This document shows, in pieces, positions 1-64,000 of a stretch of 64,000 nucleotides of DNA. This DNA comes from an uncultured Prochlorococcus sp. (lineage in GTDB: Bacteria > Cyanobacteriota > Cyanobacteriia > PCC-6307 > Cyanobiaceae), in NCBI GenBank assembly GCA_902565305.1, contig CACFEJ010000003.1, forward strand, positions 1 through 64,000, in the 5' to 3' direction. Within the stretch, counting starts at the first letter, position 1, and the number at the start of each line of letters is the position of its first letter. The position numbers and the translations under genes were made by a program. The notes beneath the pieces are model-generated. The model saw only the letters and a list, made by a program, of their open reading frames with translations, had not been told where the DNA came from and ran no database searches.

Positions 1-1
1 A

Positions 2-2245
2 AGAGATGGAATACAAGAAAGATTAAATGATTCACTACAAACTTGTCTCAAAAGAGGCGATGGCTTAGCAATAGTAGAAGTTGTTCCAAAAAAGGGAGAA
101 AATTTACCTTCTAACTTAGAGAGAGAAAAACTTTACTCAGAAAATTATGCATGTCCTGTACATGGCTCTATTGTTGAAGAACTTTCTCCTAGATTATTTT
201 CTTTTAATAGCCCATATGGTGCCTGTCCAGATTGTCATGGGATTGGTTATTTAAAAAAATTTACTGCAGATAGAGTTATACCTGATAAAACATTGCCTGT
301 TTATGCTGCAATAGCTCCTTGGAGTGAGAAAGATAATACTTACTACTTCTCTTTACTTTATTCTGTAGGTCAAGCTTATGGTTTTGAATTAAAAACTCCC
401 TGGAAAGATTTAAGTGATTTGCAAAAAGAAGTTCTACTTTTGGGATCAGATAAACCAATATTAATTCAAGCTGATAGTCGTTTTAAAACTTCTAGTGGTT
501 TTGAAAGACCTTTTGAGGGGATCTTACCAATATTAGAGAGGCAATTGAATGAAGCTAATGGAGAATCAGTTAAACAAAAATTAGAAAAGTATCTAGAATT
601 AGTTCCTTGTAAGACATGTTCTGGAAAAAGATTAAGACCTGAGGCTTTGGCAGTTAAACTTGGTCCATACAACATTACTGACTTAACTTCTATAAGCGTT
701 TATGAAACCCTAAATCACGTAGAGCGCATCATGGGTTTAGGTAAGACAAAGAAAGAAAATATATCTTTATCAGAAAAACAAAAGCAGATAGGTGAATTGG
801 TTTTAAAAGAGATTCGTTTACGCTTGAAGTTTTTAATTAATGTAGGTTTAGATTATTTGACTTTAGATAGACCAGCTATGACTTTGTCTGGTGGTGAGGC
901 TCAGCGTATTAGATTGGCTACACAAATAGGTGCAGGTCTTACTGGAGTTTTATATGTATTAGATGAACCAAGTATTGGTTTGCATCAGAGAGACAATGAC
1001 AGATTATTAGAAACATTAAAAAGTTTAAGAGACTTGGGAAATACTTTGGTTGTAGTTGAACATGATGAAGATACTATGAAATCCGCAGATTATTTAGTAG
1101 ATATTGGTCCAGGGGCAGGCGTTTATGGTGGAGAAATTATTGCTAAAGGATCTTATCAAGATATCTTAAATTCAGAAAAGTCATTAACTGGAGCTTATCT
1201 CAGTGGTAGGAAATCACTTCCTACTCCAAAAGAACGTAGATCATCTGTAAAAAAAAGTTTAATTTTAAATAATTGCTCCAAAAATAATTTAAAAAATATT
1301 TCTGTTGAATTTCCTTTAGGAAGATTAGTTTCTGTAACTGGTGTGAGTGGAAGTGGGAAGAGCACTTTGATAAATGAATTACTTCATCCCGCATTATGCC
1401 ATTCTCTAGGATTAAAAGTCCCTTTTCCTCAAGGCGTAAAAGAGTTAAAGGGTATAAAGGCAATTGATAAAGTTATCGTTATTGATCAATCTCCAATAGG
1501 AAGAACTCCAAGATCAAACCCTGCTACATATACTGGTGCTTTTGATCCTATAAGGCAAATATTTACTGCCACAGTAGAAGCAAAAGCAAGAGGATATCAG
1601 GCTGGTCAATTTAGCTTTAATGTGAAAGGGGGAAGATGCGAAGCTTGTAAAGGTCAGGGAGTCAATGTAATTGAAATGAATTTTTTACCTGATGTGTATG
1701 TTCAATGTGAAGTATGTAAAGGAGCTCGTTTTAATAGGGAAACTCTTCAAGTTAAATATAAAGGTTTCAATATATCTGATGTTTTAGAGATGACTGTCGA
1801 ACAAGCTGCAGAAACTTTTTCTGCTATACCTCAAGCTGCTGATAGATTATCTACATTGGTTGATGTTGGCTTAGGATATGTCAAATTAGGCCAGCCAGCG
1901 CCTACATTATCTGGTGGAGAGGCTCAAAGAGTTAAGTTGGCCACCGAATTGTCAAAAAGGGCTACTGGAAAAACTTTATATTTGATTGATGAACCAACTA
2001 CAGGTTTAAGTTTTTATGATGTTCATAAATTAATGGATGTTATACAACGTTTGGTAGATAAAGGTAATTCTGTAATTGTTATTGAACATAATTTAGATGT
2101 TATTAGATGTTCAGATTGGATTATCGATTTAGGACCTGATGGAGGGGATAAAGGAGGAGAAATCATTGCAGAAGGTATTCCTGAGGATATAGCTAAAAAT
2201 CCTACAAGTCATACAGCAAAATATCTTAAAAAGGTTCTGAAATAA
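2..2245 (+). CDS. uvrA: Excinuclease ABC subunit A, 5'-truncated by window edge
   Basis: Frame is open from base 2. ABC signatures LSGGEAQRIRLA, GVSGSGKST and LSGGEAQRVKLA; zinc-binding CPDCHG, CKTCSGKR and CEACKGQG motifs. The listed TTG start at 293 is internal. Confidence 0.97.
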   Translation, partial: RDGIQERLNDSLQTCLKRGDGLAIVEVVPKKGENLPSNLEREKLYSENYACPVHGSIVEELSPRLFSFNSPYGACPDCHGIGYLKKFTADRVIPDKTLPVYAAIAPWSEKDNTYYFSLLYSVGQAYGFELKTPWKDLSDLQKEVLLLGSDKPILIQADSRFKTSSGFERPFEGILPILERQLNEANGESVKQKLEKYLELVPCKTCSGKRLRPEALAVKLGPYNITDLTSISVYETLNHVERIMGLGKTKKENISLSEKQKQIGELVLKEIRLRLKFLINVGLDYLTLDRPAMTLSGGEAQRIRLATQIGAGLTGVLYVLDEPSIGLHQRDNDRLLETLKSLRDLGNTLVVVEHDEDTMKSADYLVDIGPGAGVYGGEIIAKGSYQDILNSEKSLTGAYLSGRKSLPTPKERRSSVKKSLILNNCSKNNLKNISVEFPLGRLVSVTGVSGSGKSTLINELLHPALCHSLGLKVPFPQGVKELKGIKAIDKVIVIDQSPIGRTPRSNPATYTGAFDPIRQIFTATVEAKARGYQAGQFSFNVKGGRCEACKGQGVNVIEMNFLPDVYVQCEVCKGARFNRETLQVKYKGFNISDVLEMTVEQAAETFSAIPQAADRLSTLVDVGLGYVKLGQPAPTLSGGEAQRVKLATELSKRATGKTLYLIDEPTTGLSFYDVHKLMDVIQRLVDKGNSVIVIEHNLDVIRCSDWIIDLGPDGGDKGGEIIAEGIPEDIAKNPTSHTAKYLKKVLK

Positions 2246-2446
2246 GAAAATCCCTGTTGTATTTCTTTTTATTTTAATTATTTCAGCAAAATGAAATTCT
2301 TTCTTAAAGGGGCATAAAGCTCCTATATAACTACTTCTTTGAAAAACTTTATATAAAAAAATTTTTAAATCATAATGGTTTCTTAATATTTCCTCAGAAA
2401 ATTTAGCTTATTTGTATTAAAGCCCTTTGATCGGAGGATTAGCTGA

Positions 2447-3856
2447 ATGAGGTTGAAATTTTTACATTTACATTTACATGGTCTTATTCGTTCTAAAAAT
2501 CTTGAGTTAGGCAGGGATGCAGATACAGGAGGGCAAACACAATACGTCTTAGAGTTAATTAAAAGTTTGGCTAATACTTCAGAAGTTGATCAAGTTGATT
2601 TAGTTACTCGTTTAATAAAAGACCCTAAAGTAGAAGATGAATATTCTCAAGAAGAAGAATTTGTAGAACCTGGAGTTAAAATTTTAAGATTCAAATTTGG
2701 ACCTAATAAATATCTAAGAAAGGAATTGCTTTGGCCTTATCTAGATCATTTAACCGAAAAACTGATTTCTTACTATGAAAAAAACAAAAAGCCTAATTTC
2801 ATACATGCACATTATGCAGATGCTGGATATGTAGGAGTTAAACTAAGTAAATCCTTAAACGTTCCTCTTATTTTTACTGGTCATTCTTTAGGAAGAGAAA
2901 AAAAAAGGAAATTGCTTGATACTGGTTTAAAAAATAATCAAATAGAAAAACTTTATTCCATAAGTAAAAGAATTGGGGCAGAAGAAAAAGCATTGAAGTC
3001 TGCAGATATTGTTGTTACAAGCACTAAACAAGAGTCAGTGTATCAATATTCCCAATATTCTTCTTTTTCCCCTCACAAAGCTAAAGTTATTCCTCCTGGT
3101 GTTGATCATAATAAATTTCATCATATTCACTCCACAAGCGAGACAGCTGAAATTGATAACATGATGAAACCTTTTCTAAAGGATTCTAGTAAACCTCCAT
3201 TTTTGACTATTTCTAGAGCTGTACGAAGAAAAAATATTCCATCTTTAATTGAAGCCTATGGAAGATCTGAAAAATTAAAAAGAAAAACTAATTTAATTTT
3301 GATTTTGGGTTGTAGAGATAGTACTTCAAAACTTGACCCTCAACAAAAAGATGTTTTCAATAATATTTTTGAAACAATTGATAAATATAATTTGTATGGA
3401 AAGGTAGCTTATCCAAAAAAACATCTTCCAAGTCAGATTCCTGCTTTATATAGGTGGGCTGCTAGCAGAGGTGGTGTATTTGTAAATCCAGCTTTAACAG
3501 AGCCTTTTGGCTTAACTCTTCTTGAAGCTTCTTCATGTGGATTGCCTATAATATCAACAAATGATGGAGGGCCAAAAGAAATTTGTTCAAAATGTGAAAA
3601 TGGACTTCTAGTAGATGTTACTAATATTAATGAGTTAAAAGTTATGCTTGAAAAAGGAATATCAAATAATAATCAGTGGAAAATATGGAGCAGAAATGGA
3701 ATTGAAGGTGTTAACAGGCACTTTAGTTGGAACACTCATGTACGAAATTATTTATCAGTACTTGCTGAAGAATTTTCAAGTTCAAATAGTTATTCTTCAT
3801 CTGACATTAAACAAAGTTGTTTAAAAGGGACTTCCTCACTTATAAAACCCCATTGA
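2447..3856 (+). CDS. spsA: Sucrose-phosphate synthase (glycosyltransferase domain only)
   Basis: HLHGLIRSKNLELGRDADTGGQTQYVLEL N-terminus, TGHSLGREK, and C-terminal TEPFGLTLLEASSCGLPIISTNDGGP typical of SPS/GT4. Confidence 0.9.
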   Translation: MRLKFLHLHLHGLIRSKNLELGRDADTGGQTQYVLELIKSLANTSEVDQVDLVTRLIKDPKVEDEYSQEEEFVEPGVKILRFKFGPNKYLRKELLWPYLDHLTEKLISYYEKNKKPNFIHAHYADAGYVGVKLSKSLNVPLIFTGHSLGREKKRKLLDTGLKNNQIEKLYSISKRIGAEEKALKSADIVVTSTKQESVYQYSQYSSFSPHKAKVIPPGVDHNKFHHIHSTSETAEIDNMMKPFLKDSSKPPFLTISRAVRRKNIPSLIEAYGRSEKLKRKTNLILILGCRDSTSKLDPQQKDVFNNIFETIDKYNLYGKVAYPKKHLPSQIPALYRWAASRGGVFVNPALTEPFGLTLLEASSCGLPIISTNDGGPKEICSKCENGLLVDVTNINELKVMLEKGISNNNQWKIWSRNGIEGVNRHFSWNTHVRNYLSVLAEEFSSSNSYSSSDIKQSCLKGTSSLIKPH

Positions 3857-4035
3857 TCAAAAACTTCAGGATCAGGGTGAAGAATGAGCTGATTATTTTG
3901 AGTTTTTTTTAATTTAAAGCCCTTCTTAGATAGTTTCTTCATTAAGTTAGCAGTTTCTTCAAATCTTGATGCCATTGCATCAAGACTTGAGCAGTCACTT
4001 GTCAATCCATTATCTTTCCATGTAAAAAAATTCAT
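3790..4035 (-). CDS. Conserved hypothetical protein, 81 aa
   Basis: ORF fills the gap between sps and mraY, with a 67-bp tail-to-tail overlap with sps. Confidence 0.6.
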   Translation of the reverse strand: MNFFTWKDNGLTSDCSSLDAMASRFEETANLMKKLSKKGFKLKKTQNNQLILHPDPEVFDQWGFISEEVPFKQLCLMSDEE

Positions 4036-4045
4036 AACAAATTTT

Positions 4046-5122
4046 TTAAAGGTTGATTTTTAAAACTATACCTAAAATTACAAGTAAAATGTTGATTTTC
4101 CAAAAATTTTCAACTATTTTTTGTTCTTTCACTCCTTTAAGTTCAAAGTGGTGGTGTAGTGGTGCCATTAAAAATATGCGTTTACCTCTATGAAATAATT
4201 TTTTTGTAATTTTAAAAAACCCTACTTGAATCATTACTGATAACGATTCAATAATAAATATTCCTGAGAAAATAGATAATGTAAAAACGCTATTGGTTAA
4301 TAATGCTATAGAACCCAGAATTGCTCCAATACTTAGAGATCCTGTGTCACCCATAAATATTTTTGCTGGAAAACTATTATACTTAAGAAATCCTAAGCAT
4401 ATGCCAGACATAGCAAAACATAAGATGCTAAAAACAAAGAGTTCTTGCTGTTCTTTCAGTAATATTTCTGTTCCTAAGCCATAAAAGACAATCCCACTGC
4501 ATCCAGCTGCTAATCCATCTAGTCCATCAGTCAAATTTACTGAATTACTCATGCCTACAAGTACAAAAAAAGAAACTGGCAATATGAAAATATTCATATT
4601 TATTCCCCAGGAGTCAGAAACTGTTATTAACGGACTGATTAAATTTTTTTCATAGGCTAACAATATAAAAATTATTGAGATGATACTTTGTAAAATGAGT
4701 TTCTCTTTTGTTTTTAAACCTGTATTCTCTTTTTTTGCAATGCTTAAATAATCATCTAAAAATCCTGTAATAAAGAAACCAACAATAGTAAGTAATAAAA
4801 GAAATAATTTTAGAGAACCTAAATTGATAGTTATTATCAAAAGCAAAATTAAAAAAGGGATTATCATAAAAATCCCACCCATTGTTGGAGTATCACTTTT
4901 TTTAAAGTGATTAGCTGGGCCTTCATTCCTAATATTTTGAAGTAAATTAAATTTTTTGATAATCTTTAGACCATTTTTCGTTGTAAAAATAGAAATAAAG
5001 AAAAATAATATGTAAACTCCTGTAAAAATTAAGTTATTAAAAAAAAAGGAGGTAACTATTAAAGCAAAAGTATTTAATATAAATAAGGATTCAAAGTTAA
5101 ACTTTTTAATCTTCCCAATCAT
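4046..5122 (-). CDS. mraY: Phospho-N-acetylmuramoyl-pentapeptide transferase
   Basis: PTMGGIFMI, GFLDDYL, NLTDGLDGLA, FMGDTGSLSIG and APLHHHFEL motifs; multi-TM. Confidence 0.96.
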   Translation of the reverse strand: MIGKIKKFNFESLFILNTFALIVTSFFFNNLIFTGVYILFFFISIFTTKNGLKIIKKFNLLQNIRNEGPANHFKKSDTPTMGGIFMIIPFLILLLIITINLGSLKLFLLLLTIVGFFITGFLDDYLSIAKKENTGLKTKEKLILQSIISIIFILLAYEKNLISPLITVSDSWGINMNIFILPVSFFVLVGMSNSVNLTDGLDGLAAGCSGIVFYGLGTEILLKEQQELFVFSILCFAMSGICLGFLKYNSFPAKIFMGDTGSLSIGAILGSIALLTNSVFTLSIFSGIFIIESLSVMIQVGFFKITKKLFHRGKRIFLMAPLHHHFELKGVKEQKIVENFWKINILLVILGIVLKINL

Positions 5123-5387
5123 CTTCTAATGAAGGATCTTCTTCAGTTTTATAATCTTCTTTTTCTCCCATAAGTGCAGAAAGTTCCTCTTCTTCTATTG
5201 TACTAATCTCTTGTGAATCTCCATCTTTTTCTGCAACAAGTCTACCTGTATTTTCGAGCCAAGATAGTAGATCAGGTTCCTCTCTTAGTGGTAAAACAGG
5301 AGCTGGATCATCTCTGTGGTAGCAAGTTAAAGCAGGATTAACTTCAGAAATGTCGTCCAATCTAAGTTTTAATTTATTTGAATCCAT
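5106..5387 (-). CDS. DUF3134-like cyanobacterial protein
   Basis: NPALTCYHRDDPAPVLPLREEPDLLSWLENTGRLV. Start placed at internal Met (MDSNKL) of the listed ORF 5106..5432. Confidence 0.75.
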   Translation of the reverse strand: MDSNKLKLRLDDISEVNPALTCYHRDDPAPVLPLREEPDLLSWLENTGRLVAEKDGDSQEISTIEEEELSALMGEKEDYKTEEDPSLEDDWED

Positions 5388-5441
5388 TAAAGGTTTTGTT
5401 CTATATATAAGATAATACATAATGATGCACACTTAAAAACT

Positions 5442-5636
5442 TTGTTTGATAAAGGAAATTTAAAATACTTTTTTATCTGGTTAATTTCATTGTTGCTGTC
5501 TGGATTATTAAAAATTATTGGATATTTGAATCCCAATGTTTTAATAATTAATAACTTTCTTCTCTTATTACTAGTTTTTGGTCCAGCTCTTTTAGTTACA
5601 ATAGGTTTAATCTTTAATAAGTATTCAAATTCTTAA
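5442..5636 (+). CDS. Small two-TM membrane protein, hypothetical
   Basis: 64-aa ORF with TTG start and two hydrophobic stretches, directly upstream of argG on the same strand. Confidence 0.5.
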   Translation: MFDKGNLKYFFIWLISLLLSGLLKIIGYLNPNVLIINNFLLLLLVFGPALLVTIGLIFNKYSNS

Positions 5637-5673
5637 TCATTTAAAAAATTTTAAATTTATGGAGCAAATTTAG

Positions 5674-6888
5674 ATGCAGCAGGTAAAAAAAGTTGTCCTA
5701 GCTTATTCTGGTGGCGTAGATACGAGCGTTTGTATTCCATATTTAAAGAATGAATATGGAATTTCAGAAGTAGTTACTTTTGTAGCAGATCTTGGACAAG
5801 GCGAGGATTTAGAACTTATTAGGCAAAAAGCTTTAAACTCTGGTGCATCTAAATCAATCGTTGGCAATTTAGTTAATAGTTTTGTTGAGAGATACGCTTT
5901 TCCAGCCATTAGAGCAAACGCATTATATTTAGATAAATATCCTTTATCTACTGCTCTTGCTAGGCCTTTAATTGCTGAAAATCTCGTGAATATTGCTAGA
6001 GAGATTAATGCCAATGCAGTAGCTCATGGATGCACTGGTAAAGGGAATGATCAAGTTCGGTTCGATTTAGCAATTAACGCTTTAGGTCCTGATTTAAAAA
6101 TAATTACTCCTGCAAGGGAGTGGAATATGAGTAGAGAAGAGGCAATCGAGTATGGAGAAAAATTTGGTATACCAGCACCAGTATCAAAAAAATCACCATA
6201 TTCAATAGACGTTAACTTACTTGGTAGGAGTATCGAAGCAGGTATATTAGAAGACCCAATGCAAGAACCACCTGAGGATATATTTTCGATGACTTCATCA
6301 GTTGATAATTCACCTGATTCCCATCAAGATATAGAAATTATTTTTAAAAATGGCTTTCCAGTTGGAATTAACGATGAATTTTTAACTCCAGTAAAAATCA
6401 TTCAAAAAGCTAATGATCTTGCAGGGATCCACGGTTTTGGAAGAATAGATATGATTGAGGATCGAGTAGTAGGAATTAAAAGTAGAGAGATTTATGAAAC
6501 ACCTGGCCTCTTACTTTTAATCAAAGCTCACAAAGAGTTAGAGAGCATAACGTTAAACCCTGAAGTTGTTGATTTTAAGGGAATAGTAGAAAAAAAATGG
6601 GGTCAATTAGTTTATCAAGGTTTTTGGTTTGGACCTCTTAAAGAAAGTTTAGATGCATTTATATCATCGACTCAAACTTCAGTTAATGGAAGAGTAAAGA
6701 TTAGACTTTATAAGGGGAACGCAATAGTTATTGGGAGAATGTCGGAAAATAATTCACTTTACAGGGAAGATTTGGTAACTTATAGCAAAGATGATGTCTT
6801 TAATCATTCTTTAGCAGAGGGTTTTATTTATATGTGGGGTATGGCTAATAAAGTATGGGCTGAGTTAAATTCAAAAACAAAAGATTAA
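5674..6888 (+). CDS. argG: Argininosuccinate synthase
   Basis: [16 protein letters not shown] and [15 protein letters not shown] signatures. Confidence 0.97.
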
Positions 6889-6891
6889 CAT

Positions 6892-7365
6892 TTAAGATTC
6901 TGCATTTTCTTTAGTTTCAGAATCATCTTTGCTTGAAGCTGAAGTATCTGCACTTGCTACTGGTTGTTTTTCTTTAGATTCATTTTTCGCATCGGGATTA
7001 TCTTTATTCTCTGATTGAGATGAACTCTTGTTCGAAGCTCTTGGGGTTGGTAAAGGACCTTCTTGTTTAACAGTCATGTATCTAATAACATCTTCACTTA
7101 GTCTCATTGCCTTTTCAATTTTGAAGATATGTTGCCCATCTCCTTGATGACTTAGTTGCACGTAAATACCTTCTCTATGTTTTGCTATTTGATAAGCTAA
7201 TCTTCTCTTGCCTCTCATTTGACTATCAAGAATAGTACCGCCAAATTCTTCTAAAAGCTTGTTGTATTTATCAATGTGATTAGTTACTTCATCTTCCGCA
7301 ATGTCTGGGCGGAGGATATACATGGTTTCGTAATAAGATTGTTGATCGTTCATAGTTTCAGACAA
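6892..7365 (-). CDS. rpsF: 30S ribosomal protein S6 with Ser/Asp/Lys-rich C-terminal extension
   Basis: [17 protein letters not shown] and [20 protein letters not shown]6 core, followed by about 55 low-complexity residues. Confidence 0.93.
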
Positions 7366-7409
7366 GGTCTTTGGCTCATAAATTAATGTGATGAGCGTCT
7401 GGTCATTAC

Positions 7410-7427
7410 TTACGATACATTACGATA
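7410..7427. repeat. Tandem TTACGATA direct repeats at 10-bp spacing upstream of rpsF
   Basis: TTACGATA at 7410-7417 and 7420-7427, followed by the GGCAA-TTTC-TTGCC dyad at 7428-7441. Confidence 0.75.
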
Positions 7428-7455
7428 GGCAATTTCTTGCCAAATAAGATCATTT

Positions 7456-8316
7456 TTAAAGATATTTTTTTAGTGCTTCATCCATTATATGAAAAGGTAC
7501 TTCTAAACCATCTGTCCAAAATGATAATGATTTTATCCCTTGGGCAACGAGCATTTTCAAACCATCTATAGTCATGCATCCTTTGTTGGCACTAAATTTC
7601 AATAAAGTAGTTGGGGCAGGATTGTATATTAAATCGTAAACAATTGTTTGCGAGTTAAGAGATCTCCAAAATGCTTCGCCATATGGCATTACATCATTTT
7701 CATACTTAGTTGTTTTCATCCCTGCTGGTGTTGTATTTACAATTAAATCAGCTTCCCGAATTAAAACTTGGGCTTTATCATCACTATTCATTAAACCCTG
7801 TAGATGAATCTGATTATCAAAGTTTTTTATTAATTCATCTAGCGATGATTTGTTACGTGATATTACTGAAATTGTTGAAAGGTTTAAATTTATTAAACCT
7901 TGAATAACAGACCTTGCTGCACCCCCGGAGCCAAGTACTACTGACTTTTTCCCCCCTAAGTTTAAATTTTTTAATGGATAAATAAATCCCTCTACATCGG
8001 TATTAGTTGCGCTCCATTTTTTTTCAGAATTTAATTTCAGGGTATTAATTGCTTTAAGTTTGTTAGCAATAGGGGAGATTTCACTACAAAGGTTAAATAC
8101 TTTTTCTTTGTGTGGAATTGTAATGTTTAAGCCTTTGCAATTAATCTTTTTAAAAGAATTCAGAACTAACGCTAGATCTTCATCTTTACAGGGTACAGCA
8201 ATATAAATTAAATCTAAGCCTAAATATTGAATGGCAGCATTTTGCATAATTGGAGACAAAGAATGACTTACTGGATTGCCAATTAATGCGATGAAAGATG
8301 TCTTACTTGAAATCAT
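7456..8316 (-). CDS. aroE: Shikimate dehydrogenase
   Basis: ALIGNPVSHSLSPIMQNAA, NITIPHKE, VLGSGGAARSV. Start placed at MISSKTSF, inside the listed ORF. Confidence 0.94.
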   Translation of the reverse strand: MISSKTSFIALIGNPVSHSLSPIMQNAAIQYLGLDLIYIAVPCKDEDLALVLNSFKKINCKGLNITIPHKEKVFNLCSEISPIANKLKAINTLKLNSEKKWSATNTDVEGFIYPLKNLNLGGKKSVVLGSGGAARSVIQGLINLNLSTISVISRNKSSLDELIKNFDNQIHLQGLMNSDDKAQVLIREADLIVNTTPAGMKTTKYENDVMPYGEAFWRSLNSQTIVYDLIYNPAPTTLLKFSANKGCMTIDGLKMLVAQGIKSLSFWTDGLEVPFHIMDEALKKYL

Positions 8317-8433
8317 ATTTAGAATTTTAACCTTAAAAGTAATGGTCTGTTCGGGAACCACACCCCGTCTTTGAGTAACAATAATGACGTCAATGACCGA
8401 TTATGGAGAATAACAAATATAAAGAATTTACCC

Positions 8434-10341
8434 ATGGGTAAGGTAGTAGGAATTGATTTAGGAACAACTAATAGTTGTGTCGCTGTAATGGAAGGTGGTA
8501 AGCCTACTGTAATAGCAAATGCTGAGGGTTTCAGAACTACTCCATCAGTTGTTGCATATACAAAAAATCAAGATCAGCTTGTTGGACAAATAGCAAAAAG
8601 ACAAGCTGTAATGAATCCTGAAAATACTTTTTATTCTGCAAAACGTTTTGTTGGTAGAAGAGTTGATGAAGTTAATGAAGAATCTAAAGAAGTTAGTTAT
8701 TCTGTTGAAAAATCTGGTTCTAGTGTCAAATTAAAATGTCCTATTCTGGATAAACAGTTTTCTCCTGAAGAGGTGAGTTCTCAAGTTTTAAGAAAGTTAG
8801 CAGATGATGCAGGTAAATATCTTGGTGACAAAGTTACGCAGGCTGTAATCACAGTTCCAGCTTATTTTAATGATTCCCAAAGACAGGCTACGAAAGATGC
8901 TGGAAAGATTGCAGGTCTAGAAGTTCTCAGAATTGTTAATGAGCCAACTGCTGCGGCATTAGCATATGGTTTGGATAAAGAAAATGAAAAAATTCTTGTT
9001 TTTGATTTAGGGGGAGGAACATTTGATGTCTCAGTTATTGAAGCTGGTGATGGAGTTACTGAAGTTCTATCTACATCTGGAGATACACATTTAGGTGGTG
9101 ATGATTTTGATAGATGCATCGTAGATCACTTAGCTAATACTTTTAAATCCAATGAGGGGATTGATCTCAGACAAGATAAGCAAGCTTTACAAAGGTTGAC
9201 TGAAGCTGCAGAAAAAGCAAAAATTGAGCTCTCAAATGCTTCGCAAAGTGAAATAAATTTACCTTTTATTACAGCGACGCCTGAAGGTCCAAAACATTTG
9301 GATTTGAACCTTACTAGAGCAAAGTTCGAGGAATTAGCAGCTTCTTTAATTGATAGATGTAAGACTCCAGTTGAGAGAGCTATAAGTGATGCAAAAATTT
9401 CTACTAGTGAAATTGATGAAGTTGTTATGGTAGGAGGCTCATCTAGAATACCTGCTGTCTTAGATCTAGTTAAAAAAATAATTGGTAAGGAACCAAATCA
9501 AACTGTTAATCCCGATGAGGTAGTAGCTGTTGGAGCTGCAATTCAGGGAGGAGTTTTAGCAGGAGAGGTTAAAGATATATTGTTGCTTGACGTAACACCA
9601 CTCTCTTTAGGTGTAGAGACTTTAGGGGGGGTAATGACAAAAATGATAAATCGAAATACTACAGTACCTACTAAGAAATCTGAAACATATTCAACTGCTG
9701 TAGATGGCCAAACAAATGTTGAAATACACGTTTTACAGGGTGAAAGAGAAATGGCTTCGGATAACAAAAGCTTAGGAACTTTCAGATTGGATGGTATACC
9801 TTCAGCACCAAGAGGTGTGCCGCAAATTGAAGTAACATTTGATATCGATGCAAATGGAATTCTTAGTGTTACTGCTAAAGATAAAGGAAGTGGTAAAGAG
9901 CAAAGTATTTCTATTACTGGTGCCTCTACTCTATCTGATAATGAAGTTGAAAAAATGGTAAAAGACGCTGAATCAAATGCATCTGCAGATAAAGAAAAAA
10001 GAGAAAAAATTGATTTAAAAAATCAAGCTGAAACACTCGTCTACCAGACAGAAAAGCAACTCGGTGAGTTAGGAGACAAAATTGATGCTACAGCAAAGTC
10101 CAAAGTTGAAGAAAAAAGTAATGCGTTAAAAGAGGCAACTTCAAAAGAAGATTATGAATCAATGAAAAAACTTCTTGAAGAACTTCAGCAAGAACTTTAC
10201 GCAGTTGGTTCATCTGTTTATCAGCAACCAGGTAATCAGCCGCCTTCACCAGGAGCACAGGGCGGTTCTGATCAGAGTGATTCAAACGAAAAAGGTGGAG
10301 ATGATGTAATTGATGCAGACTTTACAGAAACTAAAGATTAA
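8434..10341 (+). CDS. dnaK: Hsp70 chaperone DnaK
   Basis: [45 protein letters not shown]. Start placed at this Met (8434) rather than the listed 8371. Confidence 0.97.
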
Positions 10342-11420
10342 AAAAGGTAATTTTTAGTTTCATTAGTCACCCATTTAGAACAAGCCGGAGCAAGCAAAAA
10401 CCCATTTTTATAAAAACCTGTACATATAATTAGCCCATCGCCAAGATTTTTCATTATTGGTGAAGGCTCACCATCTGGTCTTGACCTTATTCCATACCAT
10501 TTTTTTGAAATCTTCCCTTTTAAGAGCCAATTTGGTTTTTTATCAAGAAAATTTGTTAACTTTTCGAATGTATTTTCTTCTGGCTTAGCACTATATTCGT
10601 CAGTTGATCCAATAATTAGCTTATTTTTTGATTTTGGGATTATATTTTTACCATTTATATTAAATTGTTTAGGCAGCGATAATAAATCAACTTCTGCATC
10701 ATTAATATCAATTTCCATAGCTTGACCTAACACAGGTTTTAATGTGATGTCGTGAGATATGCTATCTATCAAATTAATTGCTTTTAGCGAATTGCACAAA
10801 ATAACCATATCAGATTTGATGTTTTCATTATTCCTTGTTGTAGAAATCCATTGATTGTTTGATTTTCTAATTTTTACTATTTCTACTTCTGAAAAAGTGA
10901 TTTTTTTATGTTTTAGATATTTATCTAATGTTTGAAGCAAAATAAAAGGATTTACTCTTCCATCTTTGAAGGAGATCATTCCTTTTATATTTTGTGTTTG
11001 GAAGGCTTTATTTATATTCTTGATAAATATTGAGTCTCTTTCTAAAATTCGTAAGTTTTGATCATTACTTTCATAAATAAATTTCTCTAATTTTTTAAAT
11101 TTTTCTTCATTAGTAGTAAGTTGTATTAATGGTTTTTCAATATTTAATTCACAATTAAATTTTTGAAGGAATGTAATCCATTGTGGCCATAATTCCATGC
11201 TTTGTTTCCTGAGATCCCAGCTTCTACCTCTTCTTTTTTGATATATATTACCCATTAATAAGCCTAAAGCCGCATTGCTACTATTTTGGAGTTGAGTTGG
11301 ATCTATTATCGTTACCTGGAAACCTAATTCTGATAATTCTAAGGCATTAAATTTTCCAATAATCCCTGATCCAATAATAACTATGTGTGCTTTTTGAAAA
11401 TTTTCTTTTAATCTTTTCAT
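10338..11420 (-). CDS. FAD-dependent oxidoreductase (DAO family, ThiO-like)
   Basis: [28 protein letters not shown] Rossmann motif; C-terminal [15 protein letters not shown] and [11 protein letters not shown]. Confidence 0.75.
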
Positions 11421-11469
11421 TGATATATTAGATATACTTGCTTATTTGACTTAATAGTTAAAGATTTTT

Positions 11470-12324
11470 TTGGAACATCCTTCAATTATATTCAAAATTG
11501 TTTGTCCCGATCGTCCTGGCCTTGTGAGTTTACTTACAAGTTGGATTTCAAATTACGGTGGTAACATAAAACATTCTGATCATCATACAGATCAAGATGC
11601 CGGTTTGTTTCTTAGTCGAATTGAATGGAATAGTAATAATGCATTTTTTAAAAGGGACGAAATTTATAAAGAATTTAAAAAAATTGCAGATGAAGTAAAT
11701 GGAAATTTTAACGTAAATTATTCAGATGAAATTCCAAATGTTGCTATTTTCGTGAGTAAACAAAATCATTGTTTGATTGATTTACTTTGGCGAGTAAGAA
11801 ATGGAGAACTCAAAATGAAAGTCCCCTTAATAATTTCAAATCATTCTGATCTTGAAAATATTGCAAATGACTTTAATGCAAAATTTGTTCACATTGATAC
11901 CTTTAAAACTGATAAATCTATTGTTGAAGATCAATTTTTACATTTACTAAAAGAATATGAAATTGATCTCGTTGTATTAGCCAAATATATGCAAATTTTG
12001 AGTGACTCTTTTTTAAACAAGTTTTCTTCAATAATAAATATTCATCATTCTTTCTTACCTGCATTTAAGGGTAGTCAACCATATCATCGAGCTTGGAAGA
12101 GAGGTGTTAAATTAATCGGTGCAACTGCTCACTATGTCACTGAAGATCTTGATGAAGGCCCGATAATTGAGCAATGCACAGTTAATGTAAGTCATAGGGA
12201 TGAAGTTGACGATTTGATTAGAAAAGGAAGAGATATTGAAAGAATAGCTTTAGCAAGAGCAGTTAGATTACATCTGAATCATCAGGTATTTGTTTATAAC
12301 AGCAAAACTGCTGTTTTTGATTGA
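11470..12324 (+). CDS. purU: Formyltetrahydrofolate deformylase
   Basis: N-terminal ACT-like CPDRPGLVSLLTSW; formyl transferase motifs INIHHSFLPAFKGSQPYHRAW and GATAHYVTEDLDEGPII. TTG start. Confidence 0.93.
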   Translation: MEHPSIIFKIVCPDRPGLVSLLTSWISNYGGNIKHSDHHTDQDAGLFLSRIEWNSNNAFFKRDEIYKEFKKIADEVNGNFNVNYSDEIPNVAIFVSKQNHCLIDLLWRVRNGELKMKVPLIISNHSDLENIANDFNAKFVHIDTFKTDKSIVEDQFLHLLKEYEIDLVVLAKYMQILSDSFLNKFSSIINIHHSFLPAFKGSQPYHRAWKRGVKLIGATAHYVTEDLDEGPIIEQCTVNVSHRDEVDDLIRKGRDIERIALARAVRLHLNHQVFVYNSKTAVFD

Positions 12325-12333
12325 AGATAGCTT

Positions 12334-13692
12334 TTAGTCTTCTAATTCTATTTGTATTTGTCTTTCATAAATTGATTCTTCATTAAAAGCTCTTGCTATC
12401 AAGAAACTGGTAATGCAGCTGATTAACACAGGTTTCATTATTAATAAATTTTTTGTTAAAGCGAAAGCTAAAAACATTGCGGTAATTGGTGTACGCGAAC
12501 ATCCTGCTACAAAAGCTCCCATTCCCGCAAAAATGTATGTACTAGGTGCATGTCCTGTCGCAATTTCCACCCAGCTCCCCATTATTAGTCCGATTGACCC
12601 ACCTAAAGTAAGCATTGGATAGAATAATCCTCCAGGAGCTCCAGATGCTGCAGCTAAGCCTGTCGTGATAAATAATACTAAAACTGCTAATAAAGCAATT
12701 CCAATACTTGTATTTTGTTCAGCTATTATCTTCTGTAATTCATCTAAATTATGAAATGTACTGGGTAAACAAGAGTAGATGCTTCCTAAAATAAGTCCAC
12801 AAATACTCATCTTTAAAACAAATTTATTTTTATACCACTTTTTTCCAAGATTTTGCATCATCAAAACATATCTGCTGTATAGTTCTGCAAATATTCCAAT
12901 AATTATTCCTAGTAAAACTAAGTAAATAAAATCTACAGGTAAGAAAAAAACTGATGGGTCATATTCTTTTTGAATCAAAAATCCGAGGTTAAAATCAAAC
13001 CCTCCTGCTTTAGGATCTAAACCTAAGGCTTGAATAATATCAGCAGATGAATCTGCAATGAAAGTTGTGATTACTACTAATAGCAAAATTACTGGTCTTG
13101 CAGAGTTTAATAACTCTTCTATTGCATAGACAAACCCTCCTAATGGAGCGCTAAATACTGCAGCTATTCCAGCACCACCCCCTGCTGCTACTATTACTCT
13201 TCTAAAAGCTGTTGGAGCTTTGAGCCACTTGGCCATTTGCCAAGCTACTGATCCTCCCATTTGAACGGATGGACCTTCTGGACCCAAAGGGAATCCACTA
13301 CCAATAGCAATAATTCCTGATATTAGCTTTACTAAGCCTACTTTTAAATTCATTGGAACTTTTTTATGTCTTAAAAAACCCATGATTTGGCTAACTCCTG
13401 AACCTTTTGCAGCAGGTGCTATATTTTTAATCAAATATCCTGCAATAGCTCCTCCTAGAGCTCCAAAAATAGGTAAGACCGCAATAGATGGGAATTGGTC
13501 TAATAATGCTAATCTCCAATTATTAATAAAATAGATTCCAGTTTTAAAAGATATGCTTGTAATCGAGGCTCCTAAACCTGTTAATAAGAGCGAAAATGCA
13601 ACGACTAGAGATCTTTGTTTTAATAATTTTTTGATGCTACGAGAAGAATTATTATTTGTTTTTTGAATATTATCTTTTATAAAGTTTGGCAT
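12334..13692 (-). CDS. ClC-family chloride channel/antiporter
   Basis: GSGFPLGPEGPSVQMGG, GGGAGIAAVFSAPLGGFVYAIEE, AASGAPGGLFYP motifs. Confidence 0.93.
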   Translation of the reverse strand: MPNFIKDNIQKTNNNSSRSIKKLLKQRSLVVAFSLLLTGLGASITSISFKTGIYFINNWRLALLDQFPSIAVLPIFGALGGAIAGYLIKNIAPAAKGSGVSQIMGFLRHKKVPMNLKVGLVKLISGIIAIGSGFPLGPEGPSVQMGGSVAWQMAKWLKAPTAFRRVIVAAGGGAGIAAVFSAPLGGFVYAIEELLNSARPVILLLVVITTFIADSSADIIQALGLDPKAGGFDFNLGFLIQKEYDPSVFFLPVDFIYLVLLGIIIGIFAELYSRYVLMMQNLGKKWYKNKFVLKMSICGLILGSIYSCLPSTFHNLDELQKIIAEQNTSIGIALLAVLVLFITTGLAAASGAPGGLFYPMLTLGGSIGLIMGSWVEIATGHAPSTYIFAGMGAFVAGCSRTPITAMFLAFALTKNLLIMKPVLISCITSFLIARAFNEESIYERQIQIELED

Positions 13693-13701
13693 AGTCCATG
13701 A

Positions 13702-16275
13702 TTACTTTGTCAAGCTAAAATCGTGTATTTCATCAAATTGAAGATAGCGATAAAGTTCATCTGAATATGGATTAATTTTATTTTTAGTAATATCTTGATA
13801 TTCCTCAACTTCAGGAATTTTGCCAAGCAGTGCGCAAACTGCTGCTAATTCAGCGCTGCCTAAAAAGACTTGTGCATTCTTGCCAAGTCTATTGTCAAAA
13901 TTTCTTGTACTAGTAGAAAATACTACGGAACCTTCATCTACTCTGGCTTGATTTCCCATACATAAAGAACAGCCTGGTAACTCTAACCTTGCACCACAAT
14001 CTTCGAAAATTTTATAGTATCCTTCAGCTTTTAGAGTTTCTTCATCCATTTTTGTTGGTGGACAAATCCATAATTTAGCTTTTAAATTTTGTACACCCTC
14101 AAGAACTTTCGCAGCTGCCCTGTAATGGCCAATATTTGTCATGCAAGAACCTATAAAAACTTCGTCAATATTTGTATTTGCAACATCAGTGATTTCCTTT
14201 ACATTATCTGGATCGTTTGGGCAAGCAACTATAGGTTGTGTTACTTTTGCTAAATCAATTTCTATTATTTCTTCATACTGAGCGTTTGAATCTGGTTGAA
14301 TTAATGATGGTTTTTTTAACCAATTTTTCATATCATTTATTCTTCTTGAAATTGATTTTGAATCTTCATAATTGCTTTCAATCATTTTTTCTAGCAGGCA
14401 AATATTGCTTCTTAAGTATTCTTGTACAGTTTCTTGGGATAAGAGTATGGTACTACCAGCGCATGAGCGTTCTGCAGTAGCATCAGTAAGTTCAAAAGCT
14501 TGTTCAAGTTTTAGGTTTGGTAACCCTTCAATTTCCATAATTTTCCCGTTGAATATATTTTTCTTATTTGCTTTCTCAACAGTTAAGAGTCCTTTTTTAA
14601 TTGCGAAGAGAGGGATTGCATTTACTAAATCTCTAAGAGTAATTCCTGGTAATAATTCTCCCTTAAATTTAATCAACACAGATTCTGGCATATTTAGTGG
14701 CATTGATCCTATCGCAGCTGCAAAGGCAACAATACCCGAGCCTCCAGGAAATGAAATGCCAAGAGGAAATCTAGTATGACTATCTCCACCTGTACCAACA
14801 GTATCAGGGAGAAGCATTCTGTTAAGCCAGCTATGAATTATGCCGTCTCCAGGTTTAAGAGCTACTCCACCTCTTTGAGATATAAAATCAGGTAATTCTT
14901 TATGTGTAACTAGATCTACTGGCTTAGGATATGCAGCTGTATGACAAAAACTTTGCATAACTAAATCTGCAGTAAATCCTAAACAAGCTAGTTCTTTTAG
15001 TTCATCTCTAGTCATTGGCCCAGTAGTATCTTGACTGCCAACTGTGGTCATAATTGGTTCACAGGTAGTTCCAGGTCTAACTCCATCTAAACCGCATGCT
15101 TTGCCTACTATTTTTTGGGCTTGAGTAAAGCCTGCACTACTTTCGGTTGGATTTTGTGGTCTAGTAAATATTTCACTTGGTTGATAATCTAATTTGTTTC
15201 TAATTTTGTCCGTAAGAGATCTTCCAATCATAAGATTAATTCTTCCGCCAGCTTGCATTTCATCAGTAAGAGTTGATGGATACAACTCGAATTTGCTTAT
15301 TAATTCTTCAGTATTTGAATCTTTTTTAATTTTTTTAATAATGCCTTGATAGGGATATATTTTAATAACATCTCCTGTTTTCATTTGAGATACGTCAGCT
15401 TCTATAGGTAAAGCTCCTGAATCTTGTGCAGTATTGAAGAAAATTGGAGCTATTTTGCTACCAATTATTATTCCACCTGTTTTTTTGTTGGGAACAAAAG
15501 GGATATCTTCTCCTATATGCCAAATGAGTGAATTAATAGCAGATTTTCTAGAACTCCCTGTTCCAACAACATCTCCAACATAAGCTATTGGTAAATTTTG
15601 TTTTTTTAAATTATTAAGAATCTTTAGTCCATCAGGTTTTTTAAATTCCAACATAGCTAATGCATGCATTGGAATATCCGGGCGTGTTGTTGCATGTACA
15701 GCTGGAGATAAGTCGTCTGTATTTGTCTCACCGTCAACTTTAAATACTAAACAAGTAATCTCTTTCTCCAGAACTTTTTTATTTATGAACCATTCTGCAT
15801 TTGCCCAACTATTTACAACTTCTTTTGCATAAATATTATTTTGAGATAATTCATAAATTTCATTAGCCGAGTCGTAAACAAGAATAATATTTTTTAAAAC
15901 TTCTGCCGCTTTTTTTGCGAGTAAACTATTTTCTCCTTTCAGTATTTCAACCAAAGAATTTACATTGTATCCGCCTATCATTGTTCCAAGTATTTCAATT
16001 GCTTTTTCGGGATTAATTGATTTGCAATATTTTTCTGAATTAACAATAGCCGTAAGCCAGCTTGCTTTGACGTAAGCAGCCTCATCAACTCCTGGGGGTA
16101 CTCTATTTATTAGTAAATCAAGTAAATAAGATGAATCATAAGTACTATCTTGTTCTAATAATTTTGTAATACAGTTTGTTTGTGCAGCATTTAAAGGTAA
16201 AGGAGGTATACCTTTGGCAGCTCTTTCAGCTACATGATCTGCATAATCTTTTAGCAATGTTTCCAAATTCTTCAT
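13702..16275 (-). CDS. acnB: Aconitate hydratase B
   Basis: DSHTRFPLGISFPGGSG, FIGSCMTNIGHYRAA, LPGCSLCMGNQARV; about 860 aa. Confidence 0.97.
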   Translation of the reverse strand: MKNLETLLKDYADHVAERAAKGIPPLPLNAAQTNCITKLLEQDSTYDSSYLLDLLINRVPPGVDEAAYVKASWLTAIVNSEKYCKSINPEKAIEILGTMIGGYNVNSLVEILKGENSLLAKKAAEVLKNIILVYDSANEIYELSQNNIYAKEVVNSWANAEWFINKKVLEKEITCLVFKVDGETNTDDLSPAVHATTRPDIPMHALAMLEFKKPDGLKILNNLKKQNLPIAYVGDVVGTGSSRKSAINSLIWHIGEDIPFVPNKKTGGIIIGSKIAPIFFNTAQDSGALPIEADVSQMKTGDVIKIYPYQGIIKKIKKDSNTEELISKFELYPSTLTDEMQAGGRINLMIGRSLTDKIRNKLDYQPSEIFTRPQNPTESSAGFTQAQKIVGKACGLDGVRPGTTCEPIMTTVGSQDTTGPMTRDELKELACLGFTADLVMQSFCHTAAYPKPVDLVTHKELPDFISQRGGVALKPGDGIIHSWLNRMLLPDTVGTGGDSHTRFPLGISFPGGSGIVAFAAAIGSMPLNMPESVLIKFKGELLPGITLRDLVNAIPLFAIKKGLLTVEKANKKNIFNGKIMEIEGLPNLKLEQAFELTDATAERSCAGSTILLSQETVQEYLRSNICLLEKMIESNYEDSKSISRRINDMKNWLKKPSLIQPDSNAQYEEIIEIDLAKVTQPIVACPNDPDNVKEITDVANTNIDEVFIGSCMTNIGHYRAAAKVLEGVQNLKAKLWICPPTKMDEETLKAEGYYKIFEDCGARLELPGCSLCMGNQARVDEGSVVFSTSTRNFDNRLGKNAQVFLGSAELAAVCALLGKIPEVEEYQDITKNKINPYSDELYRYLQFDEIHDFSLTK

Positions 16276-16372
16276 TAGTAAGGTTTAATGCCTAATCTAT
16301 TGTTATTTTTAATATTGAAAAGGAGAGTATTCATAAATGCTTTTTTAAATATTCAAACTTCTTAATTAATCA

Positions 16373-17440
16373 ATGACGACATCATCAAATAATTCAGCTT
16401 TAGAAAAGACATCAGATTTACATGTTGTTGAAACACGTCCATTAATACCTCCAAGCAGATTACATAATGATATACCTTTAGATCACGCCTCTGCTAATAC
16501 AGTATCTAAAACAAGAAGATCGATACAAAATATTTTGCATCATAATGATCAGAAGCTTTTAGTCATTGTGGGTCCATGTTCAATTCATGATCTAGAGGCG
16601 GCAAAGGAATATTCAAAATATATTCAAAATTTCCGAGAAATTTATAAAGATAAATTAGAAATAATCATGAGAGTATATTTTGAAAAACCAAGAACAACTA
16701 TTGGTTGGAAGGGATTGATAAATGATCCTCATCTAGATGATTCTTATGATATAAATACTGGTTTAAGAAGGGCAAGAAGTTTGCTTTCATATTTAGCAAC
16801 TCGTGGCATACCTTCTGCTACAGAATTACTAGATCCAATTGTTCCTCAATACATTGCAGATTTAATCAGTTGGACAGCCATAGGTGCGAGGACTACAGAA
16901 AGTCAAACTCACAGAGAGATGGCATCAGGATTATCAATGCCTATAGGCTTTAAAAATGGAACGGATGGGTCTTTTACTACTGCTATTAATGCAATGGAGT
17001 CAGCTTCAAAATCTCATCATTTCTTAGGTGTAAATGAAAATGGAATGGCTTCTATAGTTAATACTACAGGAAATCCAGATGGACATATAGTTTTAAGGGG
17101 CGGTTCAAAAGGCCCAAATTTCGAAAATGATAATGTTAAAAGAATTTCAGCTGAATTGAGGCAGTGTAATCTTCCCCATAAAGTAATGATTGATTGTAGT
17201 CATGGAAATTCCAATAAAGACTTCCGAAAACAGTCGGAAGTGCTAAAAAACATAGCTTATCAAATAAGTAATGGTGAAAAAAATATTTTAGGAGTTATGC
17301 TTGAAAGTCATTTGAAGGAAGGAAATCAAAAACTTTTAAAAAAAGAAGATCTCCAGTATGGCAGAAGCATTACAGATGCATGTATAGATATAGAAACAAC
17401 AAAAGAATTACTCGCTATTTTATACAATTCACTTAGCTAG
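16373..17440 (+). CDS. 3-deoxy-7-phosphoheptulonate synthase (class I AroFGH type)
   Basis: LVIVGPCSIHDLEAAKEYS, MRVYFEKPRTTIGWKGLINDP, SQTHREMASGLS. Confidence 0.95.
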   Translation: MTTSSNNSALEKTSDLHVVETRPLIPPSRLHNDIPLDHASANTVSKTRRSIQNILHHNDQKLLVIVGPCSIHDLEAAKEYSKYIQNFREIYKDKLEIIMRVYFEKPRTTIGWKGLINDPHLDDSYDINTGLRRARSLLSYLATRGIPSATELLDPIVPQYIADLISWTAIGARTTESQTHREMASGLSMPIGFKNGTDGSFTTAINAMESASKSHHFLGVNENGMASIVNTTGNPDGHIVLRGGSKGPNFENDNVKRISAELRQCNLPHKVMIDCSHGNSNKDFRKQSEVLKNIAYQISNGEKNILGVMLESHLKEGNQKLLKKEDLQYGRSITDACIDIETTKELLAILYNSLS

Positions 17441-18074
17441 TTATAAAAAAATTAAAAAATAATGCTGAAGAAATTGGAACAATAAAATTATCTATTCCCA
17501 AAACACTAAATTGTTCGAGCAAAGTCGCAAAAAAAGCTATTGTAAAATAATTTACATTTAAACTATTTTGTTGGGCGTATCCTATTGAGAAAACTACTAT
17601 CAAACTTGTCAAAAACATTGTCATAGTGCCAAATAAAGATTTTTTTTGTTTAAAAAAAATCCAACTCTTTGAATTAAAGCTTTTACCTATTAACCCAGCC
17701 AATCCATCACCAAAAGTCATTATGAAAAATCCACTAATTAATGCATATGGATCTTTATCCCAGAAAAGATAAATCAAAATAAATAAACTTAGACAATAAA
17801 ATAATGTTCCATAACTCTTTCTCTCAACATCCTCAATTGTTGGAAATAATTTATAGGTGTAATTGATTAAAACCATTAATGAAACAATTCCTGTAAAAAT
17901 TAGAGCAGAGTTTTGATTAATTTTTAAAAATTGAGCAATTGGTATTAAAGGTCCTATTCCTATATGTATTATTTTTCTTACGATTTCTCTGCTATTTTCA
18001 TTATATTTTTTAAAAACTATTGATATTAAAAAAATTGAAAATAAATATAATAAAATTATAGTAAATTCTATCAA
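17433..18074 (-). CDS. Dolichol/phytol kinase-like membrane protein
   Basis: REIVRKIIHIGIGPLIP and GFFIMTFGDGLAGLIGK motifs of the SEC59/VTE5-like CTP-transferase family. Confidence 0.75.
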   Translation of the reverse strand: MIEFTIILLYLFSIFLISIVFKKYNENSREIVRKIIHIGIGPLIPIAQFLKINQNSALIFTGIVSLMVLINYTYKLFPTIEDVERKSYGTLFYCLSLFILIYLFWDKDPYALISGFFIMTFGDGLAGLIGKSFNSKSWIFFKQKKSLFGTMTMFLTSLIVVFSIGYAQQNSLNVNYFTIAFFATLLEQFSVLGIDNFIVPISSALFFNFFITS

Positions 18075-18079
18075 TTTGT

Positions 18080-19102
18080 TTAAGCTGCTTTTTGATGAGT
18101 TGTCATTACCCTAAGTTTTAATATTGCTTTAGCTTCTAATTGCCTTACTCTTTCTCGTGACACATTAATTTGTCTTCCTATTTCTGCGAGTGTTAATGGT
18201 TCTTCACCATCTAAGCCAAATCTAAGCTTCATTATTTTTTGTTCTCTTTCGTTTAATTGAGAAAGCCAAGTTCCTAAATGCTCTTTTTGAATAGTTCTAT
18301 CCATACCTTCCATAGGCTCTTCACAGTTTGGATCTGGTATGAGTTCACCAAGAGTACTTCTATCTTCTTCGCCTCTTGCGTGAGCATCTAGGGAAGCGCA
18401 AGGAGCACTTTGCGAAATTAAATCTTCTAAATCTTTTTGATCAATTCCCATTTCAGTTGCCATTTCCAATCTGGTAGGTTGCCTGCCAAATCTATGTGAT
18501 AATTCTCTAGAGACTCTTCTCATTTTGGATAGTTTTTCACTTATGTGAATAGGCAAACGGATTGTTCTTGCACTGTTATCAATAGCCCTTGTCATTCCTT
18601 GCCTAATCCACCAGTAAGCATAAGTTGAGAATTTATATCCCATAGCAGGATCAAATTTATCTACAGCTCTTTCAAGGCCAATAGCTCCTTCCTGCACAAG
18701 ATCTAATAATTCAAGCCCTTGGTTTTGGTATTTTTTTGCAACGGAGACTACAAGCCTTAAATTCGCTGCCATCATTCTATCTCTGGCTCTTTTGCCAATC
18801 TTAATTTGATAATGATTTCTTTGCGTTCTATCAGTTTCAGGAATTTGTAGCAACTTTTTCATGTTCTGAACATGATGAGCTAACTCTATTTCCTCTGCTG
18901 GAGTCAAAAGAGGCACTCTTCCAATGCTACTTAAGTAATAGCCAATAGAATCTGAAGCTAGTCTGCCAGATTTTTTTTGGCTTTGTTTTGCCGTAAGACT
19001 GGATTTCGATTTGCGAGACTTGCCCGCAGTGTTTGGTAATCTTGGCTCATCAAAATTATTATTTGAAGAGCTTTTCGCAGATTCCAGAGGGATCCCCATC
19101 AC
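18080..19102 (-). CDS. RNA polymerase sigma factor, sigma70 group 2 type
   Basis: DSIGYYLSSIGRVPLLTPAEEIELA, GLELLDLVQEGAIGLERAVDKFDPAMGYKFSTYAYWWIRQGMTRAI, region 4 LTLAEIGRQINVSRERVRQLE. Confidence 0.95.
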   Translation of the reverse strand: MMGIPLESAKSSSNNNFDEPRLPNTAGKSRKSKSSLTAKQSQKKSGRLASDSIGYYLSSIGRVPLLTPAEEIELAHHVQNMKKLLQIPETDRTQRNHYQIKIGKRARDRMMAANLRLVVSVAKKYQNQGLELLDLVQEGAIGLERAVDKFDPAMGYKFSTYAYWWIRQGMTRAIDNSARTIRLPIHISEKLSKMRRVSRELSHRFGRQPTRLEMATEMGIDQKDLEDLISQSAPCASLDAHARGEEDRSTLGELIPDPNCEEPMEGMDRTIQKEHLGTWLSQLNEREQKIMKLRFGLDGEEPLTLAEIGRQINVSRERVRQLEAKAILKLRVMTTHQKAA

Positions 19103-19307
19103 CCTGGCCTCCTAAATAATGGATTTTTTAAAAAGCTAGCACTGAAATCGAAATAAAAACTACTTTTACGTTGAAATTTTAAAGACAAAAATTTTTTTTT
19201 TAAAGCTTATTTCTTGAAATCCCTTGATATGAAACGATTTTATAAAAATTAAAAAAAATTTAAAATATTAAGTATTTTTTTAAATGTTGTAAAAATCAAT
19301 ATTAATT

Positions 19308-21386
19308 TTATGTTTTTATAAGTTCAATTTGCGAACGATTATCCGATGAATCTAATTTAAGTTTCGAATAAGAACCATCTTCCTTCATTATCCAAGAAAA
19401 GTAATCATCTTTAATGTAGGTTTGCAAAAGCGAGTATATTTTAGATTTCAATTCAATATCCTCTATTGGAGTAACAGCTTCTATTCTTCTATCAAGATTT
19501 CTTCTCATCCAATCTGCACTCCCAATCAAAACCTCATTATCACCGTTATTACAAAACCAAAAAATTCTTGAGTGTTCAAGAAAATGGCCAATAATGCTGA
19601 TGACTTTAATATTTTCACTTAAATTTTTTCTTTGGGGATATAAGCAACAAATACCTCTTATGATAAGACTAATTTTTACACCTGAATCAGAAGCTAAATA
19701 AAGAAGTTTAATTATTTCAGGGTCTACTAAAGAATTCATTTTTGCAATTATTTCAGCTTTTTTACCCTCTACTGCATTTTTAATTTCTCTTTTTATGAGA
19801 AAAATAAATTTTTCTCTCATCGATGAGGGAGAAACTAATAATTTGTGATAACTTTTTTGTTTAGAAAAACCTGATAAGTAATTAAACAATTCAAGTAAAT
19901 CCGAAGAAATCTCTGGATCTGTTGAAAGTAATCCTAAATCTGTATAAAACCTTGAAGTATTAGAGTTATAATTTCCCGTGCCAATATGAAAATAATTTCT
20001 TAATCGTCCTTTTTCTTTTCTCACTACTAAAGCTATTTTTGTATGTGTTTTAAATCCTATAATTCCATATACAACATGAATTCCAGCTTGTTCAAGTTGT
20101 TTTGCCCATTGAATATTATTGTCTTCATCAAATCTTGCTTTTAGTTCAACAAGAGTCATTACTTCTTTACCATTTTCTGCAGCTCTCATTAATGCTGCGA
20201 TAATAGGTGAATCCTTTGAAACTCTATATAAAGTTATTTTTATAGCCATAACTAGCGGATCATCAGCCGCCTTGTTAATAAATTCTTCAACCGAAGTTCT
20301 AAATAAGTCGTATGGATGATGAAGTAGAATATTTTTTTTTCTAAGTATCTTAAAAATAGAATTATAGTTTTTGTTTAAAGGTGAATTTAAATCTTTTAAT
20401 TGCGGGTGAGTTTTTCCAATTAGCAGATTTTCTTTTAAATCATTTCTATTAATTTTTGTAAGCTGATTTAAATCGTCAAGGCCTAAAAAACTTTTGCAAA
20501 AGTAAATATATTCTTTTTGTATTGAGATACTTTCAATAAGTAATTTTAGGATATTTTCTGGCATATCCGATTCAACTTCTAATCTAACTACGTCTCCGCC
20601 TAATCTTCTCTTTTGCAAACTTTGTTCAATTGCTAAAAGCAGATCATCAGCTTCAAGTTCTTTTAATTCTAAATCTGCATCCCTTGTCACTCTAAAAAAA
20701 GAATAATTTATACATTCCATTCCGTTGAACAGAGAATCTATATTATTCCCAATTAAATCCTCAACACTTATGAAAAAGTGAGAATTTTCATCACTACTTT
20801 GAATAATTTCATTGGGAATTTGTATAAATCTATTTATATTTTTTGTTGGTATTTTTACTCTGACAAACTGATTTTTAGAATCTTCCCCATCCTTTATTAG
20901 AGCTGCCAAATTAAGACTTAAATTACTTATAAATGGGAATGGATGTGCTGGATCAACAACTAATGGAGTTAATAAAGGGAAAATAGATGAAGTAAAGAAG
21001 TTATTACACCAATTTCTTTGATTTTCACTTAGGTCATTATATTTTTTTAAAATCACACCTTTTTCTTGCAATTCATCATTTAATTCATTATTTACATAGC
21101 TTTCTTGAAGAGTGGTTAATTTTTTTACTTCTTTGTTTATTTTTTCTAATTGCTCTTTTGGTGTAAGTCCATCAATACTTTTTTTTGTAATTCCTGCTTC
21201 AACCTGAGCCTTTAATGAGGCTACCCTTACCATAAAAAATTCATCTAGATTATTACTAAAAATTGAACAAAATTTTACTTTATCTAGGATTTTATACTCT
21301 TTTTCCATACCAGTTAGGAGTACTCTTTTATTGAACTCAATCCAACTTAATTCTCTATTAATAAAAACATCAGCCTGGCTTTTCAT
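19308..21386 (-). CDS. ppk: Polyphosphate kinase
   Basis: FINRELSWIEFNKRVL, LVELKARFDEDNNIQWAK, THTKIALVVRKE, YFHIGTGNYN. Confidence 0.97.
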   Translation of the reverse strand: MKSQADVFINRELSWIEFNKRVLLTGMEKEYKILDKVKFCSIFSNNLDEFFMVRVASLKAQVEAGITKKSIDGLTPKEQLEKINKEVKKLTTLQESYVNNELNDELQEKGVILKKYNDLSENQRNWCNNFFTSSIFPLLTPLVVDPAHPFPFISNLSLNLAALIKDGEDSKNQFVRVKIPTKNINRFIQIPNEIIQSSDENSHFFISVEDLIGNNIDSLFNGMECINYSFFRVTRDADLELKELEADDLLLAIEQSLQKRRLGGDVVRLEVESDMPENILKLLIESISIQKEYIYFCKSFLGLDDLNQLTKINRNDLKENLLIGKTHPQLKDLNSPLNKNYNSIFKILRKKNILLHHPYDLFRTSVEEFINKAADDPLVMAIKITLYRVSKDSPIIAALMRAAENGKEVMTLVELKARFDEDNNIQWAKQLEQAGIHVVYGIIGFKTHTKIALVVRKEKGRLRNYFHIGTGNYNSNTSRFYTDLGLLSTDPEISSDLLELFNYLSGFSKQKSYHKLLVSPSSMREKFIFLIKREIKNAVEGKKAEIIAKMNSLVDPEIIKLLYLASDSGVKISLIIRGICCLYPQRKNLSENIKVISIIGHFLEHSRIFWFCNNGDNEVLIGSADWMRRNLDRRIEAVTPIEDIELKSKIYSLLQTYIKDDYFSWIMKEDGSYSKLKLDSSDNRSQIELIKT

Positions 21387-22669
21387 TAAGATACTTTTGA
21401 ATTTTGTTTGTTAAAAGAATTATTATTTTTACCCTCTGCAATAAGGTATATCATGAAAAGTAAGATAACGGAACCAGCTATAAAAGGTGATTTAGGACCA
21501 AAACTATCATAAACCCTTCCGGCCATTGCAATTCCTAAAACCCCTCCAAGACTCTGAAGACCCTGAAGGTTACTTAAAATTGATCCTTGTTTATCAACGT
21601 CTAATTTCTTTGATATTAGTGCTCTTAAGGTGGGCGTAATTAATCCTGCCCCAACGGCTAAAAATGAAACAGCTGAATAAATATTAATCGTCGCATTTTC
21701 TTTTGGAGCAGTTATTAAAAGAGCACACGCCACTAGAATAAAGCCAGATCCGATAAGTGTTAATCGCATTTCGCCAAATTGCTTTACCAGAGGTCCAATT
21801 AATCCTCCCTGAACGATAATCGCAATGATTCCTACTACAACAAGAGTTCCGCTTGATGCTTTTGTCGTCCAGTTTAAAGATTCTTGGAGGAAAAATATAA
21901 GGATATTAGTTAACCCAGTAAAAGCTATAAAGTAAATAAAAAAAGCTAATGATAATTTTTTAATCTTTTCTTCTTTGAAAACTGTAAATAGAGCTTTTAA
22001 AGGGTTTTTTAAAGGAGTTTTTGATTTATTGATTTCACTATTAGGCTTGGTTTCTGGTAAGTAAAAAAATACAAGGAGAAAATTTATTATTGGAATGATT
22101 GAGGCTATCAAAACTGGAATAATAAAATTATTATTTGTATTTCTTGCAAAAATTACAACAAAAATATTACCTAAGAAAAAACTTAAACCAAAAGCTACAC
22201 CAATAAGACCAAATGTTTTTGCTCTTTTTTCAGGGCTTGAAATATCTGCAAGAATTGTTGTTGCAGTAGCTGCAGTCCCCCCACTTAAACCGTCAATTAG
22301 TCTCGCTAAAAATAATAAAAATAACGGGATAGTGGCTATTGAATTTGACCAATTAAAAAGAACTGTAAAAGATAATATTGATATTCCTATTACTGAACCA
22401 GTAATACAAAAAAGAGTGACAGGTCTTCTTCCATATCTATCACTCATAAGTCCTATAAAAGGAGAAGCTGTAAATTGAGCTAATTGGTAAGTGCATGATA
22501 ATAAACCATATGTACTTGCTTTAGAGTCAAAAAGTAAAACAAAAGAGGGTAATATGGGTAACAGTATACTTTCACTTAAACGATCATTTAGGAGAGTGAT
22601 AAACGCACTAAGGAGAGTAAATTTTTTATTTGGTTTTAATAAACTTTCTTTCACAATATTTACCTTCAT
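21386..22669 (-). CDS. Major facilitator superfamily transporter (TetA-like)
   Basis: GLMSDRYGRRPVTLFCI MFS loop; 12-TM-like hydrophobicity. Confidence 0.88.
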   Translation of the reverse strand: MKVNIVKESLLKPNKKFTLLSAFITLLNDRLSESILLPILPSFVLLFDSKASTYGLLSCTYQLAQFTASPFIGLMSDRYGRRPVTLFCITGSVIGISILSFTVLFNWSNSIATIPLFLLFLARLIDGLSGGTAATATTILADISSPEKRAKTFGLIGVAFGLSFFLGNIFVVIFARNTNNNFIIPVLIASIIPIINFLLVFFYLPETKPNSEINKSKTPLKNPLKALFTVFKEEKIKKLSLAFFIYFIAFTGLTNILIFFLQESLNWTTKASSGTLVVVGIIAIIVQGGLIGPLVKQFGEMRLTLIGSGFILVACALLITAPKENATINIYSAVSFLAVGAGLITPTLRALISKKLDVDKQGSILSNLQGLQSLGGVLGIAMAGRVYDSFGPKSPFIAGSVILLFMIYLIAEGKNNNSFNKQNSKVS

Positions 22670-22693
22670 TGCGATTAACTTTTACTACCATAC

Positions 22694-23515
22694 TTGTTAA
22701 TGGAGATTATTGTGCCCGGCATTGTTTATTTAGTTGGAGCAGGTCCTGGTGACCCTGAGCTTTTGACTCTTAAAGCTTTACGCCTAATAAAAAATTGTGA
22801 TGCATTAGTTCATGATGCTTTAATCCCAGATGAAATAACAAAAGAGGCAGGAAAAAATACAGAAATCTTCCATGTAGGCAAAAGAGCCGGGAAGTGTTCT
22901 GTGCCTCAGTCTGAAACTAATGATCTTATTTTGAAATTAGCAAAAGAAGGCAAAAATGTTGTAAGGCTTAAAGGGGGAGACCCATTCGTTTTTTCAAGAG
23001 GTGGTGAAGAGGTATCAATTTTAGAAAAAAATGGAATTTTAGTTGAAATCGTTCCTGGTATTACTTCTGGGATAGCTGCGCCCGCATATTTTGGTATTCC
23101 ACTAACCCATAGAGATGCTGCAAGTTCCGTAACTTTTGTCACTGGACATGAGCGTGTAGATAAGGAAAAAAAGACAGTGAACTGGAGAGATTTAGCTAAA
23201 TCATCAGATAGCTTAGTAATTTTTATGGGTATAAAAAATATTGAATTTATTGTGGAAGAATTAATTCTAGGTGGTTTAGATAAGAGTACCAAATGCGCTG
23301 TTATTCAAGAAGCTACTTTAAAAAATCAAAAATGTTTGATAGAGAAATTAGATGATCTTCCAGATAAAATCAGAGATAAAGAATTTTTAGCTCCATCAAT
23401 TATCATTATTGGAAAAATTGTTGAATTTAAGGTTAATAACAATATAACTAAAGTATCTGATGTCTATTTACCAGATATTAATAAAGTTCAACTATATAAT
23501 AAATCCCAAAAGTAA
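22694..23515 (+). CDS. cobA: Uroporphyrinogen-III C-methyltransferase
   Basis: VYLVGAGPGDPELLTLKALRLI and VRLKGGDPFVFSRGGEE; Met/GTG start choice uncertain (22694 or downstream). Confidence 0.95.
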   Translation: MLMEIIVPGIVYLVGAGPGDPELLTLKALRLIKNCDALVHDALIPDEITKEAGKNTEIFHVGKRAGKCSVPQSETNDLILKLAKEGKNVVRLKGGDPFVFSRGGEEVSILEKNGILVEIVPGITSGIAAPAYFGIPLTHRDAASSVTFVTGHERVDKEKKTVNWRDLAKSSDSLVIFMGIKNIEFIVEELILGGLDKSTKCAVIQEATLKNQKCLIEKLDDLPDKIRDKEFLAPSIIIIGKIVEFKVNNNITKVSDVYLPDINKVQLYNKSQK

Positions 23516-24315
23516 ATTGGATCGAATTTAGGTTTAAGCTTTAAATCATTAACTTGATTAATTTGTCTGCAAGATAAGCTATTAATTGCAACTATTATGT
23601 CATCATTTTGAAATTCTGGAGAAATTAATTCTTCTTTTACAATTTTCAATTTTAAAGCTTCAGAAACCATAATCCCCTCTAAACAGCCGCTCTCTTTTCT
23701 AGGAGTTATCCATTGATTATTTCTTTTAATTAGAAGATTAAATGTACTTCCACAACATAGTTCACCTGACGTATTCAAAAGGATAGAATCATCAAATGAT
23801 TTTTTATTAGCTTCTGTCAAAACTTGTATTGCTTGATTATATGAAAATGTTTTGCATTTACTTATAAAACTGAATTCATTTATTTTTTCCGTTTGACTTA
23901 TGCAAACGCTTATCGGATTAAAATTTGGTTTGATTCTATAGAACTCAAGCCATAAATTATCCAAATCTTTTGTCTCTGAAGTGCTATCGATTGTTAGTGT
24001 TCGACCTTCATTAGTTCCTCGACTATAGTTTATTCTTACTGAAGCAAATTGATCATTTTTAAGTGATAACTTTCTAATCCCATCGTGAATAAGTTGTCTC
24101 AAAGTTAATTTATTTATTTTGAGATTAATATTTAAAATCTTGCTACTTTTTTCTAACCTTTTCAGATGTTCATCAAAAAGAATAGGTTTGTTTTCTTTTA
24201 TCAAAATGGTCTCAAATATACCATCAGCAAATTTTAATCCTCTATTATTAGCAGCAATAAATATTTTATCAATATCCAACCATTGATCCTTGTGCCAGCC
24301 TAATGTTTCAATCAT
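23488..24315 (-). CDS. pabC: Aminotransferase class IV (4-amino-4-deoxychorismate lyase-like)
   Basis: GLKFADGIFETI, FDEHLKRLEKS, LLNTSGELCCGSTFNLLI. Overlaps the upstream pabB-like gene by 4 bp (ATGA). Confidence 0.8.
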   Translation of the reverse strand: MIETLGWHKDQWLDIDKIFIAANNRGLKFADGIFETILIKENKPILFDEHLKRLEKSSKILNINLKINKLTLRQLIHDGIRKLSLKNDQFASVRINYSRGTNEGRTLTIDSTSETKDLDNLWLEFYRIKPNFNPISVCISQTEKINEFSFISKCKTFSYNQAIQVLTEANKKSFDDSILLNTSGELCCGSTFNLLIKRNNQWITPRKESGCLEGIMVSEALKLKIVKEELISPEFQNDDIIVAINSLSCRQINQVNDLKLKPKFDPIYFWDLLYS

Positions 24316-25628
24316 TTGAGTGAATCAATTAATGGTAAAAGTTTCCACTTTAGTTCATTAGTTTCCTCTTCAGGGTTTGAGTCAATAACTATTCCGCACC
24401 CAGCATATATATTGATTTTTTTGTCTTTAATTAAAAATGATCTTATTAGTATATTGCTGTCAAACTCTCCATTCCAGTCAAGCTTCAAAAATGAGCCACA
24501 GTATGGTCCACGTTCACATTCTTCTAATTCAAAAAGTCTCTGACATGATCTTAATTTAGGTGCTCCAGTTATAGAGCCCCCAGGCCAACAAGCTTTTAGT
24601 AAATCAATCCAGTTTTTGTCTTTTTTTAATTTGCCTATGATTACTGATGTTAGATGATGAACTTTTAAGAAACTTTCTAGCTTTAATATTTCTGGCACCA
24701 TAATACTTCCTGTTTCGCAAACTTTACTTAAATCATTTCTTATTAGGTCAACAATCATAATATTTTCGGCTCTATCTTTTTCGTTCGTTATTAAATCGAT
24801 AGCATTAAGTGCGTCTTGATCTAAATCCTTATCTCTGGATCTAGTTCCTTTGATTGGTCTTGATTCTACAAAATTTTTATTATCTATTTTTATAAATCTT
24901 TCTGGCGAGGTAGATAATACAGCCTCTTTATAATTATCATTATTTATTATTATTCCTCCAAAGGGAGCTCTTAATTTCCTTCTTATTTTCAAATAAATAT
25001 CTAGAGGATTATAGTTTTTGGAAGATTCAATTTCGCATTTAGTTGTTAGGTTTGCTTGAAATATATCCCCTAAGGAAATTAGTTTTTTCAATTTTAGAAT
25101 ATTTTTCTGAAATTTTTCAGCCATTTCGTCCAAATTGATTTTTGAAAAATCAAAATTCAAATTTGTTTTTATAATATTTTCTTCTTCAATATTTTTAATA
25201 TTGTTGATTATGTTTTTATAATCCATCAGTTCAGATGAGTTTGTGCCTTCGATAATTATTTCTTTTTTTATTAGATTACATTTAATGATTGGATCATATG
25301 ATGCAATCCATAAAGTTGCCATATTAGATTTTCGCCATGGGTTTTTGGGTTCTATGAAAACTCCAGCTTCATAACTTAACCATCCGATCCAAAATCCTTT
25401 TTCAATATTTCTTAAATTGTTAAATGGATTATTAGTTTTGTCTAAGTTATTGATATCTCTTGATTGAATTATTTTTTTAGGTTTAATTCCTATTATTGAC
25501 CATTCCCCATTTTCTTTACCATCACTGTCTAGCCAAGCTAATCCTTTATCTCCGAATTTTTTTGTTAGATGATGCGTAATCAGTGCTGGATCTATCCATT
25601 TTTCTAGAATTATTTTTTTTATTTTCAT
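24312..25628 (-). CDS. pabB: Aminodeoxychorismate synthase component I / anthranilate synthase I family
   Basis: GDIFQANLTT, STSPERFIKI, SRPIKGTRSRD, MIVDLIRNDL, PGGSITGAPKLR. Confidence 0.88.
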   Translation of the reverse strand: MKIKKIILEKWIDPALITHHLTKKFGDKGLAWLDSDGKENGEWSIIGIKPKKIIQSRDINNLDKTNNPFNNLRNIEKGFWIGWLSYEAGVFIEPKNPWRKSNMATLWIASYDPIIKCNLIKKEIIIEGTNSSELMDYKNIINNIKNIEEENIIKTNLNFDFSKINLDEMAEKFQKNILKLKKLISLGDIFQANLTTKCEIESSKNYNPLDIYLKIRRKLRAPFGGIIINNDNYKEAVLSTSPERFIKIDNKNFVESRPIKGTRSRDKDLDQDALNAIDLITNEKDRAENIMIVDLIRNDLSKVCETGSIMVPEILKLESFLKVHHLTSVIIGKLKKDKNWIDLLKACWPGGSITGAPKLRSCQRLFELEECERGPYCGSFLKLDWNGEFDSNILIRSFLIKDKKINIYAGCGIVIDSNPEEETNELKWKLLPLIDSLK

Positions 25629-26299
25629 TTTTTATTATTGTTTTTAAGCCATTTTTCATAAGCGGCATTTCTAATTCTGCAGCTATCACACTTACCGCAT
25701 GGTTTTGAATTGCCCGAATAACAACTCCATGTTTTATCTAAAGGGACATGATTATCAAAAGCTAATTTAAAAATTTCCTCTTTATTTAAATCTAATAGTG
25801 GTGTCCAAAGTGTTATTGGATTATTTTCTCTTCCTCTTTTATTGGCTAAATCTGCTAACTCTTGAAATTTTTTAATGTAGTCAGGCCTGCAATCTGGATA
25901 ACCAGAATAATCTAGTGCATTAACTCCTAATCCTATAAAATCCGCATCTATTGCTTCGGCATAACTTAGTGCAACGGAAATAAATATGGTATTTCTCCCA
26001 GGAACATAAGTATTAGGAATTTTATTAGTTTGTACTCCTTCTATTGGAATATTTTTTTGAGTATCAGTTAATGACGAGCCTCCCCATAAAGATAAGTCAA
26101 GTTTAATGATTTTAAATTCTTCGATATCAAAGTGTTTTGCAATTATTGATGCAGAATTTAATTCTTTTTTATGACGTTGACCGTAGTCAAATGAAAGGCC
26201 GAAAATTTTAGCTTCGGATTTTTTTGCGATTCCAGTAACTGTTGAAGAATCTAAACCTCCAGATAATAAAACTACTATCGATTTATTTTTAAGAGTCAT
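25625..26299 (-). CDS. queC: 7-cyano-7-deazaguanine synthase
   Basis: VVLLSGGLDSST, FDYGQRHKKEL, VPGRNTIF, TWSCYSGNSKPCGKCDSCRIR. Confidence 0.96.
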   Translation of the reverse strand: MTLKNKSIVVLLSGGLDSSTVTGIAKKSEAKIFGLSFDYGQRHKKELNSASIIAKHFDIEEFKIIKLDLSLWGGSSLTDTQKNIPIEGVQTNKIPNTYVPGRNTIFISVALSYAEAIDADFIGLGVNALDYSGYPDCRPDYIKKFQELADLANKRGRENNPITLWTPLLDLNKEEIFKLAFDNHVPLDKTWSCYSGNSKPCGKCDSCRIRNAAYEKWLKNNNKK

Positions 26300-26305
26300 A
26301 TGATT

Positions 26306-26983
26306 TCAATTAATTTTTAAGTATTTGTGAGTTTGAAGGCTCAATTTCCAATCGGGGTTATTTTTTACGAAATCGATAGCAAGAGAAAAACCATTCGTAT
26401 TGTTCCATGCTGGCTGTAAATAAAAAATTTTATCTTTTTTTGTTAATCTATCTTCGCTTTTAGAGAGTTGATATTGTTTTAAAGTTTCTTTTTTTATTTG
26501 AATAGCAAATTCAATATCTTCTATTTTATTTATGATTATTTTGATTTCATTACAGTTTTTTAAAAAATAATCTTTTGGAGGTGAGTGTCTTTTAGGAGAT
26601 AAAGTAATCCAGTCATAGCTTCCTGATATCGAATTAACTCCACTTGTCTCAATATGAATCTTCATTGGCTTTTGATCCTCTCCCATCGTCATTTTTTTTA
26701 TGGCTTTGCAAAAATTATCCAAGTTATGTTGTAAAGGTTCTCCACCTGTAATAACGCAAAAAGATGCTCCTTTTTTTTTGGCAATTTTTATGCGATCTAT
26801 TATTTTTTCAATTGATATAGAAGGGTGTTTTTTCTCGTCCCATGAATTCTTGGTATCGCACCACGAACATCCAACTTTACATCCGGCTAATCTTATAAAA
26901 AAAGCACTTTTCCCAGCGTGATAACCTTCACCTTGTAATGAATGAAATTGTTCGACTAAGGGTAAAAAATTTGTCATTTTCAT
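26306..26983 (-). CDS. queE: 7-carboxy-7-deazaguanine synthase (radical SAM)
   Basis: EQFHSLQGEGYHAGKSAFFIRLAGCKVGCSWCDTKNSW and VITGGEPLQHN. Confidence 0.95.
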   Translation of the reverse strand: MKMTNFLPLVEQFHSLQGEGYHAGKSAFFIRLAGCKVGCSWCDTKNSWDEKKHPSISIEKIIDRIKIAKKKGASFCVITGGEPLQHNLDNFCKAIKKMTMGEDQKPMKIHIETSGVNSISGSYDWITLSPKRHSPPKDYFLKNCNEIKIIINKIEDIEFAIQIKKETLKQYQLSKSEDRLTKKDKIFYLQPAWNNTNGFSLAIDFVKNNPDWKLSLQTHKYLKIN

Positions 26984-27001
26984 TCAAAAAAATAAAGAAT
27001 A

Positions 27002-28612
27002 TTAATTTGATTGAGTTAACTTACCTTGAGAGGCTTTTATTAATCCTTTAAATAAAGGATGAGGTTTGCCAGGTCGTGATAAAAACTCAGGATGATATTG
27101 ACAGGCTAAGAAGTATGGATGATTTTCTAACTCAATTAACTCAACTAACCTGCCATCTGGTGATGTACCACTAATTTTGTATCCAGAATCTAAAAAACTT
27201 TGTTTGTAGTAATTATTAAATTCGTATCTATGTCGATGTCTCTCATAAATAACATCTTCATCATATAAGTTTTTTCCAGTGGTATTTTTTGTCAATCTAC
27301 ATGGATAAACTCCAAGTCTCATTGTTCCACCTAAATCAACTACATCTTCCTGTTCTGGTAATAAATGTATCACTGGATTTGGAGTGTTTGGGTCTAGTTC
27401 TGAACTAGATGCATCTGGAAGATTAGCTACATTCCTGGCCCATTCTATAACTGCACATTGCATACCAAGGCACAAACCTAAAAAGGGAATTTTATTTTCT
27501 CTTGCGAATTTTATAGCCGAAATTTTTCCATTGACTCCTCTATTGCCAAATCCACCGGGTACGACAATTGCATCAACTTCATTTAAGTAAGTTTCTGCTG
27601 AATTTTTTTCTATCATTTCAGCACTTACCCAATTTAAATCTAATAAAGCCTTTTGTTCAATGCATGCATGTCTTAAAGCTTCAACAACGGATAAATATGC
27701 ATCTCCAAGTTCAATATATTTGCCTACAAGGGCAACTTTTATTGGATCTCCAGGATTTCTAAGGTTGTGTATAAGTTGCTCCCAATTTTCCAAATCACAT
27801 TTTTTATCTTCAAGGTCTAAATACTTCAGGGTTTCTTTGCATAAACCTTCTTTTTTTAAAGAAAGAGGTACAGAATAAATACTGTCTGCGTCTAAGGCTT
27901 CAATTACAGAGTTGATATTGACACCGCAAAAACCACTAAGCTTTTTTTTAAGAGCTTCATTAATAGATTTATCACTTCGGCATACAAGTAAATCTGGTTG
28001 AATTCCAATTGATCTTAATTCTTTCACTGAATGTTGTGTTGGTTTAGTTTTTATTTCGCCAGAAGTTTTGATGTAAGGAAGTAATGTTACGTGTATGTAT
28101 GCAACATCGTTCCTATTGACATCATTTTTGAATTCTCTTATTGCCTCTAAAAAAGGTAGAGATTCAATATCACCAACTGTTCCACCAATTTCAGTAATAA
28201 TAATATCTGCATTGCTGTTAGAGGCTACTCTATGAATCCTTTCTCTAATTTCTCCCGTTATGTGAGGTATTACTTGCACAGTTCCACCGTTATAATTACC
28301 TCTTCTTTCTTTATTAATAACTGCTTGATAAATAGATCCCGTTGTTACACTGTTCAACCTAGTCATTGCAGTATCAGTAAATCTTTCGTAGTGACCTAAA
28401 TCTAGATCGGTTTCAGCCCCATCTTCAGTTACAAATACTTCTCCATGTTGAAAAGGGCTCATTGTGCCTGGATCAACATTTAGATATGGATCTAGTTTTA
28501 ATATTGAAACACTATATCCTCTAGACTTTAATAATCTACCTAAGCTTGCAGCTACAATTCCCTTACCAATACTAGAAACTACTCCTCCGGTGACAAAAAC
28601 AAATTTTGACAT
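27002..28612 (-). CDS. pyrG: CTP synthase
   Basis: [64 protein letters not shown]. Confidence 0.98.
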
Positions 28613-28687
28613 TAAATATTTTTAATTAAGCACTGCCTCCTTATATTTTATTTAAACAAAAAACTTTTAGAACATCCATATATATTC

Positions 28688-30484
28688 TTATTCATCAATT
28701 GTTATTTCAATATCTAATTCTTTTAATTGTGATTCTGAGACATTTGAAGGCGCATTTGTGAGAAGACATTTTGCTTGTTGATTTTTTGGAAACGCTATTG
28801 TTTCTCTGATTGAATCTGCACCTATGATCAGCATGGTAATACGATCTAATCCAAACGCTATTCCACCATGAGGAGGAGCACCCATTTCTAAGGCTTCTAT
28901 TAAAAATCCAAATTTTTCATTAATCTCTTTAGAAGTAAGTCCTACCGTTTTCAAAACCTCTTTTTGCAAGTTTGCTTCATAAATACGTAAAGAGCCACCT
29001 CCTAATTCCAATCCATTAAGAACTAAGTCATAAGCATTTGCTATAGAGTCCTTGATTTCTTTTTGCAAGTTTTCAGGATCTTTAGATTTTATATTTTTTG
29101 GAGAACAAAAAGGATGATGTAAAGCTTCATATCTATTTTCCTCTTCATTTCTCTCAAACATTGGGAAATCAGTTACCCATAAGAAATTCCATTTACTTTT
29201 ATCTATGAGATTTAAGTCTTTTGCGATGTATTGTCTAACCCTATCTAATGACTGATTAACAATTTGTTTATCTCCAGCTCCTAAGAGGATTAAGTCTCCA
29301 TCTTTGGCTTCTGTGATTTTTAAAATATCAGCTATATGCTCTTCACTTAAATTATTTTTAATTGCCCCAATAGTCTCAAGCTCATCTCCTTTGACTCTTA
29401 TAAAGGCCAAACCACCAGCTCCTGCATCTTGAGCTACTTGGAAGATGTCACCTCCTGGTTTAATTCTTACGTTGCTAATACTTGAATTGCCTCCTTTTAC
29501 TGTTATGGATTTTATATAACCTCCAGACTTAATTGCTTTGGTGAAAATATTAAAGCCAATATCACCTAATACTCCTCCTAAATCTTTTAACAACATTTGA
29601 TATCTAGTATCTGGTCTATCAGTGCCGTAATTATCCATTGCTGCTTGCCATGACATTCTTGGAAAAGCATTATTAAAATTAATATTTAACACTTCTTTCC
29701 ATATTTTTTTTATAAGACTTTCGTTAAAAGAAATTATTTCTTCTTCACTTATAAAGCTCATCTCAATATCTAATTGAGTAAACTCTGGCTGTCTATCAGC
29801 CCTTAAGTCTTCATCACGAAAACATTTTGCGATTTGATAATACTTATCTAAGCCCCCTACCATTAAAAGTTGTTTAAATAGTTGTGGGGATTGAGGTAAA
29901 GCAAAAAATTCTCCATTTGAAAGACGTGCTGGAACAAGAAAATCGCGAGCGCCTTCTGGAGTTGATTTTGTAAGTAATGGAGTCTCTACTTCTGTAAATC
30001 CAAAATTATCAAGAAATTCTCTAGCAACTTTAATAATTTTATGTCTTGTTTTTAAATTATCTAGTAATTTACCTCTTCTTAAATCAAGGTATCTATATTT
30101 TAATCTGAGTTCCTCTTTTGTATTTTCATAATCATGTATAGATACTGGAAAAGGTAGGTTTTTTTTAATTTGGTTGAGAATTTGCAAATCTTTAACTTTA
30201 AGCTCTAACTCCCCAGTACTTAAATTTTTATTTATGGAATCTTTTGGCCTTTTGTTAATAATTCCGTTAACCATTATTACTGTTTCATTTCTTAGAGTTT
30301 CTGCCTGTTTAAATAGATCTGTACCATCATCGGGGTTAATTGTTATTTGTAGAAATCCACTATGGTCTCTTAAATCAATAAAAATTACACCACCATGATC
30401 TCTTCTTCTATCTACCCATCCGCACAAATTAATTAATTTACCAACATCTGCATTATTGAGTTCTTTGCAAATTTTGTTTCTCAT
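28688..30484 (-). CDS. aspS: Aspartyl-tRNA synthetase
   Basis: [54 protein letters not shown]. Confidence 0.97.
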
Positions 30485-30539
30485 CTAAGTATGATTTATT
30501 TATCAATAACTTATAATAATTCTTTAAGGGTAAATTTAG

Positions 30540-31652
30540 TTAATAATTTTTTTTATAAAACGCTCTTTTTGTTATTACCCCTTTGAATTTTTTGCCTCTT
30601 ATTGATATTTGAACTTCATTATTGATTAAGGCGTGCGAAGTGTTGATGTATGCAAAAGCTATAGCTTGTTGTTTAGTTGGAGACCAACTACCGCTTGTGA
30701 TAGTCCCAATATTTTCTTCACCTTTAAGAACTGCGCAACCTTTTCTTCCTATTGCTTTACCTTCTATAGAGAGACCAACTAACTTTTTTTTAATACCTAA
30801 TCTTGACTGCTCTTCAAGAAATCTTCTTCCAAAGAATTGGTGATTATTTTCTAGATGTACTAGCCAGCCTAACCCAGCTTCATATGGAGAAGTTTCTTCA
30901 TTTATGTCTTGACCATAAAGATGCATGCCTGCTTCAAGTCTAAGAGTATCTCGTGCTCCTAAACCACAAGGTGCAACATTTTTGGAAATTGAGAAATCCC
31001 ATAAATTAATTGCTGCTTTTTTAGATAAAAGTATTTCTAGACCATTTTCCCCCGTATAGCCTGTCTTTGAAAAGAAAATTTTTTCTGTAGGCGAAATATG
31101 TTCAAAAATTTTATATTCGCATCCAAAGTTAGGGATATGTGAGATCGAAGATTCAATCCATTCTTCAAATAAATTGAATGAGTTTTTTCCCTGTAGTGCT
31201 AAAAGTACTTTGTCTTTTTTGAAATTTGTTATCGAAATTTCAGACATATTTAAATTATTTTTTATCCATTTAAAATCTTCTTCATATCTACTTGCATTAA
31301 CTATTAACAATAATTCTGAGATGTCATTTTCTTGTATACCAAGGTCATAAATTATTAAGTCATCTATTATTCCTGCTTTATCATTGAGCATTACTGTATA
31401 GAGTCCCTGTCCTTCAGAAAATGAGTATAAATTAGTAGGAAAAAGTTTTTGAATATAATCCTTTGGATTGATTCCCTTGATAGAAATCACACCCATGTGA
31501 GAAATATCAAATAATCCTGCTGAAGATCTAACTGATTCATGCTCTTTAATTAATCCTGAAAATGAGATGGGCATTTCCCAACCTGCAAAATCCACTAATT
31601 TTGCATTTGATTCTACATATTTTGAATAAAGAGGACTTTTTAGCAAATCCAT
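30540..31652 (-). CDS. gcvT: Glycine cleavage system aminomethyltransferase (T protein)
   Basis: [38 protein letters not shown]. Confidence 0.96.
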
Positions 31653-31702
31653 GAAATATTTAGTTTGTATTTAGTATTTTTACACTGTAGTTTAGAAATT
31701 TT

Positions 31703-32584
31703 TTATTGCATATTTTCTAATGACAAAATTAAGCTTCTGAGTACTTTGGCTGCAACTATACTACTTACTCCGCTTTTATCAATTTCTGGAGATAATTCCA
31801 CAATATCTGAAGCTACAATCCTAAGGTCTTTTAAAGTTTTCAGTATTTCTTCAAAATCATTCCAAAAAAATCCTCCCGGTTCTGGAGTGCCCGTCCCTGC
31901 TAGTAAACTGGGATCAAACCAATCTAAATCTATTGTTAAATAGATTGGAGAATTAGCGTATGGGAGAAGAGCTTGTTTTAACTCATGTGCATTTCCGCCT
32001 GGACAAAAGTTAACTAATTGGTTGTTGTTATGCATAATTTCAAATTCTTCTTTAGTTCCACTTCTAATTCCAACTTGCAAAATTTTTTTTTCAGGTAGCA
32101 CTTCTAAGCATCTTTTCATAGTACAAGCATGACTATGTTCATTCCCTATATATGATTCTCTTAAATCTGCATGAGCATCAAGTTGAACCAATATCAAATC
32201 TGGATATTTTTTTACTAATGCTTCAATAGCACCTCTTGTAATAGAGTGCTCGCCTCCAAGCATAATAGGACTAAGGCGTTTACTAATTAAATAATTTGTT
32301 GCTAATTTTACCGATTCAATAACGGACTTTGAGTCATTTTTATCAATTAGTATTGATCCAAAATCAGCATACCTAATATCCTCTAAGTCTTTATTTATTT
32401 TTGGACAATATGTTTCTAAACAAATACTGACTTGTCTAATTGCATCTGGACCAAATCTTGCTCCTGGTTTAAACGAACAGGTCCCGTCATAATTAACACC
32501 AAAAATACCAATTGAGCAATTCTCAGGACTTCTTTTTGCTCCCATATAAATTGCATTTTCGTTATTAAATAAATTTTTTGTCAT
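31703..32584 (-). CDS. speB: Agmatinase/arginase family ureohydrolase
   Basis: MLGGEHSITRG, QLDAHADLRESY, TIDLDWFDPSL. Adjacent to speE. Confidence 0.92.
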   Translation of the reverse strand: MTKNLFNNENAIYMGAKRSPENCSIGIFGVNYDGTCSFKPGARFGPDAIRQVSICLETYCPKINKDLEDIRYADFGSILIDKNDSKSVIESVKLATNYLISKRLSPIMLGGEHSITRGAIEALVKKYPDLILVQLDAHADLRESYIGNEHSHACTMKRCLEVLPEKKILQVGIRSGTKEEFEIMHNNNQLVNFCPGGNAHELKQALLPYANSPIYLTIDLDWFDPSLLAGTGTPEPGGFFWNDFEEILKTLKDLRIVASDIVELSPEIDKSGVSSIVAAKVLRSLILSLENMQ

Positions 32585-32585
32585 C

Positions 32586-33437
32586 TTATGAATCTAGTTC
32601 TTTTACAATTTTATTGGGCATCATTTTGAATGCTGCATTTTGAAAATTTAAATTCCAAATTTCACATTCTTTTTCTATTTTTACGACTTCATCATAATTT
32701 TGCTTTGATAAATTTAGATTTTCTGAAGAAGCAAATGTCCAACTCCAAATCCCGCTTGGATATATAGGCACAAAGGAATACATAGTTTCAGAAACTTTAA
32801 ATATATTTTTTAGTGTTTTCAAAATATTTATATGAATATTTTTGAATGATTCAGGGGATTCGCTTTGCGTTGCTAATATCCCACTTGGTGAAAGTATTCT
32901 TTTACATTCTTTATAAAAAGAATCTGAAAATAATAAATTTGAAAATTCTGAGGGATCTGAACAATCTATAAATATAACGTCGTAAAAATTATCTCTTGTT
33001 TTTTTTACCCATTTAACGCCATCATCAACATGTATTTCTAATCTTTTGTCATTCCATGCTTCCCCTCCAATTTCTTTTAGAAATTTTTTAGATATTTTGA
33101 TTACTTCCTCATCAATTTCTACTAAATCAATTTTTGATATTTGAGAATATTTGACGCATTCTCTTACAGTACCACCGTCACCACCGCCAATAATTAGTAC
33201 ATTAGATTTTTCGTAAATGCTACTTAATGCAGGATGCACAAGACACTCATGATAATATTTCTCGTCTTTTAATGATGTCATCCAGCAACCATCTAACATT
33301 AACGCTTTACCATAAAATTCATTTTCAATAACAATAATTTCTTGATATTTTGAGGTTTTTTTGAAAAGAATTTTCCCATTTAGGCCGAATCTTGAGCCTT
33401 TATGATATTCATCTATCCATGTTGTAATATTTGTCAT
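32586..33437 (-). CDS. speE: Spermidine synthase
   Basis: ALMLDGCWMTSLKDEKYYHECLVHPAL and VLIIGGGDGGTVRECVKY. Confidence 0.96.
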   Translation of the reverse strand: MTNITTWIDEYHKGSRFGLNGKILFKKTSKYQEIIVIENEFYGKALMLDGCWMTSLKDEKYYHECLVHPALSSIYEKSNVLIIGGGDGGTVRECVKYSQISKIDLVEIDEEVIKISKKFLKEIGGEAWNDKRLEIHVDDGVKWVKKTRDNFYDVIFIDCSDPSEFSNLLFSDSFYKECKRILSPSGILATQSESPESFKNIHINILKTLKNIFKVSETMYSFVPIYPSGIWSWTFASSENLNLSKQNYDEVVKIEKECEIWNLNFQNAAFKMMPNKIVKELDS

Positions 33438-34288
33438 TTGCTTTTAGGAATTTTTCCTGCCATTTTTTGCTTGGCTATTTGCCAAAGCCGTTGAAAGTCT
33501 CTAGGAGTTTGTTTTTTAATATTATCTCCTGCATGCTCTTCCACGATTGTAAATCTGTTTAAAAATTTCTTATTAGTTTTTTGAAGAGCTGATTCAGGAT
33601 TTATTTTTAAAAAGTTTGAGAGATTCAGAAGGGTAAAGTAAATATCCCCAAATTCATTTTTTATTTCTGAATCATTATTAGATTTAATTGCTTCCTTTAA
33701 TTCACTAATCTCTTCTTCTAACTTTTCAAAAATTTGATCGGTACTCTCCCATTTGAAACCATATTCTTTAACAACATTTGTGATTTTATCCGTTCCAACC
33801 AATGGAGGTAAATTTTTGATTTTCATATTTAAATTTTTACTAATTGATGATTCCATATCAGGTGCTTCTTTTTCTGAATTTTTAATGTTTTCCCAAATTT
33901 GTTGCGATTTTTCTAGAGATACTATTTCTTTTTTTTTAAAAATATATGGATGTCTATTAATAATTTTCTTGTTTAGATTTTTTATAACATCATTTAGTTC
34001 AAATTCTTTTTTTTCATAACCGATTTCTGCATGAAGCATTACTTGTAATAAAAGATCTCCTAACTCTTCACATATGTTATCCGCTTTTTTTTCATATATC
34101 GCATCTATAAACTCATTACTTTCTTCATGTAAAAATGGGATCAACGATTTATGAGACTGTATTTTCTGCCAAGGGCATCCCCAAGTTTTATCTTTTAATG
34201 CTTTGATATTAGATATTAAAATTTTAAAGCTTTCTAAAGTCTCTAAATCTGAATTTTTTTGTATGTTATATCTATCGTTTGAGGACAT
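33434..34288 (-). CDS. mazG: Nucleoside triphosphate pyrophosphohydrolase
   Basis: WGCPWQKIQSHKSLIPFLHEESNEFIDAI and EELGDLLLQVMLHAEI. Confidence 0.94.
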   Translation of the reverse strand: MSSNDRYNIQKNSDLETLESFKILISNIKALKDKTWGCPWQKIQSHKSLIPFLHEESNEFIDAIYEKKADNICEELGDLLLQVMLHAEIGYEKKEFELNDVIKNLNKKIINRHPYIFKKKEIVSLEKSQQIWENIKNSEKEAPDMESSISKNLNMKIKNLPPLVGTDKITNVVKEYGFKWESTDQIFEKLEEEISELKEAIKSNNDSEIKNEFGDIYFTLLNLSNFLKINPESALQKTNKKFLNRFTIVEEHAGDNIKKQTPRDFQRLWQIAKQKMAGKIPKSK

Positions 34289-34324
34289 AGGATATATTTT
34301 ATTAATTTAATTTTGCCTCAATCA

Positions 34325-34357
34325 TGAAATATTTAAATACTTAGTATAAATATTTCA
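34325..34357. repeat. 11-bp perfect inverted repeat upstream of tRNA-Val and mazG
   Basis: TGAAATATTTA-(11 nt)-TAAATATTTCA read directly. Confidence 0.85.
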
Positions 34358-34386
34358 ACTTCATCTATTAGAATGGTTTATTATAA

Positions 34387-34458
<72 letters not shown>

Positions 34459-34473
34459 TCTATTATTTTTCTA

Positions 34474-34815
34474 ATGACTGAGATCGTCAATCTTTCAATC
34501 AGTCAAAGTGCTGCTTCAGAACTATCTAGGCAAGCATCTTTTGGAGGTTCTCCAGGAGAAATGTCGATTGATTTGGTAGAGGATAAAAATTGTTCCGAAG
34601 GATGGATGCATATTAAATTAAGTCCAGGTAAATGTAATGGATCCCCTATTTCAAGAACTGAAGGAGTAACTTTATTCGCGGATGTGAAAAAGTTTAATTT
34701 ACTTAAAGATTTAAAATTAGATTACTACGGTGATTTGAGCGGTGGTGGATTTCTCATTTCAACACCAAAAAATGCAAAGCGTTGTTCCTGCGGTTCTGGC
34801 TTCAAACTTTTGTAG
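34474..34815 (+). CDS. HesB/IscA-family iron-sulfur protein
   Basis: LSISQSAASELSRQ..., C-terminal CSCGSGF. Start placed at ATG 34474 because the listed start 34429 lies inside tRNA-Val. Confidence 0.8.
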   Translation: MTEIVNLSISQSAASELSRQASFGGSPGEMSIDLVEDKNCSEGWMHIKLSPGKCNGSPISRTEGVTLFADVKKFNLLKDLKLDYYGDLSGGGFLISTPKNAKRCSCGSGFKLL

Positions 34816-34907
34816 AATGTATTTGTCTTTTTTTGCAAACTAATATTATTTTCATTAATTGGCTGCTCTCAAGATAAAATAAAACAAAAAGTTTATTGAA
34901 ATAAAAT

Positions 34908-37670
34908 TTGGACATGACAGAGATGAATGATCAATTATCCTTAGAGAATTATTCACCTTTTGAAGTAGAGAAAAAGTGGCAAGAAAAATGGCAAAGTCTA
35001 AGGGCGTTTAGTCCTAACCCTGAGGATGATGGGGAGCCTTTTTGTGTTGTTATTCCGCCACCAAATGTCACTGGATCTTTGCATATGGGGCATGCATTTA
35101 ATACTGCTTTGATAGATGTTGTGGTACGTTTTCAAAGACTTTTAGGCAAAAATGTTTTGTGCTTACCAGGAACTGATCATGCTTCAATAGCTGTTCAAAC
35201 TATTCTTGAAAAACAACTAAAAAGTGAAGGCAAAACAAGCGAAGATATTGGAAGAGATGAATTTCTTAAAAGAGCATGGAACTGGAAAGAACAAAGTGGT
35301 GGAAGAATAGTTTCTCAATTAAAAAGGATAGGATATTCAGTTGATTGGACTAGAGAAAGATTTACTCTTGATCAAAAATTAAATGAAGCAGTTATTGAGG
35401 CTTTTAATATTCTCTATAAAAAGAATTTAATTTATAGAGGCGAATATTTGGTTAATTGGTGTCCTGAATCTCAATCTGCCGTAAGTGATCTTGAAGTTGA
35501 AATGCAAGAAGTAAATGGTCATTTATGGCATTTTAAATACCCTTTAATTTCTGAAAGTGGTGAACAGTTAGATAAGTACCTAGAAGTTGCAACAACAAGA
35601 CCAGAAACTCTTTTGGGTGATACTGCTGTGGCAGTTAATCCTGATGATGATAGATATAAAGAATTTATTGGTGTCAAAGTAAAAGTCCCTTTTGTTGATA
35701 GAGAAATACCTATTATCGCCGATTCACATGTTGATAAAGATTTTGGTACTGGTTGTGTGAAGGTTACTCCAGCCCATGATCCAAATGATTTTGCAATAGG
35801 AAAAAGGCATAATTTAAAACAGATTAATGTAATGAACAAAGATGGAACTTTAAATATTAATGCAGGTATTTTTCAAAATTTAGATAGATATGAAGCTAGA
35901 AAGAAAATTATCAAAGAATTGGATAACTTAGGCCTTTTGACAAAGATAGAGGATTATAAACATACTGTTCCTTTTTCTGATAGAGGTAAGGTGCCAATAG
36001 AACCTTTATTGTCAACACAATGGTTTTTGAAAATGGATGATATATCAAAAGGATGTCTTAATGAAATTGATTCTAAAAAACCATCTTTTATTCCTTCACG
36101 CTGGGAGAAAGTTTATAAGGATTGGTTAGAGAATATTAATGATTGGTGTATTAGTCGCCAATTGTGGTGGGGGCACCAAATACCAGCATGGTATGTTTTA
36201 GATGACTCTCAAGACTCAATAGAACAAAATACTCCATATATAGTTGCAAGAAATGAAGAAGATGCGTTAATCGAAGCTAATAAAAAATTTGGATTAAATA
36301 TTAAATTGGTTCGTGATAAAGATGTTTTGGACACATGGTTTTCAAGTGGTTTATGGCCTTTCTCAACCCTTGGTTGGCCAAATACAAATGATCCGGATTT
36401 TAAAAAATGGTATCCAAATAATGTTCTTGTTACTGGATTCGATATTATTTTTTTCTGGGTGGCCAGAATGACAATGATGGGGAATACTTTTACGAATAAT
36501 ATTCCTTTTAAGGATGTTTATATTCATGGTCTAGTTCGAGATGAAAACAATAAAAAAATGAGTAAAAGTTCAGGTAATGGTATTGATCCAATACTATTAA
36601 TTGATAAATATGGTTCTGATGCTCTACGATTTGCTTTAATTAGAGAAGTTGCAGGCGCTGGACAAGATATCAGGCTTGATTTTGATAGAAAAAAAGATAC
36701 ATCTTCAACTGTTGAAGCTTCAAGAAATTTTGCGAATAAGTTGTGGAATGCAACTAAATTTGTGTTAATTAATAAAACTTTTAACAATAATTGTTCGCTT
36801 AATGAGAGTGATGAAACTTCTTTAGAGTTATGTGATAAGTGGATTTTATCAAAATTGAATCAGGTAAATACAAAAGTGGCTGCTTTGTTGAAAGAATATA
36901 AATTGGGTGAATCTGCAAAACTTTTATATGAATTTGCATGGAATGATTTTTGTGACTGGTACGTAGAATTTGCTAAACAAAGGTTTAATAATAAAGAGAC
37001 TAAAAATAGACAAATATCTGAAAAAGTTTTAATAAAAGTGCTGAATGATATTTTGGTAATGATTCATCCTTTTATGCCGCACATTACTGAGGAACTTTGG
37101 CATGTACTGCAAATAAAACCAGATAATGCATTATTATCTCTTCAAAAATGGCCAATTCATGAAAATAAATTTGTTGATAATAAGCTTGATAATTCCTTTC
37201 ATCAACTCTTTGAAATTATTAGGCTGATTAGAAATTTGAGAGCTGAATTAGGTCTTAAGCCATCAGAAAAAGGTCCTGTATATTTAATTTCAGACAATGA
37301 TGAATTGATTGATTTTTTAAAAACTTTAGTTGACGATATTCAAACCTTAACTAAATCTTCTGAAGTGTTTATTTTTAAAACTAATGCTGTTGATAAAAAA
37401 GAGTTTGCTAAATCTTTTTCTGGGATAATTAGTGATTTAGAGGTTTACTTACCTTTTCAGGATTTTGTAAATATAGATGCATTAAAGGAAAGGTTAACCA
37501 AGGATTTAACAAAGGTGACTATTGAATTAGAAAATTTAAATAAAAGATTATCTAATAAAAATTTCGTTGATAAGGCTCCAAAAGATATTGTTGATGAATG
37601 CAGATTTAAATTAAATGAGGGTTCGATACAAAAGGAGAGAATTACTAAAAAAATCGAACTTTTGAATTGA
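34908..37670 (+). CDS. valS: Valyl-tRNA synthetase
   Basis: PPPNVTGSLHMGHAFN (HIGH), KKMSKSSGNGIDP (KMSKS), C-terminal coiled coil. Confidence 0.98.
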   Translation: MDMTEMNDQLSLENYSPFEVEKKWQEKWQSLRAFSPNPEDDGEPFCVVIPPPNVTGSLHMGHAFNTALIDVVVRFQRLLGKNVLCLPGTDHASIAVQTILEKQLKSEGKTSEDIGRDEFLKRAWNWKEQSGGRIVSQLKRIGYSVDWTRERFTLDQKLNEAVIEAFNILYKKNLIYRGEYLVNWCPESQSAVSDLEVEMQEVNGHLWHFKYPLISESGEQLDKYLEVATTRPETLLGDTAVAVNPDDDRYKEFIGVKVKVPFVDREIPIIADSHVDKDFGTGCVKVTPAHDPNDFAIGKRHNLKQINVMNKDGTLNINAGIFQNLDRYEARKKIIKELDNLGLLTKIEDYKHTVPFSDRGKVPIEPLLSTQWFLKMDDISKGCLNEIDSKKPSFIPSRWEKVYKDWLENINDWCISRQLWWGHQIPAWYVLDDSQDSIEQNTPYIVARNEEDALIEANKKFGLNIKLVRDKDVLDTWFSSGLWPFSTLGWPNTNDPDFKKWYPNNVLVTGFDIIFFWVARMTMMGNTFTNNIPFKDVYIHGLVRDENNKKMSKSSGNGIDPILLIDKYGSDALRFALIREVAGAGQDIRLDFDRKKDTSSTVEASRNFANKLWNATKFVLINKTFNNNCSLNESDETSLELCDKWILSKLNQVNTKVAALLKEYKLGESAKLLYEFAWNDFCDWYVEFAKQRFNNKETKNRQISEKVLIKVLNDILVMIHPFMPHITEELWHVLQIKPDNALLSLQKWPIHENKFVDNKLDNSFHQLFEIIRLIRNLRAELGLKPSEKGPVYLISDNDELIDFLKTLVDDIQTLTKSSEVFIFKTNAVDKKEFAKSFSGIISDLEVYLPFQDFVNIDALKERLTKDLTKVTIELENLNKRLSNKNFVDKAPKDIVDECRFKLNEGSIQKERITKKIELLN

Positions 37671-38269
37671 GAATGAATATATTTCTTGAAAATATTTATA
37701 ATTTGTCATTTTTTTTTAATACTGGAATTGGGATATTTTCGTTTGTTTGCATTTATATTTTAATTGTTTTATTAATACTTCCAGCTTCTTGGTTATCTTT
37801 ATTATCAGGTTTTTTATATGGCTCATATTTAGGATCAATTATCGTTTTTTTCTCTGCTTCTATAGGAGCATTAGTTGCTTTTTTTGTATCAAAAAGTTTT
37901 TTTGCAAAAAAGCTAAAAAATCTTTTTAGCCGTTATCCAAAATTAAGTGTTATGGAAAAAGTAGTAGAAAAAGGCGGACTTAAATTAATTTTTTTAGCGA
38001 GATTATCGCCCATATTTCCCTTTAGTATTCTTAATTATTTTTATGGTTTGAATAATGTTAAATTTCGAGATTTCGCTTTTGGTCTTCTTGGAATCATTCC
38101 AGGAACTTTTCTTTATTGCTCAATAGGTAGTTTGGCAAAAAATATCCAGGAGCTAAAAAATGTGCAATCACCAAATAATTTATATATGACTATCGTTGGA
38201 ATTAGTTCAACTTTTTTAGTTGTATATTTATCAGCTAAATACTCTAGGGAATATTTTGAAAACTCCTAA
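37667..38269 (+). CDS. DedA/TVP38/TMEM64-family membrane protein
   Basis: GFLYGSYLGSIIVFFSASIGALVAFFVSK and LARLSPIFPFSILNYFYGL motifs; overlaps the valS stop by 4 bp. Confidence 0.82.
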   Translation: MRMNIFLENIYNLSFFFNTGIGIFSFVCIYILIVLLILPASWLSLLSGFLYGSYLGSIIVFFSASIGALVAFFVSKSFFAKKLKNLFSRYPKLSVMEKVVEKGGLKLIFLARLSPIFPFSILNYFYGLNNVKFRDFAFGLLGIIPGTFLYCSIGSLAKNIQELKNVQSPNNLYMTIVGISSTFLVVYLSAKYSREYFENS

Positions 38270-38273
38270 GAAT

Positions 38274-38426
38274 TTACTCTTTAATATTCCAATCTCTAAT
38301 TGATGCAATTAAGATAAACCACAAAAGCCTTAATTTACCTAGTAAAGTTTTGTTGGCTTCTAATTTTATATATTTTGCCTGTCCACAAGGTGTTTTTATG
38401 AAGTTGAAAATTGTTTTCTTCGTCAT
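38274..38426 (-). CDS. Candidate small protein, 50 aa (below the ORF-track length cutoff)
   Basis: Hand translation: MTKKTIFNFIKTPCGQAKYIKLEANKTLLGKLRLLWFILIASIRDWNIKE*. SD-like GAGAG lies 4 nt upstream of the ATG. Occupies otherwise empty sequence. Confidence 0.5.
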   Translation of the reverse strand: MTKKTIFNFIKTPCGQAKYIKLEANKTLLGKLRLLWFILIASIRDWNIKE

Positions 38427-38456
38427 AAGTCTCTCAAAAAGTCCTGATAATTATCC

Positions 38457-38558
38457 TTATATTTTATAGCCAAGTTTTTTATTTTTTTTATTTAAAAACC
38501 ACATTTTTCTCTGACTACTTTGTTGAATATTATTTTTAAATTTAAACTTTTTCTCCAT
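38457..38558 (-). CDS. Candidate small basic protein, 33 aa, overlapping the ligase 3' end
   Basis: Hand translation: MEKKFKFKNNIQQSSQRKMWFLNKKNKKLGYKI*. The ATG lies 17 nt inside the ligase ORF; AGAGGA (SD-like) is just upstream. Confidence 0.4.
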   Translation of the reverse strand: MEKKFKFKNNIQQSSQRKMWFLNKKNKKLGYKI

Positions 38559-39870
38559 CTTTAAATCCTCTAAAGCATTTAAATCTAGGAAACCTAAGAC
38601 TAAAAGCCACTGCATCCTTTGACTTGGTTTTTGCATCAGCTCTGATTTCTACAAGTTGACCAATGAGATGATTACGTTTTGACCAATATTCTTCACGTTG
38701 AATATCACTAAATCCGCTTCCGCAACTAAGACTATATTCATACCCATCATCTATTCCTTCTACCAGAATTGCTCCCAGTCTCCCTTTGTTGCGACCTGTG
38801 CCTTCCTCAACTGATACAACTTTTAAAGTGACTTCAATGAAAGGTTTTGCTTTTAACCAACTGTGTGTTCTTTTACATTCATACATCGCATCAGGATCTT
38901 TAATCATTACTCCTTCATAACCACCTTCCACAGCAGATTTATTCAGCTCTACAAATCTTTTTTGTCCTTCAATAGTGTCGAGATCTACATTTTCCCATTC
39001 AAGCGTTTGTATATGCTTTAGAAGCATAGAATGTTTTGCTACCCATTCTTTCACTAATAAACTTCTTTTTGTTTGACTAGTGTTCCATCTCCCTTTTTGA
39101 AAGTTTTCAAGGGGACATAAGTCAAATAGGTGGAGAACCGCGTCTTTGGTTTGTTTGCCATCTTTTCTATGTACCTGTTTCATTAAATCTTGAAAGTTAG
39201 CGCTCATCACTTCACCATCGAGTACTAAGTCATAAGGTGCTGGGTCTTCTTTTAAGGCTTTTTCTATTTCTGTGATAATATGACCAAAATTATGGAATTG
39301 TTTCCCATTACGAGAAAACATTTCTACTTTATTTTGTCTAATAATAGTTAAGACGCGTACACCATCTAATTTGATTTCAATTTGCTTTTTTCCTATCATT
39401 TTTTTTTCATGATTTGCACTGTCATGAGCTAAAGGACAAGAAAAAATAGGAATAGCATATTTTGGAAATTTCTTTGCTATCTTATTGATTGTTTTTTCAG
39501 ATACACCACATCTAAGATCTTTAATTAAAACTCGTCTATAAAATCCATTCCATTCTTCTTTTCTAGCAGATTCCATAGCCGTAAGAATTGCATCGCGAGC
39601 AGCGTGACCTGTAAGTTCTCTTTGAATAAGCTTGTTGGCTAATTTTCTAAAATCTTCCCATAAAAGATTTTGACTTTTTTCAGTCTCTTTCTCAGGGACA
39701 ATTTTTACTCCAAAAGTTACTAATGGATCAAGTGCCATACGTATCCCTTCAAAAAAATCATCTAGACCTTCTTCCATTGCTTCTGAGATGATTTTTTCTT
39801 TATCTAATCTACTTGGGTGTAATTCTAATTGATGTATTATTTCTTCTTTAAACAATTCTTTTTGCCTCAC
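38542..39870 (-). CDS. ATP-dependent DNA ligase, phage T4 gp30-like
   Basis: Nucleotidyltransferase motifs: I EIKLDGVR (KxDG), III LVLDGEVM, IIIa LHLFDLC, IV EGVMIKDPDA, V WLKAKPF. N-terminal RELTGHAARDAI and RRVLIKDLRCGVS resemble the T4 gp30 N-domain. Confidence 0.93.
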   Translation of the reverse strand: MRQKELFKEEIIHQLELHPSRLDKEKIISEAMEEGLDDFFEGIRMALDPLVTFGVKIVPEKETEKSQNLLWEDFRKLANKLIQRELTGHAARDAILTAMESARKEEWNGFYRRVLIKDLRCGVSEKTINKIAKKFPKYAIPIFSCPLAHDSANHEKKMIGKKQIEIKLDGVRVLTIIRQNKVEMFSRNGKQFHNFGHIITEIEKALKEDPAPYDLVLDGEVMSANFQDLMKQVHRKDGKQTKDAVLHLFDLCPLENFQKGRWNTSQTKRSLLVKEWVAKHSMLLKHIQTLEWENVDLDTIEGQKRFVELNKSAVEGGYEGVMIKDPDAMYECKRTHSWLKAKPFIEVTLKVVSVEEGTGRNKGRLGAILVEGIDDGYEYSLSCGSGFSDIQREEYWSKRNHLIGQLVEIRADAKTKSKDAVAFSLRFPRFKCFRGFKDGEKV

Positions 39871-39879
39871 AAGAAATTA

Positions 39880-40299
39880 TTAATTCACTTTTGCTATTCT
39901 GTCTATTTTCCAATCATTGTCAGTTTTTGCAAAAGTAAAATCTAATGGGAGCTCATCTTGTTTGTCTTCTGATTTTAAATTCAAAGTTATTATGATTTGA
40001 TCTTCTTGGACTCTAGGTCTTCCTGATTTTAAATTTCTGTATTTATTAAGGTTTAAACTAGCTAAAAATTTAAGAAAGTCTTGTCGTTTTACATGAGTTT
40101 TATAAGTTTTTGTAGTCAAACCATAAGCTGCATCAATTCTGCCAGCAGCTATTTGATCGAAAAACTTTCTTACTAATGGATTAATTCCTCTGGCGCTTAT
40201 AACTAATTTGACTGCATTAAAAGTCCAAAAAGAAACTAGTACAGCTCCGCCAACTAATAATGCTTTAATTCCGATATCTTTAACTAGTGTTGCATCCAT
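39880..40299 (-). CDS. Small N-terminally membrane-anchored protein (NTF2/DUF4864-like)
   Basis: One N-terminal TM (ALLVGGAVLVSFWTFNAVKLV), then a globular domain, FFDQIAAGRIDAAYGLT...DWKIDRIAKVN. Confidence 0.65.
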   Translation of the reverse strand: MDATLVKDIGIKALLVGGAVLVSFWTFNAVKLVISARGINPLVRKFFDQIAAGRIDAAYGLTTKTYKTHVKRQDFLKFLASLNLNKYRNLKSGRPRVQEDQIIITLNLKSEDKQDELPLDFTFAKTDNDWKIDRIAKVN

Positions 40300-40312
40300 G
40301 TTAATTTGAGTT

Positions 40313-40331
40313 TTTTCTTACTTTAAGAAAA
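40313..40331. repeat. 8-bp perfect inverted repeat TTTTCTTA-CTT-TAAGAAAA
   Basis: Read directly; located in the divergent gap between 40299(-) and 40385(+). Confidence 0.8.
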
Positions 40332-40384
40332 GAAATCGTTTTTGATGGCTTTTTTTGTCAAAATAATACTAATTTTAATCCATA

Positions 40385-40912
40385 ATGCCTGTAATTCCTC
40401 TTTTACCCTTATTTCATAGATTTAATACCCAATATTTTGAAAATTCTTTAACGGTTAATAATCAACCTTTAGTAAAAGTTAGATGGAGTGATAATAGATT
40501 AAAAACTACTGCTGGTTTTTATAAAAGAAAACGTATTAATGGTTTTATAGATTCTGAAATTATCTTATCGAAACCTATCTTGAGTAAATTATCCACTTGT
40601 GAAATAAACAGTACTTTATGTCATGAAATGATTCATGCATGGGTAGATAGGATATTAAATAAAAATGAGATACATGGTCCAAATTTCCTAGAAAAGATGC
40701 ATGAAATTAATTCAAAAGAGAAGAATTTTCAAATTGCTGTAAGGCACTCATTCCCTATAGAAAGGAGAGAATTAAAATATATAGGAACTTGTCAACATTG
40801 TGGTGAGAAATTTTTTTATAGAAAAAGAATAAAGAATATAGCCTGTAAAAAATGTTGTGTAAATTTCTTTAATGGATCGTGGAATAAAAAGTGTTTAATT
40901 TTGTTTGATTAG
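40385..40912 (+). CDS. SprT-like zinc metallopeptidase with C-terminal zinc ribbon
   Basis: LCHEMIHAWVDR (HExxH) and CQHCGEKFFYRKRIKNIACKKCC. Confidence 0.88.
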   Translation: MPVIPLLPLFHRFNTQYFENSLTVNNQPLVKVRWSDNRLKTTAGFYKRKRINGFIDSEIILSKPILSKLSTCEINSTLCHEMIHAWVDRILNKNEIHGPNFLEKMHEINSKEKNFQIAVRHSFPIERRELKYIGTCQHCGEKFFYRKRIKNIACKKCCVNFFNGSWNKKCLILFD

Positions 40913-40996
40913 AAATTTTTAGATGTGTTTTTGTTTCTATCTTTGGAATTATTTATTTTTTTAATGTAATTTATAATTTAAAAAGAACAATAATTT

Positions 40997-41560
40997 ATGG
41001 ATTCAAGGAGAATTAAAAATCTTAGAAATAGTTTTGATAGAAATATTGTTGATAAACAAGTTGATAAAATTTTTGAAACTGGAAGACAATTCGTTGATGG
41101 AGTATCTGGTGCTAGGCCTGGTAAAAGAAGGAACTCAGATTTTCAAGGAATAACAAGTAAGAGTGTTAAAAAAGTAGGAAGATGGGTATCTCAAAAAGTG
41201 GATTTATTTTTTGATGAAGACAATGATGATTGGAATGATGAGAATTTTTACGATGATCAAAGCGATATTCAGACATTTTCCAGAGAATCAAATTCTTATG
41301 AATCTACTACACAGCATTCAAAAAGACCTTTAGAAGCAATATCTTTAAGGCAACCAAAAAATTTACAGACAACTGAGCAAAAAAAATTACCTTATGTGAA
41401 AGAGAGCAGGGACGAAGATTGGCCAGATGCAATGGATTTCAAAGTTGAAAGATGGCAAAGAGCTTCAGAAAATGAGAATAATACTTCGAGAGATCAATCA
41501 ATCCAACAAGTTCAATCAAAATCAAGAAATCTTCCCAGATCAAGAAGAAGAAGAGTATAG
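40997..41560 (+). CDS. Hypothetical low-complexity charged protein, 187 aa
   Basis: ORF with Asp/Glu/Asn-rich middle and RSRRRRV basic C-terminus. Confidence 0.7.
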   Translation: MDSRRIKNLRNSFDRNIVDKQVDKIFETGRQFVDGVSGARPGKRRNSDFQGITSKSVKKVGRWVSQKVDLFFDEDNDDWNDENFYDDQSDIQTFSRESNSYESTTQHSKRPLEAISLRQPKNLQTTEQKKLPYVKESRDEDWPDAMDFKVERWQRASENENNTSRDQSIQQVQSKSRNLPRSRRRRV

Positions 41561-42082
41561 TTTGGTAAATTCTTTAATTCCTGAATAACCCAGTAAAGTT
41601 TCTAAATTTGGATTGAAAACTTCCCTTATAATAGTTAAGGGTTTTTTGTCTCGAAAAAATCTGTAATTTCTTGACCAGAATGGACCTTTAAAGCAAAATT
41701 GATCTTCTAACCATTTTGCATTGACAAGTGAAATACGATCAATTTCTCTAAATAATTCTGATCTGTCTTGTGTCAAATTCTTCCAAATTGGCTCTTCTTT
41801 GGCTTTTAAATTTTCACTCACTTGATCTGCATTCCACCAACTTTCTGCCCATGCTAGGTTTTTATTATTGCTTTTGATCCATACTTGTCTTCTAATTAAA
41901 GGGCCTTTTAACTGATTCAATTCTGTAGGGCCTTCTTGAGTGGATAGAGGATCTAGTTGCATTGAAATTAATTTAATTTTCGTCTCTTGATTAGTTAAAA
42001 GCTGCAGATGTCTAGTTGGACTTCCATCCCCAAGCAGCATTAATTTCCATGGACCAGATATTTTTGGTAGTGAATTCTTCAC
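41540..42082 (-). CDS. Chorismate lyase-like protein
   Basis: WKLMLLGDGSPTRHLQLLTNQETKIKLISM and RRQVWIKS..LAWAESWWNA pattern of cyanobacterial chorismate--pyruvate lyase. Confidence 0.75.
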   Translation of the reverse strand: MKNSLPKISGPWKLMLLGDGSPTRHLQLLTNQETKIKLISMQLDPLSTQEGPTELNQLKGPLIRRQVWIKSNNKNLAWAESWWNADQVSENLKAKEEPIWKNLTQDRSELFREIDRISLVNAKWLEDQFCFKGPFWSRNYRFFRDKKPLTIIREVFNPNLETLLGYSGIKEFTKLYSSSS

Positions 42083-42163
42083 TAAAAAACTAGAGGCTTT
42101 TTCTTCCCATAAAATTTTTGGAGAGTTAAAAAGTTTATTATTCAGTGCTCTGACGGAGTGCTT

Positions 42164-44131
42164 TTAAGATGATAACTTTTTTTCAGCAAAAATATTTGCC
42201 TTATCTTTTTTTATCTCTCTTATTTTTAGCCAAACGAGTAAAGCAGTTAAATCAGCTTTGCTAACTCCAGGAATTTTTGAAGCATCACCAAAATTTTTTG
42301 GCTTTATCTTATTCAAATTTTCTCTAGCTTCTAAAGATAATGTATCTATCTTTTCGTAATTTATTTCTTGAGGCAGAGATTTACAGCTTTGACGATTTAT
42401 TTGTTCAATGTTGTTTTTTTGTCTTTTAAGATAACCCTCGTATTTAATATCTATTTCAACACCTTCTTGTATTGAAGAAGCTATATTTTTTTCAGTCAAA
42501 TTATTTTTAATTAAATCTGCATAATGAAAGTTTGGCCTTTTTAAGAGTTCTTTCAAAGTTGTTGAGCCTTTGATTTTTGATCCCGTGGCTAATTCTAGTT
42601 TTTTTGATATTTCATCCGTGTTTTTTAAACGAGTGTTATTTAATCTTAATTTCTCTTCTTCAAGAAGTTTCATTTTTTCTTGATAAACCGACCATCTTTT
42701 CTCATCAATTAGCCCTATTTCATAACCTAATGGGGTTAATCGCCTATCTGCATTATCTCCTCTAAGGGTCAACCTGTATTCACTCCTACTAGTAAGAACT
42801 CTATATGGTTCTTTGAGATCTTTGGTAATTAAATCATTGATCATTGTTCCTATATAGCTGCTTTCTCTAGTGAAGATTATTGGATCTTTTTTGTTTAGTT
42901 TTCTTGTCGCATTGACTCCGGCTACTAATCCTTGTGCTGCTGCTTCTTCATAACCAGTAGTTCCATTAATTTGTCCAGCGCTAAATAAATATTCAATTTC
43001 TTTCGTTTCGAGTGATGTTTGGAGTTGTGTTGCAGGTATGTAGTCATACTCGACAGCATAAGCTGGTCGCAACATTTTACATTCATTTAATCCAGGTAAG
43101 GTTCTTAGAAGTTCTAATTGAATACTTTCAGGTAAACCTGTAGAGAATCCTTGAACATATATTTCAGGGGTATTAATTCCTTCTGGTTCTAAGAAAATTT
43201 GATGTGATTCTTTATCAGCAAATTTAACGATTTTATCTTCAATTGATGGACAATATCTTGGTCCCTTACTATCAATAAAACCGCCGTAAATGGGAGTTAA
43301 ATGTAAATTGTCTCGAATTAGTTTATGTGTTTTAGTAGTTGTTCTTGTGATATGACAACTAACTTGGGGCATATTATTTTTGATATCTGGATCAAACGAA
43401 AAATATTTATCTGCTGCAGTACTTGGTTGAATATCTAATTCATCAAAAATGATACTTCTTTTATCAACTCTTGCTGGAGTTCCTGTTTTTAAACGTTCTG
43501 TTTTGATACCAATTTCGTGTAAATTTTGAGTAAGACCTTTTGCTGCTTGTTCGCCCGATCTACCAGCTGACATTGATTTATTTCCTATCCATATTCTTCC
43601 TTCTAAGAACGTACCAGCTGTGATGATAACTGATCTTGCTGAATAATAACTACCAAAGAAAGTCTTTACACCCTTTATTCTTTTTTTTACGATTTTTTTT
43701 GAGTTCAATCCAATTTCTTCAGTTTTTCCGATATCTAGTTCAGTAATCATTGCTTCTTTTAATGATAAATTATCTGTATTTTGTAGTATTTCAATCATCT
43801 TTTTTGAGTATTCTCTTTTATCTGTCTGAGCTCTTAATGCCCATACAGCTGGACCTCTACTTGCATTTAATATTCTTTTTTGTATAGCTGTTTCATCAGC
43901 TAATTTACCAATAATTCCACCTAATGCATCAACTTCATGTACCAACTGACTTTTTGCCGGGCCGCCAACAGCAGGGTTGCAAGGTTGCCAGGCAATCCTA
44001 TCTAAATTGATTGTAAATAAGGCTGTAGAAAATCCTAATTTTGCTGTTGTTATAGCGGCCTCGCATCCTGCATGTCCTCCACCAATAATGATGACATCAA
44101 AAGATTCATTTGTTGAGTGATGATCTTGCAT
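42164..44131 (-). CDS. mnmG: tRNA uridine-5-carboxymethylaminomethyl modification enzyme
   Basis: [49 protein letters not shown]. Confidence 0.97.
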
Positions 44132-44143
44132 TTTAGGATCGAT

Positions 44144-45526
44144 TTAATTAGCTAAATTCCTAAATCTCGTAAATTGAGGTTCAAATAATAATTTAACAGT
44201 TCCTACGGGTCCATTTCTATGTTTAGTGACAATGATTTCTGTAATTCCTCTATCTTCAGTCTCTGGATTATAGTATTCGTCTCTATAAATCATTAATACT
44301 AAATCTGCGTCTTGTTCAATAGATCCTGATTCTCTTAAATCGCTTAACATTGGTCTTTTATTTGTCCTAGACTCTACCCCTCTACTAAGCTGAGATAAAG
44401 CTACTACTGGTACTTTCAATTCTCTGGCCATGCTTTTAAGACCTCTTGTTATTCGTGAAAGTTCTTGCACTCTATTATCAGGGGTTGATCCTTCCATCAA
44501 CTGGAGGTAATCAATCACAATTAATCCAAGTTCTTTTTTTTGTTCAGCTATTAATCTTCTGCACAGAGATCTCATCTCTAAAACACTTAAGTTCGGCTTG
44601 TCATCTATAAATATTGGTAATTGACCTAATGAATTGATACCTTCTCCGAGTAATGGCCATTCATCTTGCTGTAATCTTCCTGTTCTTAGCCTGCCACTCT
44701 CGATTCCAACTTCCATAGAGAGCAATCTATATGTCAATTGTTCTTTACTCATTTCAAGGCTAAATACACAAACAGGTAAATCTTGCGATTGTGCAACATT
44801 TTTTGCCAGATTAAGAACTATTGAAGTTTTTCCCATTGAAGGTCTTCCAGCAACAATTATTAAATCACTTCTTTGAAAACCTTGAGTCATCGCATCAAGG
44901 TCGTAGAAATTTACTGGAATACCAGCTACTGAAGTACCTAATGATCTTGACTCTATTTCATTGAAAGTACTTGTAAGGATTTCAGCTGCTTGAGTCAGGC
45001 CTTTTGAAGGTTTTTCTTGGCTGATTTCAAATATTTTTTGCTCTGCTTTATCTAGAACTTCATTAGTATCTTGAGTTTGATCAAAACCTAGTTGAACCAC
45101 TTCATTCCCAGATCTGATAAGTTGCCTTCTCATGAATTTGTCGTTAATTAAATTAGCAACTTGTTCTATGGAAGCTGTAGAGGAAACATTTTCAACAAGT
45201 TCTACCAGTTTGCTGTTTCCTCCAATTTTTTCTAGTGATCCATTATCTGCTAACCAAGCACTCATTGACGTTAAATCAGTTGGTTTACCCTGGGTATGCA
45301 ACATTAATGCTGTTCTATAAATCTCTTGGTGGGCATTTATATAAAAAGCTTCAGGTTTAATTAAGTCTGCAATTCTTCCGATCGCGTCTGGATCAAGAAG
45401 TATGCCCCCAAGAACAGCTTCCTCTGCTTGAACGTTTTGAGGAGGTACTAATCCAGAGTTTTCACTATTAAAATCCTTTTTAAAATTTTTATTTTGCCCA
45501 TTATTTGGAAAAGGTACGGAAACCAT
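44144..45526 (-). CDS. dnaB: Replicative DNA helicase
   Basis: PPQNVQAEEAVLGGILLDP, IVAGRPSMGKTSIVLNLA, LIVIDYLQLM. No intein. Confidence 0.97.
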   Translation of the reverse strand: MVSVPFPNNGQNKNFKKDFNSENSGLVPPQNVQAEEAVLGGILLDPDAIGRIADLIKPEAFYINAHQEIYRTALMLHTQGKPTDLTSMSAWLADNGSLEKIGGNSKLVELVENVSSTASIEQVANLINDKFMRRQLIRSGNEVVQLGFDQTQDTNEVLDKAEQKIFEISQEKPSKGLTQAAEILTSTFNEIESRSLGTSVAGIPVNFYDLDAMTQGFQRSDLIIVAGRPSMGKTSIVLNLAKNVAQSQDLPVCVFSLEMSKEQLTYRLLSMEVGIESGRLRTGRLQQDEWPLLGEGINSLGQLPIFIDDKPNLSVLEMRSLCRRLIAEQKKELGLIVIDYLQLMEGSTPDNRVQELSRITRGLKSMARELKVPVVALSQLSRGVESRTNKRPMLSDLRESGSIEQDADLVLMIYRDEYYNPETEDRGITEIIVTKHRNGPVGTVKLLFEPQFTRFRNLAN

Positions 45527-45585
45527 ATCTTTGAATTGCTTAGATATATACTCTGGCTACTTTTCAAAATAATGCAACAAATTGA

Positions 45586-46056
45586 TTAACTTGTTACTTC
45601 AATATTCACTTCTGCATTAACTTCTGGATGTAATTTTATTTTTGCAGTAAAGGAACCTAAATTATGAATATCAGGAACAGTAATGTTTCTTCTATCAATT
45701 TCCTTTTTAGTTGCCGCTTCTATCGCTTCGGCAACATCCCCATTGGTAACCGTTCCAAAAAGGACACCATCTTCTCCAACCTGTTTTTTGATAGTGAACC
45801 TACCTATTGTAGATAATGCAGTTTGGAAATCTAAAGCTTCTTGCTTTAATTTGTCAGCAGCGATTTTTTCTTTTTCTTTCTTCCTCTCAATTTGTTTAAG
45901 GACTGCTGGTGTTACATTCATTGCCTTGCCATAAGGTAATAGAAAATTTCTTGCGTATCCTGGCGCTACATCAACTAGATCTCCTTCTTTACCTAGTGAT
46001 GCGATTGATTCAGTTAATGCGACTTGCACTCTTTTAGCCATGAGAATATTGAACAA
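45586..46056 (-). CDS. rplI: 50S ribosomal protein L9
   Basis: [40 protein letters not shown]. Likely start at MAKRVQ, 5 codons into the listed ORF. Confidence 0.96.
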
Positions 46057-46061
46057 TATAG

Positions 46062-47000
46062 TTAATAATAAGACCTAGAGGGTAACTTTACTTTTTTTGC
46101 AAAACCAAATTTCGCAAGAATCTTAATATGTTCCCATGTTATGTCTATCTGACCTTTGAATAATCCTTGTTTTGCCGAATTAGGAAATGCATGATGGTTA
46201 TTATGCCAACCTTCTCCAAATGTTAATGCAGCAACCCATGCATTGTTTTTAGATGAATCACCACTTTCAAATGGTGCTTTACCCCAACAATGCGTCGCGG
46301 AGTTGACTAGCCAAGTTACATGATAAACAACCACAAGCCTTAATGGAATTCCCCAAAGGACTAGAGCCCATCCTCCAACTCCTAATTTTTGACCTATTGC
46401 GTACAATGAAAGTCCAATAGGAATTTGTAAGAATAAAAAATATTTATTTAAAAATCTATAGTATGGATCCTTGATTAAATCTGCACTTAGTTTTGGAACA
46501 GCTTTTAGTGCTTCTACGTCTTTAAACATCCAACCCATATGACTCCACCAAAACCCCCTTTTACTATTGTGATGATCTACTTCAGTATCTGAAAAAGAGT
46601 GGTGATGCCTATGTAATCCTACCCAATCTATTGGTCCATGCTGGCAACTTATAGCTCCACAGGTAGCAAAAAATCTTTCTAACCATCTTGGTACAATGAA
46701 TGATCTGTGTGATAACAATCTGTGATATCCAAGGGTGACTCCTAAACAAGCAGTTACCCAGTAAAAAAATAATAATGAAGTGACTGCAGGGAGACTCCAA
46801 AATTTTGGTTGTATAGCTACAAGAGAAAGTATATGAATTGCAACCATAAAAACTATTGTTCCCCACGTTTTATGTAGTCTTGGAGGATATCTTTTTGAAT
46901 GACTGGAAGGTTCCAGTAATTTTTCTGAGAGTTCTATAACTTTTTCAGCTGGAACAGGTTTTTTCAATTTTGCTGTTTCTTGGAAAATTACTGAATTCAT
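46062..47000 (-). CDS. Fatty acid desaturase (delta-9 type)
   Basis: His boxes [16 protein letters not shown] and HNNHHAF. Confidence 0.93.
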
Positions 47001-47040
47001 GATATTGAAATAATATTTTCAAAATTACCGATATGTAATA

Positions 47041-47063
47041 TTATCATACTATAATATTGATAA
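47041..47063. promoter_or_regulatory. Dyad TTATCA-N11-TGATAA spanning consensus -10 TATAAT (47050-47055)
   Basis: Read directly; lies in the divergent gap between the desaturase (-) and ORF 47076 (+). Confidence 0.5.
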
Positions 47064-47075
47064 GTTTAATTATCT

Positions 47076-47774
47076 GTGAGTCTCGGATATCGCGATAAAT
47101 TATCTAGAGGTCGAAGGGCTATGGCTCATTTGATACACCTTTGGCATGAAAGAAATGGTTGGTCTCACAGAGTATTGCCATTACTTTCAGAAGTTCTTGA
47201 TTTAGGTAAAGTTCATAATTCGCAAATTTCTAATCTTAGGAATGGGAAGTTATCTTCGCCAGGTCCTGAAGTTTTTCTTGCTTTAGCTCAAGTTAATACG
47301 ATTCTTGATCAAGGTATTGAAAAAATCAGGGATCGTTTTGAAAGTGATTACCCAGAGTTATGGAAATCTTTAGAAGAGTCTGCATTACCCCTAAAAAATG
47401 ATTCTGGTAATCCATTGTCGGCCGGGGAGTTATTCGAGATATTTTCAGGATTAAAATCTCTACCTTCATCTTTTGACTGGTACATTGAAGATGAAGAAGC
47501 TTCTGCTTTAAGTGATGCTCTGTCAGTGCATTTTTGTCAGAATAAGGCTTGGAGATCATGTAAAATTCAGGTAATGGATGCTTATGCCGTCAATAAATCT
47601 GCACGTAGAGAACGTTTTGCTGAGGTAATAGCAGGAATTAGAGATTATACGGCAGAAGAATTAGATGGAGAACTACTTGATTTATATGAGACTTCAAAAA
47701 AACTTTCTTATTTTCAAGGTAGGGGACCTAATGCTTTCCTCGCAGAATTAAGAAATTTAGCTTCTGAAAAATAA
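47076..47774 (+). CDS. Conserved cyanobacterial protein with HTH-like N-terminus (putative regulator)
   Basis: VLPLLSEVLDLGKVHNSQISNLRNGKLSSPGPEVFLALAQVN resembles a helix-turn-helix. GTG start. Confidence 0.7.
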   Translation: MSLGYRDKLSRGRRAMAHLIHLWHERNGWSHRVLPLLSEVLDLGKVHNSQISNLRNGKLSSPGPEVFLALAQVNTILDQGIEKIRDRFESDYPELWKSLEESALPLKNDSGNPLSAGELFEIFSGLKSLPSSFDWYIEDEEASALSDALSVHFCQNKAWRSCKIQVMDAYAVNKSARRERFAEVIAGIRDYTAEELDGELLDLYETSKKLSYFQGRGPNAFLAELRNLASEK

Positions 47775-47792
47775 CATGAATTTTCATAATAA

Positions 47793-49085
47793 ATGACTCT
47801 TGACAATAACTTAAAACTGGCTGAAAACCTTGTCCTTTCTGTCGAAGAGAGTTTAAGTAAAGTTTTCCAAGAAAGGTCCAATCAGGTTTTTCAGAAATTA
47901 GATAATATTTTGACAATTTTTAGGGAAGAAAAAGTTTCTACTAGTCATTTTAATCAATCTTCTGGTAGTGGTCATGATGATATATCTAGAGAAAAAATCG
48001 ATGCGGTTTTTGCAAGATTGTTTCTTGCTGAAAAGGCAGCTGTGAGGATGCAATTTGTAAGTGGAACGCATGCAATAAGTTCTGTCTTATTTGGAATTCT
48101 TAGACCTGGAGACTTAATGTTATCTCTTACAGGACAACCATATGACACTTTAGAAGAAGTCATAGGAATCAGGGGAGGAGGACAAGGCTCACTTAAAAAT
48201 TTTGAGATTGAATATAAGCAAATAAATATCTGCGAGAATTTTGATTTTTTTGAAGAAAAAATTGTTCATTCTTTTAAAGAAAATTCATGCAAATTAGTAT
48301 TCATACAAAAAAGTTGTGGATATAGTTGGAGAAAATCTCTTACGAATCATCAGATAGAGAAAATTTGTAGTCTTATTCATTCTCTTGATCCTAACTGTAT
48401 ATGTTTTGTTGATAACTGTTATGGGGAGCTTGTTGAAGATAGTGAACCAATCTCTAAAGGGGCAAATATAATTGCTGGATCATTGATTAAAAATTTGGGA
48501 GGAACAATCGTTCCTACTGGTGGGTACGTTGCAGGAGATGCAGAGTTGGTTGAGATGGCATGTTCTAGATTAACCTCTCCAGGTATTGGCTCTTCTGCAG
48601 GAATAAATTTTGGACTAGGAAGATTAATTTTGCAGGGTTTGTTTTTAGCACCACAAATTGTTCACGAATCACTAAAAGGTGCAGATATGGTTGCAGGGGT
48701 TTTTAAAAATTTGGGATTTAAGGTTTTACCAGAGCCAGCAACATATAGATCTGATCTTATTCAGTCAGTAAGATTGAATAATCCTGATTTAGTACAAAAA
48801 GTTTGTCAATCTTTTCAAAATTCTTCACCAGTAGATTCTTTTCTGAATGTTGTTCCATCATCAATGGATGGATATGATTCAAAATTGTTAATGGCAGGAG
48901 GTACATTTATTGAAGGTAGTACGAGTGAATTTTCTGCTGATGCTCCTCTAAGAGATCCTTACAATATTTATGTTCAAGGTGGTTCTCACATAGCTCATAT
49001 CAAAATTGCATTAATTCGATTATTATCAGAATTATTAGAAGAAAAATTAATTTCAAAGGATTCTCTACTTCCTTTATTTACTTAA
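47793..49085 (+). CDS. PLP-dependent methionine gamma-lyase-like ('aluminum resistance') protein
   Basis: FVSGTHAISSVLFGILRPGDLMLSLTGQPYDTLEEVIG, GSLIKNLGGTIVPTGGYVAG. Confidence 0.85.
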   Translation: MTLDNNLKLAENLVLSVEESLSKVFQERSNQVFQKLDNILTIFREEKVSTSHFNQSSGSGHDDISREKIDAVFARLFLAEKAAVRMQFVSGTHAISSVLFGILRPGDLMLSLTGQPYDTLEEVIGIRGGGQGSLKNFEIEYKQINICENFDFFEEKIVHSFKENSCKLVFIQKSCGYSWRKSLTNHQIEKICSLIHSLDPNCICFVDNCYGELVEDSEPISKGANIIAGSLIKNLGGTIVPTGGYVAGDAELVEMACSRLTSPGIGSSAGINFGLGRLILQGLFLAPQIVHESLKGADMVAGVFKNLGFKVLPEPATYRSDLIQSVRLNNPDLVQKVCQSFQNSSPVDSFLNVVPSSMDGYDSKLLMAGGTFIEGSTSEFSADAPLRDPYNIYVQGGSHIAHIKIALIRLLSELLEEKLISKDSLLPLFT

Positions 49086-49087
49086 TC

Positions 49088-49477
49088 ATGGCTTACCAGT
49101 TTCCAGACAATCTCAACTATGCTGATACTCATGAATATGTCTTGGAAGAAAATGGATTACTAAAAATTGGGGTTAGTGAATTCGCTACAGATCAACTAGG
49201 AGATATTGTTTTTGTTGAATTAGCTGATCAAGGGGCGACTTTAGAGAAAGGTGAGACTTTTGGAACAATAGAATCAGTTAAGGCAGTTGAGGAAGTCTAT
49301 CTGCCTTTTTCAGGGGAAATAGTATCTGTAAATGAAAGGGTTATTGATAACCCTGAGCTTTTACAGAATGATCCTATTGGAGAAGGTTGGTTAATCATTT
49401 TGAAACCAGAATCAAAAGCATCAATTTCTGATTTGATGACTTCAGATGCATATAAATCAAAGGTTATGCCAAATTAA
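49088..49477 (+). CDS. gcvH: Glycine cleavage system H protein
   Basis: THEYVLEENGLLKIGVSEFATDQLGDIVFVELP-like; lipoyl-Lys in FGTIESVKAVEEVYLP. Confidence 0.97.
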   Translation: MAYQFPDNLNYADTHEYVLEENGLLKIGVSEFATDQLGDIVFVELADQGATLEKGETFGTIESVKAVEEVYLPFSGEIVSVNERVIDNPELLQNDPIGEGWLIILKPESKASISDLMTSDAYKSKVMPN

Positions 49478-49516
49478 AGCGAAATCTTTATCTATAGGCT
49501 AAGTTATAGAAAAAAT

Positions 49517-52432
49517 TTGGACATGAAATCCACGGTTAATTCAGATTTATTTATTAATAGACACCTTGGCTTGAGTGATGCTGATGAGCAGAAAATGCTC
49601 TCTAAGCTTGGGTTTAACAATATTAATGAATTTATAAATCAAGTTATTCCTGAAGATATTCAGCTTAAAGATAAATCTTCAGAAATATTGCCCCAAGGTT
49701 GTTCAGAAATTGACGCTTTAAACGAATTAGAAGAGATTGCGAATAAAAATACTAAAATGAGATCACTTATAGGCCTTGGTTATTATGACAATCATATGCC
49801 TAAAGTTATCCAAAGACATGTTCTTGAAAATCCAAGGTGGTATACGTCTTATACTCCATATCAAGCAGAAATTGCACAAGGAAGATTAGAAGCTCTATTT
49901 AATTTTCAGACTATTGTTTGTGAACTAACAGGATTCCCTGTCGCCAATGCATCTTTGTTGGATGAGGGTACTGCTGCAGCAGAAGCCATGGCCATGAGTT
50001 TTTCCGCAAGAAAAAATAAATCTTCAAAAGTGTACTTAGTGGAGTCAAATGTTTTTGATCATACTTTTAATGTTCTACAAACCAGAGCAAAACCTTTGGG
50101 AATATCCTTAAAACGCTTTACTCAAAGCAACCTTCCTAATCATGATGATGTTTTTGGAATATTGTTGCAATTACCTGGTAAAAATGGACAATTATATGAT
50201 CCAACATTCTTAATATCCAAAGCACATAGATCAGAAATTATTGTTACGGCATGTATTGATCCACTAGCACAAGTTTTGATTAAACCAATTTCTGAATTTG
50301 GTGTTGATGTAGCAGTGGGGAGTATGCAAAGATTTGGTGTTCCAATGGGTTTTGGTGGCCCCCATGCAGCATATTTTGCTTGTAGCGAAAAATATAAAAG
50401 GCTGATACCCGGAAGAATAGTCGGGCAAACTTTATCTAAAAATGGAGAAAAGTCATTAAGGCTAGCATTGCAAACAAGAGAGCAACATATTAGAAGGGAA
50501 AAGGCCACTAGTAATATTTGTACTGCTCAATCTTTGTTAGCCATAATTTCTTCTTTTTATGCTATTTATCATGGACCCTCGGGATTAACGCAAATTGCTA
50601 AGAGATTAGTTGAGTTGAGAATAAATTTAGAATCAAGTTTAGCTGCTTTAGGTTTTGATATTCCTGATGGGATTAGATTCGATAGTGTTGATGTTTATTC
50701 TGAGCACTCCCAGAGGATCCATAATGAAGCTTTAAAAAAAGGCTACAACTTAAGAATCTTGCCGTTGGGTTCAACTATTGAAAATTCAACTGGCTTTGGG
50801 ATCTCTTTAGATGAGCTTAGTAATGAAAAAGAAATAAAAGATATTTTGACTTTCATAGCAAACCTTTTAGAAAAAGGAGAAGATTTAGAGCATATAAAAT
50901 TTGATAAAGAATTTAATCTTGAAAGTTTAGCTTTGAGATCCAGTGCATGGATGCAGCAAGATATATTCACAAATTACCAAAGTGAAACTGAATTAATGAG
51001 ATATATATTTCGACTTGCAGAAAAAGATTTTTCTTTGGTAGATGGAATGATGCCATTGGGAAGCTGTACCATGAAGTTAAATTCTGCATCAGAGTTAAAT
51101 CCAGTCTCTTGGGCTAATTTATCTTCTATTCATCCCTTTTCCCCACCAGATCAAACTCAAGGTTATTCAAAAATTATATCTGACTTAGAAAAATGGATAA
51201 GTGAGATTGTTGGTTTAAAATCAGTTTCTTTTCAACCAAATGCAGGGTCTCAAGGAGAGTTTGCAGGTTTATTGGCAATAAATTCTTATTTTGAATCAAA
51301 AGGTGAACTGTTAAGAAAAAAATGTTTAATTCCAAAAAGTGCTCATGGAACAAATCCTGCTAGTGCAGTTATGGCAGGTTTTGACGTGTTAACTGTTGAA
51401 TGTGATGATGAAGGAAATATTGATTTTCAAGATTTGTCAATTAAGGTCAAGAAATTTGATAACCAAATAGGGGCTCTTATGTTGACTTATCCCTCTACTC
51501 ATGGAGTTTTTGAATTACAAATCAGAAAGATATGTGATTTAATTCACTCTGTGGGAGGATTTGTGTATTTAGATGGAGCAAATTTGAATGCTCAGGTTGG
51601 ATTATGTAAACCGGGGAATTATGGTGTTGATGTTTGTCATTTGAATTTACATAAAACATTCTGCATTCCACATGGAGGTGGTGGTCCAGGAGTAGGTCCA
51701 GTTGCTGCAACAGAAACTTTAAGCCCATTTCTTCCTACTCATTCTTTAATGGATAATAATTTATCTATTAGTTCCAATTACGTATCTTCTGCCAAGCATG
51801 GGAGTGCAAGTATTCTTCCAATAAGTTGGATGTACATAAAAATGGCTGGTCTTAGTGGTTTAAGGAAAGCAACTGCGCATGCAATTTTATCTGCAAATTA
51901 TATTGCGCATTCTTTAAAGCATAAATTCAAGATTCTTTATAAAGGAAAAAATAATTTTGTCGCACATGAATGTATTTTAGATTTTAGGGATTTAAAATCC
52001 AAAACTGGTTTGAGTGTAAATGATTTAGCTAAACGATTAATAGATTATAGTTTTCATGCCCCAACTATAAGTTGGCCTGTTCCAGAGACTATAATGATAG
52101 AGCCTACTGAGAGTGAAAGTTTGGTTGAATTGGATAGATTTTGCGAGGCTATGCTATTGATTGGAGAAGAAATCAGTGAAATAGAAAAAAATGTTTCATT
52201 AAAGAATAATAACGTAATAAGTAATGCTCCTCATACGCTCAAAGAGTTAATTGCTGATAATTGGAATTATCCTTATTCAAAAGAAAAAGCTTCTTTTCCT
52301 TATAAAACTCCAACTTCTATTAAGTTTTGGTCTTCAGTTTCTAGGATCAATAATGCATATGGCGATCGCAATTTAATTTGTTCTTGCAATGTAAATCAAG
52401 GCGAGACTTTCGAAGAAAAAAAATGTGCTTAA
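49517..52432 (+). CDS. gcvP: Glycine dehydrogenase (decarboxylating) P protein
   Basis: LGYYDNHMPKVIQRHVLENPRWYTSYTPYQAEIAQGRLEAL, HLNLHKTFCIPHGGGGPG. Confidence 0.98.
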   Translation: MDMKSTVNSDLFINRHLGLSDADEQKMLSKLGFNNINEFINQVIPEDIQLKDKSSEILPQGCSEIDALNELEEIANKNTKMRSLIGLGYYDNHMPKVIQRHVLENPRWYTSYTPYQAEIAQGRLEALFNFQTIVCELTGFPVANASLLDEGTAAAEAMAMSFSARKNKSSKVYLVESNVFDHTFNVLQTRAKPLGISLKRFTQSNLPNHDDVFGILLQLPGKNGQLYDPTFLISKAHRSEIIVTACIDPLAQVLIKPISEFGVDVAVGSMQRFGVPMGFGGPHAAYFACSEKYKRLIPGRIVGQTLSKNGEKSLRLALQTREQHIRREKATSNICTAQSLLAIISSFYAIYHGPSGLTQIAKRLVELRINLESSLAALGFDIPDGIRFDSVDVYSEHSQRIHNEALKKGYNLRILPLGSTIENSTGFGISLDELSNEKEIKDILTFIANLLEKGEDLEHIKFDKEFNLESLALRSSAWMQQDIFTNYQSETELMRYIFRLAEKDFSLVDGMMPLGSCTMKLNSASELNPVSWANLSSIHPFSPPDQTQGYSKIISDLEKWISEIVGLKSVSFQPNAGSQGEFAGLLAINSYFESKGELLRKKCLIPKSAHGTNPASAVMAGFDVLTVECDDEGNIDFQDLSIKVKKFDNQIGALMLTYPSTHGVFELQIRKICDLIHSVGGFVYLDGANLNAQVGLCKPGNYGVDVCHLNLHKTFCIPHGGGGPGVGPVAATETLSPFLPTHSLMDNNLSISSNYVSSAKHGSASILPISWMYIKMAGLSGLRKATAHAILSANYIAHSLKHKFKILYKGKNNFVAHECILDFRDLKSKTGLSVNDLAKRLIDYSFHAPTISWPVPETIMIEPTESESLVELDRFCEAMLLIGEEISEIEKNVSLKNNNVISNAPHTLKELIADNWNYPYSKEKASFPYKTPTSIKFWSSVSRINNAYGDRNLICSCNVNQGETFEEKKCA

Positions 52433-52447
52433 AGGACTAGCGTCCTT
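52432..52447 (+). terminator. Hairpin AAGGAC-TAGC-GTCCTT at the gcvP stop
   Basis: Perfect 6-bp stem, 4-nt loop, starting in the last stop-codon base; only a weak T tract follows. Confidence 0.4.
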
Positions 52448-52561
52448 ATATTTACTTAGTTATTATCAGTGAGAATAAAAATTTAATATTTTCTTATAGA
52501 ATTTATTTAAATTTTTTTATTAATATATTCAAGCATCAAATTTTTTGGGGTATTTGAAGCT

Positions 52562-52810
52562 ATGACCAAAGATTTTAAATCTGGTAATGTTAAGCACCTG
52601 CCAGTTAAAAACATAGATTTACCAAATTTTGTCAATAATTTTTCAGGAGATAACTCAAACATTTCTTCCATTGAGGGAACTAATGTTATAAGAGTTCCCT
52701 TTGGCAAAAAATTTTCAAAGAAAAAAAGGCCTGAAAAGAATCAAAATATTGCTACTCTTATACTTCCTTTAAGTTCGTATAATAATCCTACGCCTCCACA
52801 TGTAGCATAA
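52562..52810 (+). CDS. Hypothetical protein, 82 aa
   Basis: ATG ORF filling the gcvP-sqdX gap. The antisense ORF 52507..52707 is the less likely frame. Confidence 0.5.
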   Translation: MTKDFKSGNVKHLPVKNIDLPNFVNNFSGDNSNISSIEGTNVIRVPFGKKFSKKKRPEKNQNIATLILPLSSYNNPTPPHVA

Positions 52811-52822
52811 TTAAGATTAATA

Positions 52823-53956
52823 TTAATCTATTCCTTTGAGAGTATCTGCATAATAATTTTGCAGTTGTAGTGTTGCTTGATTCCAATCCCATTTTTCTGC
52901 TTCGTTTCGTGCCTCTTTTCTCATAATTTCTCTTTTATCTTCATTCTCTAGAATTTTTTTTGTCGCTTCAATCAAACTTTTTTCCCCATTATCTTTTTCA
53001 TCAGGATCATATAAACAACCATTAATCCCATCGCTAATAATGTCTGGAATCCCCCCCTTGTTGGCTCCGATAACTGGGCATCCTGCTGCCATTGCTTCTA
53101 GTAAAACTAACCCAAGTGTTTCTGTACTAGATGGAAATAAAAATATATCTCCAGAGGCATAGGCGCTAGCAAGTTCATCGCCAGATAAGTATCCTACGAA
53201 ATTAGTCTTAGTATTTTCGAAGATTTTTTCAAGCTGGTTTCTATATGGTCCGTCACCTACAAGTGCTAGGCAAGCATTAGGAATACTTTCTAAGACTGGT
53301 TTAATTCTCTCAATTTGTTTTTCTGCTGATAATCTTCCTACATAAATCAATAAGTAATTAGCGCCGTTATATTCCCCAAATAATTTTTTTCTCATTTTCT
53401 CACTTCTCAAATCTGGTCGGAAACTGAAAGTATCTACTCCCCTTTGCCATAGAGCAGTCCTTTGAATACCTTTATCTTTTAACTCATTGACCATAGCGGT
53501 GGAAGTACATAAATTTAACAAGGCTTGGTTATGAGCTGCTTTAAGTAATTCCCACAAAAGTGGCTCTAACATACCCATACCGTAATGTTCCAGATATTTT
53601 GGAAGATGAGTATGGTAACTGGCAATTAAAGGAATATTATTAGTCTTCGCTAACCATATGCCACCTAATCCAAGTACAGCTGGATTAACAACATGTATCA
53701 AATCTGGATTAAATTTTTCTAACTTATCTGAGACTGCAGGACCTGGTAAACCAAGCTTCAACTCTGGGTATAAGGGTAATGGCATTGCAGAAACTCCAAC
53801 TACAGTTGCACCCATATATGATTCTGGGCAACCTTCTGGACAAAAAATTATAACTTCATCACCATTTTTTATTAAAAATTCAATCGTTTTAGTCAGTCTT
53901 GTGACTATGCCATCAACTTTAGGTAAAAAAGTTTCAGTAAACAATGCAATTTTCAC
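52823..53956 (-). CDS. sqdX: Sulfoquinovosyltransferase-type GT4 glycosyltransferase
   Basis: ALFTETFLPKVDGIVTRLTKTI, ASYHTHLPKYL, SSTETLGLVLLEAMAAGCPVIGANKGGIPDII. Adjacent to sqdB. Confidence 0.92.
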   Translation of the reverse strand: MKIALFTETFLPKVDGIVTRLTKTIEFLIKNGDEVIIFCPEGCPESYMGATVVGVSAMPLPLYPELKLGLPGPAVSDKLEKFNPDLIHVVNPAVLGLGGIWLAKTNNIPLIASYHTHLPKYLEHYGMGMLEPLLWELLKAAHNQALLNLCTSTAMVNELKDKGIQRTALWQRGVDTFSFRPDLRSEKMRKKLFGEYNGANYLLIYVGRLSAEKQIERIKPVLESIPNACLALVGDGPYRNQLEKIFENTKTNFVGYLSGDELASAYASGDIFLFPSSTETLGLVLLEAMAAGCPVIGANKGGIPDIISDGINGCLYDPDEKDNGEKSLIEATKKILENEDKREIMRKEARNEAEKWDWNQATLQLQNYYADTLKGID

Positions 53957-53983
53957 TTTCTTAAGGTAACTATTTTGGAAATT

Positions 53984-55177
53984 TTAATTTGTCTTTATCG
54001 CCTCAGCTTGTTTTTTAGTCCAGGATGAAACACAAGGTATGCGCTTAAGATCACATCTATTGGAGTATTTTTTGGCAACTTCAACAACTTCTTCTAGTAA
54101 GCCATTATCAAGAGTCGTTGGGTTTAAACCTAATTCTATAAAACATTTATTATCAACAATTAGATCATTTTCTACCGCTTCATTCCTTGGATTTGGTAAA
54201 TAATTAATATCGGCTCCTGTGAGAGAAGCAACTTTTTTAGCTAGTTCTCCAACTTGATGACTCTCAGTCATTTGATTAAAGATTTTGACTCTTTCTCCAG
54301 ATTTTGGAGGATTTTCAAGAGCAAGTTGTACGCATTTTACAGAGTCTTTTATATGTATAAATGCTCTTGTTTGCCCGCCTGTCCCGTGTACACTTAATGG
54401 ATATCCAATTGCAGCTTGCATTAGAAATCTGTTTAAAACAGTTCCATAATCTCCGTCATAGTCAAATCGGTTTGTCAATCTAGGATCTTTTAAAGTTGCT
54501 TCTGTATTTGTTCCCCAAACAATGCCTTGATGTAAATCAGTAATCCTTACAAGATCATTTTTGTTGTAGTAAAGAAATAATAATTGATCTAAGGTTTTAG
54601 TCATATGGTAAACACTACCTGGACTTGCAGGGTGTAATATTTCTTCTTCAAATCGGCTTCCATCTGGTTGTGGAACTTCAACTTTTAGATAACCTTCTGG
54701 AATTGTTGCACCTCTATGTGATCCATATCCATAGACTCCCATTGTTCCTAAATGAACAACATGAATATCTAAATTACTCTCTACTATTGCAGCAAGAAGA
54801 TTGTGGGTGCCATTAACATTATTATCCACTGTATATCTTTTGGTGAAACTGGATTTCATCGAGTAAGGTGCTGCTCTTTGTTCTGCAAAATGGATCACGG
54901 AATCTGGTTTTTCATCAATTAGCAAATTTAGCAATTTTTGATATTGTTTAGAGATATCCATATTAAGAAATCTCATAGGCTTACCTCCAATCTCTTCCCA
55001 CGCAGAAAGTCTTTCTGTTATCGAAGCAATTGGAGTTAAAGATTCTACCTCAAGATCAATATCAATTTTTCTACGACTTAAATTGTCGACAATAATAACA
55101 TCATGATTTTGCTCTGCTAAATTCACCGCACAAGGCCAACCGCAAAAACCATCTCCACCTAGAACAATAACTTTCAC
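53984..55177 (-). CDS. sqdB: UDP-sulfoquinovose synthase
   Basis: VIVLGGDGFCGWPCAVNLAEQNHDVIIVDNLSRR, EQRAAPYSM, GTMGVYGYG. GTG start. Confidence 0.96.
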   Translation of the reverse strand: MKVIVLGGDGFCGWPCAVNLAEQNHDVIIVDNLSRRKIDIDLEVESLTPIASITERLSAWEEIGGKPMRFLNMDISKQYQKLLNLLIDEKPDSVIHFAEQRAAPYSMKSSFTKRYTVDNNVNGTHNLLAAIVESNLDIHVVHLGTMGVYGYGSHRGATIPEGYLKVEVPQPDGSRFEEEILHPASPGSVYHMTKTLDQLLFLYYNKNDLVRITDLHQGIVWGTNTEATLKDPRLTNRFDYDGDYGTVLNRFLMQAAIGYPLSVHGTGGQTRAFIHIKDSVKCVQLALENPPKSGERVKIFNQMTESHQVGELAKKVASLTGADINYLPNPRNEAVENDLIVDNKCFIELGLNPTTLDNGLLEEVVEVAKKYSNRCDLKRIPCVSSWTKKQAEAIKTN

Positions 55178-55348
55178 TCAGAACTCCAGAATTAAAAGAT
55201 TCATAATATATTTTATTAAATTACTACAGTGTGCTTCCACTTTGCGAAAAAACATTGTAAATAGTTTCAAATCTTCTTTCTTAATACGATAAATAAAAGC
55301 AAATAATCAATTTTTACTTTCTTTTTAAACTTTGCTAAATAAAGAGAA

Positions 55349-56143
55349 TTAGATAGATATGTTTTTTTCAGGCGAACTTGCTACTGCAAAGTCTTGTTTT
55401 TTAATTCTTCCTGCCAGAAAAGCTTGCCTACCAGCTTTTACACTATAATTTATCGCTTGAGCCATTAGAGGAGGATTTGCAGCTTGTGCTATTGCACTAT
55501 TGATTAAGACACCATCAGCTCCAATTTCCATAGCTTGAGAAGCTTCACTAGGCACTCCAATTCCTGCGTCAATTATTACTGGCACTTTTGCATTATCAAT
55601 AATTATCCTTATATTTGATAAATTTAACAAACCTTGCCCGGAGCCTATAGGCGAGCCCAATGGCATTACAGTTGCACAACCTATTTCTTCTAGTCTTTTT
55701 GCAAGAATAGGATCTGCATTGATATAAGGAAGTACAGCGAAACCCTTTTTTATTAGAATTTCGGCTGCTTTAAGAGTTTCTATTGGATCTGGTAGCAAAT
55801 ACTTTTTGTCAGGAATAACTTCTAACTTCACAAAATTATTTTCTTCTTGACCAGATAATTTTGCAAGTTCTCTACCTAAAATTGCTATTCTGACTGCCTC
55901 ATCAGAATTAACGCAACCAGCTGTATTAGGAAGCATCCAGTATTTTTCCCAGTTGATCTTTTCGAGTAAATTTTCTCCGGTCTGATCATTTTTAATTCTT
56001 CTAACAGCGACGGTTATAATTTCCGTTTCAGAATTTGACAAACTTTCCACCATATCTTGAGTAGATTTGTATTTGCCAGTACCAACCATTAATCTACTGG
56101 AAAATTGTTTTCCACCAATTAGTAAAGAAGAAGAATTGTCCAT
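55349..56143 (-). CDS. thiG: Thiazole synthase
   Basis: [65 protein letters not shown]. Confidence 0.97.
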
Positions 56144-56145
56144 AT

Positions 56146-56703
56146 TTAGAATCCCTTATCTTTAATACCTTTATAAGGTTTATAATTGTTTCTTTTTTCT
56201 AACTCCTTACTTTTTTTAATTGCGGTTTTGTTTTTTGGATCTATCACCAAAACCTTTTTATAAGTTTCATATGCCAAATCGTACTCAAGTAAACGCTGTT
56301 GTGCGGATGCGAGGTTATTGAGGGCTATAGGATATTCTGGTAGTGATTTTATTGCAGTGTTATAGTGTTTGATTGCTTTCTTAAATTCATTTTGAGCAGC
56401 ATAAGAAAATCCTAAAGCATTATTTATTATCGCTTTGGCTTCTTCAGGTTCATTTTCATAATTTTCAATTGCTTTTAAAAAAGTTTTAGTAGCTTCAGAA
56501 TATAATCTTTTTTTTATCTGAATAGACCCAAATTCATATAATTCTGTAGCTTGAGTGAGAGAATCTAAACCTTTTTGCTCGAATTTTACTAAATTTAATT
56601 CTTCACTTCTTGTTTTTAGAAATTGTCTGAATACAAAAATAGAAACTATTATTAATACAACAAAAAGAATTATTAAATAAGATTGGAACGAAGATATTTC
56701 CAT
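56146..56703 (-). CDS. TPR protein (Ycf37-like)
   Basis: N-terminal TM helix plus TPR repeats ([37 protein letters not shown]). Confidence 0.75.
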
Positions 56704-56740
56704 TATTTATATTTATTTTTTTAAATTATATTCTTTTTTT

Positions 56741-57088
56741 CTATTTACTAACGGAAGAAACAATTTTTTCAAAACACTTAGGATCGTTTAAAGCTAATTG
56801 AGCAAGCATTTTTCTATTTATAATAATTTCTGAATTTTTCATCCCATTTATCAACTTGCTATAGTTTGTCCCATTAATCCTGGCAGATGCGTTAATTCTA
56901 GAAATCCAAAGTCTTCTAAAATCTCTTTTTCTTCTTCTTCTATCCCTATAAGCATTACAAAGAGCTTTCATCACTCTTTGATTTGCTGTCCTGAAAAGAT
57001 TTTTGTTGCCGCCTCTAAAACCTTTCGCAAGATTTAAGATTTTGTTTCTTCTTTTTCTGGCTATGTTGCCTCTTTTTACGCGTGCCAT
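56741..57088 (-). CDS. rplT: 50S ribosomal protein L20
   Basis: [27 protein letters not shown]. Confidence 0.98.
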
Positions 57089-57116
57089 GAATATCTAATA
57101 AAAATTGTTTAAAAAT

Positions 57117-57323
57117 TTATGCGTATGGAATCATTAATCTTACATTATCAGCATCTCTTTCATCAACTACTGCTTTTGTTGATAGATGTCTTTTTAATTT
57201 TGAGCTTTTATGATCAAGTAAATGATTATGGAAAGCTCTTCTTCTCATGAATTTACCCGTCGCAGTAGCTTTAAATCTTTTGGCAGCTGATTTGCGAGTT
57301 TTTAGTTTAGACATTAAAGTCAA
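57117..57323 (-). CDS. rpmI: 50S ribosomal protein L35
   Basis: [33 protein letters not shown]. Start likely at MSKLKT, 3 codons into the listed ORF. Confidence 0.97.
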
Positions 57324-57405
57324 ATGTGTTTAATTAGAATAATCTAAACCTTTCTACGCATTGGTGCAAATTAAAGTCTTTAATTGATTAAGAAAGTTCT
57401 AAATT

Positions 57406-58944
57406 ATGAAACTTAAATTTTCTTTTTTGTACTTATTTTTTGGATGTATTTCTCTCTTTTTAATAAACATTAAATTTACTTCAAATGTCAAAGGAGAAGA
57501 ATTGCAAAAGGTTGAACTCAATAATGAAATTAAAAAAGGAAAATTTTTAATTGGTTTAAAGCAATATTTAGGCGGGGAGAATGACAGTTTTTCGAAAAAA
57601 AAGAAAATCAATTTTATCACTGATAAAGGCTTTTTAAATCTGATATCGTCCAACGGTATTAAACATAAATCAAAAGAGATTAATATTAGTTGGGTGGATA
57701 TACCCATCAAAAATCCAAAAACAATCGAAAGAATTGTTTTTGGTCCTTTTGCTAGCTATGAATCAGCCAAAAAACAAGCAGAGAAACTTAAAGATAAAGG
57801 ATTTAAGACGACTGTTGCTTACCCTAAAAATTGGGAAGTATGGATTCCATTTGAAGATGATCTTCCAGAGTTTGAATTAAAAAATAAGATTTCTAGAAAA
57901 ATAAAAAATTTTCAAATTACTCCTGTTCTAAGAAGTGAATATAGTCTTATGAAACTCGAAGGACCTATATATATTTATGCTCAAGAGGATATAAGAATAA
58001 ATGGTATCAATTTTGGCAAAAATTTTTATTTATTAAAAGATTTATATGGAACTTGGACATTAGTTCAAAAAATTGAATTTGATGATTATTTAGCAGGTGT
58101 TTTGCCTTATGAGATTGGACCGAATTCTCCTTTAGAAGCACTCAAAGCTCAAGCAGTTATTGCAAGAACTTGGGGAATATTTAATTCTGATAGGTTTAAT
58201 ATGGACAAATATCATTTATGTATCACCACTCAATGTCAAGTTTATAAACCTTCTAAAATTACAAATAAAAACGTGAAAAAAGCTATAGAGGCAACTTCAA
58301 ATTTAATTCTCACTTATAGAAATCAACCAATTAATGCTTTTTACCATGGTTCTAATGGTGGCGTATCTGCTACTGCAGGCGAGTCTTGGCAAATTCAAGA
58401 TTATTCTTATTTCAATTCAATCATTGATGGTTCTAAATCATTAAATAAAATTTTTAAACTTCCAATTACAAATGAATCTGTTTTAAATAATTTTTTTGAT
58501 TTTGATAAAGAACAGTTTTATGGGAGTAATCATTCTCTTTTTCGATGGAATAAGAAAATTTCTAGTCTTGAAATTAAAGAAAAGTTAATTAAAAACAAAC
58601 TTATAAAAATTAATGACGATGTTTTGGATATAAATTCTATTGAACGTGGTTCGAGTGGAAGAGTGACAAAATTGGAAATACGAACGGACAAAGTTAATAA
58701 ATCTATTGTTCTAATTAAAGATGATATTCGACGGGTTTTAAATTTTATACCTAGTAATTTGTTTACTATTAATAAATTAAGTGATGATTTATGGCTTTTG
58801 AGAGGAGGAGGCTTCGGTCATGGTGTAGGTTTATCTCAGTCAGGAGCAATTGAAATGGCTAAATTAGGATTTTCTTATGAACAAATATTGAATCATTACT
58901 ATCAAAAAGCAAGACTGAAAAAATTTGAGATATTGTCTCAATGA
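57406..58944 (+). CDS. SpoIID/LytB domain protein (N-terminal signal/TM)
   Basis: FDDYLAGVLPYEIGPNSPLEALKAQAVIARTW, FYHGSNGGVSATAGESW, GGGFGHGVGLSQSGAIEMA. Confidence 0.92.
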   Translation: MKLKFSFLYLFFGCISLFLINIKFTSNVKGEELQKVELNNEIKKGKFLIGLKQYLGGENDSFSKKKKINFITDKGFLNLISSNGIKHKSKEINISWVDIPIKNPKTIERIVFGPFASYESAKKQAEKLKDKGFKTTVAYPKNWEVWIPFEDDLPEFELKNKISRKIKNFQITPVLRSEYSLMKLEGPIYIYAQEDIRINGINFGKNFYLLKDLYGTWTLVQKIEFDDYLAGVLPYEIGPNSPLEALKAQAVIARTWGIFNSDRFNMDKYHLCITTQCQVYKPSKITNKNVKKAIEATSNLILTYRNQPINAFYHGSNGGVSATAGESWQIQDYSYFNSIIDGSKSLNKIFKLPITNESVLNNFFDFDKEQFYGSNHSLFRWNKKISSLEIKEKLIKNKLIKINDDVLDINSIERGSSGRVTKLEIRTDKVNKSIVLIKDDIRRVLNFIPSNLFTINKLSDDLWLLRGGGFGHGVGLSQSGAIEMAKLGFSYEQILNHYYQKARLKKFEILSQ

Positions 58945-58970
58945 AAATTAAGTAATTAAAATTTACTTTT

Positions 58971-60272
58971 ATGAGTAAGGGTTTTTATAAAAATAGAAGA
59001 TTGAAGTCGTTTATATTTCTTAGTGCTTGTTTTTTTATAGCTTTTATCCCTCATGCTTTCAATATCAAAAATTTCTTTTACATTATATCGACTCTTTCTT
59101 TTGTGATTGTTTTTTACGGTTCAATAGTTATTTCTAGAAATGTCAAAAGGAACAATGTTGTAAACATTTTAAGCAGAAGAATTAGTGATAAAGAGTTACC
59201 TGTGCTTGATATTTTAGTCGCAGCTAGAGATGAAGAAAATGTTATAGCAAGATTAGTTGAAAGATTATTTAGTTTAGATTATCCAACAAATAAATTAAAT
59301 GTTTACATAATCGATGATGGTAGCTCTGATAAGACGCCTTTAATTTTAGATCGATTAGCTAGACAATATGACAAGCTAAAAGTCATAAGTCGTTCTCCAA
59401 ATGCAGGAGGAGGAAAGTCAGGAGCTTTGAATTATGCCTTGAAGTTTACTCATGGTGAATGGTTGTTAGTTTTGGATGCTGATGCTGAATTAAAACAAGA
59501 TTCTTTGATAAGGTTATTTAGTTTTGTAGAAGAGGGTAATTGGTCTGCAGTTCAACTAAGAAAATCAGTAACAAATGTAAGTAAGAATTTTTTAACTTCT
59601 TGTCAGTCAATGGAAATGGCTATGGACGCAATCTTTCAATATGGAAGATTATCAGTTGCTGGAGTTTCCGAATTAAGGGGAAATGGCCAATTAATTAAGA
59701 AAGAAACATTATTGGCATGTGGTTCTTTTAATGAAGATACAGTTACAGATGATCTTGATTTGAGTTTAAGATTATTATTATCAAAATCTAGAATTGGAAT
59801 CTTGTGGGATCCTCCAGTTATGGAGGAAGCAGTTGAGAATTTAAATGCTTTATTAGCGCAAAGGCAAAGATGGGCAGAGGGGGGGTTGCAAAGATTCTTT
59901 GATTATGGAGATCAATTATTTACTAATAAAATTGATTATCTGCAAAAATTTGATTTAACTTACTTCTTCATCTTGCAATATGCATTGCCAATAATTTCTA
60001 TTTTTGATTTAATTTTCAGTATTGCTTGGTTAGATTCACCAATTTACTGGCCTATTTCATTTACAGCTTTTGTGTTATCTGGAATTGCGTTTTGGTACGG
60101 TTCCTCTTGTAAAAGCGAAGTACCAGTATTGCAAAAAAGCAATTTTTTGATGGTATTTGTCTCGGTTTTTTATTTATCACATTGGTTTTTAGTAATCCCT
60201 TGGGTAACAATAAAGATGTCTATTTTTCCCAAAAAGATACTTTGGCGAAAAACTATTCACACTGGAGTTTAA
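58971..60272 (+). CDS. Membrane glycosyltransferase family 2
   Basis: LDILVAARDEENVIARLVERL, YIIDDGSSDKTP, VLDADAELK, QRQRWAEGG (QxxRW). Confidence 0.92.
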   Translation: MSKGFYKNRRLKSFIFLSACFFIAFIPHAFNIKNFFYIISTLSFVIVFYGSIVISRNVKRNNVVNILSRRISDKELPVLDILVAARDEENVIARLVERLFSLDYPTNKLNVYIIDDGSSDKTPLILDRLARQYDKLKVISRSPNAGGGKSGALNYALKFTHGEWLLVLDADAELKQDSLIRLFSFVEEGNWSAVQLRKSVTNVSKNFLTSCQSMEMAMDAIFQYGRLSVAGVSELRGNGQLIKKETLLACGSFNEDTVTDDLDLSLRLLLSKSRIGILWDPPVMEEAVENLNALLAQRQRWAEGGLQRFFDYGDQLFTNKIDYLQKFDLTYFFILQYALPIISIFDLIFSIAWLDSPIYWPISFTAFVLSGIAFWYGSSCKSEVPVLQKSNFLMVFVSVFYLSHWFLVIPWVTIKMSIFPKKILWRKTIHTGV

Positions 60273-60273
60273 T

Positions 60274-62037
60274 TTATTCATCAAGTTCTATAATTTCTCC
60301 ATTAAAAAAATTTGCTAAGTTTTTTGAGCTATCATCATAAGTTTCCTCTTTAGATATTTTTGGTGATGAATTAGTTTTTGGTTCTATTTTTTTCAATGGT
60401 CGAAAATTATTGACTTCATTTTGGGTCATTTCTGGAGTATTTGTTAGGTTACTTTTATTTAAATTTTTGGTTGAGAAATTAAGTATTATTTGATCTCCAA
60501 ATATCTTTTTTACAGTATTTTCAATTATAACTTTTCTACTTTTAATCATATTTTCCCAGTTTGGAGATAATGCAATTGTTATTTTCTCCGAATCAAAACT
60601 TTCAAGTTCGGCTTGTTGTGAAAGTAACATTCTTGTTGATGGTAACTCTACTTTAGAAAGAATTAATTCCCATTTATCTTTTAAATTTTGTGATCCAGGA
60701 TTATTTTGGTTATTGTCAGAAATATTTTCAATACTTTCTTTTTTAGGAACTGCGAATTTTTCGAATTTTTCGTCTTTCTTTTCGATCAATTCATCGCGAG
60801 CTATCTTCTTTTTGATACTTGGTTTTTCACTTTCATTAGAAATGTTTTCTTTATTAAAAATTGCAATGTTTTTTCTACTTTCATGATTCTCCTCTGTCGT
60901 ATTATTTTTACTTTCTTGCTTATTTTTAAAACTATTTATCTCTTGATTACTTAGAAGCCCAGTTAAATGTATTTCAAACCAAAGCCTTGGATTATCACTA
61001 GATTTGATTTGATATTCAATATTTCTCAGATTATTATGCCAATTAATTATTGTTGATTTATTTATTGTTTTTGAGATTTTATCCAATTCATCTTGAAATT
61101 CATCAGACGTATAATAGAGATCTGAATATTTATTATTTGTAGTGTGTAATAGTAAATCTCTTGTTATATTTAATAATCCGATAATTATTTGAAGAGGTTC
61201 GTTTCCTGCATCATATAGTTGGTTGCAGGTGATAATTAATGACTCTGGATTATTCTCAACTAATGATTTAATCAGATTTGTTAATTCACTTTCAGATACT
61301 TCTCCTAGGAGGTTTTGGATATTATTAATTGTTATTCCTTCTGGTAAAAGATTCAATTGTTCAAGGAGGCTTTGTGCATCTCTCATCCCTCCATTAGATC
61401 TTTTTGCAATCATTTTTAAGGCCTGCTCTTCATATTCAATGGATTCTTTTTCGGCGATTTCTGATAAATGTTGAAAAATATCACTTGGGCTTATTCTTCT
61501 AAAATCAAACTTTTGGCATCTACTTTTTATTGTATTTAATACTCTCTCAGGATTTGTTGTCGCCAGGATAAATACAACTCTTGAGGGCGGTTCTTCAATA
61601 GTTTTGAGTAAAGCATTTGAAGCTGCCGTTGAAAGCATATGACATTCATCAATAACATATACTTTCCATCTCGCTTGAGTAGGTGCAAATCTCGCTCTTT
61701 CTATAATTTCTCTTATATTTTCTACTCCTGTATTTGATGCTGCATCTATCTCGATAATATCTAAAGCGCTCCCATCTGTAATTTGTCTACATAAGTCACA
61801 TTTACAACAAGGAGTTATCGTAGGTTGGTCGAATGCCTGGCAATTTAGAGATTTTGCAAATATTCTTGCACTTGATGTTTTTCCAGTCCCTCTTGGACCA
61901 TTAAAAAGATATGCAGGAGCAATTTTTTTTGTTAATAGTGCTTGTTTGAGTGTAATGGATATAAATTTTTGTCCAACCAGTTCGTCTAAGTGGTTTGGTC
62001 TATATTTTTGATGAAAAGGCTTATGTATATTTGGCAT
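60274..62037 (-). CDS. dnaX: DNA polymerase III subunit gamma/tau
   Basis: FHQKYRPNHLDELVGQ, LFNGPRGTGKTSSARIFAKSLNC, CCKCDLC zinc motif, DECHMLS. Confidence 0.97.
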   Translation of the reverse strand: MPNIHKPFHQKYRPNHLDELVGQKFISITLKQALLTKKIAPAYLFNGPRGTGKTSSARIFAKSLNCQAFDQPTITPCCKCDLCRQITDGSALDIIEIDAASNTGVENIREIIERARFAPTQARWKVYVIDECHMLSTAASNALLKTIEEPPSRVVFILATTNPERVLNTIKSRCQKFDFRRISPSDIFQHLSEIAEKESIEYEEQALKMIAKRSNGGMRDAQSLLEQLNLLPEGITINNIQNLLGEVSESELTNLIKSLVENNPESLIITCNQLYDAGNEPLQIIIGLLNITRDLLLHTTNNKYSDLYYTSDEFQDELDKISKTINKSTIINWHNNLRNIEYQIKSSDNPRLWFEIHLTGLLSNQEINSFKNKQESKNNTTEENHESRKNIAIFNKENISNESEKPSIKKKIARDELIEKKDEKFEKFAVPKKESIENISDNNQNNPGSQNLKDKWELILSKVELPSTRMLLSQQAELESFDSEKITIALSPNWENMIKSRKVIIENTVKKIFGDQIILNFSTKNLNKSNLTNTPEMTQNEVNNFRPLKKIEPKTNSSPKISKEETYDDSSKNLANFFNGEIIELDE

Positions 62038-62095
62038 TTATTTTTCATTAAATTAGAAAAATTCGGGATTCAATTAAAAAAATTAAACTCTAATT

Positions 62096-63463
62096 TTATG
62101 CAGACTCTTTAATGATTCTTTTTGATCCTGAAGGTAGTTTAACAATTTTAGATGAGAACAAATTATCTACCATTTTTTTCGTAATTGTGAATTCTTTTAC
62201 ATTTTCTTCAGAAGGCAAAGTGTACATTATGTCTAGCATTAGCTCTTCAATTATTGATCTTAATGCTCTTGCACCTGTTTTTCTTTTATATGCTTCATTT
62301 GCTATCGCTTCAACAGAATCAGGCTCAAATGATAATTCAACATTATCCATACTTAGCAAAGTTTTGAATTGCTTTACTAATGCATCTCTTGGTTGAGTCA
62401 AAATAGATTCTAAAGTTTCTTTAGTAAGACGATCTAATACAGCACAAACCGGAATTCTTCCAATAAATTCTGGAATTAGGCCATATTTCACTAAGTCATC
62501 TAATTCTAAATTTTTCAAGGAATCTCTTGGGTCTACTATTTTTTTTGTATCAACTTTGTTTTGATCTGAATTGGTGGTAAATCCTATAGAGTGTTTACCC
62601 ATGCGCTTTTGAACGATATCCTCTAAACCTATAAAAGCTCCCCCGCAAATAAATAATATCTGACTTGTATCAATTTGGATGCAGTCATGATAAGGATGTT
62701 TTCTTCCCCCTTGTGGTGGCACATTGGCAATTGTTCCTTCAAGCATTTTTAATAATGCTTGCTGTACTCCTTCACCAGAGACATCTCTAGTAATTGAAGG
62801 ATTTTCGCTTTTTCTTGCAATTTTATCTATTTCATCAATATAAATTATTCCTTTTTGAGCTAGTTCTACATTCATGTCTGATTTCTGTAGAAGTCTTAGA
62901 AGTATGTTTTCAACATCCTCCCCAACATATCCAGCTTCTGTCAAAGTCGTTGCATCAGCCACTGCAAAAGGAACATCCAGAAACTCTGCTAAAGTTTGCG
63001 CCAATAATGTTTTTCCACTTCCAGTAGGGCCGATGAGTAAAATGTTTGATTTTTGTAATTTAGTTGCTTGTGAATCTGTTGCATTGTTATTTTTACTATC
63101 TTCTTTAACTTTCCAAGCTAATCGCTTATAGTGATTGTATACGGCTACTGATAATATTTTTTTTGCAGATTCTTGTCCAACAACTTGATTATCTAGAAAA
63201 CTTTTAATTTCTAATGGCTTAGGAATTGAGGTTAATTCTAAAGGAACAGATTTTTTTGGATTATCAGTTGGTAATTTCTTTTTTACTTGCGGAGAGTTGT
63301 TTGTGTTCGCTTGATTATCAAGTAGTTCTTCATCGAGAATTTCATTACAAAGATCTATGCACTCATCACAGATATAAACCCCAGGACCAGCTATAAGCTT
63401 TCTTACTTGGTCTTGTGATTTACCGCAAAATGAACATTTAAGATGGGCGTCGAATTTAGCCAT
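62096..63463 (-). CDS. clpX: ATP-dependent Clp protease ATP-binding subunit ClpX
   Basis: [63 protein letters not shown]. Confidence 0.98.
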
Positions 63464-63534
63464 CGATTATAAGTTTTTAAAAGTGAAAGGTGTTAAATAT
63501 TCCCTATTCACTAGGATTGCTTATAAATATCGAT
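63462..63534 (-). promoter_or_regulatory. Interrupted long-range inverted repeat covering the clpX start codon
   Basis: Minus-strand arms ATCGAT(ATT)TATAAG and CTTATAATCGAT; the second arm includes the first two bases of the clpX ATG. Confidence 0.5.
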
Positions 63535-63569
63535 TCGTCATCATATTCTTAAAAAATCAGTATTCCTTG

Positions 63570-64000
63570 TCACTTTTTGATAACTTTATCGATTAATCCA
63601 TATTCGACTGCTTCTGAGGGAGATAAAAAGTAATCTCTTTCTGTATCTTCATTAATTTTTTCTAAAGGTTGACCAGTATGTTCTGCCAAAAGCGAATTTA
63701 ATGTTTTCTTGAGAAAAAGTATTTCTTTAGCTTGTATTTCAATCTCTACTGCTTGACCTTGTGCACCTCCCAGAGGTTGATGAATCATAATCCTAGAATT
63801 AGGTAAGGCCAATCTTTTCCCCTTTGCTCCTCCAGAAAGTAGAAATGCCCCCATACTTGCTGCGACTCCAAAGCATATTGTCACTACATCAGGTGATATT
63901 TGTTGCATAGTATCGTAAATGGCCATTCCTGCAGTTACTGAGCCTCCAGGAGAATTAATATAAATTTGTATGTCTTTTTCTGGATCTTCCGCTTCAAGAA
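63570..64000 (-). CDS. clpP: ATP-dependent Clp protease proteolytic subunit, 5'-truncated by window edge
   Basis: [21 protein letters not shown] reads to the window edge; [21 protein letters not shown] active-site region; [15 protein letters not shown]. Confidence 0.96.

Follow-up and report, generated by a model that had tools for sequence, protein, structure and literature searches.

A phage-type ATP-dependent DNA ligase at the ligA locus of Prochlorococcus

The ligase gene and its relatives

The window, by which we mean the whole 64,000-nucleotide stretch of Prochlorococcus DNA that was analysed, carries a T4/SPO1-type ATP-dependent DNA ligase, Pmar-Lig, among bacterial housekeeping genes (Table 1). 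Its reading frame has a GTG start and runs uninterrupted for 442 codons. The encoded protein has a DNA-binding N-domain, a nucleotidyltransferase domain and an OB domain, and the catalytic motifs EIKLDGVR, FSRNG, LVLDGEVM, LHLFDLC, EGVMIK and WLKAKPF begin at residues 165, 185, 215, 246, 319 and 338, respectively, with the motif I lysine at residue 167. A reading of this DNA made from sequence only had described an intact ligase like T4 gp30, and this description was borne out: every motif it quoted is present, and phrog_114, the PHROG family of phage ATP-dependent ligases, matches residues 10–439 (E=1.4e-88). The resemblance that it saw in the N-domain, where the segment starting RELTGHAARD begins at residue 84, holds as well, as the protein aligns with gp30 of Vibrio phage nt-1 over residues 10–438.

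Table 1. Features of the ligase locus in the window
Feature	Position	Strand	Evidence
valS, conserved flank, source of the species tree	34908..37670	+	region alignment, tree
VTT-domain membrane protein, conserved neighbour 3' of the slot	37667..38269	+	Pfam, region alignment
Intergenic, 272 bp, downstream of the ligase	38270..38541	.	tblastn for a ligA remnant
Pmar-Lig, T4/SPO1-type ATP-dependent DNA ligase, 442 aa	38542..39870	-	ORF, Pfam, PHROG, PDB 6RAU homologue (PMC6698739)
hyp139, conserved, directly upstream of the ligase slot, same place with ligA or Pmar-Lig	39880..40299	-	region comparison
SprT-like protein, conserved flank	40385..40912	+	Pfam, region alignment
hyp187, conserved flank	40997..41560	+	region alignment
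180-aa conserved flank protein, cpeT-like (working label)	41540..42082	-	region alignment
mnmG (gidA), conserved flank	42164..44131	-	region alignment
dnaB replicative helicase, conserved flank	44144..45526	-	region alignment

In Pfam the protein matched DNA_ligase_A_M (E=9.4e-22) and DNA_ligase_OB_2 (E=1.3e-10), with no match to DNA_ligase_A_N. Assignment to the T4/SPO1 type follows from the presence of nucleotidyltransferase motifs I, III, IV and V together with the OB domain, from an N-domain that aligns with the solved Pmar-Lig (residues 2–442) and with the nt-1 enzyme, and from a whole-protein profile match combined with a tree position among phage ligases. None of the LigA domains (PF01653, the Ia domain PF22745, the OB domain PF03120, zinc finger, HhH or BRCT) was found in it by Pfam. 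It is not a Lig E, as an N-domain of ~150 residues lies ahead of the catalytic core, and all of its NCBIfam matches to LigB, LigC or LigD fell far under the cut-off (for example, 81.8 against 227.75 bits). Ku and LigD domains, which had been reported as not visible nearby, were indeed not seen among the neighbours scanned or aligned.

The enzyme itself is already known and structurally solved. Prochlorococcus marinus Pmar-Lig (PDB 6RAU, 6RAS, 6RAR and 6RCE; PMC6698739) matched in phmmer at E ~1e-288, far beyond chance, with 6RAU (E=1e-288) covering residues 2–442; the two proteins are near-identical at nearly every residue and share domain plan and motifs. Nick sealing by Pmar-Lig was reported as comparable to that of T4 ligase, blunt ends were not joined, and it was suggested that the enzyme may represent an intermediate in the evolution of Lig E (PMC6698739). 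The same paper regards it as an extra enzyme in a genome that has its own replicative NAD+ ligase. T4 gp30 and SPO1 gp32.95 (phrog_114) belong to the same family and have the same length, and ligases of both the SPO1 and the T4 (Vibrio phage nt-1) groups align over nearly the whole protein. Unlike these phage proteins, the window ligase is a chromosomal housekeeping gene, and the gp45-binding loop of the T4 enzyme is reported to be absent in Pmar-Lig (PMC6698739). No conserved sliding-clamp motif was found in Pmar-Lig; an N-terminal QKELF was considered and rejected, as it is not conserved in G160, G262, G444 and G459.

The gene is kept under purifying selection, as is valS: dN/dS against the window was 0.06–0.17 for Pmar-Lig and 0.065–0.16 for valS. 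Its GC3 (21.0) lies within the range of the neighbours (16.4–22.1), so the transferred gene has ameliorated and base composition no longer shows the transfer.

Exchange of LigA and Pmar-Lig in one chromosomal slot

LigA is the DNA-joining enzyme of nearly all bacteria. It serves as a target for antibacterials and is regarded as a universal and essential component of replication in bacteria; one review tabulates its distribution as "all bacteria" (PMC3290774). Among the cyanobacteria sampled this very nearly holds outside the genus of the window. In the other genera of the family PF01653 detected full-length LigA in 137 of 138 genomes, in frames of mostly 690–750 aa scoring mostly 250–324 bits, and in a set of 232 cyanobacterial genomes it matched 219 of the 220 outside the genus (four only partially), with no full-length LigA in the 12 members of the genus. 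In our own genome and 61 genomes sampled from the genus, the same profile gave only weak matches to open frames of ~250 aa. Searching 88 genomes of the genus, several of them single contigs and all at least 90% complete apart from our own small assembly, with a full-length LigA from a sister genus recovered full-length LigA in three (G446, G433 and G432); it is absent from the other 85. The sequence-only reading had proposed to look for ligA elsewhere in the genome and, taking LigA as the resident replicative enzyme, had placed the viral-type ligase beside it in an accessory role, possibly for repair. This part of the proposal is not supported.

The locus itself is shared. All regions aligned have the gene order dnaB–mnmG–180-aa protein–hyp187–SprT–hyp139–[ligase]–VTT–valS, the region ends varying by genome. 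The ligase slot is filled by LigA in G446, G433, G432 and five other genera (G100, G041, G026, G300 and G319), and by Pmar-Lig in the window, G160, G262, G090, G444, G459 and the complete genome G434. In all genomes compared the two ligases lie on the same strand, and with either one the ligase start is found close behind hyp139. Pmar-Lig and bacterial LigA thus have slot and strand in common and, by inference, would share a cellular role, whereas cofactor and fold plan differ: LigA has ~690 aa with Ia, OB, zinc-finger, HhH and BRCT domains, and Pmar-Lig has none of the LigA-specific domains. The intergenic gap behind the ligase is 272 bp in the window vs 138–170 bp in ligA-bearing relatives. 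The possibility that it holds a remnant of ligA was rejected, as three LigA proteins gave chance-level tblastn matches only (best E 0.22). The upstream neighbour hyp139 has no Pfam match; it is 69–73% identical across genera and its dN/dS is mostly 0–0.07, tighter than in the other neighbours compared.

Presence and absence across the genus, a comparison that had been proposed for this gene, gave Pmar-Lig in 81 of the 88 genomes, at 78–98% identity outside the window's own genome and with one copy ending at residue 176. Three of the seven genomes without it are the carriers of LigA. The other four (G273, G451, G452 and G474) were considered as exceptions having neither ligase and rejected as assembly gaps at the locus: hyp139 is missing in all four and valS in three, and in G474 a contig end cuts valS. 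No genome among the 88 has both ligases, and none has the locus assembled with neither. Pmar-Lig is the only ligase that is never missing from genomes with an assembled locus and no LigA. Same locus, same orientation and mutual exclusion are thus all observed, as expected of non-orthologous displacement in place.

Could LigA be present but missed through assembly gaps or divergence, with Pmar-Lig merely inserted beside it? Many of the genomes are draft single-cell assemblies and our own is only 69.6% complete, which leaves some room for this. However, LigA is also absent from complete one-contig genomes; the slot that in all relatives contains ligA has been assembled, with Pmar-Lig in it; and the LigA query scores 500–740 bits in the sister lineage (G446, G433 and G432). 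We therefore consider an overlooked LigA extremely unlikely. With Pmar-Lig in the slot of ligA and LigA absent from 85 of 88 genomes, the event was a replacement and not an addition. These genomes contradict the description of Pmar-Lig as an extra ligase next to a replicative NAD+-dependent one (PMC6698739), and that description in turn is the published statement that speaks against displacement. In G432 the ligA frame (L210:4467-6536) is split into three ORFs, either through assembly errors or because ligA is decaying in a lineage outside the Pmar-Lig clade.

Phage affinity and a single change of state

In a valS tree the genomes with Pmar-Lig form one clade (support 99/98), with G446, G433 and G432 as the sister group (97/94); one change of state therefore suffices. 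In the genomes sampled, Pmar-Lig is confined to this one clade and the whole clade carries it. A vertically inherited ligase universal in cyanobacteria, the outcome that would have spoken against horizontal acquisition, is not what is seen. The sequence-only reading was thus right about acquisition of the ligase in a streamlined genome, but the gene is no curiosity of a single genome and an accessory role is not supported.

All Prochlorococcus copies fall into a single clade of the ligase tree (100/100). In a quick tree rooted with cultured-phage ligases, this clade lies deep within ligases of uncultured phages, and in a more careful tree of the inner part it groups with marine phage loci such as L022–L033, L041 and L054 (95/91, within a 100/99 clade); deep in the ligase tree some branches are long, which weakens the outermost nodes only. 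The closest phage ligases, from uncultured large phages of marine, freshwater and other habitats in IMG/VR (for example, L022, L023, L028, L041, L047 and L096), are 67–75% identical to Pmar-Lig over the full length, and cultured phages, among those listed, reach at most ~37%. Their genes adjoin phage structural and nucleotide-metabolism genes, with neighbours matching phage families such as virion structural and tail-fibre proteins, 2OG-Fe(II) oxygenase and RNA ligase, whereas the window ligase lies in a bacterial housekeeping cluster. Loci L022–L101 and L386–L465 of IMG/VR make up a large group of uncultured phages whose ligase is mostly 67–75% identical to Pmar-Lig. No other cellular lineage with Pmar-Lig appeared among the best 80 contig matches, which were all of Prochlorococcus type.

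Since the Prochlorococcus clade is nested within phage ligases, transfer from phage to host is the best supported direction. Phages often carry host genes, and the Prochlorococcus copies do form one clade, as they might if phages had taken the ligase from Prochlorococcus. When the tree is rooted with distant phage ligases, however, Prochlorococcus is a shallow branch among ligases of marine and freshwater phages that are far more diverse, and transfer in this reverse direction is very improbable. The viral type, horizontal acquisition and retention proposed for the gene from its sequence are supported by the tree and by its dN/dS (~0.06–0.17).

Pmar-Lig as a candidate replicative ligase

The observations made here are affinity to phage ligases, a slot shared with ligA and mutual exclusion with it, a valS tree that needs only one switch, and purifying selection. 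Displacement of ligA in place by a phage ligase is strongly supported. Our reading, to which we give a probability of about 0.85, is that one transfer of a phage ligase displaced ligA in place in the ancestor of most of the genus, and that its product now serves as the replicative nick-sealing ligase. Pmar-Lig would then seal Okazaki fragments as well as repair nicks. To our knowledge every bacterium must seal Okazaki fragments, and Pmar-Lig is therefore the strongest candidate, because complete genomes having neither LigB nor LigA (G434, a single contig, G281, G001, G429 and G430) have it as their sole recognised ATP-dependent ligase. By analogy with the solved homologue, lysine 167 of motif I would take AMP from ATP, the AMP would move to the 5' phosphate at the nick, and attack by the 3' OH would join the strands; sealing would need neither the NAD+-binding domain of LigA nor its zinc finger, HhH and BRCT. 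The lack of a conserved clamp motif and the reported absence of the gp45-binding loop (PMC6698739) count against a replicative role. So might the ~250-aa LigA-like proteins and the LigB-type ligase, each found in most genomes, if their activities were combined.

If the LigB-type ATP-dependent ligase were replicative, Pmar-Lig would be left with accessory repair only. LigB is intact and present in most genomes of the genus, including our own, and has 546–550 aa, with domains DNA_ligase_A_N, A_M and A_C in the copy L001. However, its distribution is patchy: it is missing from genomes that are 99–100% complete (the five LigB-free genomes named above, G263 and G243). Nor is it tied to the loss of LigA, being absent in the LigA-bearing G446 and found alongside LigA in G139, G126, G432 and G433. 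A replicative LigB thus seems very unlikely. The LigB-type ligase of our own genome is encoded at C15:4830-5432 (L001:1111-2751), preceded by an ORF of 185 aa.

Another pertinent question is whether the ~250-aa LigA-like proteins amount to a minimal or split NAD+-dependent ligase in the style of the two-subunit enzyme of phage T5. They are found in nearly all genomes of the genus, keep adenylation motifs I, III, IV and V intact, and are related to phage NAD+ ligases including subunit A of the T5 type. Yet they stop at motif V, without OB, zinc-finger, HhH or BRCT domains, and in the 85 genomes the LigA query turned up no partner carrying an OB, zinc-finger or HhH domain. In pairwise comparison this query recognised both T5-like subunits, A and B, and a T5-like split ligase would therefore probably have been detected. 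Full-length LigA and the small proteins also occur together in G432, G433, G446 and other genera, and the latter therefore did not arise as a replacement for LigA. A split NAD+ ligase is accordingly judged very improbable. Examples, often several per genome, are L113:1441-2190, L467:678-1427 and L474:1076-1831; the copy in our own genome (G000:C10:24082-24261, L003) is degenerate at motif IV.

We return to the preferred reading, replacement of LigA by Pmar-Lig. It is probable that most of the genus has lost LigA and replicates its chromosome with a single phage-derived ATP-dependent ligase, through one precise event at the ligA slot that can be dated on the species tree. Prochlorococcus are free-living and the ocean's commonest photosynthetic cells. 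If the reading is true, a core replication gene has been taken over in place by a viral one, in an organism that is among the most abundant on Earth. A clade of an ecologically dominant free-living bacterium that has a phage enzyme for LigA would indicate that in nature a replicative ligase can be exchanged together with its cofactor. Pmar-Lig, a well-studied crystallographic model enzyme, was described as an extra ligase (PMC6698739), whereas its counterpart in the window replaces LigA in its own locus, and that premise is corrected. What favoured the swap, be it economy of NAD+ or zinc, gene size (1.3 kb vs 2.1 kb) or phage–host conflict, and how a ligase without the extra domains of LigA enters the replisome, are testable questions, and the sister lineages with intact LigA (G433 and G446) represent the state before the swap.

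We found no paper on the loss or replacement of LigA in Prochlorococcus in the open-access literature; a report in a subscription journal is possible. The MED4 gene PMM1679 may be Pmar-Lig, judging by its map position. It is annotated "ligB, ATP-dependent DNA ligase" (PMC7368042). Early loss of a different ATP-dependent ligase has been reported (PMC3940434), and LLI-specific "DNA ligase" genes of ~600–690 bp (PMC6102989) could, from their length, be the small LigA-like genes. Further ATP-dependent ligases were seen in single strains. At L468:1395-3661 (contig C2), G452 has a second, small one of 290 aa with an OB_2 domain together with a directly adjoining protein that apparently has TPR-like repeats and a BRCT-like C-terminus. 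Two more strain-specific ligases, one with a WGR domain and one of 455 aa, are found at L470:1099-2193 (G110) and L469:953-2320 (G459), which suggests repeated gain of ligases in the genus.
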